From Nereocystis luetkeana (lineage: Eukaryota > Sar > Phaeophyceae > Laminariales > Laminariaceae), in the NCBI GenBank assembly GCA_031213475.1, contig JARUPZ010000009.1:5303601-5367600 (forward strand): DNA of 64,000 bases, given 5' to 3'. The position numbers and the translations under genes were made by a program. The notes beneath the pieces were generated by a model. The model was not told the DNA's origin. It saw only the letters and a program-made list of their open reading frames with translations, and made no database searches. Shown here piece after piece: positions 1 through 64,000 of this stretch (position 1 is its first letter; the number at the start of each line of letters is the position of its first letter).

Positions 1-154
1 GCGGCCTACGCCGCCCGCGATATGCTCGCTCGGGAAGGAAAAAAGTACATCAAATTCGGCGAAGCGAACAGAGGTCCACGATTAAATTTAGAATTTCGTT
101 TTATGAATCGTCGTAATCTTTTTTCTTAATGAAATCATGAACAACTACGTCCGC

Positions 155-524
155 TATTTTTTTTTTTTTTTTTTTTTTTTTTTGTTTTTGTTTTGTTTTT
201 TTCTCATCCCATTCATTATCTTCGCACATCTTCTTCTCTCTCTCCTTCCAACTCGTAACTCAGATCCGGGGTCACATAGCAGGCTCTTCTCCCCCCTTCC
301 CGCTACGGTACGTGCCTTCATTTTTTATCGCGAGAAGGTTTTAGCCTTTTCTTCCCTCGTCGACTCGCATCGAATTGTGCCTACCCACGCTGCAAGGCGC
401 TCTCAACAATTGAATCCTTTTTTTTATTTTTGCAAATAAAGTCAAAGTCCGACCCTCCTGGGGCTCGAACCCAGGACTCAAACAAATAGAATTGGAGGTT
501 AACCACTTGAACCACCGGGGCGAC
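155..524 (-). mobile_element. tRNA-headed SINE, full-length copy
   Basis: Read on the minus strand, this has SINE order: a tRNA-like head (447-524), a roughly 245-bp unrelated body (about 200-446), and an A-rich tail, seen as the T run at 157-183 on the plus strand. The head carries exact matches to the internal RNA polymerase III promoter boxes. A second copy of the body, without the head, lies at 52330-52581. I found no clear target-site duplication. The element sits inside an older dispersed repeat. Confidence 0.6.
447..524 (-). ncRNA. tRNA-like SINE head with A and B boxes
   Basis: On the minus strand, TGGTTCAAGTG fits the A-box consensus TRGYNNARNNG, and GGTTCGAGCCC fits the B box GGTTCGANNCC. 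They are spaced as in a tRNA gene. The T arm is a perfect 5-bp stem (CTGGG/CCCAG) with loop TTCGAGC. The acceptor and anticodon stems pair poorly (mismatches or bulges), so a functional tRNA is unlikely. The best reading is the head of a SINE or a tRNA pseudogene. Confidence 0.5.
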
Positions 525-1141
525 CTGCACGTACAATAAGTTCGACTGAATTCTTATTGCTGCGTAATATGTCTCGTCTGAATCCCATTTTTACTGAATT
601 TACATTTTTTTGTTGTAAGCCGTTCGCGCGTATTCTATACCAGGTATGCGTTACCTTGTCGAGGATATAGGCCAGTGGCCCCCCTGAATGCTGGCCGGGT
701 CAACAGGACAATTTACATATTCATTCTGCGCACTGATACATATATCATAAACCAGATAAGGAAGGGCATTATGACTTTGCAACATGTTGAAATCTTTACG
801 TTGGACATGTATTGATTAACATGTTGAATTTTGGTATGGGATGGTTCTTGCTGCGAGTAATGTTTGCTGTCGTCGATGCTGCCGCTGTGATGCTCGAAAT
901 TTATATGATCTGGCTCGAGGTGGCCCCTAAATCAGGCATCGGTACTCCCGAAATTATATGGTGATTTACTATATATTTGTTGAATTACAACTTAGTAGTG
1001 GTAATAAAGTAGACGTTGATCTACTTATTGACAGTATGGTTTGGTTTTGAACTTGTACTTACTTGCAGTTATTATCGAATCTACTTCACATCGATAGTGT
1101 ATACGAGTCCCATGTATGATTAATACATATCTATCTGCAAA
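525..1141. other. Unassigned AT-rich stretch
   Basis: No coding, RNA or repeat assignment beyond one TACCAGGTA 9-mer at 638-646. It separates the two halves of the first dispersed-repeat copy. Confidence 0.4.
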
Positions 1142-2167
1142 CCAGCGACTTTATGATGCCAAGAGTCCCGCCGCCAGGATTCAGGAAAAAACAACTCCGA
1201 CGCCAGCTGGGACGCCTCATACGCTTCGCGTTGCGGATATCATACGTACGTAGATACCCCAGGTAGGGACCTACTTATTTTCTTCTTTTGATACGCTCTT
1301 ATGCCTGTACTCGTATGTAGTACGAAGAAAGGGAAACCACAGAACGGCACAGCCAGCAGCACAGCAGTCGGCAAAAACAATGAAAAAAAAAAGCGAATAT
1401 TCGGAAAGATGACATAATGCCCGTCCCCTCTCGTGTAATCATTCTCTGCCGGATTGGAACACCTTACACCCGGTCAAAAGTCAAAAAGAAGGAATGAAAA
1501 AAAACGAACAGAAGAGCTCTCTCTCAGCCTCGTACGCCGCCCGCCCCTATCGCGATCACCTCGCTACGTATTCAGTCCGGGTAAAGCTTTTATCACTCTC
1601 GGCCACAATCTGCCCCGTCGCCCCTGCCTCGTGTGAAGCCCGGTGCTCACAGTTGTTGCCGTCGTTCGCCGGCCCGATTAATTTGGTGTTTATACTGAAC
1701 AGCTCCCTCTTTCCAAGTTAGCGTGCTGGCAAAAAAAAACACCGCATGAATATTATCTTGCGATCCCGAACGACCCTTATAGCTCGTACATACTCATTCA
1801 TATCAAAAATCATAAGTGAGGCCAGACAAAGGCCGTTCATGCATCCCTCGTGTCTCGAGGCACACACAACGCCAAGGCACGAAAGCAGCGACCACGCTCC
1901 GTGCAACCCCCCCACTACCCGCAAGCACCCGCTGACACCCCTGACGGCGCCGGGCTCTCCGGTGGTGCCGTACTCGGAGAACGGGCACGCACACCAAACG
2001 GAAGAAAGGACCGAGAGAGTGCCAAGAGAATTGGAGAACACAAAAAACTGCTGGAGAGGGCCGGCAAGTACGATGTCACTGAAAGGAGGCGATTTCGAAG
2101 AGGGAATTCTGAGAAGCCAGGGATGTACCCACCGATCACTCTCACGATCGAGGCGCTTCGCTCCACG

Positions 2168-2910
2168 GGCGGCCTACGCCGCCTGCTATGCGCTCGCTCA
2201 GGGAGGGAAAAGACACCTTTTTATTAAGCAAAGCCGATAGAAGCCCATGATTGAATGTGGTTTTTTCATGATCGATCGGATAACAGCTTCAAGCTGGCGA
2301 CTTGATAATGCCAAGAGTCCCGCCGCCATGCTTTAAGAGAAAACAGCTCGGATGCCATATACTCTTCACTTTGCGGGCGGCTGCCGGACGTACGTGGCCC
2401 CCGACGCTCGCTCACTTACATGCCGTACGTGCGTACATACCCGAGGTAGGGTAATCCTTTTCCTCTTCTGACATGCTTATCGTACGTACTTCTGTACGAC
2501 ACACAGCTTTTTCATCTTTGATATGGAATCAGGAAGCACAGCACGGCACAGCAGCGCCGCAAACAAAATGAGAGCGAAACCGAAAAATATTGAAGAAAAC
2601 ATATCCCCGTCCCCTCATGAAATAATTTTCTGTCTAGTGAAACACCTTGCGCCAGTCAAAAAACAAACAAACGTACAGCAGAGCTTCTCTCTCAGCCTCG
2701 TACGGTGCCGCCCCTCTCGCGACCACCTCGCCACCGATTCGGTCCGGGCAAATCTGTCTTTACTCTCTGCCAGAGTGAGCCCCGTCGACCGCTTCGCGTT
2801 TAGCCCGGTGCTCATCGTGGCCGTCGTTCGCCAGGTCGACAAGGTTGCTAGTCAGACTCTGCAGCTTCCTCTTTCAATTGAAACGTTGTCTCAAAATAAG
2901 GGTCGATCTT
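2168..2910. repeat. Dispersed repeat, copy 2 (uninterrupted)
   Basis: Direct-repeat partner of 1-125 plus 1142-1740. It retains the same block order without the SINE or the 600-bp insertion. Divergence is substantial, with many small indels, indicating an old duplication. Confidence 0.6.
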
Positions 2911-3059
2911 AACGACACATATAATATGGTATTTCGTTGTTTCCTGAAATTTTGGCATTTCACCAAACTCAGCGGGGGTTGAATCGTGTCGAGCTAGTGC
3001 CTCAGTTGGCTCTGGAAATAATCGTCCACCCGGCACAGAACCGTCTCTACAGCAGCTGC

Positions 3060-3413
3060 GCTAGCGGAACCCATGGGTGCGGTGGCCCCACAGTTATCGC
3101 CCTGACTCGTAGGCAGGTGTCGGTGCCTTTGGGAGTGAAATCCATTACCAACTCGTCACGCAAGGACGCCCAACGCTTTCCGAAAGCGAAAAAGTCTCAG
3201 CTAATGCCGTCCCCGAGCTCAGTCGGTCGGCCACCTCGGTGCGTCCACCTTGCGAACTCGGCCACGAGATCCCAGAAAGCTATTGCGCCTTCTGCGTTCG
3301 GCCATGACTACCGAATGACCTTAAGAACGACCCCTGTCAGCTTTGTGCGCTCGCAAGTGGTCGCACAGCTTAAGCGGTGGGGTTGCCCGATCCTCTGCGG
3401 ACTTGTATATAAA
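3060..3413 (+). repeat. Repeat with conserved short open frame, copy 1
   Basis: The plus-strand frame ending near 3431 reads through 164 codons. From 3204 it contains NSATRSQKAIAPSAFGH. A copy in the opposite orientation at 19880-20160 keeps an open frame with KSATRAQTAIAPSVFGH. Both also share a VRSxxV motif further on. The upstream DNA (GTGAAATC...ACTCGTCACGC) is shared too. This is likely an internal part of a mobile element. I do not recognise the protein. Confidence 0.4.
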
Positions 3414-3419
3414 TTTCCT

Positions 3420-3550
3420 GAAAAACCCTAAAACCTTTGAGGCGACTTTTCGGGGGGATGAAGTTTCTCGGCTTTTCCCTAAAATATTTCGGGAACATTC
3501 TGAAATTTCGGGAAATTACCGAAAAAAAATGAAAAACACTCGTCGTTAAG
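3420..3550. repeat. Short inverted-repeat element half
   Basis: AT-rich segment with GGGAAATTACCGAAAA and TGAAAAACACTCGTCG, closely matching the right arm of the hairpin element at 59097-59235. It is probably a diverged or partial copy of the same miniature element. Confidence 0.35.
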
Positions 3551-3599
3551 ATCGATCCTAAGCACCGCATAAATATCATCTTGCAACATCGAACGACCC

Positions 3600-4305
3600 T
3601 TACACTACTTTGGACCAAATTGCCGTTTTTCTGGGAAAGAGCACTTTGCTCGTTTGCCCGCGGGTAATTTGTCGTGGTTCCTGTGGCGGGGCCCGCAGGA
3701 GGGCGATGTGGACTGTACGGTGCAAGCATTGGATCCGGCCCGGCTCCGTGGCCCATGCTCTACATGGTCAAAGCCACGGGACTCAGCAAGCCACTCAGGG
3801 GATGGTGTCACACTTACTTCCGAAAAGAAATCCAGGGGATTGAACACTTACCGGGATCTTCGTATTTTTAGCTACAAATATCTTGTTTTTCTCGCTTCAT
3901 GCTGCAACTAAAACAACAGCACACAGTGCTGCTCTAGTTCGTGCTGCTCGAGGTCGTGCTGCTCGCGCTCATCATGCTCGAGCAGTAGGCAGAAGTAAAT
4001 CAGCAGCAACAGCAGCAGTGCTGCTCGAGTCGAGTATTGCTCGAGTGGTGCTGAGTGTTGCTGCTGCTGCTGCTGCTGAGTGCTCGTGTGCTGGTGACTG
4101 CTTGACCACCTAATATGAGAACACGGTGTATCCACCACGTGGATTTGTTTGATGTATCTCGGTGCGATTCATCATTTTTTCGGATTTTTGTACAAGGTAT
4201 TGCGTTGCCAACAATAATACTGTCGAGCTCATCAAGCTCGAGGAGTACGCAGCAGAAAAACAACAGCATACAGCTCGAGTCGAGTGTTGTTCGAGTGCCG
4301 CCGGG

Positions 4306-4337
<32 letters not shown>

Positions 4338-4650
4338 AGTACTCGTGTGCCCGTGACTGCTTGGCCACGCCGTGCTCGGTTTTGTCTCGTGCACGTTGCG
4401 CTTCAGCAATCGAGTGATCGTGGCCCCGTGTCTGTTTTTTTTGCGGTGCAATAAGCCATGCTTGGAATGTTAACGTACTCATGCTCATGCGTGCGAGTGC
4501 TGCTCGAGCAGTACGTAGCTGTACAAGAACAGCCACAACAAGCGTAAGAGTGCTGCTCGAGTGCTGCTGAGTGTTGCTGCCGCTGCTGATAGTGCTCGTG
4601 TGCTCGTGACTGCTTGGCCACAAGACATGAGAAAACGGTGTATCCACCAC
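3600..4650. repeat. Leader plus CTG/CTCGAG higher-order satellite, block 1
   Basis: A 300-bp leader (3605-3900) is followed by units of roughly 250-280 bp. Each unit carries GCTGCTCGAGTCGAG, a CTG run, GAGTGCTCGTGTGC, and a GTGACTGCTTGGCCAC end, sometimes with a CACGGTGTATCCACCAC linker. The longest CTG run is at about 4306-4334. The same leader and satellite recur at 6290-7460. The long polyQ/polyS open frames in both strands are products of the trinucleotide runs, not genes. Confidence 0.7.
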
Positions 4651-4999
4651 CTACTATACCTGGTAGAGTGTTTTTAGTAACTCGGTGCGATTCATCTTTC
4701 ATTTTTTATCAGAACTTGGTACCCAGTAGAATAGTGTTGCGTGTAATGCTGTAGTAGCCGAGTTTTCACCACCCTTTCTACAATGTGCCCGTGTCACGCG
4801 GTTGGTTTATCATTCTGCTACTCTTGTTGTTGCTGCAACTACTGCTACTACTACACACAATCCCTGTGTAGCTGCTACTCCTGCTGTTGCTGGCACTGGT
4901 TGCTGTTCTTGCGGCTACCCTTAATATGTTTTTAACCGTGCCATACGGTTGCTTATCTTGCTGCTCCTGTTGTTGCCAAGCATGCTGAAACAAGTGCGA

Positions 5000-5960
5000 A
5001 GTAACCAGCTTTTACAGACCCTCCAGATCATTCATACGGAACTCCTGCAGATCATACAGATCCTGCAAATCGCATCCTTGTTAAGATGTACAGATCATCC
5101 AGATCATACATATTCCACGCAGGTAGATCATACATATTATCCTGCAAATCATACAGATCCAACCCGGTAGAGATGTACATATTACACAGATTCCACTCAG
5201 GTAAATGCGTGTGAAATATCCACCTCATACAGACCCGCCCCGGCTAAACAAGATAGAAACAAGTGTGAAGTATCCATTTATCCAGATCCTCCAGATCTTC
5301 AAAAAGTCCCGCAGATCATACAGATCCTCAGGTGATAAAGATCATGCAGATCGATGACACAGGCCGATAAACATCTGCAGATTATGCAGATCGTACAGAC
5401 CCTATATCGCTATAGATGTATAGATCGGTAGACCGCACAGACCCCACCCCGGTCAAACCGTACTGATTGCACAGATCACACTGATTCTACTCAGCAGGTA
5501 AACATCCTCGAGAATTGTAACAAAACGGATCCCCTTCCGGCAAAAAAAATGAAATGCCATTAAAATCAACCAGATCCAACTTGGCCCACAAGTGGAAATG
5601 ATACGAACCATACCTGTCTCTCCAGGCAAACTAGTTATAGTTTGTAGATAATCGATCCTTCGACTCATTCATGCAGATCCTCCATATCATGCACACAGGG
5701 CGTGCAGATCATCCCACCTGGCACGCAAGCGCAACCATAAACACCAAGCAGATCTCACCGCCAAGAAAAGTGTGATACACGTACATTATACAGACCGTGC
5801 AGATCGTACAAATCATTCAGATCACGCGGACCGACCCACGTAGAACTATTCATCAGTTAATCACGGCACGTGCAAAATCGATTAACATGTATGCGTATTT
5901 CATGCAGATCGTGCAGACCCCACCCAGTAGAGGTGTTCATATCATCAAGAAAAACGTCTA
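5000..5960. repeat. AGATC-rich degenerate short tandem repeat
   Basis: The word CAGATC, followed by variants of ATACAGATCC or CTGCAGATC, recurs about 25 times in irregular 10-15-bp steps. It is interrupted by unique sequence at about 5510-5650. No open frame of note follows the repeat. Confidence 0.6.
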
Positions 5961-6289
5961 TCGATGATACAGATCCCACCCATGCAATACAATACCTGGA
6001 TGATACGAGCCCCGTCAATTTCGTTCTTAGTGCTACGCTTTCCTTTGAGCGTTAAAGCAGTCCATCTCTCCTACCAGGTATACGCCGGGACATGCGAGAG
6101 CATCGAAGACGAGACTACTACTCTTCGCATTTTGCAGCAGACCACAGTAGCCCATAACACAGTTTACTCCGAGTTAATTTTTACTCAATCAAAAATATGC
6201 AAGTGTTTTACATACGTCTCCCTTTTCAACTTGCGACACCCCCCGGATTTCATGCCACCCACATCCCGAAGGGGAAACTTGTATTACTT

Positions 6290-7465
6290 TGTACCAAATG
6301 GCCGTGGGTCTTTTTTCGTGCTTCCTGCTGCGGGGCCCGCAGGGGGGCGGCGTGGATAGTACGATGCAAGCGTTGGCTCCGGCCGGGCTCCGTGGCCCAT
6401 TCTCTAGGTGGTGAAAGTCGCGTGACTCAGCAAGAAAATCAGGGGATGTGTTCCCATTGTCGAAAAGCCATCCAGAGGCTAAAACACAACCCCGGGTCTT
6501 CGCATTCTCAGCTGCTAAGTGTTTGTTTTCTCGCCTTTTGCTGCAACTGCAACAACATCAAACAACAGTGCTGCTCGAGTTAGGCAACAGCAACAACAGG
6601 CGGATGAGTGCTGCTGAAGTCGAGTGTTGCTCCAGTGCCGCTGCGTGCTGCTGCTGACGGCCTGGCCTCGCCGTACTCGTCTTTGATTCGAACTCGTTGC
6701 GCTTGAGCAGTCGAATAATCGTGGTCCCGGGTCATTTGGTTTTCAGGTGCGATAGACTTCAAAACCTACTCATGCTTGTGCGCTCGAGTGCTCCTCGAGC
6801 AGTACGCAACAGTACACAACAGAAACAACAGGCGTACGAGTGCTGCTCGAATCGAGGGTTGCTCGAGTGCTGGTGAGGGTTCCTGCTGCTGCTGCTGAGT
6901 GCTCGTGTGCCCGTGACGGGTTGGCCACAAGACATGACAACACGCTGTATCCACCACGTACATACCCGGTAGTTTGTTTTTAGTATCTCGGTGCAATTCA
7001 TCATATATCGGATCGTTGTATTAATACCACGTATTGCGTTGCGTGAAACAATGTCGAGCTCTGCGCAAGCAGTACGCAGAAGCAAAACAAGAGCAATAAC
7101 AGACGTAGGAGTGCTACTCGAGTCGCGTTTTGCTGCAGTGCTGCTGGGTGCTGTTGCCGCTGCTGCTGCTGAGTGCTCGTGTGCCCGTGACTGCTTCGCC
7201 ACGCCGTGGTCGTGTTTGTCTCGTGCTCGTTGCGCTTGTGCAATCGAGTGAACGTGGTCAAGTGTCATTTTGTTGGCGATGCGTTAGGCTGGAAACCTGC
7301 TCATGTTCGTGTGCTCGAGTCCTGCTCGAGCAGTACGTAGCATTACAAGAACAGCAACAACAGACGTACGATTGCTGCTCGAATCGAGTCTTGCTCGAGT
7401 GCTGCTGAATGTTGCTGCTGCTGCTGCTGAGTGCTCGTGTGCTCTGCTTGGCCACAAGCCATAAG
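6290..7465. repeat. Leader plus CTG/CTCGAG higher-order satellite, block 2
   Basis: Paralogue of 3600-4650 in the same orientation. The leader at 6290-6560 matches 3605-3900, including GTGGCCCAT and GACTCAGCAAG. It is followed by satellite units ending in GCTGAGTGCTCGTGTGC and GTGACTGCTTCGCCACGCCG. Blocks 1 and 2 therefore arose from duplication of the leader together with the satellite. Confidence 0.7.
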
Positions 7466-7479
7466 AGGCGACCACTCTG

Positions 7480-8480
7480 CGACCTACTTGTCCATGAGGT
7501 GCCTTTACCCGTGGTGTCTAACGCCTGGCACGGTTCCCCTGCTGCACATGACATCGCCAGTGTTGATATGGTTATACCGTACTGCTCGGCAGATGAGGGT
7601 ATGATCAATCATAGAAGGAGTACTGCCGTTTCGTAGGTACAGGTGTTGCTGTATCCTGTCCTATCCTTAGTGAGCTCCTGTAGTGACATGGAGCCATGCA
7701 CGGACCCACTATTGCCGGACGAAATCATACAGCGATTTGCACCCCGCTAGAGCGGGAGTCCACACAAATTTGAGCCGCACTCTTATGATCACTGTAAAAC
7801 AGTCCCTTGTCGACGGAGTACGGAATAAGCTGAGTGTTTTCTGTTTCCTCCGCCGGTGTGTTATCGAACCAACGGTGTACCACCAAAATGGTCAGAGGTT
7901 CCTCACTCGAAAGGAGTGCCTGCGCTCTATACCTAGCGCTTAAGTCCCAAATCGCGGGCGCTCCTATCACTAAGCCGTGTATGTCCTGTTTTATAAACGA
8001 GGTGACACACCACAATACAGTGAATCGGTTTGCAACCCATGTATGCTCTGCCATTGTACCTACCTAGTGCATTGATTGCCGTTTGTACTCATCATGTTTT
8101 GCTCTTCTCCTAAGCGTTTGGAATGCATATTAAATGTTTTTACCTCGCGATCACCCGATGCCCCACATGAGGGAGAGTATGATTTAACGTTGAATTCCTA
8201 TTCACCTACAGATGCAATCCTAACAGATCGAGCGCACTGTGCAGGACTGCTGATTGGAAGACGACCGGCTGTCTTCAGCAGTGAATCCGTATGCGTGTCT
8301 TTGTAATTGTTCTACACACCGACACAGTTTCGTTAGCTGGATCTTTTCAAGTCTCTGCCACACACCCCGTGGGGACTCACTGCGAATTTTCTTGTGTTTC
8401 CCCCTTTTCCTTTTACTGATGACATTTGTTTCCGTTTTTGTTGATTTTGTTTAGTTGTCTTTCTAGCATTTTCTCTCTTT
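7480..8480. other. Unassigned unique sequence
   Basis: Only short open frames occur (109 codons on the minus strand at 7725-8054, 86 codons on the plus strand at 7683-7943). I recognise no motif, paired splice sites or repeat. They are within chance expectation, so no gene is called. Confidence 0.3.
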
Positions 8481-8487
8481 CGTAAAG

Positions 8488-8560
8488 TGATGGCTGTTGG
8501 TACGGGTAACGGCTAGGGGACGTATGTGTATCTGGCAGCTCGAAAGCTGGGCTTCGCTTC
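8488..8560 (+). repeat. 75-bp direct repeat, left copy
   Basis: GATGGCTGTTGGTACGGGTA and GTGTATCTGGCAGCT recur with the same spacing at 9278-9350. The two copies are 790 bp apart. They might be remnants of terminal repeats, but no third copy was seen beyond the gypsy element to the right. Confidence 0.45.
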
Positions 8561-9277
8561 GTGTGATTGAGCTCTTTTTCATTGTAGGCGAGAACAGACG
8601 AAATTAATAGTTAAACTAGGTGGACATATAGGTTTTTGCGTGTACCATGGGTCGTCTTTTCTATGGCCCCCCGTAAGCGTAGAAAAGTGAGAGGTAGGGG
8701 GGAAGCACTCGACACCAATATGTACTCGGCTAACCCCAAGACAAAGGTTATCCCCTCTCATCCGACGTACTACTACCGAAGTTTCCAATGGTTACCGATG
8801 GTTCTTCTTCTACTATACGAACTACTCCTTTCGCGGCTTCATCTCCATTAATGAGCATTGCTCTCCTATAACGGGCTATCCGCCCTGAAAAAGACTCCTC
8901 AAACAACGATATTCGTGACAAACAGAATATATGCCCGGTAATTGAACTTTTTGGAGTGTTCTCGTACCCCTGAAACTTCAAACTGCATACCAGGTCCAAT
9001 GTTTCCTGTATATTTGTATATTGAGTATTTCCCTAGTATGACCTTAGCCCACTCTGAATACTCGCAAACGAAGACCACGCGATATGCTATAGATGATCGC
9101 GACGTTCACCCGAAAGAACCAATAATAGGAGGTCGAGGATGCGGCAATTCAAAACAAAGCAAAGGACGCCATAAATTCCCCCACACCTCGCGACAAGAGC
9201 TGAACACCACGAAGGGGGGAGTGTTCGTTGAGAACAACAAATAAAAAAAAAGTGAATCGACGCCAGATGTCAAGGGA

Positions 9278-9350
9278 TGGCCGTTGGTAAGGGTACGAGT
9301 AAGGGGCACAGGTGTATCTGGCAGCTGAGATGCAGTGCTTCGCTTTTCCC
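9278..9350 (+). repeat. 75-bp direct repeat, right copy
   Basis: Partner of 8488-8560. It lies just before the gag-like start of the gypsy element, which makes a degraded leader or LTR remnant conceivable but unproved. Confidence 0.45.
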
Positions 9351-9538
9351 GAATCCGGATATAGTACAGGATGCCCAACCGGTGTATCTTCACTTGATCA
9401 TGGGACTTCTAAAGTTATCCTCTTCCAGGACAGCTTAAACCATTATATCAGTCACAATGCAACCTCGTCACCAACCACTTCTTGCAACCTCGTTACCGAC
9501 CACTGATTCTGTGACCGTACCTCGACGTTTCCCTCCCC

Positions 9539-10402
9539 CATGCCTGCGGCTGCGCCTTCTCGTTCGCTCTCGACCCTCTAGACATCGACTCCTGTTCCAA
9601 TATATATACGACTCTGCCTCACCCCAAAGACGTCGAGGTGCATTACGAATGATCCGGCGACGACGCGACGGCTTATCACGTTAGCCACTTCACCGACCAG
9701 GACCTCCCGACTCGTTCTGGTACTGCTGAGAAGATCACGGCAGACCCGGCCGAGAAGCTTGCCAGCCCGGTTTTTACAGTCTACTCGGCAGCAATACCAC
9801 CCACTCAATGGGCGACGCTACAGCCGATGCTAAGCAGGGACATGGCCATGAAGGCCCTACTGACGGACAGAAGAAAGTGCTCGGGATATTAATGGAAGCA
9901 CCGTACTTTTCATGAAGCCACCAGTGCGGCCACGTTCCGTCGCGCCTAGAACTGGGTGAGGATGCTGTCGCTGGAAGCATCCAACGCCCAGCTCCACCAG
10001 CAGCTGGTGGCCGCCGACCAAGGCTTGTCGCGAGCTCTCTCCTGCACAGAGTCTTCGGTCCGCGCATTGGTAGATGCCGAGCAATCGGTACGGTCATTCA
10101 CGGCCAGCCGTCGCCGACACCGGCAGGATTGCCCGGGCCCTCGTCAAGATACCTCGCCGTCCTCTCTTGAATGCGATTTCTCTTGTGTCTCGCCTCGTTC
10201 CGTTCGTCATGTCCGCAGTTTGTTTAAGTGCCGCCCCGTCGATTCCTGGTTGATCGGCGTTCGCTTCGTCGAATTCACCTCCTCCGAGCATCACGACCTC
10301 CTCGCCACGTGCGTTTCCGACATCAGAACCATTGCGCGGGCCTTGCTGAACACCTTCAAGTTTTTTTCGCGGAAAAACTTCCGAATTGGTGGTCCACCAC
10401 AG
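9539..10402 (+). pseudogene. Gag-like region of the gypsy element
   Basis: A frame opening MPAAAPSRSLSTL stops after 13 codons. A second open frame (9956-10402) begins with a heptad-like stretch, LEASNAQLHQQLVAADQ, suggesting a short coiled coil, as found in many gypsy Gag N-termini. No CCHC zinc knuckle is visible downstream. Assignment as Gag rests on position before the protease and on composition, and is moderate at best. Confidence 0.4.
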
Positions 10403-10449
10403 TGACACGGTGCCCCGCGTCACCTAAGCTGGACTCAGCAGTCCACGCC

Positions 10450-13400
10450 CTGCTGGACATTCGGAGGAAAGTCTATACCGGTTCCGGCGGCTGCGTGGCG
10501 TGGCTAGGTTTCTCCACCCTCGGCGCCGCCGCCGTTTCGTACAGACCGCGCAGACAACACGGCGTATCCTCCCTTCACCACGGTCGCCGCGACAATGGCC
10601 GACAAGACCGCTCGAACGATTGGCGCAGGAGCTATTCCACAGACAGCGGGCGGTGCAGAAGAACTGGCGGCATGCTTGGAGCCGCAGTGGTAGCCGCAGC
10701 AGCGCCGTGGCTGGGCGGACAAATTCGGATAAGGAGTAACCTGAAGACCAGGAGGACATCACGGAATTGAAAACCCCCAGGCAAGTGACGACTTCATTGA
10801 TGGATATGCCGTCCAGGGAAAAGTTGTACTCGCTTTTCCGTAGCGAATTCGCCACCGACCGCGACCTCCTATTGTCCTCGCCGATAGCCCACGTTCGACA
10901 AGTGGTCAAAGCTTCCATTAGACCTGCAAGACACCAGTATATCACTATCGACTTGCGCAAAGTCGACCGTGTTGTCTCCCTTTTTTTTCGGCTCTGCAAT
11001 AGCTAGAAAGGAAGCCATGCAACAACTCATTGAAGGTATCAGACGTGCCCTGGTAGACATTGTACATTTCTGCAATGCCCAATGTATCCAAGGCCTCGCG
11101 GGCAACGTATGGCTCCGAGGTTGAGAATGACCCCTCGAACAAGTGATTGTGAAAGCAATCGTCTCTGACCGCCCCTTTTCCTCTGACGTCATGTCCGTGT
11201 TCGACCATTTTTAGCACTGGTGAGCAAAGTCTTTGATAAATACGCCACCGAACCAGAGGCCTTCAATCAGTTCATTTGCCTTCACTGCAGCCACTGCTGT
11301 GACGACGGCAACGGTACTGTCGTATTCCAGCGGTTGCATGCATTTAGAATTGCGTATGGGACCCCGCTCGATTAGTATTTTCGATCTTTGAGAGTGGATG
11401 TTTCTAGCGTTACGGGTTTCGATAACCATTGGGCTCCGAATCTGTAGACGGATTGTTAACTGGTCCAGCGTAGTGTAAGAAATCAGTGCCTCGGACGCAT
11501 GCCCGCGTTTAATCCGGGTTCTTTGGGCACTGCTCCCATCCTGTTTTTTTCGATCGATGGCAAGTGGTTGTTTTCCAGACCATGGCGACTATCAGGACTC
11601 CCGCCATGAACGGCGATTGGTTTTTGCTTTGCCCCGTTTGGTGGGCCTTCCTTTGCAACCGTATGCAGGATATCGCCCTCGTAGTAGACCTGCCGCCTCG
11701 TCGTCCCGCTCGGGACACGTGAACTACTTTCGCAAGCCTGTTATGATGAGCGTCGCATATGCCGACCATTGTGATTCTGATTCGTATATCCATAACCACG
11801 ACCACTGGACGACTATCCTTTCCTGCTGGGAGATAATTTTCCAAGTCTCCGAATCGTTTTAAAGCAATGAAACCAGGTTATGGACGCCGCTTATTACACC
11901 CGAAGAACGCACGCCATTGTACCGCGGCAACGAAGGTCGCTGGTTAAACAGCCACGGAACTGATCAGCCTCTTTACCACTGCGCTAATGCTCTCTTGTTA
12001 TTTTTTTTTTCGTTCCTGCCTGAACCCCCAGCTAGGTCAACTAGGCGAGAATGGCGACACATAGAGTCATTGGCAGCAGTGTATGGCCTCCCACCGTCGC
12101 CGTGACCACTCTGTACGTGGCAAACACACACGCTCGGCGTCTACCTCTGACCATTGTAGAACTTCTTCCAGAGCCAATGACAACTGTTCACGGGGGCAAC
12201 CCCCATGCGCCTTCGCAAACATATGAACCCAACAATTGACAAATTGACTACCAACACGTTTGGGAGGCTTCACAAGAACCCTCCCAAACCAAAGGAACTG
12301 CGCCTTAGTCTCTGGTGGAGTACAAACCTAAAACATGCAACACTTCCGGCCCGCGCCTGGGGCGGTGGGACCCCCAGCACGCGCCACGGTGGCTAGAACA
12401 ATGGCAACCCCAATAAAAGCCATCCGGGGCGTTTCGCTTCGGGTGACCGCCAAACATCGGTGCTTCCCAGGTTCTACTCCCGCCTGAACGACTGGAAGAC
12501 AATACACGGACCTTTTCAAGCGGAAGGTTTCCATCCCAATAGAAACCGTGTTATTAAGCATGTCATGCAGCATGATAATGGCACTCACGACGCTTCCCCC
12601 CCTCGCGTAGACGAACACCAACGTCCCACAATATCCCCCCCCCCCCCCCCCCCCCGAGAAATTTTACCACAGGGTCAGATCGCCTACTACGCTTGATAAC
12701 CCATGTACAAACGACAGAAATATAGGTCGTTCGCTTGCGTCTCCCAACTCACTACCACAGTCCAACCAACACATCTGGAGTTTTCTACCCGAAGGGGAAC
12801 GTCGCCTGGAGAGGTGCCTACCGGAGTCCCCGGCGGCGGATTTCCTTTTCGGCGCTCCGCTCTGCGTCTGTGAGAAGGACTCGTCGTGAACCCACGCTTC
12901 GCACCATTGACGAAAAATAAATCGAGCTTGCTCCTCTCGATGCTCCTTCTTATCAGAGTAGGGCAAAGGGGTAGTCCCCGGCCTACGGCTCAACGCCGGC
13001 GGCAAGCCAGCCAGTAGGGGGCGCATTTCCAGCACAGGGTGAAACCGCAGCTACACCCTTCACGGAAAAACCCAACACCTTTGTTCCAGACGGGGGCCGG
13101 CGTGTCATCCGGGAGGGACATATCCCAACTGTCCCGCCGACAGTATTAACAACTTCTGTTTTTGTTCATCCACTTACATCGCCCTCCACACAGGCGACGG
13201 ACGACTCGATGACCTTGCCTAGGAAGGTCGATCTGGATTCCTCTGTCGATCCCCAATGAATGTTACGAGCCAAATATACAACCCACCTAGGCGAAAGCGT
13301 ACTCACCTTGTGCCCAAAAATGAGAACCTTGGAGGGACCAGTAACCCATCGGCCACAGTTCACGAAAAGCGGATTTTCCAGCTATCAGAGCATCCTGAAG

Positions 13401-14240
13401 CCATGCTCACCACTGGCTCACGCCGCGAATACCGGCCTTGCGTTTTTGTTGCATCTCGGCAATACTGCGCCCCACAGTTGTGTTGTTCAGGCAACCTCCC
13501 TCTTGCCTCTCGCAATGGGCCCCTTCCAGATTTACCATAGACGGTGCTTCTTAATTGTTCGGGGAACAGTGTTTCGACGCAGAAATTCGTCGCTCCGTCG
13601 GTGACCACCCCGCGTCTCATCTAATTTTACTTGTGCCGACTGAAAGCTGCGCAAACAGGATGGACGCGAAGTACAAGGTTGTGATGCTACGGTGTGGGAA
13701 CACGGACAGGAAAAAAAGGTTCTCGGTGGCTCACACGCGAATTTCGCCCAAACGGCAGCCATACGACAGCACCTAGTGCATACCGGCGACCGGCTGCTTT
13801 CACGAGCTAGCACTTACGATACCATACGGGGGATAGGCTACGGAGCAGGCTACCAAAACGCCCATTTCCCCTTTTGGCCACACCTTGTTACGAAACGCTC
13901 TGCAGTTTGTGTGCCACCTCCTTGGCGACCGCGTCCCATCACCGGCACACTGCCGTTGTACTTCTCCCCCGTGAAGCGATTATCTCACGCAGGGTCGATT
14001 ATGGTTTGATGCGTTCGACACCTCGTCTCAATAGCGGCCTTCGACCTGTGGTTTGGCCACAGCCTACTTTGGCTATTTGACCTTCGTGCCAAACTCTCTA
14101 TGGGATCACGGTGGCAGCATCTCCTAGGTGACCCAGCGCAGAAGGCATCCCCCCAAGTATCCAACCCGTCACTGAGCAGGGACCGTGCGTCGTCTTTGGT
14201 ATGGTTACTATGTGCCACGTTTCGTTTACGACGAACGTCA
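10450..14240 (+). other. Unassigned segment between gag-like and protease regions
   Basis: Contains only short frames in all six phases, a C20 homopolymer near 12636, and no recognisable domain. It may be decayed Gag plus an old insertion. Confidence 0.3.
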
Positions 14241-14269
14241 CGCTGCACGGCGGCCACGCCTCCTCTTAA

Positions 14270-14515
14270 TGTGGATGCGTCGACAGTTTGGATACAGGTT
14301 GCCCAAAGTCATTCCTACCTCTCAAATCCCGGGAGCACATGGTGCGATCTAGTTCAGAATCAACAATCTGCGAGACGCGCCCCCCCCCACACGATTCTGG
14401 GTGTAATTCGGAAGGCCATTTCGATGCAGACCTCTACAACAGTCCGCTTAATCAAATAATTCTTGTACCAGGTATGAGGATAAACCGACGCCGTTCGCGG
14501 TCTGAGTTTACATAG
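14270..14515 (+). pseudogene. Retroviral-type aspartic protease fragment
   Basis: The plus frame ending at 14515 contains DTGCPKSFLP, the DTG active-site signature of retrotransposon proteases followed by a hydrophobic/Ser stretch. The flanking frame is broken upstream. It lies about 600 bp before the RT, as expected for a Ty3/gypsy pol. Confidence 0.55.
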
Positions 14516-14984
14516 TCCCCCCCGAGACCATTAAACACGTTGTCGCCCACGGCCGTGAGTGTTGGATGCGGTTCAGCGAGCACTCTTACCGCACCTTGAT
14601 CCCGCGCCCAGGCAATATCCTCGTGTTCGTTGAAATCATAGTATCTCATGAAACCCCACCTGGCACCGTGACCTTTGTCTCTGATTTGTTTACCCCAACG
14701 GGTGGCTGTCCACTGCGTGACGCCGGTGACCCAGGTGTATTACGTTCGCACGAACACGAGCTTGCCCAAGTTTCTATGGCTGGCAATGACGGATCACCAG
14801 TTTGAACCGACTGCTCTATCTGGTGGACAAGCTGCGAGGTTCGAACATTTTTTTCCCGTCGACACAAGCTTTTTTTGAATTTGGCTTTCAATATATTCTG
14901 TTGGTCGGCTCCGCGGAATTGGGGCTCGGCGACTTTCCACGGCCCAAGTTGGAACCCCCACGTCATTATCGAGGCAGGAGACAC

Positions 14985-15865
14985 TCTCACCGAGTTCGCC
15001 GATATTTTGTACACGTCCTCTACCGACGTTTGTTCGTGTTCCCTCCTGCCGTTCGAAACTTCGGTTCCGCCTGGCAGTCCACCAGTTACCAGTTACCACT
15101 CGCCCCTATCTCGTTAATCCCATCGTGGCCAAACAAATGGAAGCGATTGTTAACGAGTATCTTGCGGCTTACCTCATAGAGCACTTCACCTCGCCCTACG
15201 CGAGCCCTGTATTCGCCCTACCCAAGATATTTGTTGGGATTCGTCTCGCTATGAACTACAAGAAGTCGAAGAACATCAGTATCATCAGACAGGTCACCAT
15301 ACCCAGGGTCGACGACGTCCAGGATAAGTTCGGCCGTGGTCCCATTTTCTCCCTCTTATATTTGGTATCTTCGTACCATCAAATTACGATACACAAAGAC
15401 ACAATCTCTCTCACTGCGTTGTGCAAGCCCACGCGCCTCCGTGAGTGGCTTGTCATACCGCAAGGGAGCAGTGCAGCACCTGCATGGTTTGTCAAGGTCA
15501 TCAACGAGGTCATCAAAGGCCTAGCCAACGTGGCCGCCTACTTCGGTGACGTCATCGGTTTCGATCCGGATCCCGCTGCTCACGTCCTCAACATCAAGGA
15601 ACTTTTGAAACAGCTACGAAAACACGATCTCAAGCTCTCGCGGTCGAAGGCGACGATCGGTGCCACCGAAGCGGATGTTCTCGGCCACACTAATTCCCCC
15701 GCGGGAATACGGCCGAGCGCCTCCAAGGTCGCTGCCGTCAAACTCATGCCGATGCCCAAGGATCTCAAACAACTCAAGTCTCTCCTTGGGGTTTTATCCT
15801 ACTACAGGAACTTCCTAGCCGGAAGGGCCAAAAGGATTCGGCTCATCACCTTTCTCTCGAGGTAA
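14985..15865 (+). pseudogene. Ty3/gypsy reverse transcriptase
   Basis: The connector before RT (LTEFADILY...) lies in one frame up to about 15117, and RT continues in the next frame from 15125 for 246 codons. Visible are TSPYASPVFALPK, the fingers segment IPRVDDVQDKFG, LVSSYHQI, PQGSSAAPAWF, and the thumb-side LKQLKSLLGVLSYYRNFL. The catalytic box reads AAYFGDV where the family has Y-x-D-D, so the first of the two metal-binding aspartates is Gly. Enzyme activity is therefore not expected. Confidence 0.85.
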
Positions 15866-16240
15866 GGGGTGAAATACCTTTTCACACCGGCTATGGAGGT
15901 CATCGTCTGAAACCGCTTCGAGGAACGGTCTGCGCCTTCACTGTTGGTCTATCCGGATTGAGACGTGGTCGCCCACAGGTCCCGTCCTTTCCTCCTTTAC
16001 TGTGATGCTAGCATCGACGCTTTTGGGTTCACGCCCGAGCAGAAACCTTAAGACGGTTCAATCCAGCCTATTGGTTTCGTCAGTCGTGCCACCCTCCAGT
16101 CTGAGCGCAACTGGACGCGGCTCGATTTTGAGGCTGGCAGCATCGTCTGGAACATTCAACGACTCCATGGATACATGTGGTGTACCTCCTTTTGCATTGG
16201 TTTGGGCCACAAGGCGCTCGAAAGCCTAACTAAGGTTGCG
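15866..16240 (+). pseudogene. Gypsy RNase H domain
   Basis: Out of frame with RT but collinear. FLLYCDASIDAFGF carries the first catalytic Asp, and LDFEAGSIVW carries the Glu. The expected SDHKALESL motif reads LGHKALESL, losing the conserved Asp. Stops occur at several places, including shortly after FTPAMEVIV. Confidence 0.7.
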
Positions 16241-16499
16241 GAATATAACTCCCCGAGTCTATAGATGGCTCCAAGTTCTCACGGCGTACCGATATATCCT
16301 GGAATAGAGCAAAGGCAACGCCAACGGTAACACAGACTTTCTCTCTTGGATACCGCTACCTAGGGCCGAGAACGAGCGCAGCAGACGCAGCAGTCCGGCG
16401 ACATCCGAGGAAGAACGGATCTACCTCATGAGTTCGACAGGCCTCTCTTCGCACCTGCCAGCCATAGCGTCGGTTTGGGTGGGCTTTCACTCTCTCAAA

Positions 16500-17590
16500 C
16501 CGATTCTCGTGATTTTCGCAAACACGCGCCATGAATGAGGACTGACGCCCTCAACGTTCTGGATGGAGAATTTGTCGCTCGTGCACGAAACCTCCGTCTG
16601 TCCATGAGGTGTCAACCGGACTCTCACTCCTGGCATACACGAGGTTTCGATATTACCGATCCCGCGTTACTTGCGACCGCAGTACCTCCCACGGCTCCCG
16701 CCGGCGCCGGTCAGATGTATTTTCTCTGCGCCCGGCCAGCGCCGTGCACAACGTTGTGCACCGAGGGGCTGGATATTACTTCAACCGCTCCCATTTGGCA
16801 TAGCTGTTCGATTGGTGTGGGCACCGACAATGTTCCAGAAACGATCTCCAGCCCAGCGCCAATTGACCGCGGCGATATCGGGCACCTCCGTCTTTAGGCA
16901 TCTCTTGCTCAGCTTCACACAGCTTCTCGAAGGGCCGAGGCCAACCGTGCGTCCCGCTCGCTTGGGCCCCCGATCCACCTCAGCAATCTTGAGCTTCTCA
17001 GGCTCGCCCGCCTTCCCTCGTTCCGTTTGATATTATCTCGATATGAGCGCGCCGGCGTCGCGCCCTGGCCGCTGGACCCCGAAGCCCGCCGACAATCATG
17101 GTTCCAGCTCTCCGGCCTCCACCCCGTCACCGACTGCAAAACCACCAGCCGTCATGCGACGTCCTTCTAAGTTGTCGGTGCCCTCGCCCCCCAATGAACT
17201 GTCTGACAGAACTTTTGTTTCATCCCCTGCCGTGACCACTCAGTCAGCTATCCTCGCGGCTGAACCTGGTCCACCTCCCCTTGGTGCTAAAAGCTCGGAA
17301 GCCAGACCCCGACTCCCCTTCTCGAAGCACCATCCTCTGAGGACCTCGAATATCGCCAGTACGTCGAGCGGTATTAACACGCGGATTGGGCGCAGAAACC
17401 ACGCGCCAAACCAGCCTGCGACTCGGGCATTCGGTATCCCCTCCTCGGGAGGCCTCCTGCCCTCCACTCAAAATGTTTTTACGCCTTCCATCACACAAAC
17501 ACCATCACCTGTCCGGAATCCGTTATTTGGCTGGAGAAGGACGTCTCCACGGAGATGATGACGGAACCCTTCTCTTGGTGTAGAAACCAA
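16500..17590 (+). pseudogene. Low-complexity linker between RNase H and integrase
   Basis: Pro/Ser/Thr/Ala-rich sequence, including an open frame of 171 codons at 17043-17558. Near 17510-17575 a more ordered piece, LAGEGRLHGDDDGTLLLV, precedes the integrase finger. This resembles the spacer and pre-integrase region of gypsy polyproteins, and I see no separate gene. Confidence 0.45.
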
Positions 17591-17699
17591 CTCCTGCGCT
17601 GACAGCCTGTCCTAACGTACCCAGCGGGCGCGGCGCCCGTCTTCTTAACGAGGAGACGGCTAGAATTTCCTACCTCTACTCATGCGGCCGTGGATTTCT

Positions 17700-18270
17700 C
17701 AAGACTGGTACGCCAACACCTCCTGTCACCCTGGAATCGCTCGCACGCGTTCTATGTTCGAGTGCTTTTAGTCGTGGATCGGCATGAATGAGAAGTCATA
17801 GTGGTGGTGTCGACATTGCCTACAGTGTCAGAGCACGCAGAACGTCCAGAAAAACGTAGCCTCGCCCGTCCTGCCACTATCGTTGGCCTCTGGCCCTGAC
17901 ATCGCGGTCAACTTCGATTATTTCGGCCTCCTCCATGTTGGGCCAAAGGCAAACTCCTACACCCTCCTTTTAACCGCCCTTTTCAGCCGGTGTGCAGATA
18001 GGTACGCCATATCCGCTGCCTAGTTTACAGCCGTAGGTACAGCAGAAGTTTGTGGGTAAAACGAACATCCCTCTTTGGGGATGTTCCGTTAGTTTCCACT
18101 CCGACAACATCCTTCAATTCTCCTCCAAGCTGTCTCACGCTATGTACCAGCTCCAAGACCTGCATAATCCATCTGCAAGCTCGTGTCATCCTAACGGCAA
18201 CGGCGGCGTAAAGCGCGTGAACTATACCATGGCTGAGATGTTCGCTATGATCGTCAATGAACAATAAAAT
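17700..18270 (+). pseudogene. Integrase N-terminal zinc finger and catalytic core
   Basis: An HHCC-type finger is recognisable (SCHPGIARTR ... WWCRHCLQCQ) with two stops inside. The core follows: IAVNFDYFGLL gives the first Asp (about 17905-17930), and HSDNILQF gives the second (about 18100). The third acidic residue, normally Glu in a GxxERxN motif, is Lys (GGVKRVNYTM, about 18205-18235). Loss of that residue predicts no strand-transfer activity. Confidence 0.75.
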
Positions 18271-19120
18271 GACTGGGATGCTCATTTGCCGCACGTTAAA
18301 TTTGCATACAACAATTATGTCAGAGCCGCCACTGGACCGGCCCCCAACAAGGTGCAGATGAACTGCTTCGCAAGCGAACTTCTCACTGTGGTCGTAGACA
18401 CTAAATCCTCGCTCGGGACCAGCTCGAGTATGTCGGCCTGACCGCCACCGACAGGGACGCTCGTTTCGCCTGTTCGCAAACAACACGCCCTGAACATCGC
18501 CCGGGTTGAGCGCCGCAATTCTGCGCTGTCCGACCGGCTAAAACAACTCTCCACCCACACCGTCAGTGGTTGGGTATGGAGTTACAAGACCGCCGCTACC
18601 ATGTATGAAGGGCCCCAAGCCGGCACGGACGCTAAGGTCGTTAGAGTGAAGATTTGGCTCAACTGGACAGGGCCTTTCAATATTCAAGCGGCCGGATCCG
18701 GCCGTACGGAATCGTCGCCTCTCGGTTTCCCTCTGATCGACGAACTCCTTTACCTGAACCTTCCCAACGACATGCGGGGCGGGGACGGGCCTTGCCAAGT
18801 GTCAGCGGTTCGCTGCATACCTTGCGCGAATCTCCATGACAGCTCCGACCTTCAGCGGGTTCTCCCCGCGGGACTATCACCGTGTGTCCTCAACAACAAC
18901 TACAACTGGAATTTCACTCCTTACCACGTCATCAAGGACGACGTTACCGCGTACATCGACCCCCAGGAAGTCGAGACATTCATCAGCCACCGGTAGTTAC
19001 GTTGTCGGGGCGGCGTCGTCGCCGTCCTCTACGAAACCCACTGGAAAGGCCTACTGCAGTCCTCATGGGAGCGAACGATGGACCTCCAGCGCTTCGGGCA
19101 GCACGATCTTCGTCACTGAG
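18271..19120 (+). pseudogene. Integrase C-terminal part and chromodomain-like tail
   Basis: DAHLPHVKFAYNN and ATGPAPNKV are the end-of-core motif of gypsy integrases. They are followed by a C-terminal part open to 18996 with LNWTGPFNIQAAG (an SH3-like GPF/Y motif). After one stop, VLYETHWKGLLQSSWER matches the WKG...SWE pattern of a chromodomain (about 19015-19085). The frame ends with TGA near 19119. Such tails direct chromoviral integration to chromatin. Confidence 0.65.
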
Positions 19121-19879
19121 CAGCCACACCACTTCAACCCCAACACGCAAATCGGTTGTATCGCCGCATGCGCGTCGATGCTGCCAACGAGAACCCTCGC
19201 GAGATCAGTGCGCCCGATGTTTGTCTCCGGGCTACAGCCTCCTCACGCACCAAGACTGAACCAATCGTTTCAGCAGCACCATCGTCCCCGTCGGCGCCTA
19301 AGTCTGGTACAAGCCCGCGACCATCACTTGTGACTCGACTCCGGCCAAACCACTACAACCGCCATCTACATCCGTAGTTTATAGGACGATACGGGACCAG
19401 TCAAGATCAAGCTCTCTCCTTCCCTGCACACTACAGCTATATGGGGGGGGTGCAACTCCTGTTGCCTCCAAACTCGTCAAGGTTGAGCTCTTCAGCATGG
19501 ATTTTCACGCAACGTCGACGAGTCTCGCGGCGTCGAATCTGAAAACTCCGCAGTGACCAACTGTTTTTGCCTGATCGTGGTTAGCAGTGTTTTTCTTGCT
19601 TTCGTTTTCTTATTTGTCTCCCTAAAAATGCTGCTCGAAGGTATGCGCATGCCGCTCGCGCAAATCGGGCGAGGCCCATACACCACGACGACAACCAGAA
19701 CCACGAAAATGCTCTCTACCGATATATGCTCTCGCCATGCCCATACGGAATGTTCATTGTTATTCAGTATCGCCCCGAACGTTCCGTATTTTCCGGTGTG
19801 GTTATTCTAAAGTAGCCGAAAAGCTCCGACCTCGGAAAATTACGTCGTGAAGCGTTTGAGTTGTTTTTAAGAAGTTGAG

Positions 19880-20160
19880 GAACAAGGCTGTAAGGGATCA
19901 GCCCAACCTCGCTGCTCGATCTGTGTCACTTTTCGCGAGCGCACATGGCCGACAATTGTCGTTCCGGAGGGAGGTTCAATTTTCAACTCATGGCCGAACA
20001 CAGAAGGCGCGATAGCTGTCTGGGCTCTCGTGGCCGACTTCGCAAAGTGACCGTACCGAAATAGCCGACAGACGGATCTTAGTGACGGCAATCGCTGAGA
20101 ACTTTGTCACCTTCAATGTAGCGTGACGAGTTGATGGTCGATTTCACACTCCAAGCCACT
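19880..20160 (-). repeat. Repeat with conserved short open frame, inverted copy
   Basis: Reverse-complement relative of 3130-3410. The minus-strand open frame 19867-20091 (74 codons) aligns residue by residue with the plus-strand frame from 3204. It keeps MPS...SV.R, SATR.Q.AIAPS.FGH and VRS..V, while the third-position sequence differs. The frame lacks any motif I know. Confidence 0.4.
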
Positions 20161-20253
20161 GGCTCCTCCCTACAGGTTTGACACCTTGTTCAATGTAGCG
20201 TGACGAGTTAATGGTCGATTTTACACTCCAAGCCAATGGCTCCTACCTGCATG
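20109..20253. repeat. 77-bp tandem duplication
   Basis: TCAATGTAGCGTGACGAGTT starts at 20113 and again at 20190. The two units share TGGTCGATTT, ACACTCCAAGCCA and TGGCTCCT and differ at few positions, so the duplication is fairly recent. Part of the unit also matches the inverted repeat family at 3130-3160. Confidence 0.75.
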
Positions 20254-20259
20254 TCGGGA

Positions 20260-22700
20260 CGACGACAGTGGAACCACCGCACAGATGGGTTACTCGAGCG
20301 CGGCTCCTGTAGTGACGGTTCCGTGCCGGGTGTGGAAACCTATTTTGAGTCCCAACGGAGGCAGACATTCGAACATATCCAACTCTCGATGAATTACAGT
20401 GAAGTGTCGAAGTTTCAGCACAAAACTAAATGTAATGCGTGTCGTTAAGATCGAATCGTACTCTGAAATACCTAACCCGAAGGTGGAAGTATACTCAATT
20501 CCTGGGACCGGGTCACACACTTCAGCAATAACATGATACTTTTGTGACGCGAAATTCCAACATCGCCCGGTGTACTTCCTAAGTTCTGTAAAGACTTATT
20601 ATGCGTACACAGATAGAATGTTGATGGACTAGGCTCTCTTAAAACCTGAACAATTGAAGTTACCTCCAGGGTACCTCCCGGCGCACACTTGGTGCGTAGG
20701 GTTTCTGGCGTATTTGCTTCAAGGCAACACGCAATATTGATACCCCTCCCCCCGCCTCCGCAAGTTTCCCTGAACCCTTTCAGGGGTGGCAGAAATTGGC
20801 GCTTGGAATCACGAGTTGTAAAACAGATAACACAAACCCTTGTTATTTTTCGTGCATTTTTACAATACAATTCTCTCGCTACTTGCCGGGTTTGTTTATT
20901 GCGCAGGCCTTTCTTTTAACGCGTTTCAGACTCGGAATCTCCCTTCAAATGTCTGAACTGGATGAAACGCAATCAATCGTGACCGCACAACTAGCATCTC
21001 ACCTCCCCCTTGATTTCGTCGCTCATGAGGTTGTGTCCGACCAACCTTCACTCGCGATGGATCGCCCGAAACGAAACAAACATAAATGCCGACGATGTTT
21101 TGAATGCCGGGAAGGAATCCGGGTCGTAACAGGGTTTCTCTATTTAGGTCTACTACCTGTTTTAGCGCTCATACAAAATATAACATCGCCGCATATGTGT
21201 CTTTTGTTTCCAATCTCGAAACGTCATACGGATGTGTTCGATCGGGAAGATTTAATTCTTGTACGTATTTAACAGATCGGAAAAGGCTTTCGATTTGAAT
21301 CGTTGTTACAACCCCGTTGGTTTTGATTATTTCGACGAAAACTCCGCATACGACGAAGAACTCTGCAGAATCAGCGAATAAGCGAGGGTACGTTCGTTTG
21401 AAAATAACACGGGTAGTGTTGGTGGAATCGAAAACGATGCCCGCTCGTTAACAATCATCCAATTACCGTCGCTATCGAGCCTTACCTATAAATGCCGTAA
21501 TTCAGCGTATGCCACCTTCGGCTACAACTAATATTTGGCGGCCAATCAACGGTTTGGCGTGGTTTTCGCAGAAGTGTGTGCACTTGGACAGTATTGTCAG
21601 CTCAGTTGTCGTGAGTGTTATTGTCCGACCGATATTTTTTCTTATGTGGTGCTGTTCCCCTCCAGTTTGATTGGAGCCCGCAATTATTCAATTTCGAAGT
21701 AATATGTAACCACAACCGGACTGCGATACTAAAACGGTTAACAGAGAAACACATACGTATACATTACGCGTCGACGGCACATATACAGGCGCGTTAGGTA
21801 GCTTGCAAAGTTGAGTATAAACTGCAGTATTATTTTATCCACAACGTGCGTCGACGTCGACTTGCGCAGCAGCGATAGTAGTATACCTGGTACGCTTTTA
21901 CCGCCGATGGTGCCTGGACAGCCATCAAAGCAGCATGCGCCTCTCGCGCAGCATTCCCCGCATTAGGCCGGGCTTCCGGAGACCTGATCTCATTGCACAT
22001 CCCGAACTCCTAAGTAGTCTGCATCACACCTTTGACTTGCCGCTCTGCCTCTTCTTCACTGTGCTATCACGTGTAGGTTGCGATTGAGTTTCCGGCGTCA
22101 TGTCATGGGTTCCAGTGAAAAAGCGAGAACAAAACACCCCACCCACAGAGATCGGAATTGAAAACCGGTGCAACCGTTATGATCTCATGATGAAATATGG
22201 ACATGGGAAAAGAGTGATCAGTATTTTCATGTTTCGACTTTGTTTTTCAAACTACACGCGCCTCTTATCACGTAGTGCTCAGGGTAAGACACCCAAGAGG
22301 TAGTTACATAGGGTTCTCATCCCTGTCTCTGGAAGTTTCTACATCGGAAATTAAGTGTACTTATTGCGGCTGTCATCCATATGGAATTGCGCTTCACGAG
22401 CGGTTCGTAGTAGGATGGAGTCTACCTTTCATGAGACCGGCCGGACACCGCACGGCGCTTCGCGCTTGGAGCAAGCAATATCTGCCTTGTCGGTGAAAAC
22501 CCGACATGTTCCGTCCTGAAAATGTAGAGGTGCGAGGGTATATGGTCATACGACTATAGCCGTGCATGAGATCGCGTACGTCTCGTACGTCTCTCCTATC
22601 GAGTGCACTCCCGCACGCCCCCTCGTCTAGCGAAAACAAAATATGTGACGATTCAATTGTTTTTTTTGCGGCCTCTCTAGGTCGAATTGTTTCTTCTCAC
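20260..22700. other. Unassigned intergenic sequence
   Basis: No convincing gene. Open frames are short and without motifs. TACCAGGTA-type 9-mers occur at 21884 and 22715. A half-copy of the hairpin element of 49779-49873 is visible at about 22778-22830 (GACTGCAGTCCCAGTTTGCG and CCAGTCAAATT). Confidence 0.35.
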
Positions 22701-23289
22701 TTGAAACTAAATTATACCAGGTAGTAAGTTTTCCGCTGGTCGCGGATGCACGATTGCTGCTGGCATGGCACCTTTAGGACTGCAGTCCCAGTTTGCGGAC
22801 AAACCAGTCAAATTGTAATACTTGGTCCTTAAACGAATGCACGTAACAGAGGCTACGCTGCAACGATCACCACTCCCACAAATATACCAATGGTCCGCAC
22901 CTATCGATCATGTGTATGGTACATAAATATATGATATATACACGTCATATGTACTGTTCTTTTGAATCCGTTAAAGCATATCAGCTATCAGGTACTATAG
23001 TTCAAGCGTAACCTTGTAGGCCCCAGGTACATATGTATACAGAAGATGTTGGCAGGCGGGGGATTCCATGCCTCGAGTGAGGGTCCGCCGGCCCGAAATC
23101 TGCAGATCTGTTCGCGGCAAAACGTTAAGATACGTGTATAATTATTTCGCTTGGCGTTCGCCAGTGTGAAGTGTTGTCCTAGAAATGACTGAGAACCAGA
23201 ATAACAAGAACATCTGGCAGGTCAAATCACATGTGATGTACATGAAGACTACCACAACCAACATCCCTCCATCTCGTCCTCTAAACCAC

Positions 23290-24660
23290 GACCACTCCCT
23301 ACCCGAAGCACACGCTGAGAAGAAACTACCAACACCCCGCTGCCCATCAAAACGGATACCTGGTAGGTTTCAACAGCTGTGCGCATGTTTCGACGGTCAG
23401 AAGGTGGTGCGGTCTTGCTGCTTTATATTGCCATCGGTAGTACCTGGGAGAGAGTACCTGCAGTCTTCCTCTCTTGTGGTTCTTCTACCCCTCCCCCCAC
23501 GACCTACTTCCTCTGTTACTTCCAGCGCCCCTGCCTCTGCTACCTCCAACCGCAAGGGTCCAGACTCCCCCCCAAGCACCCCCAAAAGAGCACCTGCCAG
23601 AACCTTGATGCCCTCAAAAATCACTGGTTTGTCACTGCTACGCGCAAGTTTAAACGCAGAAAGGTCGGTGCGGTGTCGCTGCTCGACAGTGAACTCGGCA
23701 GTACTTTGGAGATCATTCGTGCGGCTTGCCCTCACTGTAGTAGATCTTGTTCCTTCTTCCACCACCCCCCCCTCGATTATACTCCAACGACCACTTCTTG
23801 TACTTCCCGTATCCCTCACCCTGCCACCTCCAACCGCAAGGGCTCAGTTCATCTTTAAACATACTCCCGATGAACATCTACGAAAATTCACTGCCCGTCA
23901 CAATGGCTGGTTGAAAACTGCTACGCACATTCTTAAACGCGCTGAATGTCGTGGGTGGTTGCTGGTTTACAATGCTATCGGTTGTACGTATGAATAATTT
24001 CTGCTGTCTCGACATACTCGTTAGGTCTTCCACCCTCTCGACCCTCAATCCCACACGTGCAACCACTGCCTTTACTCCCGGTACCCCTGACCCTGACACC
24101 GCCGATCGCAAGAGGCCGTTCTTGTTCCCAAGCCGTCTGAGAAACCAATTACCCAATACTCGCTGCCAATCAAAAAGGTTGGTTTCCCAATGTTCCGCAC
24201 ATGTTTTAACGCGCAGAAGGTCGTGCGGTGTCTCTGGTTTACACAGCTATCGGTAGTACTGAAGAGAACCCCATTTCCGTGTCGTTCTCTTTGCAGCTCT
24301 TTCACCTTGTTTACCAACCTATTCAGCCACGTAAACTCCTTGCCTTTACTTCCCGTACCCCTGACCCTGCGACCTCCGACCTCAAGGGCTCAATCCACCT
24401 TCCCAAGCACTCCCGAAGAAGCATCTAACGAAAACCCGCTGTCTTTTGATACGGCTGGTTTTTCACTGTTACGTGCACCGTTCTGCGCACGTTAGGTTGC
24501 GTGGTGTTGCTGGTCTAAACTGCATTACATCGTGTTTAGGAGAGAGTTCCTGCCGTGTCGCTATCTTTGTAACCATACCTCCTCCTCGATTACCTCCGTC
24601 CTCCAGGAAGCATTTTTTTCTAGGCCACGAAACCCATTGTTTTTACTGTGATTCATGTTG
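23290..24660. repeat. ~273-bp satellite, five units
   Basis: The landmark GCGCATGTTT-AACGCAGAAGGT-GTGCGGTGT recurs at about 23381, 23642, 23924, 24196 and 24472 (steps 261, 282, 272 and 276). Each unit also has a CCTCC/CCCACC-rich part and ACCTCCAACCGCAAGGG-type words. Reading frames through the units share pieces such as AIGST and YTAIG, but frame is not kept along the array. A non-coding tandem repeat is the better reading. Confidence 0.75.
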
Positions 24661-24679
24661 TGATCACATGAAGTAAGAG

Positions 24680-25900
24680 GGGACGTGCAGGCTTCGTTCA
24701 TAATACTCCGTACAAATATGTACTTGCCGGTGTTACGTACTGCTAGTGTGAACGAGTAAAATATGAATTAAAGCTTGGATATCCCGAACACAGACAGCAG
24801 TACATACACAGTTGTCGGAACAACCTTCGTCAAACGTTGTCGCGCACAGAAAATGTGAACGGAGGTTGACTGCCCCAGCACTCAGCACACGACTTTCCTC
24901 CGTAGTTGTGCCAACATTGGTACCATGTCCAATCAAATCAGGCAGTGTTGCGGAGCAACACTCTTCCAAAATTTCAAGGCAGGGGGCTATTGACAGATAC
25001 CCGGTACCTATTAGTTTTTACATTTTTCGACATCCATTTTGAAACTTTTTTTTTTTCTTCGGTTGCCTTCCGCCTCGTGCACCGGATTACGACACTAGGA
25101 CGACAGCCGGAGCAGTCGGTGTGCACAGGAAGGGTTTTGTGATCACAGCCAGCACAGAAGATCGCATTGATACATCAACACCCGCCACAAAGGAGGATGA
25201 GGAGCAGAGTAAAGCAAGAATACTCTAGCCGTCGAGTTTAAGGAGATGGGTGAGCCACCCGACCTCTCGATCAAACTGCTGCAAAAACGAACCGAGGGGT
25301 GAACCTGCGTCCGCGGTAGGCAAAGGCAAAACCTTCAACAACTCTTGTCGTACGTCTGTATGAGTCCCGCGAACATACTTACCACTTAGAACTCTCACCC
25401 GTTCGTCCTCTTTCTTCTTCGTCAGTGAACTTGGGCAAGCCAGTCCTCCTTCCCTCCCGCTTCTCTTAACACTATCGAACCGGTCCCACACGCCCTATCC
25501 ACCCTCGCGTCCCACACCTACCTGTCCCACGTACACGTCGCTCCTTGCCGTGAATGCTACTCCTCCTGGCACGCGTACACCTGTCTGTTTCTCCCCCGCT
25601 CATATTTTTATGATTGCTTTAGATCCCAACAAGCCTCGCGGCCTGGTGCAGAGAGGCACTATCGAGTGCTCACGTCGGGGCCGGGTGCCTGACCCCGCAC
25701 GATGTGCATGATCCTTTGGTGCTTTCGTTGCCTTTCCTCTGCCCTACGCGCTTCCTCTGCCCCTCTTTTTGCTTAACCAGCGCACGTACGTACGAAATGA
25801 ATGAAAATAACTCTCACTTTGATTATTTCTTGTCCTTCCTCGAAGGCCGCCGTAGACTGAAGTTCCGACGGGGGCACGTGCCTTGACGACACGCGTCCAC
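24680..25900. other. Unassigned intergenic sequence
   Basis: No supported gene, RNA or repeat apart from a T10 run near 25047. Open frames are below 90 codons. Confidence 0.35.
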
Positions 25901-25910
25901 GCCACCCCGC

Positions 25911-25934
25911 TCGTGTTGTTGTTGTTGTTGTTGG

Positions 25935-25968
<34 letters not shown>

Positions 25969-26065
25969 CTTTTTTCTTCTTCTTCTTTTCCTTTTTCTTC
26001 TTCATCTTCTTCTTCTTCTTGTTTTCGTTGTTGGTGGTGGTGTTGTTGGCGGTGGTGTTGGTGTT
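25911..26065. repeat. (GTT)n/(TTC)n trinucleotide microsatellite
   Basis: Runs of GTT (25914-25967), then TTC/TTCTTT (25968-26021), then GTTGGTGGTG (26022-26070). The long polyThr/Gln/Lys frames on the minus strand come from this repeat. Confidence 0.9.
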
Positions 26066-26520
26066 GTCGCTGTTGGAATTGTGGTTGGGCCTTCCTGCCC
26101 CCACTATAGTATAGCTGCTGCTTGCCGGATACGTATATTGTTGTGAGTTCACAAACCAAGACAGGTTCGAATACCATAGTGTGCTGCTATTCAGGCGAAC
26201 CAACAGTGGACGTAAGAAAGTTTCCAAGTTAACGTTTGTAATGGTTTACGTAGAGAGCCAGTTGTGGCCGTTTCCGGGAGATGGAAACACATACGAACGT
26301 GTAATTACGTGCAATCAGCAATTTAAACTACCGACGGCAACTACCGAATAAACAGGCCAATATCCTATGTTGTCTGAGCCACGAGCGACCTCCACGAGGA
26401 CGCGCTCTAGCATGCCACAACTGTCGTTGGTGTGTAGTGTGCTGTGCTGTTTGCTATGTGTTATGGTTGTGTGCGGATGCTGTGTGCTGGGTGCTGAGTG
26501 CGGGGGCTTCCACTATTGAT

Positions 26521-26545
26521 AACAGGGTGAGGGTTAGGGTTACCC
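26521..26545 (+). repeat. Short telomere-like GGGTTA patch
   Basis: Reads GGGTGAGGGTTAGGGTTACC, about three hexamer-like steps. It is too short to be a telomere and could be chance or a repaired break. Confidence 0.3.
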
Positions 26546-26622
26546 GTAGATTGGGCTGAACTATTGCGGCGAACAATACTTATCGACGGCTCAGTCTGCT
26601 TACGGGAAGTTACGTGTACTGC

Positions 26623-26912
26623 CGTATCTTTTAGTATAGGGATATAGAGGGGGTGTAGATCGCTGACTACCGGATAACGAAGGGGGCAATAATGGGCAGG
26701 CCCGACTACTGTAATGCCGGTCGGCCTAGACCTGTATACTTATTCACGGGCATTGATGTCATATCTTGATGATTCACACTGTCCTGGGTCAGAGAGTTAT
26801 GAGAACATGAGGGTTTTATATGTATTATTTGCGTGGCGCACCTCATCAAAACCACGCCTCTTCCACAATAGAGGGAAACGGGATCATGAATACCCTGACA
26901 CACGCCCATCAT
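26623..26912 (+). repeat. 290-bp direct repeat, left copy
   Basis: Matches 27288-27580 in the same orientation: AGTATAGGGATA, ATCGCTGACTACCGG, CGACTACTGTAATGCC, GATGTCATATCTTGAT and GAAACGGGATCATGAATAC appear in order with the same spacing. The copies are 665 bp apart. Frames are not preserved. Confidence 0.75.
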
Positions 26913-27287
26913 GAGGGGCCGTATATGCAAGTTCATAGAAATCCGGAGGGGACCAAATCCATCCAGAAACGTCTGAAAAATGGATATAAGTTACGGCGCT
27001 TCACCACCCATTCCCACACCTCTATGACTCGCAAGGCGAAAGCCGATTAAAACAACAAAAATCTGCAATCCTACGGCAGTAAGCACGTTTGTCCTGAAAG
27101 AGACGCGAGGGTTGTAAAGCTACGCGGCGTTTTAGGTGGCAAAAATATTTGGCCGCGAAACAAATAACAGTGAAAACATAACGGCTCGAATTCGAGTGGC
27201 CTAATAAGTAAGTGCTAGCACGTATGAACTCCGACATACCATAGAGGGGGAGACACACAAAAAAACGAGAATGCCGATGACGCCGTG

Positions 27288-27580
27288 TCTGATAGTATAG
27301 GGATACAGGGAGGGTATATATCGCTGACTACCGGGTGATAAAATGGTGCAGTATGGGGCAGGTCCGACTACTGTAATGCCAGTCGGCCTAGACGTGTATA
27401 CGTTTTCACAAAGATTGATGTCATATCTTGATCAACCCCACATTCCTGGCTCAGAGAGTTCTTAGAACAGGGGGGTTTACGTACCTTTTTTGTGTGGCGC
27501 GTTTCATCAGAAACACGCCTCCTCGACAATTATACTAGAGAGAAACGGGATCATGAATACGATGACACGTAACTGCCATC
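27288..27580 (+). repeat. 290-bp direct repeat, right copy
   Basis: Partner of 26623-26912, with scattered substitutions and small indels. Confidence 0.75.
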
Positions 27581-27741
27581 ACTGTTTAGGTCCGCACTAT
27601 CGTGTTGGAGGTCAGAGTGCCTATGAGGTAGCAGGATGGAGGGGTGTTGGGAAGGGACTAGGAGACACGGAAACAGGAAGGGTGGAACAGAGGCAGCGAC
27701 AAGGGATGTATTAGAAGGTGGGAAATCGTCCACGAGAACTT

Positions 27742-28073
27742 TGGCCTGAAGCGTGCGGCATGGGCGTAGTCGTTTCGAATGGAATGGTCCTCACGTAATT
27801 ATTCTCGTTGCAGTGCCGCTCATCGCTTGCAGCACAACAGTACAAAAGTTGTTTTTACCCAATGTTCCACTTGAAAAAAGACTTGGCGAACTGTATGTTC
27901 ACTGGCCTCGGGGAGCGATTGCTGCTGCTCGAGCAGTCACTCGCGTTGGGATGCTGGGAGTCAACTGCTATAATTCCACACGCAAAATACTCGACGAGAT
28001 GTGGTTTGGACCAAAATGATCGCCTCCACGAGGGCTTCCACCTGAGGCGTGTTGCATGGGCGCAGTCGTTTCT
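27742..28073 (+). repeat. 33-bp direct repeats flanking ~265 bp
   Basis: CCTGAAGCGTGCGGCATGGG at about 27744 recurs as CCTGAGGCGTGTTGCATGGG at about 28042, both followed by CG(T/C)AGTCGTTTC. They flank a unique segment and could be remnants of a small insertion. Confidence 0.5.
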
Positions 28074-28237
28074 AAACACTTTTTGTCCGCAGGTAACAAC
28101 TGCGTGACCTTGATCCGACAAACTACTCTTCTGAATCCGTTTCAGAGGCCACAAGTGTACCACGTGTGGAAAAAGTGGGATAATGTGTCATTCGTCCCTG
28201 AGATCTTGCTTCTGGTTCATTTTTGCTAAATTACCCT

Positions 28238-29083
28238 TAGACCTATCTATGCCAATGGTACAGCGAAGTTGCAAAAAAAAGTTTGAATTTCAAAGATACC
28301 CGCCAAACCAATTCGGAACTCGCTTCCAATGGGCCACCTAAAAAATAAAAAAAAGTTCCAAACTTTTGGGAAAGCCCGGAAAAAGCAAATCTGGGGCCGT
28401 TGTCGGGCGACATCGGCTTGAGAGAAACTCAGGCCGATCTTTGGTTCGAAGCGGGGAGATTCCGAGTCCTCGACATACATCGATCAACAAAACCAACGAT
28501 TGCGTCATGAATTCTGAACGGAGTGCGCTCGTTAGGGGCTCTGACCCACCCTAGGGTCACCGTCTTCACACCATGGTCGGTGTCATGAGGCGGGAGCTGA
28601 CCAGGCGTGTGATAAAAAAACATTTGGCCGCTGGTTTGCACAAAACAGAAGACAAAACTTCTCCATCCGTCTCGAATGGCAAAAAAAAAGACTTTTTTTC
28701 AGGTTTGGGAGGATACCGTAGGACGCCGCCGGCAAGCTCTCGCCCCCTAGACCATGGATCCGCCTGATATCTTCGAGGCCGTCATCTATACTCGTTGGGC
28801 TTGCCAGATACCGAGTGGGTTGGCCGTCGGCTGAGTCTATGTCGAGATCGAGCGTCGATTGTCGCACGAGCTGGTTTCGATTACCGTGTTGACAACTTGC
28901 GACCAGAAAAACACAAATTGCGCCGCCTGCAGCCGTTGGGGTAAAAAAGAAAAAAAAAAAAAAAAAAAACTCTTTTTTTTCCCACAGCGGCGGTACGAGA
29001 AAAATTTCGGCTGTTTTTTTAAAGCCATATATTTGAAATAAAAAAATTTCAACTTCGCGTTTCCATTGGCATAATAGGTCTTA
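28238..29083. mobile_element. Non-autonomous TIR element, copy 1
   Basis: Left end TTAGACCTATCTATGCCAAT (plus GGTACAGCGAAGTTG) is inverted at the right end, whose reverse complement reads CTAAGACCTATTATGCCAAT (plus GGAAACGCGAAGTTG). Similarity extends about 60 bp into the element. The interior is shared with 61678-62657, including GAAGCGGGGAGATTCCGAGT and GGAGGATACCGTAGGACGCC. No transposase frame is present. Homopolymer A and T tracts near 28945-28980 form a further internal inverted pair. Confidence 0.7.
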
Positions 29084-29089
29084 GCCGAG

Positions 29090-32000
29090 CATTTTTTCAT
29101 ATCCTTTACTCCCCGTATAAACACCTTTTTCATATCTAATACTAACCGTATGAAAATCAGATCGCATTTCGAAAGTGGAATTCATGGAGCCCAGGATCTC
29201 TCTCTAAAGGCACGGTATTAAAAAATTAAACTATTAATAAGTGGGAGTCATATATTGTATATGTCCTCGGAGTAGTGACATGGCGTGTACAATCCTGTGT
29301 TTAAGCCAATTTCATAGTATTTTTTCACCCCATACCACTAACTGCACAGCAGTATTATTGCTCCCTCCTTTCTCTCGTTCATTGACGGAACCAATATCGG
29401 AGATACACAGCAGTAGGTGGCCTCATTGCTTAACTCCGACGTTCTATTCACTCGTCGACTCACGTTGAGTAGGATTTTTTCAACATGGGCACTCTCGGCG
29501 GCCCATTTTGTTCGACGGGGCCCTTTGTACGAAAACATAGGGAAGTGCTTTCAAGTCCCAATAATTAGTATTTTTTCTCGGGTGCGTTCATTAGAGCCAT
29601 TATTTTAACCCGGCCGAGGTTGGGTCGGATGTACGAGTGCGGTTCGCCGCACTGAACGTAGGGAGTTAGCTAAACAGTGGTGGTAGTACGGTGTACGTAC
29701 GTAGAGACTACGGTCGATCCTGCGGAACGGGCAATGGTGTGCCCGATCTAGTCACACAGAGCGTACGTTGGGTTTACATGTCATAGGGACGTGTTCCCCG
29801 GGTATTGTACTCGGTGGGAAACAGTTTAGGCTTATACTTCAAAAACCGGTTAGACGCATATATATGTCTGTCCAGCGCGTTTAGATAACCTCATTAAAAG
29901 AAAGCGAATATAAGTCTTAATTCACATCAAATATTTAAATTGTACCCACCTATATTTTATCCGCGCTAGTAAACAACGCATGCCTTAGTGGCGTAAAACA
30001 TGTATACCTGTGACAGTGTCCATAGACTCCATATACTTCAGGGGGTGGCAACTGCTAGATGAATAGCTAAATGCACGAGGGCAGCTACCTTACCTAGACC
30101 AACCACCCTGTACGACATCAGACGGACAACTATTGGAAGATAAACACTCACCTCCGCCCTTATTGTGAACGCTATTTGCCGAGCTCCCCTTCCCCCCGTT
30201 CACAGACTTGCAAATATATTTCCCCGTGATATAGTTACGATAAGCGCCTTATGTGGACTACAGAACATACGAATCATCGCTCGTGAAGGACCTAGGGAGC
30301 AAAGTCGAAACACTGTTTCCACTTTCACAGACTGAAGCAGCAGCCCCGTCCTCGCCAACCGCCTGAGGCACCAACCCACTACGGCCCGTATCTAGCGCAA
30401 ACGCACTTTCGGTGTACTTCGTATCTCGAAAACTCTTCATGGACGCCGTTGGGCAGTGATAAACATGACTGAATGACGAAGGAGATGCTACCATGTGCAA
30501 CCAACATGGTCACGTCTTTCAGCGTGTTATAGCGCTTGCAGCTGAGTACTGGAGAACGAGAACGCAGAAATTTCATCAACACACACCTAAGACGTTCATG
30601 CAAATGCACCCAGATGTCTTGACGACTAGTCACCGGTTGTGGTGTAGAATTTCTTTGTAAAAATCCAGGGACAAACTGCATCGTGCGCACGTTCAGCAAC
30701 TGTCTCACGCTTTCTCCATAAGGGCACGGCGTTCTGGTAGATACCAAGCTACAAACAACGTCGTGTGACCGGCGAAATGGCAAACGTATTTAAGCCCAAA
30801 TACTGTCCTTGCCTGACTGAGCGTTTACCTAAACAGACTCAAATGTGTGCTGATCCGGTGGCCGCACGCCCGCACCCTGCGTCCAACATATACGCACGGC
30901 TCATCGGGTATATAAATAAATTATGCCACCGATTAGTACGTGCGATTGACGTATCAACACACAGGTAATACAAATGAGTATCGACGAAATCCACTATCTT
31001 ACACCTGTCGTCTTCACGTTTGCCTATGAAAATGTATCATGCAATTTCTACGCTTTAGAGATATCCAACTTGAATCCACTTTTTTGTGTGCCCTGCCTTC
31101 TGCATACTATTGCAGTCTAGCCTGCCAGTATCAGTGGAACTAAGCAGCCGAGGTGTTATGTTAGAAGCGGCGCTCGGCGGCACTGCTCTTCCTCGTTGGG
31201 CAACGCCCCGACAAAAATCATGCAACTTGTCGACGTTAACTAACCTGCTGTACTCGACTCCACATTCTCCCCTGCAGCAAAAACAACAAGCCCTACGGTC
31301 GATTGCAATGTAACTCCAAGCCGATAAGAAAACATTGTGTGGCCACACACTCTGCATGTAGTTGTCACAGTGGAACATTCCCAACCCATACACCCGATGC
31401 TACCTCACTGCTTGTTGTTCAGAATGTAATCGGCGTCCTCCCAATGGCGTCATGCTACTGGTTAGGGGCATGGCATCGCCGCATATGCTTCCATGGCATC
31501 CGTAAACCATTGGCCTCCGTGTTATAGACGCAGTGGCTTCGGAGGCTCCTCTTGTTACCGGTTTACAAGATACAAACGCAAAATGAGTAAGTTGGTGGGG
31601 AAGGCATGGTTAAAACATTAGGACATTTGGGGTGAGATAATTTTTCTAAATATTTCGAAATCGTGCATATTCGGGAAGGCACTATCGACGGGTCATCTCA
31701 CTCGTGTATCGCCCTTTTTCTACTGACAAGAAATGTTCGACCAATATTGGCTCAAATTTTAGGCAACACGTGTAAACAAGAAAAGTACCAATTACCTCTT
31801 GAGAAGGTCTTTATATATCACATAAAACGAAGCACGTTGCTGCACGCAGTAAGCGTGTGTTGAGCCTGCCGTGCCCACGCTCTTCAGGAGTGTTTGGTCC
31901 CACAAGCACCAAGCGTCACGGTGCTAGGAGTATCTATTGCGGGGCCTGTTTTCGTGTGTAATTCGAACACACGTTGTTTCCCACATATAGTCGCAGTAGG

Positions 32001-32940
32001 CAATGAATTCTCCGACGATGACTGAGGTCGCACACCGCGTGCCCCGTATCCCGTACGTCCCACACCAGCTTCCGGTATACAATTGTACGCTCGGTGGCAT
32101 CCATATACACCGGTAATGCCATGACAGATAAAATGGAAATACCGGGGTGGAGGACGGCGCCTTAGCTCGTACAACCTTCTGTGTAGTATGCCAAGGACAA
32201 CCACTAGGGGTGTTCCTCGTTTCAAACCACACAGAACGTATAAGCGTAGTACTAATGGTACCGAAGCTCATTAAAGGGCCACAAGATTGTAAGGTTCCCT
32301 TTTCATTTACAACGATGGAGAGAGTATCCGATGAGTTATATCGCACGTGCGGGTGGGTGCCAAAGCAAGGGTGTTTTGACGTTGGAACATTTTCAATGGC
32401 GTGCCAAGGAAGCAGTTAGAATATGCATGTGGTAAAACGAATTCAAGACATCCCACGGCGCAGTTATACCTCGGACTCCTAAGTCAAAAGCAATCGGTAC
32501 GTCTGCAGCAACAAAAAGGAGATGGGCTTTCGCTTATGCATTTCACTCCTTCGAATTCTAGCGCGTGTGTCCATTGAACAACTATAAACAGGCGAAGCAA
32601 GCGATGCTTGCTGCAAACACATGTTGGCGACAGCCGCCACCGTGGAAAGTTGCATATGTACAGAATAGAGATCACGCAGCACTGTGTGGGTATACAAGGA
32701 TCGACTTCCGTAGTGTAGGGCACCTTGTAGAAAACAAGCGTTAGCTTCTTGATCGGCCGCGTCGGTTATTAACGAAGTTCACAGATTGTTCCATGTCACA
32801 TACCCTTCAACGTCGAAAAGTACTGCTTAGGTACACACCCCGTTTTACGTATCACACCTATCGAACCACTCTGATTTCGTGAGTCGTAGCGGACGTCTGT
32901 ATGTGAATGATTCGCTGATTTTACTACGACATCAAGTGCA
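29090..32940. other. Long stretch without a supported gene
   Basis: AT-rich to balanced sequence. Frames up to 140 codons occur on both strands (for example minus 31924-32346) but lack motifs, paired splice signals or repeat partners. I see nothing I can name. Confidence 0.35.
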
Positions 32941-32951
32941 GCATACCACTT

Positions 32952-33004
32952 ACCACAGTAAATGGGGAGGTGTTCTTCTACTCGCATATTTCGCCGAGTC
33001 TGCA
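32952..33004 (-). pseudogene. Degenerate cysteine-module exon (furthest downstream)
   Basis: The minus strand shows a strong acceptor (a T/C-rich tract then GCGACAG), then AGTGCAGACTCGGC, which reads E-C-R-L-G-E-I-C in phase 1 like the start of an A-type module. A TAG follows. The segment ends TGTG/GTAAGT, the module-type donor. At 53 nt instead of 81 it has lost the CC doublet region. It is probably a decayed copy of the module exons found at 38.8-44.8 kb. Confidence 0.35.
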
Positions 33005-33549
33005 CTCTGTCGCAGACGTTATGAGTAAGAAAAGACGGGAAAGCAGTGTTAGAGCTATGAGTCTATTGGAGATGCGTTTTTGCTTTTAAGCATTACTGTA
33101 TACCCAAGCAAGTGCAGGTAGCTAAACCGTACGCTCGTCGTTGAGCAACATTACGCAGTAGACATTGACATATATACAATACACCTCGTGCATATTTTGG
33201 GCGTCTGTTTGCATCGTTAGTCGGTCCCTACGTGTCATATGAGCACAGATACCTGTAGTGATTCTGAAGATAACGGTCGACTCTTTCAACCAGGCGTCAC
33301 GCGAATAGTGGCCCCTGTGGCTATTATGGAGCAGTGTTAGCTTCATACATACCGGGAATGGTTCCGGTCCATGTTACTACTGAACGGCCCCCGAGCGAAG
33401 GCCGCCTTGAGTAGGAGCGCAATAATGATTAAAAAACTTCAAATTGACTTCTGAGTGCAAGCCGATGAGGAGTATGTGTACATCAACCGAAGTTTGGCGA
33501 CGACTCTCGTCAGCGCTGTATTTCACGACCAGCTCCATTGAGTCCTCAC

Positions 33550-33640
33550 AGCAAATATCAGGGCTTCGAGGGCAACTCCCGTCCGAGCAGCATACGTTAC
33601 CTGATTGGCACAAAGGAGGTTGGTGCAGCGGTTAACGCAT
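33550..33640 (-). pseudogene. Degenerate cysteine-module exon
   Basis: On the minus strand CQSGNVCCSDGSC is clearly the centre of a six-Cys module (C-x4-CC-x4 spacing, then IC before a GTGAGG donor). The first Cys is lost from frame: a TAA lies upstream, and the apparent acceptor GGGCAG/ATGCG puts the start in another frame. It lies 5 kb beyond the intact array on the same strand and suggests that the gene or an ancestral array extended this far. Confidence 0.5.
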
Positions 33641-33649
33641 CTGCCCAAC

Positions 33650-36600
33650 GTACACTTGTTGTAGCACAACCGACGTCGGGACATACACCACATCCAGGCC
33701 GGTATTCTCCTGGCGCCTGATCGAGATGGATACCCCGTAGGTATGATTCGTTGTTTTGTCCCAATCAAGATCGTATCTATCTCCGAGTATCCAAATACTG
33801 TAGGTACCTGCTGTCTTTGGTTTTGCACGTATGTGAATAACGTTGATGACATGCTCGCACTTTTCGACCCCTACCAGGGTGTGAAACCAGTCCTGTCTGC
33901 CCTTCGACCTCCGTATGCTGCCCGAGCGGGAACTGTGATGTGATCTGTGGTGAGAAGAAGCTTAGATTGGCAATGTTCGTGGCTGGAGTGGTCTAGTCCG
34001 AAGCTGTTATGGCGAATATATATTGTGTTGCATTACTGACGTACACAATGGCTTAGCAACTTGTGTCTCTTCTCTGTTGCAAGGCTGCTTGTCATATCTC
34101 CCAATCTATCGGCGGTGTTCCAGAAACTACTCTGACGGTGTATACATATTTCTCTGCATGTTTTTACATGCCATCATGACGCGCACACATCCTGTTGCCC
34201 GCCGTCGACCGAGTTTCGCCGCAGTTTTCTAGCCCTCGCCAAATCCACTCTGCTGCAATGAAGGCGGTCTATGCCCACCCGATAAGATTAGCTTCCAGGA
34301 CGGAACATGTGCCCAATGAGAATTTCCTCACGATGGGGATTGCTCTGTGTGTCGTAGTAGTTGTGATACTGGACACCCCCTGTCTATCCAGCACGGACAC
34401 CAGCGATGAATGGTAAAACCATGGAATATACATAATCCACTTTATGCTGTGTATCCACGAACGTCCGGCGTGCCGTCGTACCCATATTCGACTTTTGAGT
34501 GGTTCGCGCTCATTCTAGAATGCACATAAACAATCCCGGGACGTCCGACCTATGATAACAGATTAAAACCAACTGCCACAGGGATGAGTACTTTCAACAC
34601 CGTTTACGTTCTGGTCGCTATATTTAGTACATCGTTCTAAGCCAACACCGCTTGAACAATTGATTGGTCGATATAAATCAAACACCCGCCCGCATTGAAG
34701 CTGATTTTACATGTCGACATAGGGCGCATGTTGCAGTAGAAGCACGGCGTGGCAAGATAGTGCCTGACAGACCGAGCTACTCAACGCCAAATTCACCAAG
34801 CAGTGTTGGACTGTCATTCAAAGTTAACACTATTCTCCGTTTCACATATCCATTTTTTTAACTTTTTTTTTCATCCTCCAGCGAATTGGTAAATTAATGT
34901 TTTACCTCACCACACTTCCACATTCTCGTGTCGGGTGTTCATTTCGCCAACAACTCCCCTTGCAACATCAGCACACGCTGCTGTTTCTACTACTGGCGCT
35001 CGGGCGCGGTGACCCACATGATTCACGAGAGGGGTAGGTGCGGTGGAGATAGGCACCCGGGAGGGTCATCTCTCCCGGGTAGTGTGGGATTTGGGCGAGC
35101 TCACTCACTAACAAAAACCGGGGCTATGAGGCCTCCTCACCGGACTTCGTCCAGGTACGGTCCACACTCCTCGTTGGGTCGTTGGTTCACATCTACAGAC
35201 CATATGATTATCCCTCGGGTTTACCAAGGATATCGGAGGGGGTATATGACCAATACCGATTTGAACAATAACGATTACGATTAAAAGGATATTTGTATAA
35301 CCTCTGAAGTCCGGAACCTCTAAAAACGTCCGGCACCACCCCGACAATTGTATACATCATACAACCTCCTTATCTTGCTTGCGTTTCGAGAAACAGCCTA
35401 GTGTGCAAAAAACGCCTGCCACCAGAGGGGCAGCACTGTTTGAACAGTGATTTTATCTGAATGACAGAATCTCTTTCACTCGATGATTTTGGAGTTTTTT
35501 TCCGGTATTGGTATCTGTGCATGTACGACGCGGAATCGTGTATCACCGGAATTGTGGATCACCCGTTAATGCACTTTCGGTTTCATCTAGATCAGTATTT
35601 TCTGTGACCCATTACGGGGGACCATATGTTGAAGAACCAATATTTGTTAATACAACTGAGTAAATATATAGATTTTTAAGATACCACAGGTCACAGGTCC
35701 TACAAACTATGCCCCCCCGTAATAGTAGTAGTGAGGCAGAGCTCCTCAAGCGGGTGGCCTCCGTGATTATGACCGTTGCAACTGCACATTAACAAGCAAA
35801 GACCTCGCAGAGCCAATATCACGGATGTCCGCCCGCTTATTGGTGGTAGTATTGTGCGGGAATGCCGTCAAGTGCATGGTGGCGGAGAGTGCTCACCCGA
35901 TATCAGTATGTGATTTTCTCAATCCATAGTAAACACGCAGGCGGTGAATTACATACATGTATTGTTTGCGGCAACATGTTATGCGATTCCTCAATTTACC
36001 CCAGTCGCTGGTGACAGTCTGTTGGTATATGTATGCCTCTGTATCTGGTAGACGTACGCATAGTGTAGATAATTGTCTTCGTGGTATGTCTGGTATTTTG
36101 TTGAGCTGGGGGAAGCATTCACCGTGCCACGGTTGGTGTTTGTTGGCGTCTAAAGCCAATATTTTGAAAACATAGACATACATCCAATCGGCGCGGCATA
36201 TGTCAGATATATTGTTCATATAGAATTGTGCTACGTGTGCTATTCCAGTACTCTTCTTTCACCCCGGGTACAGGTGAAAGGTTCGATTTGTTTATATGTC
36301 ATCGTCCAACGAGAAGGGGGTTTTACAACACTTTACTTGCGGGGTCTTCGACTACTGTGTTCGTTTTACGTGATCACGTCCCACTTCCGACGTGTTCTTC
36401 CTCGTCGATTTTTGAACAGTCTGACTGGGTTTATTTATCTCATCGTGTTTCAAGTATTCATTCAATAAATCTTCTCGAACCACAGACGGAATCGAGTCGT
36501 ATTGCGTGTGTAGGACGAGCGCGGGTGGCCAACCAAGTGGGTTTCTAATGTTTCTACGACCTTGTCGAACCAAACTGAAGAGGTAGCTGATGCTTCCTCT

Positions 36601-37700
36601 AGCGCGAAGAGTTTTGTTTCATATACCGGCAGCCGAAAGGCCAGCGGTGACCACGCGTTAATGGTCCGTTAAAAAAGGCACAAAGGCAAGTGTAGCATCC
36701 ATCGTCTGTCAGCGTGTCTCATATACGTATGTTGTTCAACGTGTACGTCACACATACTCAATGGCCGTTTCGGTGTGTGTTCTACGGCAGTAGTAGACCA
36801 TCAACTTAACGGTTCCTTTCAATCTAATCTTGAGGTGGACAAACTCCTGACCACTGGAATCTGTATGGCCTTAACACATTGAATCCGCGCATCAGAGTTA
36901 GGCCAAGGCTGACACTAACAACAATTAGTTGGCCATGTGGTACGCTGGTAACGCCAAATGCTCGAACAATGTGACGACGGCCACACGGATACCGTCGTTA
37001 CACTTTTATCATGCCCACAAAGCACCTTTAAGGCCATCTCTTGTGGGAGGGTTCTGAAAACAGAAATAATTACCCGAAACTCTGTTTTGTACATGTTTTC
37101 ACCTGTTTGATACAGGGAGTCCGACCGAATCTGGCTCGCTTTTCTCAGAATACTCGCAGTCTTTTGGGGAGACGTATCTAGACCCGTTTTTCATTTCTTC
37201 GGGTATGTCGTTCGAGGTTTACACGATTCCTTCATTTTCAGACAAAACACTCAACATGACATTTTCAGATATACATCGACGTTTCAGCCTAAACAATGTA
37301 CTCGTTTTCAAATAAATCGCGTTCGAAACTGAATAGAGGGAACTCGAGTGTATCGAGAACGTTCGACGATAGAGCTTCACCCTAATTGTTTTAAGGCTCC
37401 TCACTTAAAGAGCTCCATACCTCACGCGAAAACTGACTTCAGCAAAGATCAAGATGTATCGAGGCGAATAATCATATGGCCCAAGTCTACAAAATGGTTT
37501 TTTTAAAATCACGGTTGACATCCCAACGGTTTGTGGTCAAGGAACACCGCCTCTCAGAAACAAAAAAGCGGAAATGTGCTACCTCTATCGTGGCAAATGT
37601 TTCGACAATTTGGATAAATGATTTCCTGAAGATACGGCAAACGGCGTTGCATGCCTCTCGCAAAAGGACTGGTGGGACGTCAAAAAGAGATGGTCTGATG
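33650..37700. other. Stretch without a supported gene
   Basis: I looked for further module exons (CTCACCACA or CTTACCACA on the plus strand) and found only a match near 34886 without cysteine spacing. A 9-bp-stem hairpin (CACCCGGGAG...CTCCCGGGT) lies at 35054-35082. Nothing else is supportable. Confidence 0.35.
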
Positions 37701-37726
37701 AACCCGTTTCCCTGTTCAAAACACGT

Positions 37727-37840
37727 ATGCGAAGGTGCTGAAACCTCGATTTCTATAAACCAGAACCGGTTTGAACACGTGTGCAAAGGTGCTGAAACCT
37801 CGATTTCTGTAAACCAGAACCAGTTTGCAATAAACGATGG
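37727..37840. repeat. ~55-bp tandem duplication
   Basis: AAGGTGCTGAAACCTCGATT at about 37732 and again at about 37786, each followed by TCT(A/G)TAAACCAGAACC(G/A)GTTTG. Two units only. Confidence 0.8.
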
Positions 37841-38765
37841 CCTAATGTGATTTTTGGTTGCTCCACGGGCGTACCATGTTTCGCTTGTTCCACCACATCG
37901 TTGTTCGACTGCTCTTCGGACGATATTCGGGATAATCAGTCCAAAAATGTAATTGTGGCGAGTTTGCTCTAGTCCTTGATAACCCACTTGCAGATTTCAT
38001 AGAATATTGGATCGCCCGTGGTGAGCCCGGAAATTGCGAACGAATGTAAGGGCGACCATACCGATTCCGTGGTAGACGCTGCATTGGATCCATTTTGTAC
38101 AACCAAGCCAATCTTGGTGGACGGGGTCGGTCCCGCCCGAGAGCCATCCTCTGGCATACCTCAAGGTTTCGTAACGATTACTAGGAGGAAAAGGGGCATT
38201 CGCGAAGGGGTACCTTACACCTGCCTTCCCGAAATTTCGTGGAGTCAAAGGCATGATTAGACACACTGTATTTGTTTTGATCTGCGTCTATCGGCGTGTC
38301 TGGGTGTTACACAAATAATGCTGACCCTGTTTTCCCGCTGTGCTCAACACTTGTGGTTGTAGTGCTTCATCACTCATTTCCCGTGTTCCCGCGACGAAAT
38401 AGTGAGTAATGGTTTACAGCATGTATCGTACATCATAGTCGTAGGGACGAACTTCAGATTTGTTCTGGATACTCGTTATATTCGTGTCGGTAGATTAAAC
38501 AAAACGGATAGCCATCGGGGACACTGCTCCTCCTTATTACTCCGGGGGGCGTCTGATCTTTACAATGGGCACTACAACAGAGAGCACCCCTGAGTAGCGT
38601 AAAGACATTACACGAAGACCTTTACCGTAGCAACGATTGCATCTTTAGCGACCACTACACACCCAGTCAGCACGTAGTGTTTGCATTTGTGGATATGTGG
38701 GGTCGATGCCACTGTGGCCTGGGTTTGACCATAGACCATCAACGTGAGCTTAATGGAATCCTCAC

Positions 38766-38846
38766 CACACAAATCGAGGGTATCAGCACACTTTTCATCC
38801 GAGCAGTAGAAGGCATGTCTGGGGCATATGGCACAGTTGTGACAAC
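38766..38846 (-). pseudogene. Module exon B5 (81 nt, damaged)
   Basis: Last recognisable B-type copy of the array. Donor TGTG/GTGAGG is intact. The acceptor position ends in GGG instead of CAG. The module keeps four framework cysteines, but the third (first of the CC doublet) is Tyr, and an extra Cys sits between Cys1 and Cys2. Probably not spliced. Confidence 0.55.
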
Positions 38847-41800
38847 CCCTCGTGAGGTTGGTTGCAGAGTAACCCCCCCGAGAGTCACACCGGAGTACGC
38901 AATCCACGTTCCGGAATACCGATTCCAATTCAAGTGAAACAAGGAGTTTACCACCTATGAGTAGTCAGTAGTTCAACAAGAACACACGCATCGACCGGTA
39001 AGCCTATGGGGTCTTGACACCCGCTGCCCCCCATCTACGGTAAACATGGTCAACTGTCGAGAAGCTGAACCATGACAAATCCTCACCACAATCATCGATA
39101 GTGTCAGCGCAAGTCCCGTCCGAGCAGCATTCCGCCGTAGAAGGGCAGTCGCCGTCGCCTCGGCATTCTGATACGTTTCGGTCAACATGAACATGTCGGT
39201 GATGGAATACGTGCACATGTCTGCAGACAGTCATTGTTACTTTCGACACGTAAAAGCCGCAACGCATACACATCGACTCGTCAGGCGGTAACATCTATCT
39301 GTAAACCACAACGGGATGGAACACAAGAATATCAAACAACGCAAGAAACTTCATGTCTGCTGCCACCTTCACCAACATAACCTGTAATCGACTCCTCACC
39401 ACAGGACACGAGGGCGTCAACACACGTTCCATTCGAGCAGCAGAATGTACCTCTGGGGCATCCCTCGCCGTTGTTACAACCTGGCGTTTAATGGAGGCCC
39501 GCCACGGGAGAGGGCCGTGGACAGTGCAATATACGAGTGGCTGTCGTAAGAAAAGAATGCGCGCTTTGGAGACCGTTGAAATAATTATAACGCTAATCTG
39601 AATCCGAGTTTAAAAAGGCGCCGGGGCTACAAGCATTTTAGCACACCCATGTACCGTGCAATGGGTCACACTCGACAACGTCTTCCGTCTGTGTCGGGAA
39701 ATAGACCGGTTGCTTCCGAGAGTCGGTTCCCCACCGCAGTCGTCAACCGTTCGAGCGCAAGTCCCGTCCGACCAGCACTCGGCAGTGAGAGGGCAGTTGC
39801 CGTCAGCACGGCATTATGGCCAGAGTAGGTCAGTTGGAACACGCCGTGAGGGGGATATGGAAATGTGTAAATATCAGACGATCGCTACTTTTTTTTCATA
39901 GATGGGGCTATATATAGCGGAATGAGCACAAATCCTCGTGAGGTGGCAACACGCACAAAATACGAGGGAATACCAAGCACAATATCGGCTAAAACAAACG
40001 CAAAAGACCGGGAGCCTAACGGCTCCTACCGCCACCACGACCTTAAACTCATTTTCGCCTGTCTCACCACAGGACACCAGGGTATCAGCACACGTTCCAT
40101 CCACGCATCAGAATTGATTTTCATCACATCTACCGTCATTTTCACAACCCATTATTGAATGAATGTCGCACGCCAATAAGGGCGATCGGCAGAGCAACAC
40201 AGGAGAAGAATCGCGTAAGAGTGGGACAAAGATGCAGGTAGACTCAGCTTGGTACACCGTCAAGACTAATGTCGATATACCAACCAACAAATTAGGTTTG
40301 CACATAAATGGGTAAGCTGCGTACCTCGAGCATGGGACACGCCTTCCAAGTACTATTTCGCGCGCTCGACAAACACCTGCCGTCAGTTTCGCATTGTAGC
40401 TTCGGTACTTAACACAGATAAATTATCACCGCAGACATTGAGAGTTTGGGCACAAGTCCCGTTTGAGCAGCTCTTGGTTGTAGCAGGACAGTCACCGTCA
40501 CCACGGCATCCTGGCAAGTGTAGGTCATTAAGGACAAGGTACGGTTGAAACCTGTACCTGTGGATATAGGAATCGATATCTACCCCCCATATATTTAGTT
40601 TCAGCGGAAACTCGCAGCTGCTCGTTGGACGGCAACACGCACCAACCATGATCGCATTCCCCCAGTACACGGCCAAAGTATAATGCTATACAGCATGAAC
40701 ACCACGCCTGTTACTGTTACCCCCACGCAATTATTCAATCGACTTCTTACCACAGGACGTTAAGGTTTCGGCACACGTGCCGTCTGAGCAGCAGAATGTA
40801 CCTCTCGGGCATACCCGGCCGTTGTTACAACCAGGCGTTTAATGTAGGCCCGCCACAAAGGAGGGCCGTGGACAGTGCAATATACGAGCGTATCTCGTAA
40901 GAAAGGAACGCGCGTAAGGGTAAACACAGCTTTGTAGGGCCGTTGAAGTAAGTATTGATGATGAATCATACGCTGACCTAAATTCGAGTTTAACAGGCGC
41001 TGCGACCACAACGATTTTAGAGCACCCCTTTACCGTCAACTTGCTCACACTCGACAACGCCTGCTGTCCGTATCATGCAATGGTCGGGCACTCTATACCG
41101 ATAAATACTCACCACAATCATCGATGGTTGGAGCGCAAGTCCCGTCCGAGCAGCATTCGGCGGTAGAAGGGCAGTCGTCATGGTTTTTGCATTCTGGCAA
41201 GAGTCGGTCATCGGGAACACGTCTAGGTTGGGATATGTATACGGCAAACAGTACACGATACCTACTATCGATAGAAAGAGGGGCAGCAAAACATGCAGCA
41301 CACCTCTTTAGGCATCAACACGCATGAAACCTGAATATAATGTAATCCTAAATACTGTTCAAAGAGAAGGTGAAAGTCAAGGAACCTCACGCCTGCTGGT
41401 GCGACCACAACCACCGCCGTCTCCAACAACCTCTCACCGCAGGACGCAAGCCTGTCAACACACGTTCCATCCTCGCAGCAGAATGTACCTCTGGGGCATC
41501 CCTCGCCATTGTTACAACCTGGCGGATGCAGACGCCCACGAGAGAAGGCGATGGTCAGTGCAAACAACGACAGGCTCTCTTGAGAATGGGATTCACAAGA
41601 AGCAACAAATGGTTTGGCACATTCTTACGTTTACAACCAACTGCAACGAAGTTACGAGTGTTCATCAGCACTTCGTACATGGACGATTAGACACATATTG
41701 GCCGTCACCATTGTTTACACTTGACACCTCGTGGCGTCCAGGATACTCGATAGGTTTAGTTGCCAAATTCTGTGCCAAACCGAATCGTCTGAATTCTAAA

Positions 41801-44800
41801 CCCGAAGAGTACTGGGCTCCCGGGCGTCGTGAGTAGGGCACACACGTACCCCGCGACAATAATAATAGTTAGTGTCGCTACTGTAGTACTTACAGAGGTT
41901 TCGTGTACCGGTATGAATGTCTTGCACTCTGAGAAGTGCAGGTTAATGTGGCACGGGCGCACATAACTCACTAAAGTTATTTGCGGGTGATAGTATGTAG
42001 TATATCCGTACCCCGGGCGCTGTGACACGGGGGCACACAGGCAACACACGTTTCGTGTACGGATACAAAAATTATATATACCTTACGGGAGTCACGGTCA
42101 CCGGGATGGGTGACGTACAAAACATAAAAGTTCAACACGTGGCAAGGGAGAGGTACTCATATGGTTGAGATATTTAGGGTTCCTCGCATAAAGAACTCCC
42201 CATGATACAATAATGAGAATCTAACGATCTTCAAAACCTCTGAAAGTTTTTGTCGATGGACAAATCCCATTTCCGACTAGCAGGGGTACATTTGATGCCA
42301 CCACAAAAACAGACAGCGATGCGTGCGACGAGTTTAGGCTCGTCTCGGCAGAAACATGCTGCCTCAATCGGCATTATGTGGGGTACTACCGGTAAAACTA
42401 CCCTGGGTACTCGTGCGACATAACAAAAACCTGCATACTTCGGTTCTAAGATGAAACGCGTCAAACAACACGAGAAGAGGCTACCGGTTTCAAGCACACT
42501 TGTTCGTTGCCCGTAAGACACTCGTGAAACATCTGCAACGATCAGCAATTTTGAGACTGCCATCGAAAACTACAAATCATCGCCATAAGTTTCGGAGTCA
42601 TCGCAAAAATCAGTCGTACAGTCCCCTCGATTGCCACACAGCATACAAGGAAGTGAGTGCAAGCACGAATGGATTGTTAACCGAGGTAAAACAAAAGAAG
42701 ACGCAAGCCTCATGTAAAAGAGTAGCTCCATTTTACAGTGTGCGTCTGGGTCACGTCGGGTACTCTGGCGACAGTTGCGTTTGAATGTGTGATATTATTT
42801 GTCTATTTACGAAAATAATGCAATAGGTCTGAGCGTGAATGGTGGGCACTCAACGTTTCGAACATTGCCTTACACGCATCGCGACGCGACAGTAGTCTGA
42901 CCCCCTGTGTTAGCATAGACATCACGCCTGAGTTTCAAAACCTGTTAGATATATCTGAAGGGTACCTGGTACAACGTTTCACTACAGACGATGTTATCCC
43001 AAACGAATGCCGTCTAAAACACTTTAGTAGACCTATACGCGCCCGTGTTTCGAACCTAAGACTTAGATAATCGCATATAATATCAAATGGTCGATAGAAG
43101 CTTCGACGTTAGAATGAAACTTACGTTCCTCACCACAGTCCTCGGGGTCGGCGGTACAAACCCCGTTTGGGCAGCACACTGAATCTCCAAAGCAGTGGGT
43201 GTCATCCTTGCATTCTGTTACAAACCGTGTGTTGCACGGAGTATGGGACAACCACACGATAACGGCAGTTGATGTGAAAACAAAATGGGTCGTACCGGTG
43301 TTGAATGCGCAATTTCCTGCCTGTTTTATTTGAACATCCTGCACGAACTTGGGCGACAGTGGTGCTGCTGTACACGAAATCGCTTTTGTATAAATTTGGG
43401 TTTGGTGTGACACATTAAGAGGGCAGCTGCGGTGTATATTGCAACCCAATTTTGTTGTGCGAACATATTTCCTAAGCCAAGCATCCACTTCTCTAAGACG
43501 TCGCAGTTGATAACCATTTGACGTTTATTCTCGACTAGTTTTCCTTGGACCACGGCAATCAAAATTACTGCGAAGCTAACATGTTCCTCACCACAGTCCT
43601 CGAGTACTTCGACACAAGAACCGTCAGGGCAAAAAACCATACCGTCGGCACAGCCGATGGGGTCATCGTCGCAGACTGTCGCATAACGTGAAGTGAGACA
43701 CGGCGCGGACGGCAATCGTCGTGGAAACGGGCGCGTTACTCACGTGGCAAAGGCGAACACGTTTTTCAGCGAAGGATTTGAAGAACATTGGAATTGCTTG
43801 AGGTGTGACATCGGACATAGGTCACTCATAGGTGTTATCACATGTATTCAAATCACTATAAAGAGGACATCGTGGACGTGCGAAGCCTCACAAGCAATAC
43901 CGTCGTGCAGTATGCGCATCTAAATCTGACCAAAGGGATAACCATGTCTGACGTGGTAACTGTCGCGCGTGCAAGAGATACAACGACCGTGCGTACCACT
44001 GTGACAGATGCACAGACGAATTTTGACCCACTTCTATATATCATGTGCCTGGTACGCCCTACTAAGACCGACGGCGAGCCATCACGTACCCCCGCGTTCA
44101 CAAGTATCTTTTCTGCAGGGTATGAGCATCATCATCTTATTAGGCAGTTGCTCAGGCTAAATCTAACCCTAGTTGGTAGTTGTATGTGGTGTCACCGTTG
44201 GCAAGGCAGACTGGTATCGTAAAAGTCGACGTCGACCAATAAACGTCCAAATGTTTTATTGTTTGGACGGGAGCAGGGGCGTTCACACGCAGAACCATTC
44301 GGTTTGTGATTTGTCTAACAGCAGCCAGCGCTTTAAAATCAGGAAGGGGGTAGTGGAGTACACACATTACATCGCCAATCTAGAACGAGCAAATAAATTA
44401 TCCACGAGGAGTTGAGCACTCGTTGCGAACACGGTCAAAACCTGCCCTGAGAAAAAAAATATTTCGGCAACGAACGGTGTGACCTGAGGAACTGGTATAC
44501 AACAGGCCGAATCTCTCTTTTTTGAGACCGGTGTATATCTGGGTCGTCTCAAGTACAGGGAATCCAAACCTACGTAAAGGTTATCATTTTACAAAGCAGC
44601 TGTAACAACACGTCATCGACGTTTTGGTCTCGAACAATCCAGCGGCAGCACAACAACTGGTCGGAAAGCATAACCCGACACCATCCACGACCGCAACGTG
44701 GGAATCTAAGCTCGACTCCTCACCACACATCGTGAGGTCGTCGACGCAAGATCCGTCTGGACAACACACATCGCCACCAGGGCAGTGCTTGTCTTTCTTG

Positions 44801-47800
44801 CAACCTGTCGGAAACATCGTGGGAAACCATCCGGAAACGACTGTTTCAGCAATCTTATTGAATCTAATAGATCCGTGGATATATGGTGTACCTTCAACGT
44901 ATACGATAGGTTTCACACGCACCAACATATTTACGATGGCAGGGTCACAAGAATTGGACGTGCAACAAGAGGGGGAAACGCCTCACTCCAGTTTCCAAGT
45001 CCCGTTGTCTCCGATGTGACATGTTATATATGACGATGCTGCAACCCCAACTACCCGGTCCACCCAGACGTACATGGCGATAGGTGCAGAAACTTCACCA
45101 AGATCGGCAGGGTACGGAAATTATTTACAGGTTTACTTCGGAACGGAATGCATGCCAAGCGTTCAGTCTGGCGCTTAGCGACATTCCCACCATACCAGCA
45201 GCTCCATGCATCGACCTTATCCTGAATATCGCACGCACCATACTCCATCCGAAATAAAATCAGCACGATATGTCCACACCTACATCCCCAACAAGGTACG
45301 ACCATAGCACATTAAGTGAACTCGAACGGATTTGTGTAATATGTATAGTCCTACAACTGGACTCGACAGAACAACAACTGGAGTGTTTGTCAAGTTCCGA
45401 TGAGAAAATGTTCACATTGGTGGGCTTTCAATTTGCTTAGGTACGTTTTCCGAGTTTGACATGTGTACTTTCCGTGCTGTATTCGATCAGCTGGAACGTG
45501 GTCGTCTTGGTGCGGGTAAGAGATATCGACTAGCTACGAGATGCATATATCCTACAAAGCAATTATTCAAAGCTATTCCCGTTCAACGTTTTTTTAAACG
45601 ACCGACAACCGACACAATATTCCCACGGAATTGCGTCAGTGCTTAACACATCTATGCATTCCACAAAAAAACATGGCTGTCGTCGCGCAAACCAGTACGG
45701 AAGGTCATGGCCGCGCGCTAGCAGTCGCAACATTGAGTCAAAGAGAAAATATGTTTTGGGTGACACTGTGAAGAGACTCAGTCGATGCACCCGGAACAAG
45801 ATTCAATAAGAATACCCTCATCGAAGCGAGCATTAGTGTAATCAGCTATACTATGTTGAACTCTAACCATGCCCCCCTCTCTTCTACGTACCTCTTCGTG
45901 CGCCGTCATCTAAGACCTGTTTCCAACTGCAACACGTAGTCAAACATAGTATGTCAAGGTAGAAGGGGGCTTGATGTTTGGTCACACCTTTGCAGAAGCC
46001 GTTTTTGCACTTTCTCTTGTAGCAGTCACAGCCGCTCCCCGTACAACACGGCATCAGGGGGGCAAGAGCGTTTTTCGCTGAGGTGGAAAAACAAAAACAG
46101 GTCACAGCGGTACATGCGTTGTGCGTACGTTCTTGTCAAATCGAATCTCGCGGGCGTTTCGGTGACTAAGTCGCTTGCGCTGTGGCTATTTACACTGCTG
46201 GTCATGAAGATGGCTAGTTATTCAAACAAGGTATTGATTGGCCTGTTAACCATTGTAGCACTACCTACCAAAAATCGACCTAGCACCCAATTGTCACCGG
46301 ATATACACTACCAATTGCGACACAGATATGCGAACCATTTTGTTACGGTGTATATGTTGCCTTCATGCAGATCATCAGAATTGCCCTCAACACATGTTAG
46401 GGTTATATCGGAACCGAAAAACGTTTCGAGAAATGGATCAATTGGAAACAATTGGGAAAAGCACGTGTGACCATTTAACGCTTCAACCGATATGTGTTGT
46501 GTTGCAAGGTATTCTGACAAAACGTTGGCAACAATTGATGCACCCACGTCAATTCAGATAACCGATAGTTGTTCGTGATATTAGGTCGGAAACACTCTCT
46601 AGGCCGTTAGCTTCCATCGCTCTCTAAACGGCTTCCATGACTCCAGCGTTCCAGCAATCTGGTCAAACACTGGGCTGGTTTTAAGATATTACACAGGGCA
46701 TACGTAGCGATTTATAGGTCAAACGCCCCAGGTATATAGTTAGTCACTGTTTCATACTTTTCGCTTGGGGTGCAGTCGATTGGATCGTGCAGTAGGCGAC
46801 ATATATACTCTACCAGGCTACACTCCGGGGTGACACCTTCAACCTGTGCGTGACACTGTAAATTCCGCCGGCATCTCAAGCCGATGTAAGGTGAGGGTAC
46901 GCGATGGCTGGGCCACCCGCTCGAGGGATTCGGTGCTCCAACTTATAAAAGGAGGTGTACACATAAGTTGAGGGCGTATCGTAGCCAAGAAACCATGGGG
47001 GATACACCTAACTCAATCGAAACTCTCAGACAGAACATATTTACCGTTTTAAACGAGCAGTTCTGGCTACCTACAAGATGGTTTTCCGAAATTTAGCGTG
47101 GTCATTACTCTCGCGTCCGAGTCATCACCTCAATGTATTATGTCACCCTGTACAAGCTTTCAATGTACCAACACGATCAAGTCCAACCCCTGTCGGAAAT
47201 ACGATGAAGTGGAAAATCTCCCAGAAAAGGTATAACTACCCTATAATGTTGGTTTTCGCTCGTTGAGTCCACGTGACCGGCCGCGATAACGGAGAAATGT
47301 GCACCAACCATACATGCGACGGCTTCCGAACCTAGTTTGCGTTATTAGTTGGTATTTAATGAGCAGGTAGACACGCGTTTCCGCGCTGTTCTGATATGTA
47401 GTGTGTGTGGCATGCACCCCGCCCCGTATCTCTTGAAGTTACTTACTGACACAGAATGAAGGGTCGTGCAGCGTCCCGCAGCAGGCGGTGTCGCAGTCAT
47501 CGTTCACTGTACAAACTGATTTGAAGCACAACAGGGTTGCAGGCACCAACAGTGTCAGGCGGACAGGGAGTGCGCGGGATTTACGTTATAGTATCGACCC
47601 GGGAAGCTTGAGTGTCGATTTAGAGTCATTCGCACCTTTCTAGAAGCATGGATAACATAGTTATGTCAAAAATAATATAGGGATTGCTGATACCTTCCTA
47701 GCTGGGTAAATGAGCAAACAAATTTTCATGAATACCCTAAAAAGAAGATCAAGGATCGGTAATGTCTAGACCCCCTGTTTAGACACAACAGGTCACCGAC

Positions 47801-48731
47801 GAAGTTTGTCGTATGTTCCATACTAACCTCCGTCGTGTGTCATCATGTTTTGGATGTAACTGGCAGGTCGTCCATATGTCGTTTCCGTTCAGGCTTGAGC
47901 GGCAACAAAATATTTTTTTACGGTCCCAGAATACCTTGCTGGCCTTCGCAACCCCCTCCCCAGTACTCGAGATTAGGAAGTACACGAACAAACCCGGGGT
48001 ATGTTAGTTCCTAAACAACAGCGTATACGTCCTCATGCCGGATGTAATTACTGCCAACAGTAACAGCAACTGTCACAAATTCCAAGCACGGCAGTACAGG
48101 CGGTACGGAAGGAATACACGCTCACATGATATAAAAAAAATGTATGGGGCTAACTGTCATCTTGCATATTTTGTGCATGTCCGAAGAATTTTCGAGCATC
48201 TGTCTTCAGCCTAGCGTTTGATCAGGGCGGTAAACTGCATGTGTCTTGTCTACCTGCCCAATCTGGCCCTTCTTAAGTTCGGCACTATCGTTGACGAGGC
48301 CAACGGTGATTACATCCCAACTCAAACTTATCGCAAATAAATGTCACTGTTCCCTGTTTAGTAAAAAACGCGATTCGCGTCGCATGTCACTTTTGCGCTG
48401 AAGGCCTGAACTCCGTACTTGATAAAGTACAACAAACCCATCAAGTATATATTCAATCAAGTCTATATGATGGGACCACGTGAAAAAACAGGTAGGTACT
48501 AGAAGTGATGACAAGGTGTATAGAGACTATACCCGTATAGAAACATATGAGCTACGCGGCCATTCAAACATTCTGAACGAATTTTTGACCAGGAAACTAC
48601 TTTGAAGCGTAAAGTACATCGAAATTTTTCGTGAGAGGGCCAAACTTACCATCGCCTTCATCTTGTGCATATGCTGAGAGGGCAAAGAAGAGCACGACGC
48701 ACGCACCCTTGGCATAATGGGCGAAGCGCAT
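38766..48731 (-). CDS. Secreted multi-module cystine-knot-like protein gene (exon array)
   Basis: Gene model on the minus strand: a signal-peptide exon (48650-48731), two Cys-rich exons (47447-47515, 45988-46077), then twelve module exons from 44804 down to 38766. All junctions are phase 1, so every exon can be skipped, added or duplicated without a frameshift. Most modules have C-x5-C-x5-CC-x4-C-x6-C, the cysteine order of inhibitor-cystine-knot (knottin) peptides; I infer the fold from spacing alone. The product should be exported and disulfide-rich. Introns are 0.23-1.6 kb. The terminal exon and stop were not found. Five module copies carry a damaged CC doublet, four lack a proper acceptor and one has a TGA, so the 3' array is partly decayed or alternatively spliced. 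I know no named family with this architecture. Function is unknown: defence peptide, protease inhibitor and extracellular-matrix roles are all possible. Confidence 0.7.
39087..39167 (-). CDS. Module exon A4 (81 nt, intact)
   Basis: Acceptor TATCAG/AATGC and donor TGTG/GTGAGG are both good. Encodes E-C-x5-C-x5-CC-SDGT-C-ADTIDD-C in phase 1-1. Nearly identical in sequence to exon A1 (41113-41193), with the same CSDGTCA centre and TIDDC end. Confidence 0.75.
39400..39480 (-). CDS. Module exon B4 (81 nt, intact)
   Basis: Acceptor CGCCAG/GTTGT and donor TGTG/GTGAGG are intact. Encodes G-C-NNGEG-C-PRGTF-CC-SNGT-C-VDALVS-C. The intron on its upstream side (39481-39734) closely matches the intron upstream of exon B2 (40832-41112), showing that exon and intron were duplicated together. 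Confidence 0.75.
39735..39815 (-). pseudogene. Module exon A3 (81 nt, both splice sites damaged)
   Basis: The frame is open, but the acceptor reads CCAT instead of CCAG and the donor is TGCG/GTGGGG rather than GTGAG. The fourth cysteine (second of the CC doublet) is Trp. Likely a non-functional copy. Confidence 0.6.
40068..40148 (-). pseudogene. Module exon B3 (81 nt, nonsense mutation)
   Basis: Aligns with B-type modules over all 81 nt. The first codon of the CC doublet is TGA, and the acceptor reads ATGG in place of CCAG. The second half (C-VDGT-C-ADTLVS-C) and the donor TGTG/GTGAGA remain intact, so decay appears recent. Confidence 0.65.
40430..40510 (-). CDS. Module exon A2 (81 nt, Cys3 to Ser)
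   Basis: Acceptor TTGCCAG/GATGC is good. Donor TGCG/GTGATA is a weaker match to the GTGAG seen elsewhere. Encodes G-C-RGDGD-C-PATTK-SC-SNGT-C-AQTLNV-C: the first of the CC pair is Ser, leaving five framework cysteines. Confidence 0.6.
40751..40831 (-). pseudogene. Module exon B2 (81 nt, acceptor lost)
   Basis: All six cysteines and the frame are intact (C-NNGRV-C-PRGTF-CC-SDGT-C-AETLTS-C), and donor TGTG/GTAAGA is acceptable. The acceptor reads CGCCTG where the sister exon B4 has CGCCAG: one A-to-T change that should abolish splicing unless a cryptic AG is used. Confidence 0.6.
41113..41193 (-). CDS. Module exon A1 (81 nt, intact)
   Basis: Acceptor TTGCCAG/AATGC, donor TGTG/GTGAGT. Encodes E-C-KNHDD-C-PSTAE-CC-SDGT-C-APTIDD-C, with all six framework cysteines, phase 1-1. 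Confidence 0.75.
41438..41518 (-). CDS. Module exon B1 (81 nt, intact)
   Basis: Acceptor CCGCCAG/GTTGT, donor TGCG/GTGAGA. Encodes G-C-NNGEG-C-PRGTF-CC-EDGT-C-VDRLAS-C. It is the first member of the alternating B/A array, separated from the more distinct module at 43134 by a 1.6-kb intron. Confidence 0.75.
43134..43214 (-). CDS. Module exon 6 (81 nt, intact)
   Basis: Acceptor GTAACAG/AATGC, donor TGTG/GTGAGG. Encodes E-C-KDDTH-C-FGDSV-CC-PNGV-C-TADPED-C in phase 1-1. Diverged from the A/B types and not part of their tandem unit. Confidence 0.75.
43592..43675 (-). CDS. Module exon 5 (84 nt, Cys3 to Phe)
   Basis: Acceptor GCGACAG/TCTGC, donor TGTG/GTGAGG. Encodes V-C-DDDPIG-C-ADGMVF-C-PDGS-C-VEVLED-C. 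One residue longer in the first loop than the other modules, and the first of the CC pair is Phe. Both splice sites are good, so this five-cysteine variant may be a real product. Confidence 0.7.
44724..44804 (-). CDS. Module exon 4 (81 nt, intact)
   Basis: Acceptor TTCCGACAG/GTTGC, donor TGTG/GTGAGG. Encodes G-C-KKDKH-C-PGGDV-CC-PDGS-C-VDDLTM-C, the clearest example of the C-C-CC-C-C cystine-knot spacing. First module of the repeated type after the two N-terminal exons. Confidence 0.8.
45988..46077 (-). CDS. Exon 3: CC-x4-C-x-C-x4-C-x4-C segment
   Basis: Strong acceptor (TGTTTTTGTTTTTCCACCTCAG) and donor AAAG/GTGTGA give a 90-nt phase 1-1 exon. It encodes LMPCCTGSGCDCYKRK then CKNGFCK, basic and cysteine-dense, unlike the later modules. 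If the donor is not used, the frame stays open to a TAG at 45884-45886. That would yield a short secreted protein of three exons as an alternative product. Confidence 0.65.
47447..47515 (-). CDS. Exon 2: C-x5-C-x3-CC-x8-C segment
   Basis: Acceptor AAATCAG/TTTGT and donor GTCA/GTAAGT (a near-perfect donor) bound a 69-nt phase 1-1 exon. Encodes V-C-TVNDD-C-DTA-CC-GTLHDPSF-C-V. The CxxxDDC start resembles the later modules, while the second half differs. Confidence 0.7.
48650..48731 (-). CDS. Exon 1: start codon and signal peptide
   Basis: ATG at 48731. MRFAHYAKGACVVLFFALSAYAQDEGD has a basic start, a hydrophobic core (ACVVLFFALSA) and an A-Y-A/Q cleavage site after about residue 22. The exon ends GATG/GTAAGT-like in phase 1, matching the phase of every downstream acceptor. 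This places the product in the secretory pathway. Confidence 0.7.
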
Positions 48732-48850
48732 CGTCGAGACCTTGATCGCGAAAACGGTTGTACGGTGCACGTGTGCGGGAAGTGAACAAGCAGAGAGATG
48801 ATGCGTGAGTGAGTATCCAGGGCAAATCGATATACTGATACCATCTACTA

Positions 48851-48859
48851 TAATATATA
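48851..48859 (-). promoter_or_regulatory. Candidate TATA box of the cysteine-module gene
   Basis: TATATATTA on the minus strand, 120 bp upstream of the start codon. A pyrimidine-rich initiator-like TCACTCACGCATCATC lies about 35-50 bp downstream. Position is plausible, but such AT words are common here. Confidence 0.3.
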
Positions 48860-48889
48860 GGACTCGTATATGTTGACCGTGACAACCTC

Positions 48890-49522
48890 CTATGAGACAC
48901 TGAGATATATGCAGAACAACCCGCGTGAGGGTATCACGCTCATTCTACTCCAGTCCAGTAGATTAACGCAAACAACATCAGTGCAGACTCGACTCAAGGG
49001 GACCCGCAAAACGAGTTTTCGACACCTTCCGTCAAACCGTTCAACTTGGGTGCTGTCCACAGGGGGAGGGGTGGAGGGAGGGGGGGGGGGGGGGGTACCT
49101 GGTACCGCCCCCCCCCACCCACGCATGTTCAATATATATATAACCGAAGCCATGGGACGGTAGGTAGCCGTCTTCCGCCCTGCTGAATTCTGAATGCCTT
49201 CCATCATACTCTGATACCTCAGTGAGGCGGGACTTGCTGGTCTGTAGGCTACAGCTTCATCTGGCAGCGGAGTAGCGATAACCGCAGGAGCATTGGGTGA
49301 TCCCAATCCAAAGGGTCTATGAGTTATTTCGAAGGTTGGACGAGAAGGCCCCGACAATCTATGAGATAGGCAGGCTTGGCTTGAAAAGCATTGGCTGAAA
49401 AAGTCGAGGGAACGGCTTTGGCGACAGCTCGGCCCTCGATGCTGTACTTGTTGCACAACATGAGCTCTCGGAATGGGATCAAATGTGATTGCCATATTGT
49501 TGCGGATCACCAAGAAAATCAT
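48890..49522 (-). CDS. Hypothetical 210-codon open frame
   Basis: One of the longest uninterrupted frames outside the retroelements, starting at ATG 49522. The middle part (ITHRPFGLGSPNAPAVIATP) looks protein-like, but the C-terminal third crosses a G/C homopolymer palindrome that yields a polyproline run. No domain, signal peptide or splice partner recognised. A frame of this length is close to chance for the window. It lies just upstream of the candidate promoter of the cysteine-module gene on the same strand. Confidence 0.2.
   Translation of the reverse strand: MIFLVIRNNMAITFDPIPRAHVVQQVQHRGPSCRQSRSLDFFSQCFSSQACLSHRLSGPSRPTFEITHRPFGLGSPNAPAVIATPLPDEAVAYRPASPASLRYQSMMEGIQNSAGRKTATYRPMASVIYILNMRGWGGAVPGTPPPPPPSTPPPVDSTQVERFDGRCRKLVLRVPLSRVCTDVVCVNLLDWSRMSVIPSRGLFCIYLSVS
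49076..49118. repeat. G-run/C-run palindrome with GTACC-T-GGTAC apex
   Basis: A run of about 15 G, then GTACCTGGTACC, then nine C. This is a near-perfect inverted repeat and could form a hairpin or G-quadruplex-like structure. Confidence 0.7.
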
Positions 49523-49778
49523 GATACAGCTACGGTAGTATTACGGAGGACCACAGTAGCTAAGACCTACGGTACACTCAAAAACCTATCTAGTTTCCCT
49601 TTTTGCACGGGCAATATATAGTATTGTATACTATCGCCCCCCGTACCAGCATCTTAATGTTGTTTGGTATAGCTGCCGTAGCGTTAGTATGGGTCCTGCC
49701 GACCCAATTATAGACAGCAGCTTGAGACCCTTCCGGTCTGTCCGGTAATTCAAGGACTGCTTCAAACATGTGTGCCGT

Positions 49779-49873
49779 TAACCCTTTTAGAACCGCAGTC
49801 CCGTTCCGGGGACAATCCAGTCAAATTTGAAGTAGTTTTGTCCCCAAACGGGACTGCGGTTCTAAAGGGGTTA
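49779..49873. repeat. Hairpin element (~95 bp, long perfect arms)
   Basis: AACCCTTTTAGAACCGCAGT at the left end is inverted at the right end (TCTAAAGGGGTT preceded by GGGACTGCGGT). The arms are about 35 bp with 2-3 mismatches, and the spacer has CCAGTCAAATTTG. A diverged half-copy is visible at about 22778-22830. This is consistent with a miniature inverted-repeat element. It may insert at TTAA, since GTTAA flanks both ends. Confidence 0.7.
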
Positions 49874-49949
49874 AAAAGTAATCTCATTTCTGGACAGAGT
49901 GGTATATATTACATGCTACCTGGTATATGCACCAGGTGCCCGACATACC

Positions 49950-51420
49950 CTGAAGCATATATATATGAAAAAGCATTGTATTGCCTTTTGCGCTCTATCC
50001 GGCTGAGTTGCAGCTGCATTCTTGCTTGTTTAGGTGGATCCCGGCACCGATGCAGCTGTAGTGCTTCCGCAGCTACAGTAATCCTACGGGATTCTAAGCG
50101 GCATGGAGTGTCGAGTGCATTCCGTTGTTCGGTCGGCACCAGTCGGTACAGAGTACGAGGTCGCCAAGCTTGGGCTCATGAAACGATGATTTCTTTATTT
50201 TTTTTGGTGGTGGATGATATACGATGGAGGGCATATCTGGATAGATAAATCAACAGGCACAAGGAAAATTTCGCACCTGTGTATGCCTCACCAACGTGAA
50301 TCTACCCGCCAAACAAACCGCTGACGGCGCCTGGTGTCAGAAGTATGAGAGCCTCCCCTGCCTATCCGCTACCTTGCGTCTGTATTCGTCTAGAAGTCAC
50401 TGTCTGAAAAGCCGTGAAAGTATTTACTGGTAACTCACATGCACCTGTCATCAGGTCTAGATTGGCCGTAAAATGGAAATATTGCGCTGAAATGCACGTA
50501 CATGTCCAATACGCATATCCGTGAAACTACACGAAGAGGTAGTGGTTAATCACGCAGCAAACCAAAAAACATATACACTAATAGCGGGTGTAAATAAATG
50601 GGCCTAAGTTTATCGTAAGCCGGGTATCATATTCCAGGTAATCGAGAAGGGGGAACTCCGAGTACAAGTACGTAAGCCTTTTCAGTACCTCAGTAAGGTC
50701 ACACAAATCCTACTACGGTACATATAAAAAAAACGAGTAAACGAAAAGTACAAGTAAAAACATATATATCGACCCCCCCGGGGCCCAGGGGGGGGGGGGT
50801 TGTTGGTGTATGATATTCCACTCTGCAGGCACCCTTGCCCGACTTCATGTTTCATACCAGGTTTGTATTTTCATAGAGCAGTCGCTCGAACGAATACGGG
50901 TCAAGCGCAGTATTTAACAATGCTGCACGTGTGTCAAATGTGCAATATTTCCCAGCGAGTCATGCGCACGGGCAAGGTGCGAATATAATGACACAGCCAG
51001 CGTGGGGCACGGGCTCGTAGGTACGCCGACGACGACATCACTACTGGGAAGTGGTTGGCACTTTCCCACAACCGTTATCATGCAGGCCACAGCGGAATAT
51101 TATGCAGGTCCATTTTTTACACAGATATGTGGGGCAAATTCCATGATGCTCAGTCGTCACCAGCTGACAAAAACGTTCAACGCTAGAATAATAACAAGAG
51201 GTAGCACATCACGATGTTGCTATTGAACGATGATTCAATTGGCATCCTTAGCTACAGTTCATACTGGGGTCTGGGAGAGCAAATGCTATTGTGAATAATA
51301 GAGCCATGTCCTATATATATTCAATAACAGGCGATGATGAGAGAGATACGGTATTGATGCGGTTCAGGGCGCTCGTATGTACAAAAAAGAGGCCAAAACC
51401 ACCGGGGTGTTTATATTCGG
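49950..51420. other. Stretch without a supported gene
   Basis: Only short frames. Includes a C7-GGGGCCCA-G12 palindrome at 50770-50800. Nothing else is recognisable. Confidence 0.35.
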
Positions 51421-51428
51421 GTACCATG

Positions 51429-52018
51429 AACTATACCAGTCTGGTCGGAAATATAAGCCTGATTTGAGAATAGCGAAAGTGGTACTCTAAGGACTATGAA
51501 TCAGAGGTCATGCTTTCGAGCCCCAGGGAGCTCACCTGTTCACCTTTTGTTTTTCACAAAAAAACAAAAAAAGTTCCATTTTGTTTTTTGTGTGTATTCA
51601 CTCACAACATGAGTACACCTCGGACCAACATTTGTATTTCCACCGGTTGAAGGGCAAAATCATTATTACAATGATCCCAAAGGCAGTTATTTACATGGGC
51701 AAAAGGACCTAAAAAACCATAGTAGAACCAAGTGAAAAAAACTCGAATTTTAGCGCCTATACGAGCTCCGTAAAAACACAAATATTCCTGACCGGGAAAA
51801 TAGCGCAAAATTGCGCGAAATAGGGGGGGGACGATAACTGAACATCCCCGGGCCTACCAATGGATTCCTCGATAACATGGCCTCTCTGGATGGTGTTACG
51901 TACGATTGTAAAGGACTCGTAGGTTTGTGATGAACTCTATCGCTTAATTTGCAAATCAGGCTTATATTTCGGTTTTTCCAAATCAGGTTTATATTTTCGA
52001 CCGGACTGGTATATAGTT
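51429..52018. mobile_element. Inverted-repeat-bounded element with tRNA-like segment
   Basis: CTATACCAGTCTGGTCGGAA at the left end is inverted at 51984-52018 (reverse complement CTATATACCAGTCCGGTCGA...). The arms match over about 33 bp, including AAATATAAGCCTGATTT. Just inside the left arm is the tRNA-like segment 51471-51530. No protein is encoded. Fragments with the same CAGGTATA/CCAGT words occur at 52150-52200, 57640-57680, 58640-58680 and 59385-59435. Confidence 0.5.
51471..51530 (+). ncRNA. Degenerate tRNA-like segment
   Basis: TAGCGAAAGTG matches the A-box consensus exactly. Thirty-one bases later, CTTTCGAGCCC resembles a B box with two mismatches. T-stem pairing is lost. A CTCACCTGTTCACCTTTTG sequence with a T run follows. 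Probably an old SINE head or tRNA relic rather than a tRNA gene. Confidence 0.35.
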
Positions 52019-52329
52019 TGTACAACTGAAGCTCCGGGGTGTTATACTTGGTGTTTTCATTCGAACGTGCAGCGCACTCTTTGCTACTCCTCTGTTATTA
52101 GGCAGTTGCCTCCCTTTATTTTATGCTTTTTTTGTGTCAGCCTAAATCGTGTATGACTGGCCAGGTTTCATCCAGAACCAGTTAGATACTCGAAACCGGT
52201 ACAAACTAATAAACGCCAGGAGCTACCCGGTACCTGGAATACTATTTCGTTCACTCGGTCTAGCTTCCTCACCAAGTCACAAAGGACATATATCCGTACC
52301 TACATCTGCGTATGTATGCCTCTTTTTTT

Positions 52330-52581
52330 TCTCATCCCATTGATTATCTTCGCCCAACTCCTTCTCTCTCTCCTTCCAACTCGTAACTCAGATCCGGGGT
52401 CACATAGCAGGCTGTTTTCCCCCCTTCCCACTACGGTACGTGCCTTCATTTTTATCGCGAGCTGATTTCAGGCGTTTCTTCCCTCGTCCACTCGCATCGA
52501 ATTGTGCCTACCCACGCTGCAAGGCCCCTCTCAACAATTGAATCATTTTTTGTTTTTGCAAATAGAGTCAAAGTCCGACCC
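52330..52581 (-). mobile_element. SINE copy lacking the tRNA head
   Basis: Matches 201-455 nearly end to end (CTCGTAACTCAGATCCGGGG, CTACGGTACGTGCCTTCATT, CTCAACAATTGAATC, GTCAAAGTCCGACC). It stops exactly where the tRNA-like head begins in the full copy. On the minus strand this is a 5' truncation, as expected from incomplete reverse transcription. The A tail is short (T8 on the plus strand). Confidence 0.65.
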
Positions 52582-53088
52582 GCCCTTTGGTTGATAATAT
52601 TGTGGGCGTGCTCATACGTACGTATAGCAGCTGCAGCTAAAAAAAAAAAGGTGCCGTGCCCCCCCCTGCCTGCTTCGGCCTGCCCCGTCCTTGGGGTGGG
52701 CCGAGGAAGTCTGCAAGGACCTGCAGCGGTCTAGCGACAGTCACACGAACATCGAGCTTCGGACTACGTAGGTAGGGAACCTTGCGCGGTCCGGCTGGTG
52801 GCCTGCTCGCTTTAAGGACCGCGTGGGGTGGTGGTGATGTTTTTTCTTCTTAACCCCGACGCCGAGGAGTTCATCCCTCAGGCGGGACGGGTGCATCACC
52901 ACAGCAGAGAGCGCTACGTGGGCAGCCGGTGGAGTGGAGAGGCTGCCCACAGCGTGGGTATGCATGCACGACAGGAAGGATGGGATTGTCGGCGTGGGTT
53001 GGGACGGCTGCACCAAGCCAACGTAAACAAAGGCGCGTACCGGGCTACAAAATGGAGAGCCACCTTCGCCATAGTAGAGAAAAAATAG

Positions 53089-54138
53089 AAAAAGAAAAAG
53101 AAAAAAAGAAGGCGGGGACGAGCCTCTCGTCGGCTGGCAAAGAAAGCAGCACGCAAGGCTCGTAAGAGACAGAAGGAGGCACTTGTGACGGTAGCGACCT
53201 ACAATGTGCGCACCCTGACTGTAAAGGGGAAGAACGGGTACGGACATGACGAGCGTGTACTGGCGAAGGGACGGCAACTCGGCTGTGACTTCATTGGCCT
53301 GCAAGAAACTCGGAGGTCCGGCAGCACGACGTTCCGTGCGGCAGGGTATCGCGTTTTCTGTTCAGGACAGGAAACAACAGCCACCAGGCAAGGGCTGTAC
53401 GGAGTAGGCCAAGCTGTCAAGGAATCGTTGTGCAGTAAGTCTGTGTATACTCATCAGTTCGTTGACGAGCGGCTAATGTCTATGCGCTTTGAGCTGGCTG
53501 GCAAATGCGAGGCAGTCAATTTCGTTGTTGCGTATGCTCCAACTGATTGTACCAAGGACGCCGAACTGAAACTTATTTTCTGGCAGAAGCTGGAGTACTT
53601 GATGAAAAAAATCCCGACGAAAGAGTGTCTGTTTGTACTGATGGATGCCAACGCGCGAACTGGACAGAGGAAGGAAGGGTGCGGTGATGATGCAAGCAGA
53701 GTGCGGGGAGCGTATGGACGTGATGTTCGTCACGATAATGGCAGACGCCTCATGTCGTTCGCCACCAATTGCAAGTTAGCTCTCACCAACACGTTTTTCA
53801 GCACGCGCAAGGGTGGGATATCGCATACTCACAACGGCACCGGCCCGAATGACCGGAAGCGGATTGACTACATCCTAACCCGTCAAGTCCATCGACCTAG
53901 AGTACAAGATGCGAAAGTCGTCCCACAGCCTCCTGCCCCAGCTAAGGCTGACTCAGACCACAACATCTTGTATATCAAAGTCCGACTCGGTGGTCATTTT
54001 GCGCCCAACAGACAAATACGCACACCGACGAAACGCCGAGAGTTCGACAGGCAGATTTTTATGTCCGATGGAAATGGTCGTGAACGAGTAGTCTCCAGGG
54101 TCATCTCCACTCTCAACCAGGCTATCCATGCCCCGTAA
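53089..54138 (+). pseudogene. LINE apurinic-type endonuclease domain
   Basis: The frame opens after a TAG at 53086. An Arg/Lys-rich N-terminus (KKAARKARKRQKEALV) leads into TVATYNVRTL, LGCDFIGLQETR, MDANARTGQ, and ADSDHN, the Asn, Glu, Asp/Asn and Asp-His positions of the endonuclease-exonuclease-phosphatase fold. These enzymes nick the target DNA to prime reverse transcription. All catalytic positions I can judge are present. The frame ends at 54138, where the element should continue into RT. Confidence 0.8.
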
Positions 54139-56128
54139 TACGTCTGGTATGGTTAAGATTTTCACAACGGCTGTTATTGATGCGGTCGGAAAAGAGGTAC
54201 CACCCCCTGCACGTCGCCACCGCAGACATGGATGGTGTGAGTCTGCCGAAACCTTGGCCGCATTCATGCCAGCATGGACAGCGAGGGAGGATGGACGACA
54301 ACTCTTGCGTGCCCACCCCCGGGACAGAACCGCGTGAAAGACCCTGAGATCTGCGTGTGCGAACCTGCTGAAAGTGATTGCCTCAGGACTGCATGCGTAC
54401 TTCGAAGCGTACCTTGCCGAAATCGAACGACTCCTAGCGAAGAGCGACCAAAGAGGCTTTTTCAAGCACCTTAAGAGTACGGTAGGATTGGAAGGGACTC
54501 AAGCGAGGAGCGAACAGTTCATTAGGGACGAGGATGGCACGATCCTACGGGATAAGGTGCGAATTCGTGAAAGATGGGCGGGGTTTTACCACAAACTCTT
54601 GAACACGAAGTCGCTGAAACTCGCTCCCACGATCATCGACCTCTTGCCACCGCGACCGCCTAAACTGTCGCTTGAAGATGAACCATCCATAGACGAGATG
54701 ACAGAAGCACTTAAGGGGATGTCGAATTGGAAAGCTCTCGGGCCAGATGGTCTCCCGGTCGAACTCCTAAAGATCGACCACCCGGCATTCGCCCAGCGCT
54801 TTCACAACATCCTTGTCAATGTTTGGTTAACAGGAGAAGTCCCTCAGCAATGATGGAAAGATGCGATTATCAAGGTCCTTCACAAAAAGAAGGATCGAAC
54901 TGACTGCAACAACTATAGAGGGATTTCGCTTGTTGCCCACGCAGGCAAAGCGTTGTTGAAAATCGTCGCGTCCCGCCTCAGCAACTACTGCGAGACCGAG
55001 GAACTACTCCCCGAGGAACAGTGCGGCTTCCGCCCCGCACGATCAACGATTGATATGTTGTTCGTCGTGTGCCGGCTGCAAGAGCTCGGACGACAGAGGA
55101 AAATCCCCTTATACGTGTGCTTCATCGATCTGCAGAAAGCGTACGACTCTGTCGACCGAGAGCTGTTATGGAAGGTACTCACACCCTTTGGCGTACCAAC
55201 CAAGATGCTGGGAATTATCCGTAATTTCCACGATGGCATGCGGGCTCGCGTGCGTACTGATGACGGCGAGCTCTCGGAATGGTTTGATGTCACGCAGGGG
55301 CTGCGGCAAGGCTGTGTACTATCACCGTTACTGTTCAACGTGTTCTTCGCTGCTGCGTTACACTTCGTAATAGTACGCTTCAGCCAAGACGAAGCCATTG
55401 TAAGGGATGTGGTCCAACTCTGTGAAGCTGGAGTAGTTCGAACAGGGAAGGAGGCCCCATTGGCGTGCGTGCGAAGGTCTGTATGGGGCATGTTGTACGC
55501 CGATGATGTAGGAATTGTCTCGAAGTCGGCTGAAGGGCTCGCAAAAATGGTGACAGTCATCGTGACTGTCTTCGAAGCAGCAGGCCTCACGGTGTCGGAA
55601 AAGAAGACTGAGACAATGGTCCTACAAACACCAGACCAGACAACCCTCGCACCACCGCTCGTCATCGGAGCGGCAGGTCAGAGGTATAAGCAGACGACCT
55701 AGATATTTTACCTAGGCGGCGTTATCCACGAATACGCTGCGCTCTCGACCGAAATCGACCGACGGATCCGCCTCATGCGAGCATGCCTCAACCGGTTCGG
55801 CCTGGAGTTGTATGATAAGACGACCGCCCCCCTTAGCCTTAAAGTCCGAATGCTGAAGGCCGAGGTGATTGAGACCCTGCTGTACGGGCGTGTGACGTGT
55901 ACCCTCAGAGCGGAACACTTTGCAAAGCTTCGAACGGCTCACCACCAAGTCCTGCTGCGAGTCATTGGCTTCCAGCGCCGACTTCATACTGACCATGCCA
56001 CCTTCTCGTACGCGAAGGCCCTCAAGATGACACGTTGCGAGAGCATCGAAACGACCATTCGTAAACGGCGGCTCTTCTTGCGGGGGGCGTGGCAGGGCAA
56101 AGCAAGGAGCGATTACCCAGTCGGGTAA
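54128..56128 (+). pseudogene. LINE reverse transcriptase and thumb region
   Basis: One frame throughout, with stops at 54335 (TGA), 54851 (TGA, an extra codon between QQ and WK) and 55700 (TAG). Motifs in order: [87 protein letters not shown] (YADD at 55496-55507), [16 protein letters not shown] and YLGGVI. The metal-binding aspartates are intact, so inactivity comes from stops rather than active-site loss. Confidence 0.85.
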
Positions 56129-56574
56129 TGTTCGGGACGATAACTGGTGGGGAGAACCTGAGACCAGGCGGACAGTGTAAGACTTGGCATAGATGCATAG
56201 TCGAAGACCTTAGGGAGTGCCGAGCCACCGAAGGGTCAACGGAAGTTGCCCCCTTGGTGTTTGGAGTTGAGACCGCGTTGTGGTCCACTGCAGCCAAAAC
56301 TGCGGGGAAGTGTTACCGGGGGGTCCTTGAAGCAGCCGAACGGTTCATGGTGAGGTGGCACGAAGCTGAGGCTGAGATGAGTAGGCAGCGCCGTGCATCC
56401 GCCGAGGATGGTGCCCAAGGGAACGGGGGGGGAGGGGGCAACAGCAGAAGTGGCAGAAAGCCCGACCGAGGGAATGCGGAGAGGGGGGGGAACAGGAGGG
56501 GTAGGAGGGAAACGGCGGTAGACGAAAGTAGGAACGAGATGGCAGACAGGGTATCAAGGCACCCAGTCGACTAG
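56089..56574 (+). pseudogene. LINE C-terminal region after frameshift
   Basis: Continues the RT polyprotein in the next frame (shift near 56110): VMFGTITGGENLRPGG, FGVETALWSTAAKTAGK and EAAERFMVRWH, then a Gly/Arg-rich low-complexity end. The same FGVETALW-like and EAAERF-like pieces occur, decayed, at 60390-60520 in the second copy. Confidence 0.7.
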
Positions 56575-57447
56575 AAAGTAGAACATGACCATACTACTAG
56601 TTAGTGCTACAAACCGGTGTAGCTGGTTCGAACGTGGTCTTCCCTGGTCTTCTCTTCTTGTTTTTTTTTTTTTTTCTTTCTTGCGCTGATTTTCATGTTA
56701 TTTTTTTCTCTTCCTCTTCCTTTTCTGATTGATAAGCCGTACTGAAGGAGACGTGTGGCGTGGTTGGAAGACGAACCTGCTCTGCTCGTTTCGTATTGTC
56801 TGACGCCAAGGGGCTGGGCATAGTTGACGAACGCAGGGCGGAGACGGCAGTCTGGGTAGCAAGGTACCAGGCGGATTAGCAAGGAGAACCTGGCTATACT
56901 ACTCGTACCACAAGCTGCTGCCGTCACGTGGAAGGTGCTTTGGGCTTTGGTCTGCCTGTTATTTCCCCTTTGTTATTTTTCCTTGTTACTTTTTCCCTTG
57001 GTTCTTTGTCTTATTCTGTTTACAAGCAGTGGTGTTTTTTCCATTTTTTTTTTTTTTTTTCTTCTTTTTTTCTCGAGCTCGTTCTTTTTCAAATGTTGGC
57101 CACCTCGCCTGCGGGGGGGGGGGCAAGACAGATTGTTTCTCTTAGATTTTGCTTTCATTTTTCTTCTTTTTCTCTTTCGATTTGTCTACCTTGTTTTTGT
57201 TTTCTCTTTGATTGTTTCTTTTCGTTTCACTATTTCATAGATTGCGTATGTCGTGCCTGTCGTATCTAGTATGATGACAGGGCTTTGCATTGCCCACTGC
57301 AGTGCACACTGCATACGTGGCAACGTAGTATCTCTGTGGCGTAGCTTTGTGACCACATAACTTGTATATCTTCTAGGATTGAAGAATCGGCACGGACACT
57401 GGTTGTGCTGGATGTTTGACGAGTAGAATGAACGGTTTAATGTGAAG

Positions 57448-57588
<141 letters not shown>

Positions 57589-58049
57589 GGTATATATATA
57601 TATATATATATAATATATATATATATCTTGGGGTTTCTGTCAAAATCAGGTATAACTGGCCACGGTTCGGCCAAAATCAGTTACATTCTAAAAACAAGAC
57701 CGAAAACGCCCGAGGAGCCTTGCTGTTGGCCAGGCTGACATCGAAACTGATTATAGCTCGAACAGGCCAAGGTGTGCAATGTTTTTTTTCTATTCTGTCC
57801 GAGTTTCAACTGATTTTATCAAACTTTGAACCAACCAGTCAAAGAGGCCATACGTGCACTGTTTTCTTTCTCCATATGCGTCTGCCCTCCCACGGTCGAA
57901 TTTTTTTTGTACTAACGTATTTACGCTGTATGTACTCGTACGTTGTACGTGAAAGTACGTATTTACGTATGCATACATGCTTTCTCTAATGGTTTTACTT
58001 TTCTTCGTTGGGGTGGGCGACGTGCTGCAGTTGCCAATAGTTGTTGTGA

Positions 58050-58243
58050 TGTGTACATGGCATTGCATTGCTCACTGCAGTGCTTACTGCATACGTGGCT
58101 ACCAGGTACGTAGTAGTATCTCTGTGGCGTAGCTTTGTGACCACAAAACGTGTATCTCTTCTAGGATTGAAGAATCTGCACGGACACTGGTTGTGCTGGA
58201 TGTCGACGAGTTGAAAGAACGGTTTGTGAAGAACACACACACT
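58050..58243 (+). mobile_element. 5'-truncated LINE tail copy
   Basis: Matches the last 170 bp of the LINE before its tail (57290-57455): CACTGCAGTG, ATCTCTGTGGCGTAGCTTTG, CTAGGATTGAAGAATC, CACGGACACTGGTTGTGCTG and TGTGAAGAACACACACAC. Only about six AC units remain. It is an independent, extremely 5'-truncated insertion of the same or a close family. Confidence 0.7.
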
Positions 58244-59096
58244 CTGCTGTGTTGTTTTCTATGTTCACAGCGGTCTACACAGCAACATGGTATTTATCTG
58301 CAGCACCCCGCGTAGAGGTGGGCTCAGGTTTGGTAGTTCAAGACTAATTCGTGCCGAGCTCGCTGTTCCGCGAGGACGGTCTTGAGGATTTCAAGCTGTC
58401 AAGGGGACGGCGCCAGACTAAATACCAACCTCGCCCCCCCCTGTCGTGGCAAAACAAACGGGAGCCATTAATAGGGACTCTCTGCGGGTCCAAGTGGAGC
58501 CCGTGGCATCGAAACACTCAAGGAGACACAACGATTGAGATTTTGGTGTGGAATGCTTATTTTTTACCGGACTTTCATTAACAGAACACCGCTCGTGGTG
58601 CGCAGTTTTCTTGGTTTTAGTATATATATAATACCGGATTTTGTCTGAAACGGATCAGGTATAACTGACTTAAATTTAGCATTCACCCTATATATACACA
58701 TACCTAGGTAGGACGATTCCTCGTTTTGTTCTTCAGAATGTAGGATGTTCTTATGTTTCCAAACGGAGTTTTTTTACTCCAAGGCGTGGACAAGCACTGC
58801 AGTTCGTCCGCCCCGGTCCGCGTTGAGGGGGTCTCAGGTTTGGTACTGAAAGACAACCTCATACTTATCAGGCCCTTCCCCGAGGATGGTCGAAAAGCGC
58901 GGTAACGCTGGCAACGCGAAGTGGTGTGCCAGAATATATTTTCTTGGCGCTCTCATCGTGGCCAAACAAAACGAAGCCTTGTGACCTCTGCAGGTACAAA
59001 TGGAGCCAGTGGTACCCATACTCGTGTCCGTGATGTTCAGGCGTTCAGGCGCGTTCCGGTTGTTGTAGCGAATCTTCGTGGGGCATTGGGTGGATC

Positions 59097-59235
59097 TTAA
59101 CGAGGACTGTTTTTCAGTTATTCTCGGCATTTATTCCCTCGAAATTTCGGTATTTTCTAGTAGGAAAAATACAGGAAATAAATACCGAAATATCGGGAAA
59201 ATACCGAAAAAAACTGAAAAACACTCATCGCTAGC
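59097..59235. repeat. Miniature inverted-repeat (hairpin) element
   Basis: CTTAACGAGGACTGTTTTTCAG at the left is inverted at the right (CTGAAAAACACTCATCGCTAG). AATTTCGGTATTTT and AAATACCGAAATATCG pair further in. A second, related hairpin follows to about 59355 (CGGCATTTTCCCGATGTTTC ... GCGAAATGCC). A relative lies at 3420-3550. Confidence 0.6.
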
Positions 59236-59639
59236 CCTGTTATCTATGTGGTTTTCGGCATTTTCCCGATGTTTCGGTATTCCATGTTTTTTTCCTAAAA
59301 GGATATACCGCATTTTCGGCGAAATGCCAAAAAAAGACCTGAAAAACAGCCCCTAACGTTTGTGGAGGACGTTTGATACTGGAACTAACTGGTATATATA
59401 TAGCTGATTTCGACCGATATGGATCAGGTATACCAAAATTTGGCAACAAACAGGCTCTTTTAGTATAGTTTAGGTAATGTCCTTTGTATCTACCTCTGAT
59501 GCCTTTGTTTTCGATGTTCTTCTGTTTGCGGAGGCGCATTGTTAACACTCGGCGGTAATGCGAGCACCACCATCACTAATTATTGCAGAAAAACTTGGTG
59601 ATATTTCCGTGTCGCAATACTTTTTTGAGTGAAGACCCA

Positions 59640-61180
59640 GATGTTTGGAGGGATTTGATTCATCTGGAGAAGGCCCGGGGCGAGGGCGGTGTGAAGGTTG
59701 ACCCCCTAACTTGTGTACGGACCGCGGTATTGGCTATGCTGTACGCTGACGACGCAGACATTGTTCCTGAGTCGACGGAAGGCCTTGCGAAGGTCATAAC
59801 CGTCATTCCGACTGTTTTCGGGTGTCAGGCCTCATCGTATCCGAAGGGAAAACGCAGACCATCTTGCTGCGGACACCGAATCAGGCACCTTACACCTAAT
59901 CGCTCGTCCTCGCAGCAGCGAGGCAGATGTATAGACAGACTATTCTGTTTTCGTACCAGGAACGTACTGTCGCAAACAAACGCTGACAACAAACATGCCA
60001 GATATCACTCGACGGATACGACTCGCGAGGGGATGCTACTATAGGTTCAAACGGAAGCTGTGTGTGATATGGAATATCTATCGTTCATTCTAATTGTGTG
60101 CTTTCGGAATACTAACGTGATGGAAACCCTTCGGTACTGGTACGTGACGTGGACTCTTTTGGCCAGGAGTGGTTCGCTGAGCTCCGAACGGTACACCACA
60201 CACTCCTCCTACGGAACATTAATTGGTTTCCATCGACGAGAACGCACGCCAAGGCCCTCAAAATAGCGCAATGCGATAGCGTTGAGGCCATCATACGGAA
60301 TTGATGCCTCTATTTTGCGGGGGCCGGGAACCAGGCCGACCGGGAAATAACTGAGCCGAATATTTAGCAGATAGATGTCGTCATTGTTTTTCGAGCCACC
60401 CGGGGGTCCGCGAGAAGATTTTCTGTTCGAGATAGATCCGGTGGTATGGTCGAGGGCGGGCAAGAAGAGAGGGGAGTGGTACCTGGGGGTCGTCGAAGCG
60501 GCCGACTGTTTTCATGGCGAGGCACCACCGGGACAAGGCACAGAGCGGGCGGCTGCACCATGCAGCCCAGGACGTCACGAACAAGGCCAGAAGGGAAGGA
60601 AGGAAGAGGGGGGGGGGGGGGCAGCCGAACTGATAGAGTTGTGGACGAATGCACAAACCAACAATAGATCGGGTGGCTAGGTATCGGTCCGCCACTATCG
60701 CTCTTACACAGTCTGTTGCCGGAATATCTGCCTCCTTCGTGTTGCTTCGTTTGTGCAGCAGATATCTGTCCTTGCTGAGTACGTACGAGGTATCCTTTAC
60801 GTGTAGCAGCCATAATATTGAACTCTTTGCGTAACTGTGAGGTATGTTTTCTTTCTTGCGTATTTTACGTTTTTATGTATTTCTGTTTTTTTCTGGTGTT
60901 GCTTGTGTTGTCGTCTTATCGTACCCGATACACTGGCATTTCACTTGATTAACACTTCAATATGCAATTTTTAATTATTATTATCCCCCTTGCCATTCGA
61001 CCATGTTCAGCATGAATTTATTGTTTTTTGGTCTTATTCTGACTCACAGTCTCCGAGCGCAGGATCCATATATCTCTAGAATAGAGGATCAGTACGGACT
61101 CTAATTCTTTTTTTGCAGCTTGGTAAAAAGGACGATTCAATGTGAAGAAAACAACAACAACAACAACAACAACAACAATA
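59640..61180 (+). mobile_element. Second LINE copy, 5'-truncated and decayed
   Basis: Starts within RT. LAMLYADDADIV (YADD at 59742-59753) and STEGLAKVITVI align with the first LINE. Later pieces (AKALKIAQCDSVEAIIR-like around 60250, GEWYLGVVEAADCF at 60475-60515) align in order but in shifting frames. It ends with TGTGAAGAAAACAACAACAAC. It is older than the first copy. Confidence 0.75.
61149..61178. repeat. (AAC)n microsatellite
   Basis: Ten AAC units immediately after the LINE-like 3' motif TGTGAAGAA. This is the tail of the second LINE copy. Confidence 0.85.
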
Positions 61181-61677
61181 CGGTTGGTCCACGCATAAGT
61201 TCTTTTTGGAAACCTGGTGCCGGTTCTTTCTCCGTATTTTTTGGGAATCGACAAAATGAACAAAGGGCTTCAGAATTCATTGCGGCCGAGAGGAGTCCAA
61301 ACCCGGTTTTGAAAATAAGCACTATACATGTATTTAAAAACCATATTGGGAAATATTACCGGGATATCATCCCGATATTATGTTGAAACCAAATATTCAA
61401 ATGGAATTCAACTCACAGACGACGCCCAACGCATACCTGACGAGAAGAGCCACGAATATTTCATCTTGTATTTTTTTCCGCCTTGCGACCCCAACTATTT
61501 CTCGCTCAAATTTGTCAAGTTGTAAGGGGAAACAAAGTTTGAACTGTGAGGATGAGATACACCGAAATCCGTTGCCAACTTGGTTTTGAATAACTTGGAC
61601 ACTTCTTGCGAGAAAGAATGACCCATATTGGGAGGGGGGAGAAAACAACGATTTTTTTTTACGTTTTGTTTCTCGTA

Positions 61678-62657
61678 TAAGACCTATATGCTAAAGGTAC
61701 AGCGAAGTTGCAATAAAAAGTTTGAATTTCAAAGATACCCGCCAAAAAAATCAGAACACGCTTCCTATGGGCCACCTAAAAAAAACAAAGTTCCTAAAAT
61801 ACCTGATAGCTATGCCAATGGTACAGCGACGTTTTAATAAAAAGGTTGAATTTCTAAGATACCCGCCAAAAAAAATCAGAACACGCTTTCTATGGGCCAC
61901 GTAAAAAAAAAAAAGTTCCTAACTTCTAGAAAAACCCGAAAAAAAACAATCTGGGACCGATGTTCGGCCAACATCGGGTTGAGAAAAACTCAGGCCGATG
62001 TTTGGTTCGAAGCGGTGAGATTCCGAGTCCTCGACAGACATCGATCAACAAAACCAACGATTGCGTCATGAATCCTGAACGGAGTGCGCTCGTTAGGGGC
62101 TCCGACACACCCCAGGGCCAAAGTCTTCACACCATGGCCGGTGTCATGCGGCGGGAGCTGACCAGGCGTATCATAAAAAAACAGTTGGCCGCTGGTTTGC
62201 ACAAAACACAAGGCAAAATTTCTCCAACTAAATGTCTCGAATGACAAAAAATATACTTTTTTTCAGGTTTGGGAGGATACCGTAGGACGCCGCCGGCAAG
62301 CTCTCGCCCCCTAGACCATGGATCCGCCTGATATCTTCGAGGCCGTCATCTATACTCGTTGGGCTTGCCAGATACCGAGTGGGTTGGCCGTGGACTGAGT
62401 CTATGTCGAGATCGAGCGTCAATCGTCGCACGAGCTGGATTCGATCACCGTGTTGACAATTTGCGACCAGAAAACAACAAATTGCGCCGCCTGCAGCCGT
62501 TGTTTGTGAAAAAAAAAAGAAAAAATCAAACATTGTTTTTTTTTTTTCCCACAGCGGTGGTACGAGTAAATTTCCGTCTGTTTTTTGAAAGCGATATATT
62601 TGAAAACAAACTTTTGAACTTCGCGTTTCCATTGGCATACTATATAGATAGGCCTAA
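61678..62657. mobile_element. Non-autonomous TIR element, copy 2
   Basis: Same family as 28238-29083. TAAGACCTAT at the left and the inverted AGGCCTAAT/ATTGGCAT end at the right bound a shared interior. The left end is tandemly duplicated: GGTACAGCGA at 61696 and 61820, a period of 124 bp. No transposase frame. Confidence 0.7.
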
Positions 62658-62659
62658 TG

Positions 62660-64000
62660 TATATTTGAATATCTATGTATTACAGTCGGTGCCATAGTAT
62701 CCCGCATGACCTGGAAATACTGGATTTACAGGACAAGGAATAAGACAATTTTGTGTTCGTGTGTTTCACTGTATGTGGTACAACATATATCTCTGTATCA
62801 TAATCGGTGTCATACTCTCTAACACGACCTGAAAATACCGGATTTGGGGGAAAAGGTTTGTGATTTATGTGTTTTATTCACTGTCTGTGGTGAAACACAA
62901 TATATGTGTATCATAATCAATGTCATTTTATCTCCACCATGAAGCGAAAATCCCGGATGTCATGTGAGAGAAGAAAAGGAACGAGCCAGATTTGGGCTTG
63001 TGCTTTCTTCACATTTTTGTTTTTAACATCACTTTTATTTCCAGCCTGCTGTAGTTCGTAGTAGTTTTTTTTTCCTCGCCGAAAACCAGCACAAGCCGTG
63101 GTCATAGGTCTTGTCCCTTCGCCCCCCCGGTGCATCCCTTTCTTTATATTAATGTATGTGGTAGAACAGAATATCTATGTATTATTGTATGTATGATATC
63201 ACGATCGGTGTCATCCTATCTTCACCATTATCAGAAATGCCCGGAATTGGGGCGGGGGGGGGACTCCGCTTTCTGCGTGTGTTTTCCACGCTGTAATACG
63301 TGTGCAAAGTATTCTATTTATCAGTATATATACCGGACATGGTGTCATCCTTTTCGGCATGACCGGGTTGCCGCGAAGGTCCTTGGGGAGAAACCGATTA
63401 TTGTGGCTCCGAATCGATATCTTCCGCATGTGAAACACGTTAAGAAAACCGCCTACCAGCTACTTGCCGCTCGTAACCTTGGCACTACGAGGACGCCCAG
63501 CCCTCTATATTGGCTTGTCTTTGTGCGTGGGTGTGCTCTCGTGTGTGCACATACATGTGGATTTTAGTGTTTTTACGATAGTATGGTCCCCTGTGTGTCT
63601 CGTTCGAATTAGTTTCGCTGTGGAAATAATTGAAACAAAAAACATGGATCCTGGTCCAATTCGCCCGAGTACGTTGAGTTTTGAGATTGTATGTTCTTCA
63701 GTTGTTTGCGCATAAAATAAACCATATTTCCCACGCATAAAAGAGTTTCCGACTTTTTATCGACAAAAATTAGGCGGGGGAAAAAAACTTGCCACTTGCA
63801 ATGAACCTGGTCGACGAGCTCTGTTCAAAACGGGTGAAAACAAATGTTCCCCACGTTCGTTCACATTAAACCAATCAATGCAAACCATCTACTAAAATCC
63901 ACTGATTAGCGAATATCTGGCCAACAAAAAAACAAGAAAAAATGATAGATAGATATAAGATAAACCCGTGAAACAGAGTCTTCAAAACAATATTTGATCC
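62660..64000. other. Unassigned terminal stretch
   Basis: AT-rich sequence with loosely repeated words (AATATCTATGTATTA, TATCATAATCGGTGTCAT, CCTGAAAATACCGGATTT) about every 130-250 bp between 62670 and 63250, suggesting a degenerate tandem repeat. No gene supported. Confidence 0.35.

Follow-up and report, generated by a model that had tools for sequence, protein, structure and literature searches.

The gene on the minus strand at positions 48731-38766 of the window, as we call the whole stretch of 64,000 nucleotides of Nereocystis luetkeana DNA analysed here (C9:5303601-5367600), is most probably a member of a family of secreted cysteine-rich proteins, itself probably brown-algal, in which a tail of modular exons follows a conserved head. 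The predicted gene structure is well supported by relatives in the same genome, which comprises 465 Mb in 1987 contigs. In what follows, W denotes the window copy, U and V its diverged neighbours, and X, Y and Z distant paralogs.

Exon structure of the window copy

As the preliminary description had proposed, a signal-peptide exon (E1), two cysteine-rich head exons (E2, 69 nt, and E3, 90 nt) and twelve module exons (M1 to M12) were found on one strand:

48650-48731, minus strand: E1, 82 nt with a phase 1 end, carrying the start codon (ATG) and the signal peptide; equal length in U and V; MRFAHYAKGACVVLFFALSAYAQDEGD
47447-47515, minus strand: E2, cysteine-rich head exon, 69 nt, phase 1-1; 69 nt likewise in U, V, X, Y and Z
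45988-46077, minus strand: E3, cysteine-rich head exon with a GCDC motif, 90 nt, phase 1-1; 90 nt likewise in U, V, X, Y and Z
44724-44804, minus strand: M1, six-Cys module exon, 81 nt, splice sites intact
43592-43675, minus strand: M2, five-Cys module exon, 84 nt, splice sites intact; Phe replaces one Cys
43134-43214, minus strand: M3, six-Cys module exon, 81 nt, intact
41438-41518, minus strand: M4, six-Cys module exon, type A, intact
41113-41193, minus strand: M5, six-Cys module exon, type B, intact
40751-40831, minus strand: M6, six-Cys module; acceptor not AG in W (AG in array copies L009 and L013)
40430-40510, minus strand: M7, five-Cys module exon, splice sites intact
40068-40148, minus strand: M8, decayed module without AG acceptor, in-frame TGA
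39735-39815, minus strand: M9, decayed module without AG acceptor, Trp for one Cys
39400-39480, minus strand: M10, six-Cys module exon, type A, intact
39087-39167, minus strand: M11, six-Cys module exon, type B, intact
38766-38846, minus strand: M12, degenerate module without AG acceptor

The splice sites of E1, E2 and E3 are consistent and their borders lie in phase 1. Both AG and GT are present at eight of the twelve modules, and the acceptor AG has been lost in the other four (at 40831, 40148, 39815 and 38846), so that the claim that all exons are of phase 1-1 is borne out, as far as the modules go, for the eight with working sites and not for the four that lack AG. The modules had been described as mostly of exactly 81 nt and with one six-cysteine frame. 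The length, assigned by homology, is indeed 81 nt in 11/12 and 84 nt in the remaining one, and the exact C-x5-C-x5-CC-x4-C-x6-C frame is present in 7/12, whereas the modules at 43675 and 40510 carry five cysteines. This exact frame occurs seven times in the window, always within the gene interval, and was absent from 60 surrogates drawn from a first-order Markov model of the window composition. From 41518 on, modules of type A (GCNNG...) alternate with modules of type B (ECR.DGDC...). The odd number of cysteines in M2, where Phe stands for Cys in W, U and V, could leave a free thiol or allow an inter-chain bond.

Judged from the sequence, some modules are decaying through loss of the acceptor, and because this applies to 4/12 modules the W copy may be partly or wholly in decay. 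A coding-like signal at 45128-45214 was rejected as an exon, there being a stop in that frame in V, and the 3' end of the gene was not found in the sequence analysis of the locus. Elsewhere in the window, a LINE-like element on the plus strand (53089-55702) carries an endonuclease (PF03372) and then a reverse transcriptase (PF00078) in successive frames; a second reverse-transcriptase frame (PF00078; 14879-15865, plus strand) perhaps belongs to an LTR element, which is a guess. A long CA/TG repeat at about 57430-57590 yields spurious Cys-Val frames, and a search of the window for Rfam families and tRNAs gave zero matches.

Near-identical copies in a tandem array

The gene is matched at six sites, spaced about 113.6 kb apart except for a first step of 123.7 kb, and probes taken at 62.4 kb and 20.7 kb of the window each occur six times with similar spacing. 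The array was traced from window positions 20700-62900 and, on the contig, at C9:5324300-5945341. Compared over 10 kb of the gene, the five further copies (L009 to L013) are 99.57, 99.96, 99.95, 99.95 and 98.5% identical to the window, and all five are 97% identical to it at the 20.7-kb probe; the difference between these two levels indicates that the array units are mosaics. The differences between L009 and the window are confined to 39537-42796, a trimmed end aside. The head exons E2 and E3 and modules M1-M3 are intact in 6/6 near-identical copies, E1 lying only partly within the compared stretches. The acceptor of the module at 40831 is AG in L009 and L013 and is absent in the window copy and in L010-L012, and near-identical copies should therefore differ in the exons that they can splice. 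The six-unit array is read from the assembly and may be an artefact of it.

Diverged neighbours, selection and possible loss of 3' exons

The diverged neighbours are U (C9:5.193-5.208 Mb) and V (C9:5.142-5.155 Mb), whose aligned pieces of the gene region share 73-88% identity with the window. In both, E1, E2, E3, M1, M2 and M3 have the lengths found in W (82, 69, 90, 81, 84 and 81 nt) and every splice site is kept. Over the 157 codons of E1-E3 and M1-M3, dN/dS is 0.335 for W-U, 0.394 for W-V and 0.366 for U-V, and the tail modules give a pooled value of 0.384 from 9 non-overlapping nearest pairs, some of which include modules with lost sites. Intact module exons number 14 in U, 7 in V and 8 in W.

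Relative to V, the window is inverted at about 33640-36380, and relative to U at 33660-35909. Three relics of modules were recognised in and beside this stretch:

33551-33628, minus strand: downstream relic of a module; the related exon of V (C9:5142571-5142488) is intact and 84 nt long
33877-33936, plus strand: module relic inside the inverted stretch; its counterpart in U and V is a 72-nt phase 1-1 exon on the gene strand
34254-34313, plus strand: second module relic inside the inverted stretch

Further 3' on the gene strand, U and V each hold one intact 72-nt exon, and V holds an 84-nt exon in addition. Since these intact exons lie beyond the part of the gene described above, the gene may once have extended further, and in the window its ancestral 3' exons may have been severed by the inversion at about 33.64-36.4 kb.

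Traces of the process by which modules multiply were detected at three loci. Around one exon of X lies a tandem 269-bp repeat whose neighbouring copies are 97.8% identical and which contains two intact modules; U has a 938-nt match with itself at 87% identity, shifted by 1.38 kb; and W has repeats of 178 nt (83%, shift 1351), 135 nt (83%, shift 2038) and 213 nt (73%, shift 1380). The repeats in W show that exons have been copied along with intron sequence.

Distant paralogs and the definition of the family

In X (C9:11.036-11.067 Mb), E1 is 76 nt long and 46% identical to that of W, E2 is 69 nt (50%) and E3 is 90 nt (50%); these are followed by 14 intact modules, with exons of 81, 84 and 87 nt, in which the second cysteine loop is often 7 residues. 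In the 16 kb examined of the paralog Y (contig C39), E2 and E3 come with a single module, and in the 7 kb examined of Z (C9:4.946-4.949 Mb) they come with one module of 90 nt. On contig C4, the 18 kb examined holds four E3-like matches (one by tblastn only), each with an E2-like match upstream, and no module tail was recognised behind these heads (L034, C4:13417001-13426000; L035, C4:13328001-13337000). Heads with one recognised module or none in the stretches examined, as in Y, Z and C4, imply that it is the head that defines the family, the module tail being its variable part.

Across six loci, 61/61 retained exons are open in frame, bordered in phase 1 and flanked by splice sites, a count to which we attach no probability because the exons share ancestry and were chosen beforehand by homology and the presence of sites, those without sites being left out. 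All 57 retained internal exons at these loci are of class 1-1, that is, with phase 1 on both sides and a length that is a multiple of 3, and the codon split between successive retained exons encodes Gly in 26/55 cases. The number of intact modules varies between paralogs, from 1 to 14 per locus at the six loci, with one repeat per exon. Taken together, the common head exons, the phase 1-1 borders and the dN/dS of 0.34-0.39 argue for a real family that gains and loses whole exons. The earlier view of a multi-module protein with a signal peptide, encoded by phase-symmetric exons and gaining and losing modules, is thus supported by the head exons and modules of five further loci (U, V, X, Y and Z) and by the dN/dS just given.

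Homology and fold of the module

The inhibitor-cystine-knot framework has six cysteines in the order C..C..CC..C..C with knottin-like loops, and 7/12 W modules have exactly this order, with loops of 5-5-0-4-6. In a knottin, disulphides I-IV, II-V and III-VI make up the knot. With AlphaFold, one model weakly matches squash inhibitors over 23-24 backbone residues and the more confident model matches nothing. In all eight modules tested, every score listed for the Pfam families WAP, Squash, Toxin_19, Ldl_recept_a and DUF7107 was below the curated cut-off. Of the earlier designation as knottins, the cysteine spacing therefore stands, while the fold models contradict each other and Pfam adds no score over cut-off; taken as a whole, these data weakly suggest that the module is a knottin. 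The WAP four-disulphide core has eight cysteines, and the W modules have at most six.

Pfam gave zero matches, and no signalling domain, on the 324-aa joined W protein, and zero matches on four head proteins; there was likewise no NCBIfam match and no phage match. Compared with squash trypsin inhibitors, waprins and the hevein-type chitin-binding domain, the module had no significant sequence match (best E 0.03), and as a single-module query it found zero homologues elsewhere. The joined W protein gave 5 matches at E <= 10 among 718 candidates, one of them a frame (P0003) with a module of the W type and the other four, by eye, apparently other cysteine-rich repeat proteins. A profile query returned 5 of 1413 candidates, namely P0003, itself in the query, P0006, P0007, P0008 and P0009, which is the window. 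Inspected by eye, P0008 tracks W through exon and intron around module 1, and P0007 tracks a module of V, so that both represent the same or a very close species; P0003 and P0006, which are different, may be relatives. Among the open-access papers listed in literature searches, no title or abstract beginning described the W module or a brown-algal knottin. Module and head thus match no curated family over cut-off. Genes with one repeat per exon are known from brown algae (LRR-ROCO) and class 1-1 extracellular modules from animals; the W family combines the two in a new way.

A separate repeat is abundant in the same genome. The EsV-1-7 family (PF19114) is expanded in brown algae, and here all 150 of the 150 scored among 1710 candidates were over cut-off, with none in 14 control genomes, which makes a brown-algal host probable; these repeats number at least 150, and many of them follow one another within a single open frame (contigs C1, C6, C12, C13, C14, C25, C26 and others).

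Proposed role of the protein and its alternatives

With phase 1 borders on every retained exon, an exon or a block of exon and intron can be duplicated or skipped in frame. Unequal exchange in introns would alter the number of beads, each a module of about 27 residues with six cysteines encoded by one exon, and a bead with a dead acceptor would drop out in frame through exon skipping. The protein would be exported and would fold as a chain of disulphide-stabilised beads. After the likely end of the signal peptide, the joined intact W exons encode 275 residues with 57 Cys (about 21%) and a calculated pI of 4.05 (Ala replaces the split-codon residue at the E2/E3 junction for this composition and in the head proteins searched against Pfam). 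Such an acidic chain could bind multivalently in the cell wall or matrix, the module count setting its length and avidity. Multivalent binding of this kind is our first choice of role, and it is a tentative one.

Nearly as likely as the wall role, although doubtful in itself, is a defence polyprotein whose inhibitor- or toxin-like knottins would act, singly or chained, against proteins of grazers or microbes. A pI of about 4 speaks against a membrane-active cationic peptide, the module-averaged dN/dS is below 1, and the more confident fold model gave no match, all of which counts against this reading.

It is improbable that the W copy is a pseudogene or on its way to becoming one, with only the relatives elsewhere in the genome still at work. 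The missing AG acceptors of four of the twelve modules, one of which also has a stop and another a Cys-to-Trp change, point in that direction, as do the inversion downstream and the pair W38846/V5147136, whose 7 non-synonymous and 0 synonymous differences are as expected of a dead exon; they are opposed by the intact E2, E3 and M1-M3 of the six near-identical copies, by the dN/dS of W against U and V, and by the frame, which is kept when decayed exons are skipped. We give least credence to a variable recognition protein with exon choice by alternative splicing, as has been proposed for the brown-algal LRR-ROCO and NB-ARC-TPR genes, even though the logic of one phase-symmetric exon per repeat is the same (PMC11378527), frame-neutral skipping is possible in the W family and near-identical copies differ at one acceptor, because the joined exons, which do not cover the 3' part of the gene, contain no Pfam signalling domain and the dN/dS across modules, an average rather than a value per site, gives no sign of diversifying selection.

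Relation to known modular proteins

The exported chain of modules behind a conserved head, as we propose it for W, shares part of its cysteine spacing with squash trypsin inhibitors, waprins and the hevein-type chitin-binding domain, all of which differ from the W module in the number or spacing of cysteines. A signal peptide with tandem cysteine-rich repeats is also what characterises the SCREPs, or secreted cysteine-rich repeat proteins, which PMC6262176 treats as a descriptive class and not as one homologous family. The two-domain inhibitor-cystine-knot toxins of spiders likewise have more than one six-cysteine domain per secreted chain, with domain gain and loss, but PMC13172734 places both of their domains in one exon and ascribes them to intra-exonic duplication, whereas in the W family each module has an exon to itself and a locus holds as many as 14 intact ones. 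The family would be an exon-built contrast to these double knottins.

Closer to W in gene structure are the brown-algal LRR-ROCO genes, for which PMC11378527 describes tandem LRR exons of an equal 72 nt in phase 2, encoding GTPases, and reports alternative splicing and exon shuffling of the LRR exons, and the NB-ARC-TPR genes, cited there with Zambounis et al. 2012 as having one repeat per exon. These genes and the W family are alike in their tandem, equal-length, phase-symmetric exons of one repeat each; the W family is unlike LRR-ROCO in having six-cysteine modules of 72-90 nt, phase 1-1, behind a signal peptide, and the joined W protein, having no Pfam match, shows neither the LRR or TPR repeats nor the LRR-ROC-COR or NB-ARC make-up of the proteins that those genes encode. 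The claim that no such family had been described must be narrowed accordingly: repeat-per-exon LRR-ROCO genes are on record (PMC11378527), while no family with the W module was found in the papers and databases searched. The W family would add an extracellular repeat-per-exon type to the LRR and TPR genes of brown algae.

According to PMC8001218, extracellular modules of class 1-1 are the rule in animals, a dominance that it calls mysterious, and the same review raises the question of why exon shuffling should be confined to Metazoa. It may be, though we advance it with reserve, that outside animals disulphide-rich extracellular modules of class 1-1 arose and multiply by exon duplication in multicellular brown algae, starting from a gene in which a phase 1 intron lay directly behind the signal peptide. 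If so, the animal-specificity of exon shuffling and of class 1-1 modules would become testable in a second, independently multicellular lineage. The W family resembles the animal modules in its phase 1 introns on both sides and in the phase 1 intron near the signal-peptide border (PMC8001218), and differs from them in showing repetition within one family, with no transfer into other proteins.
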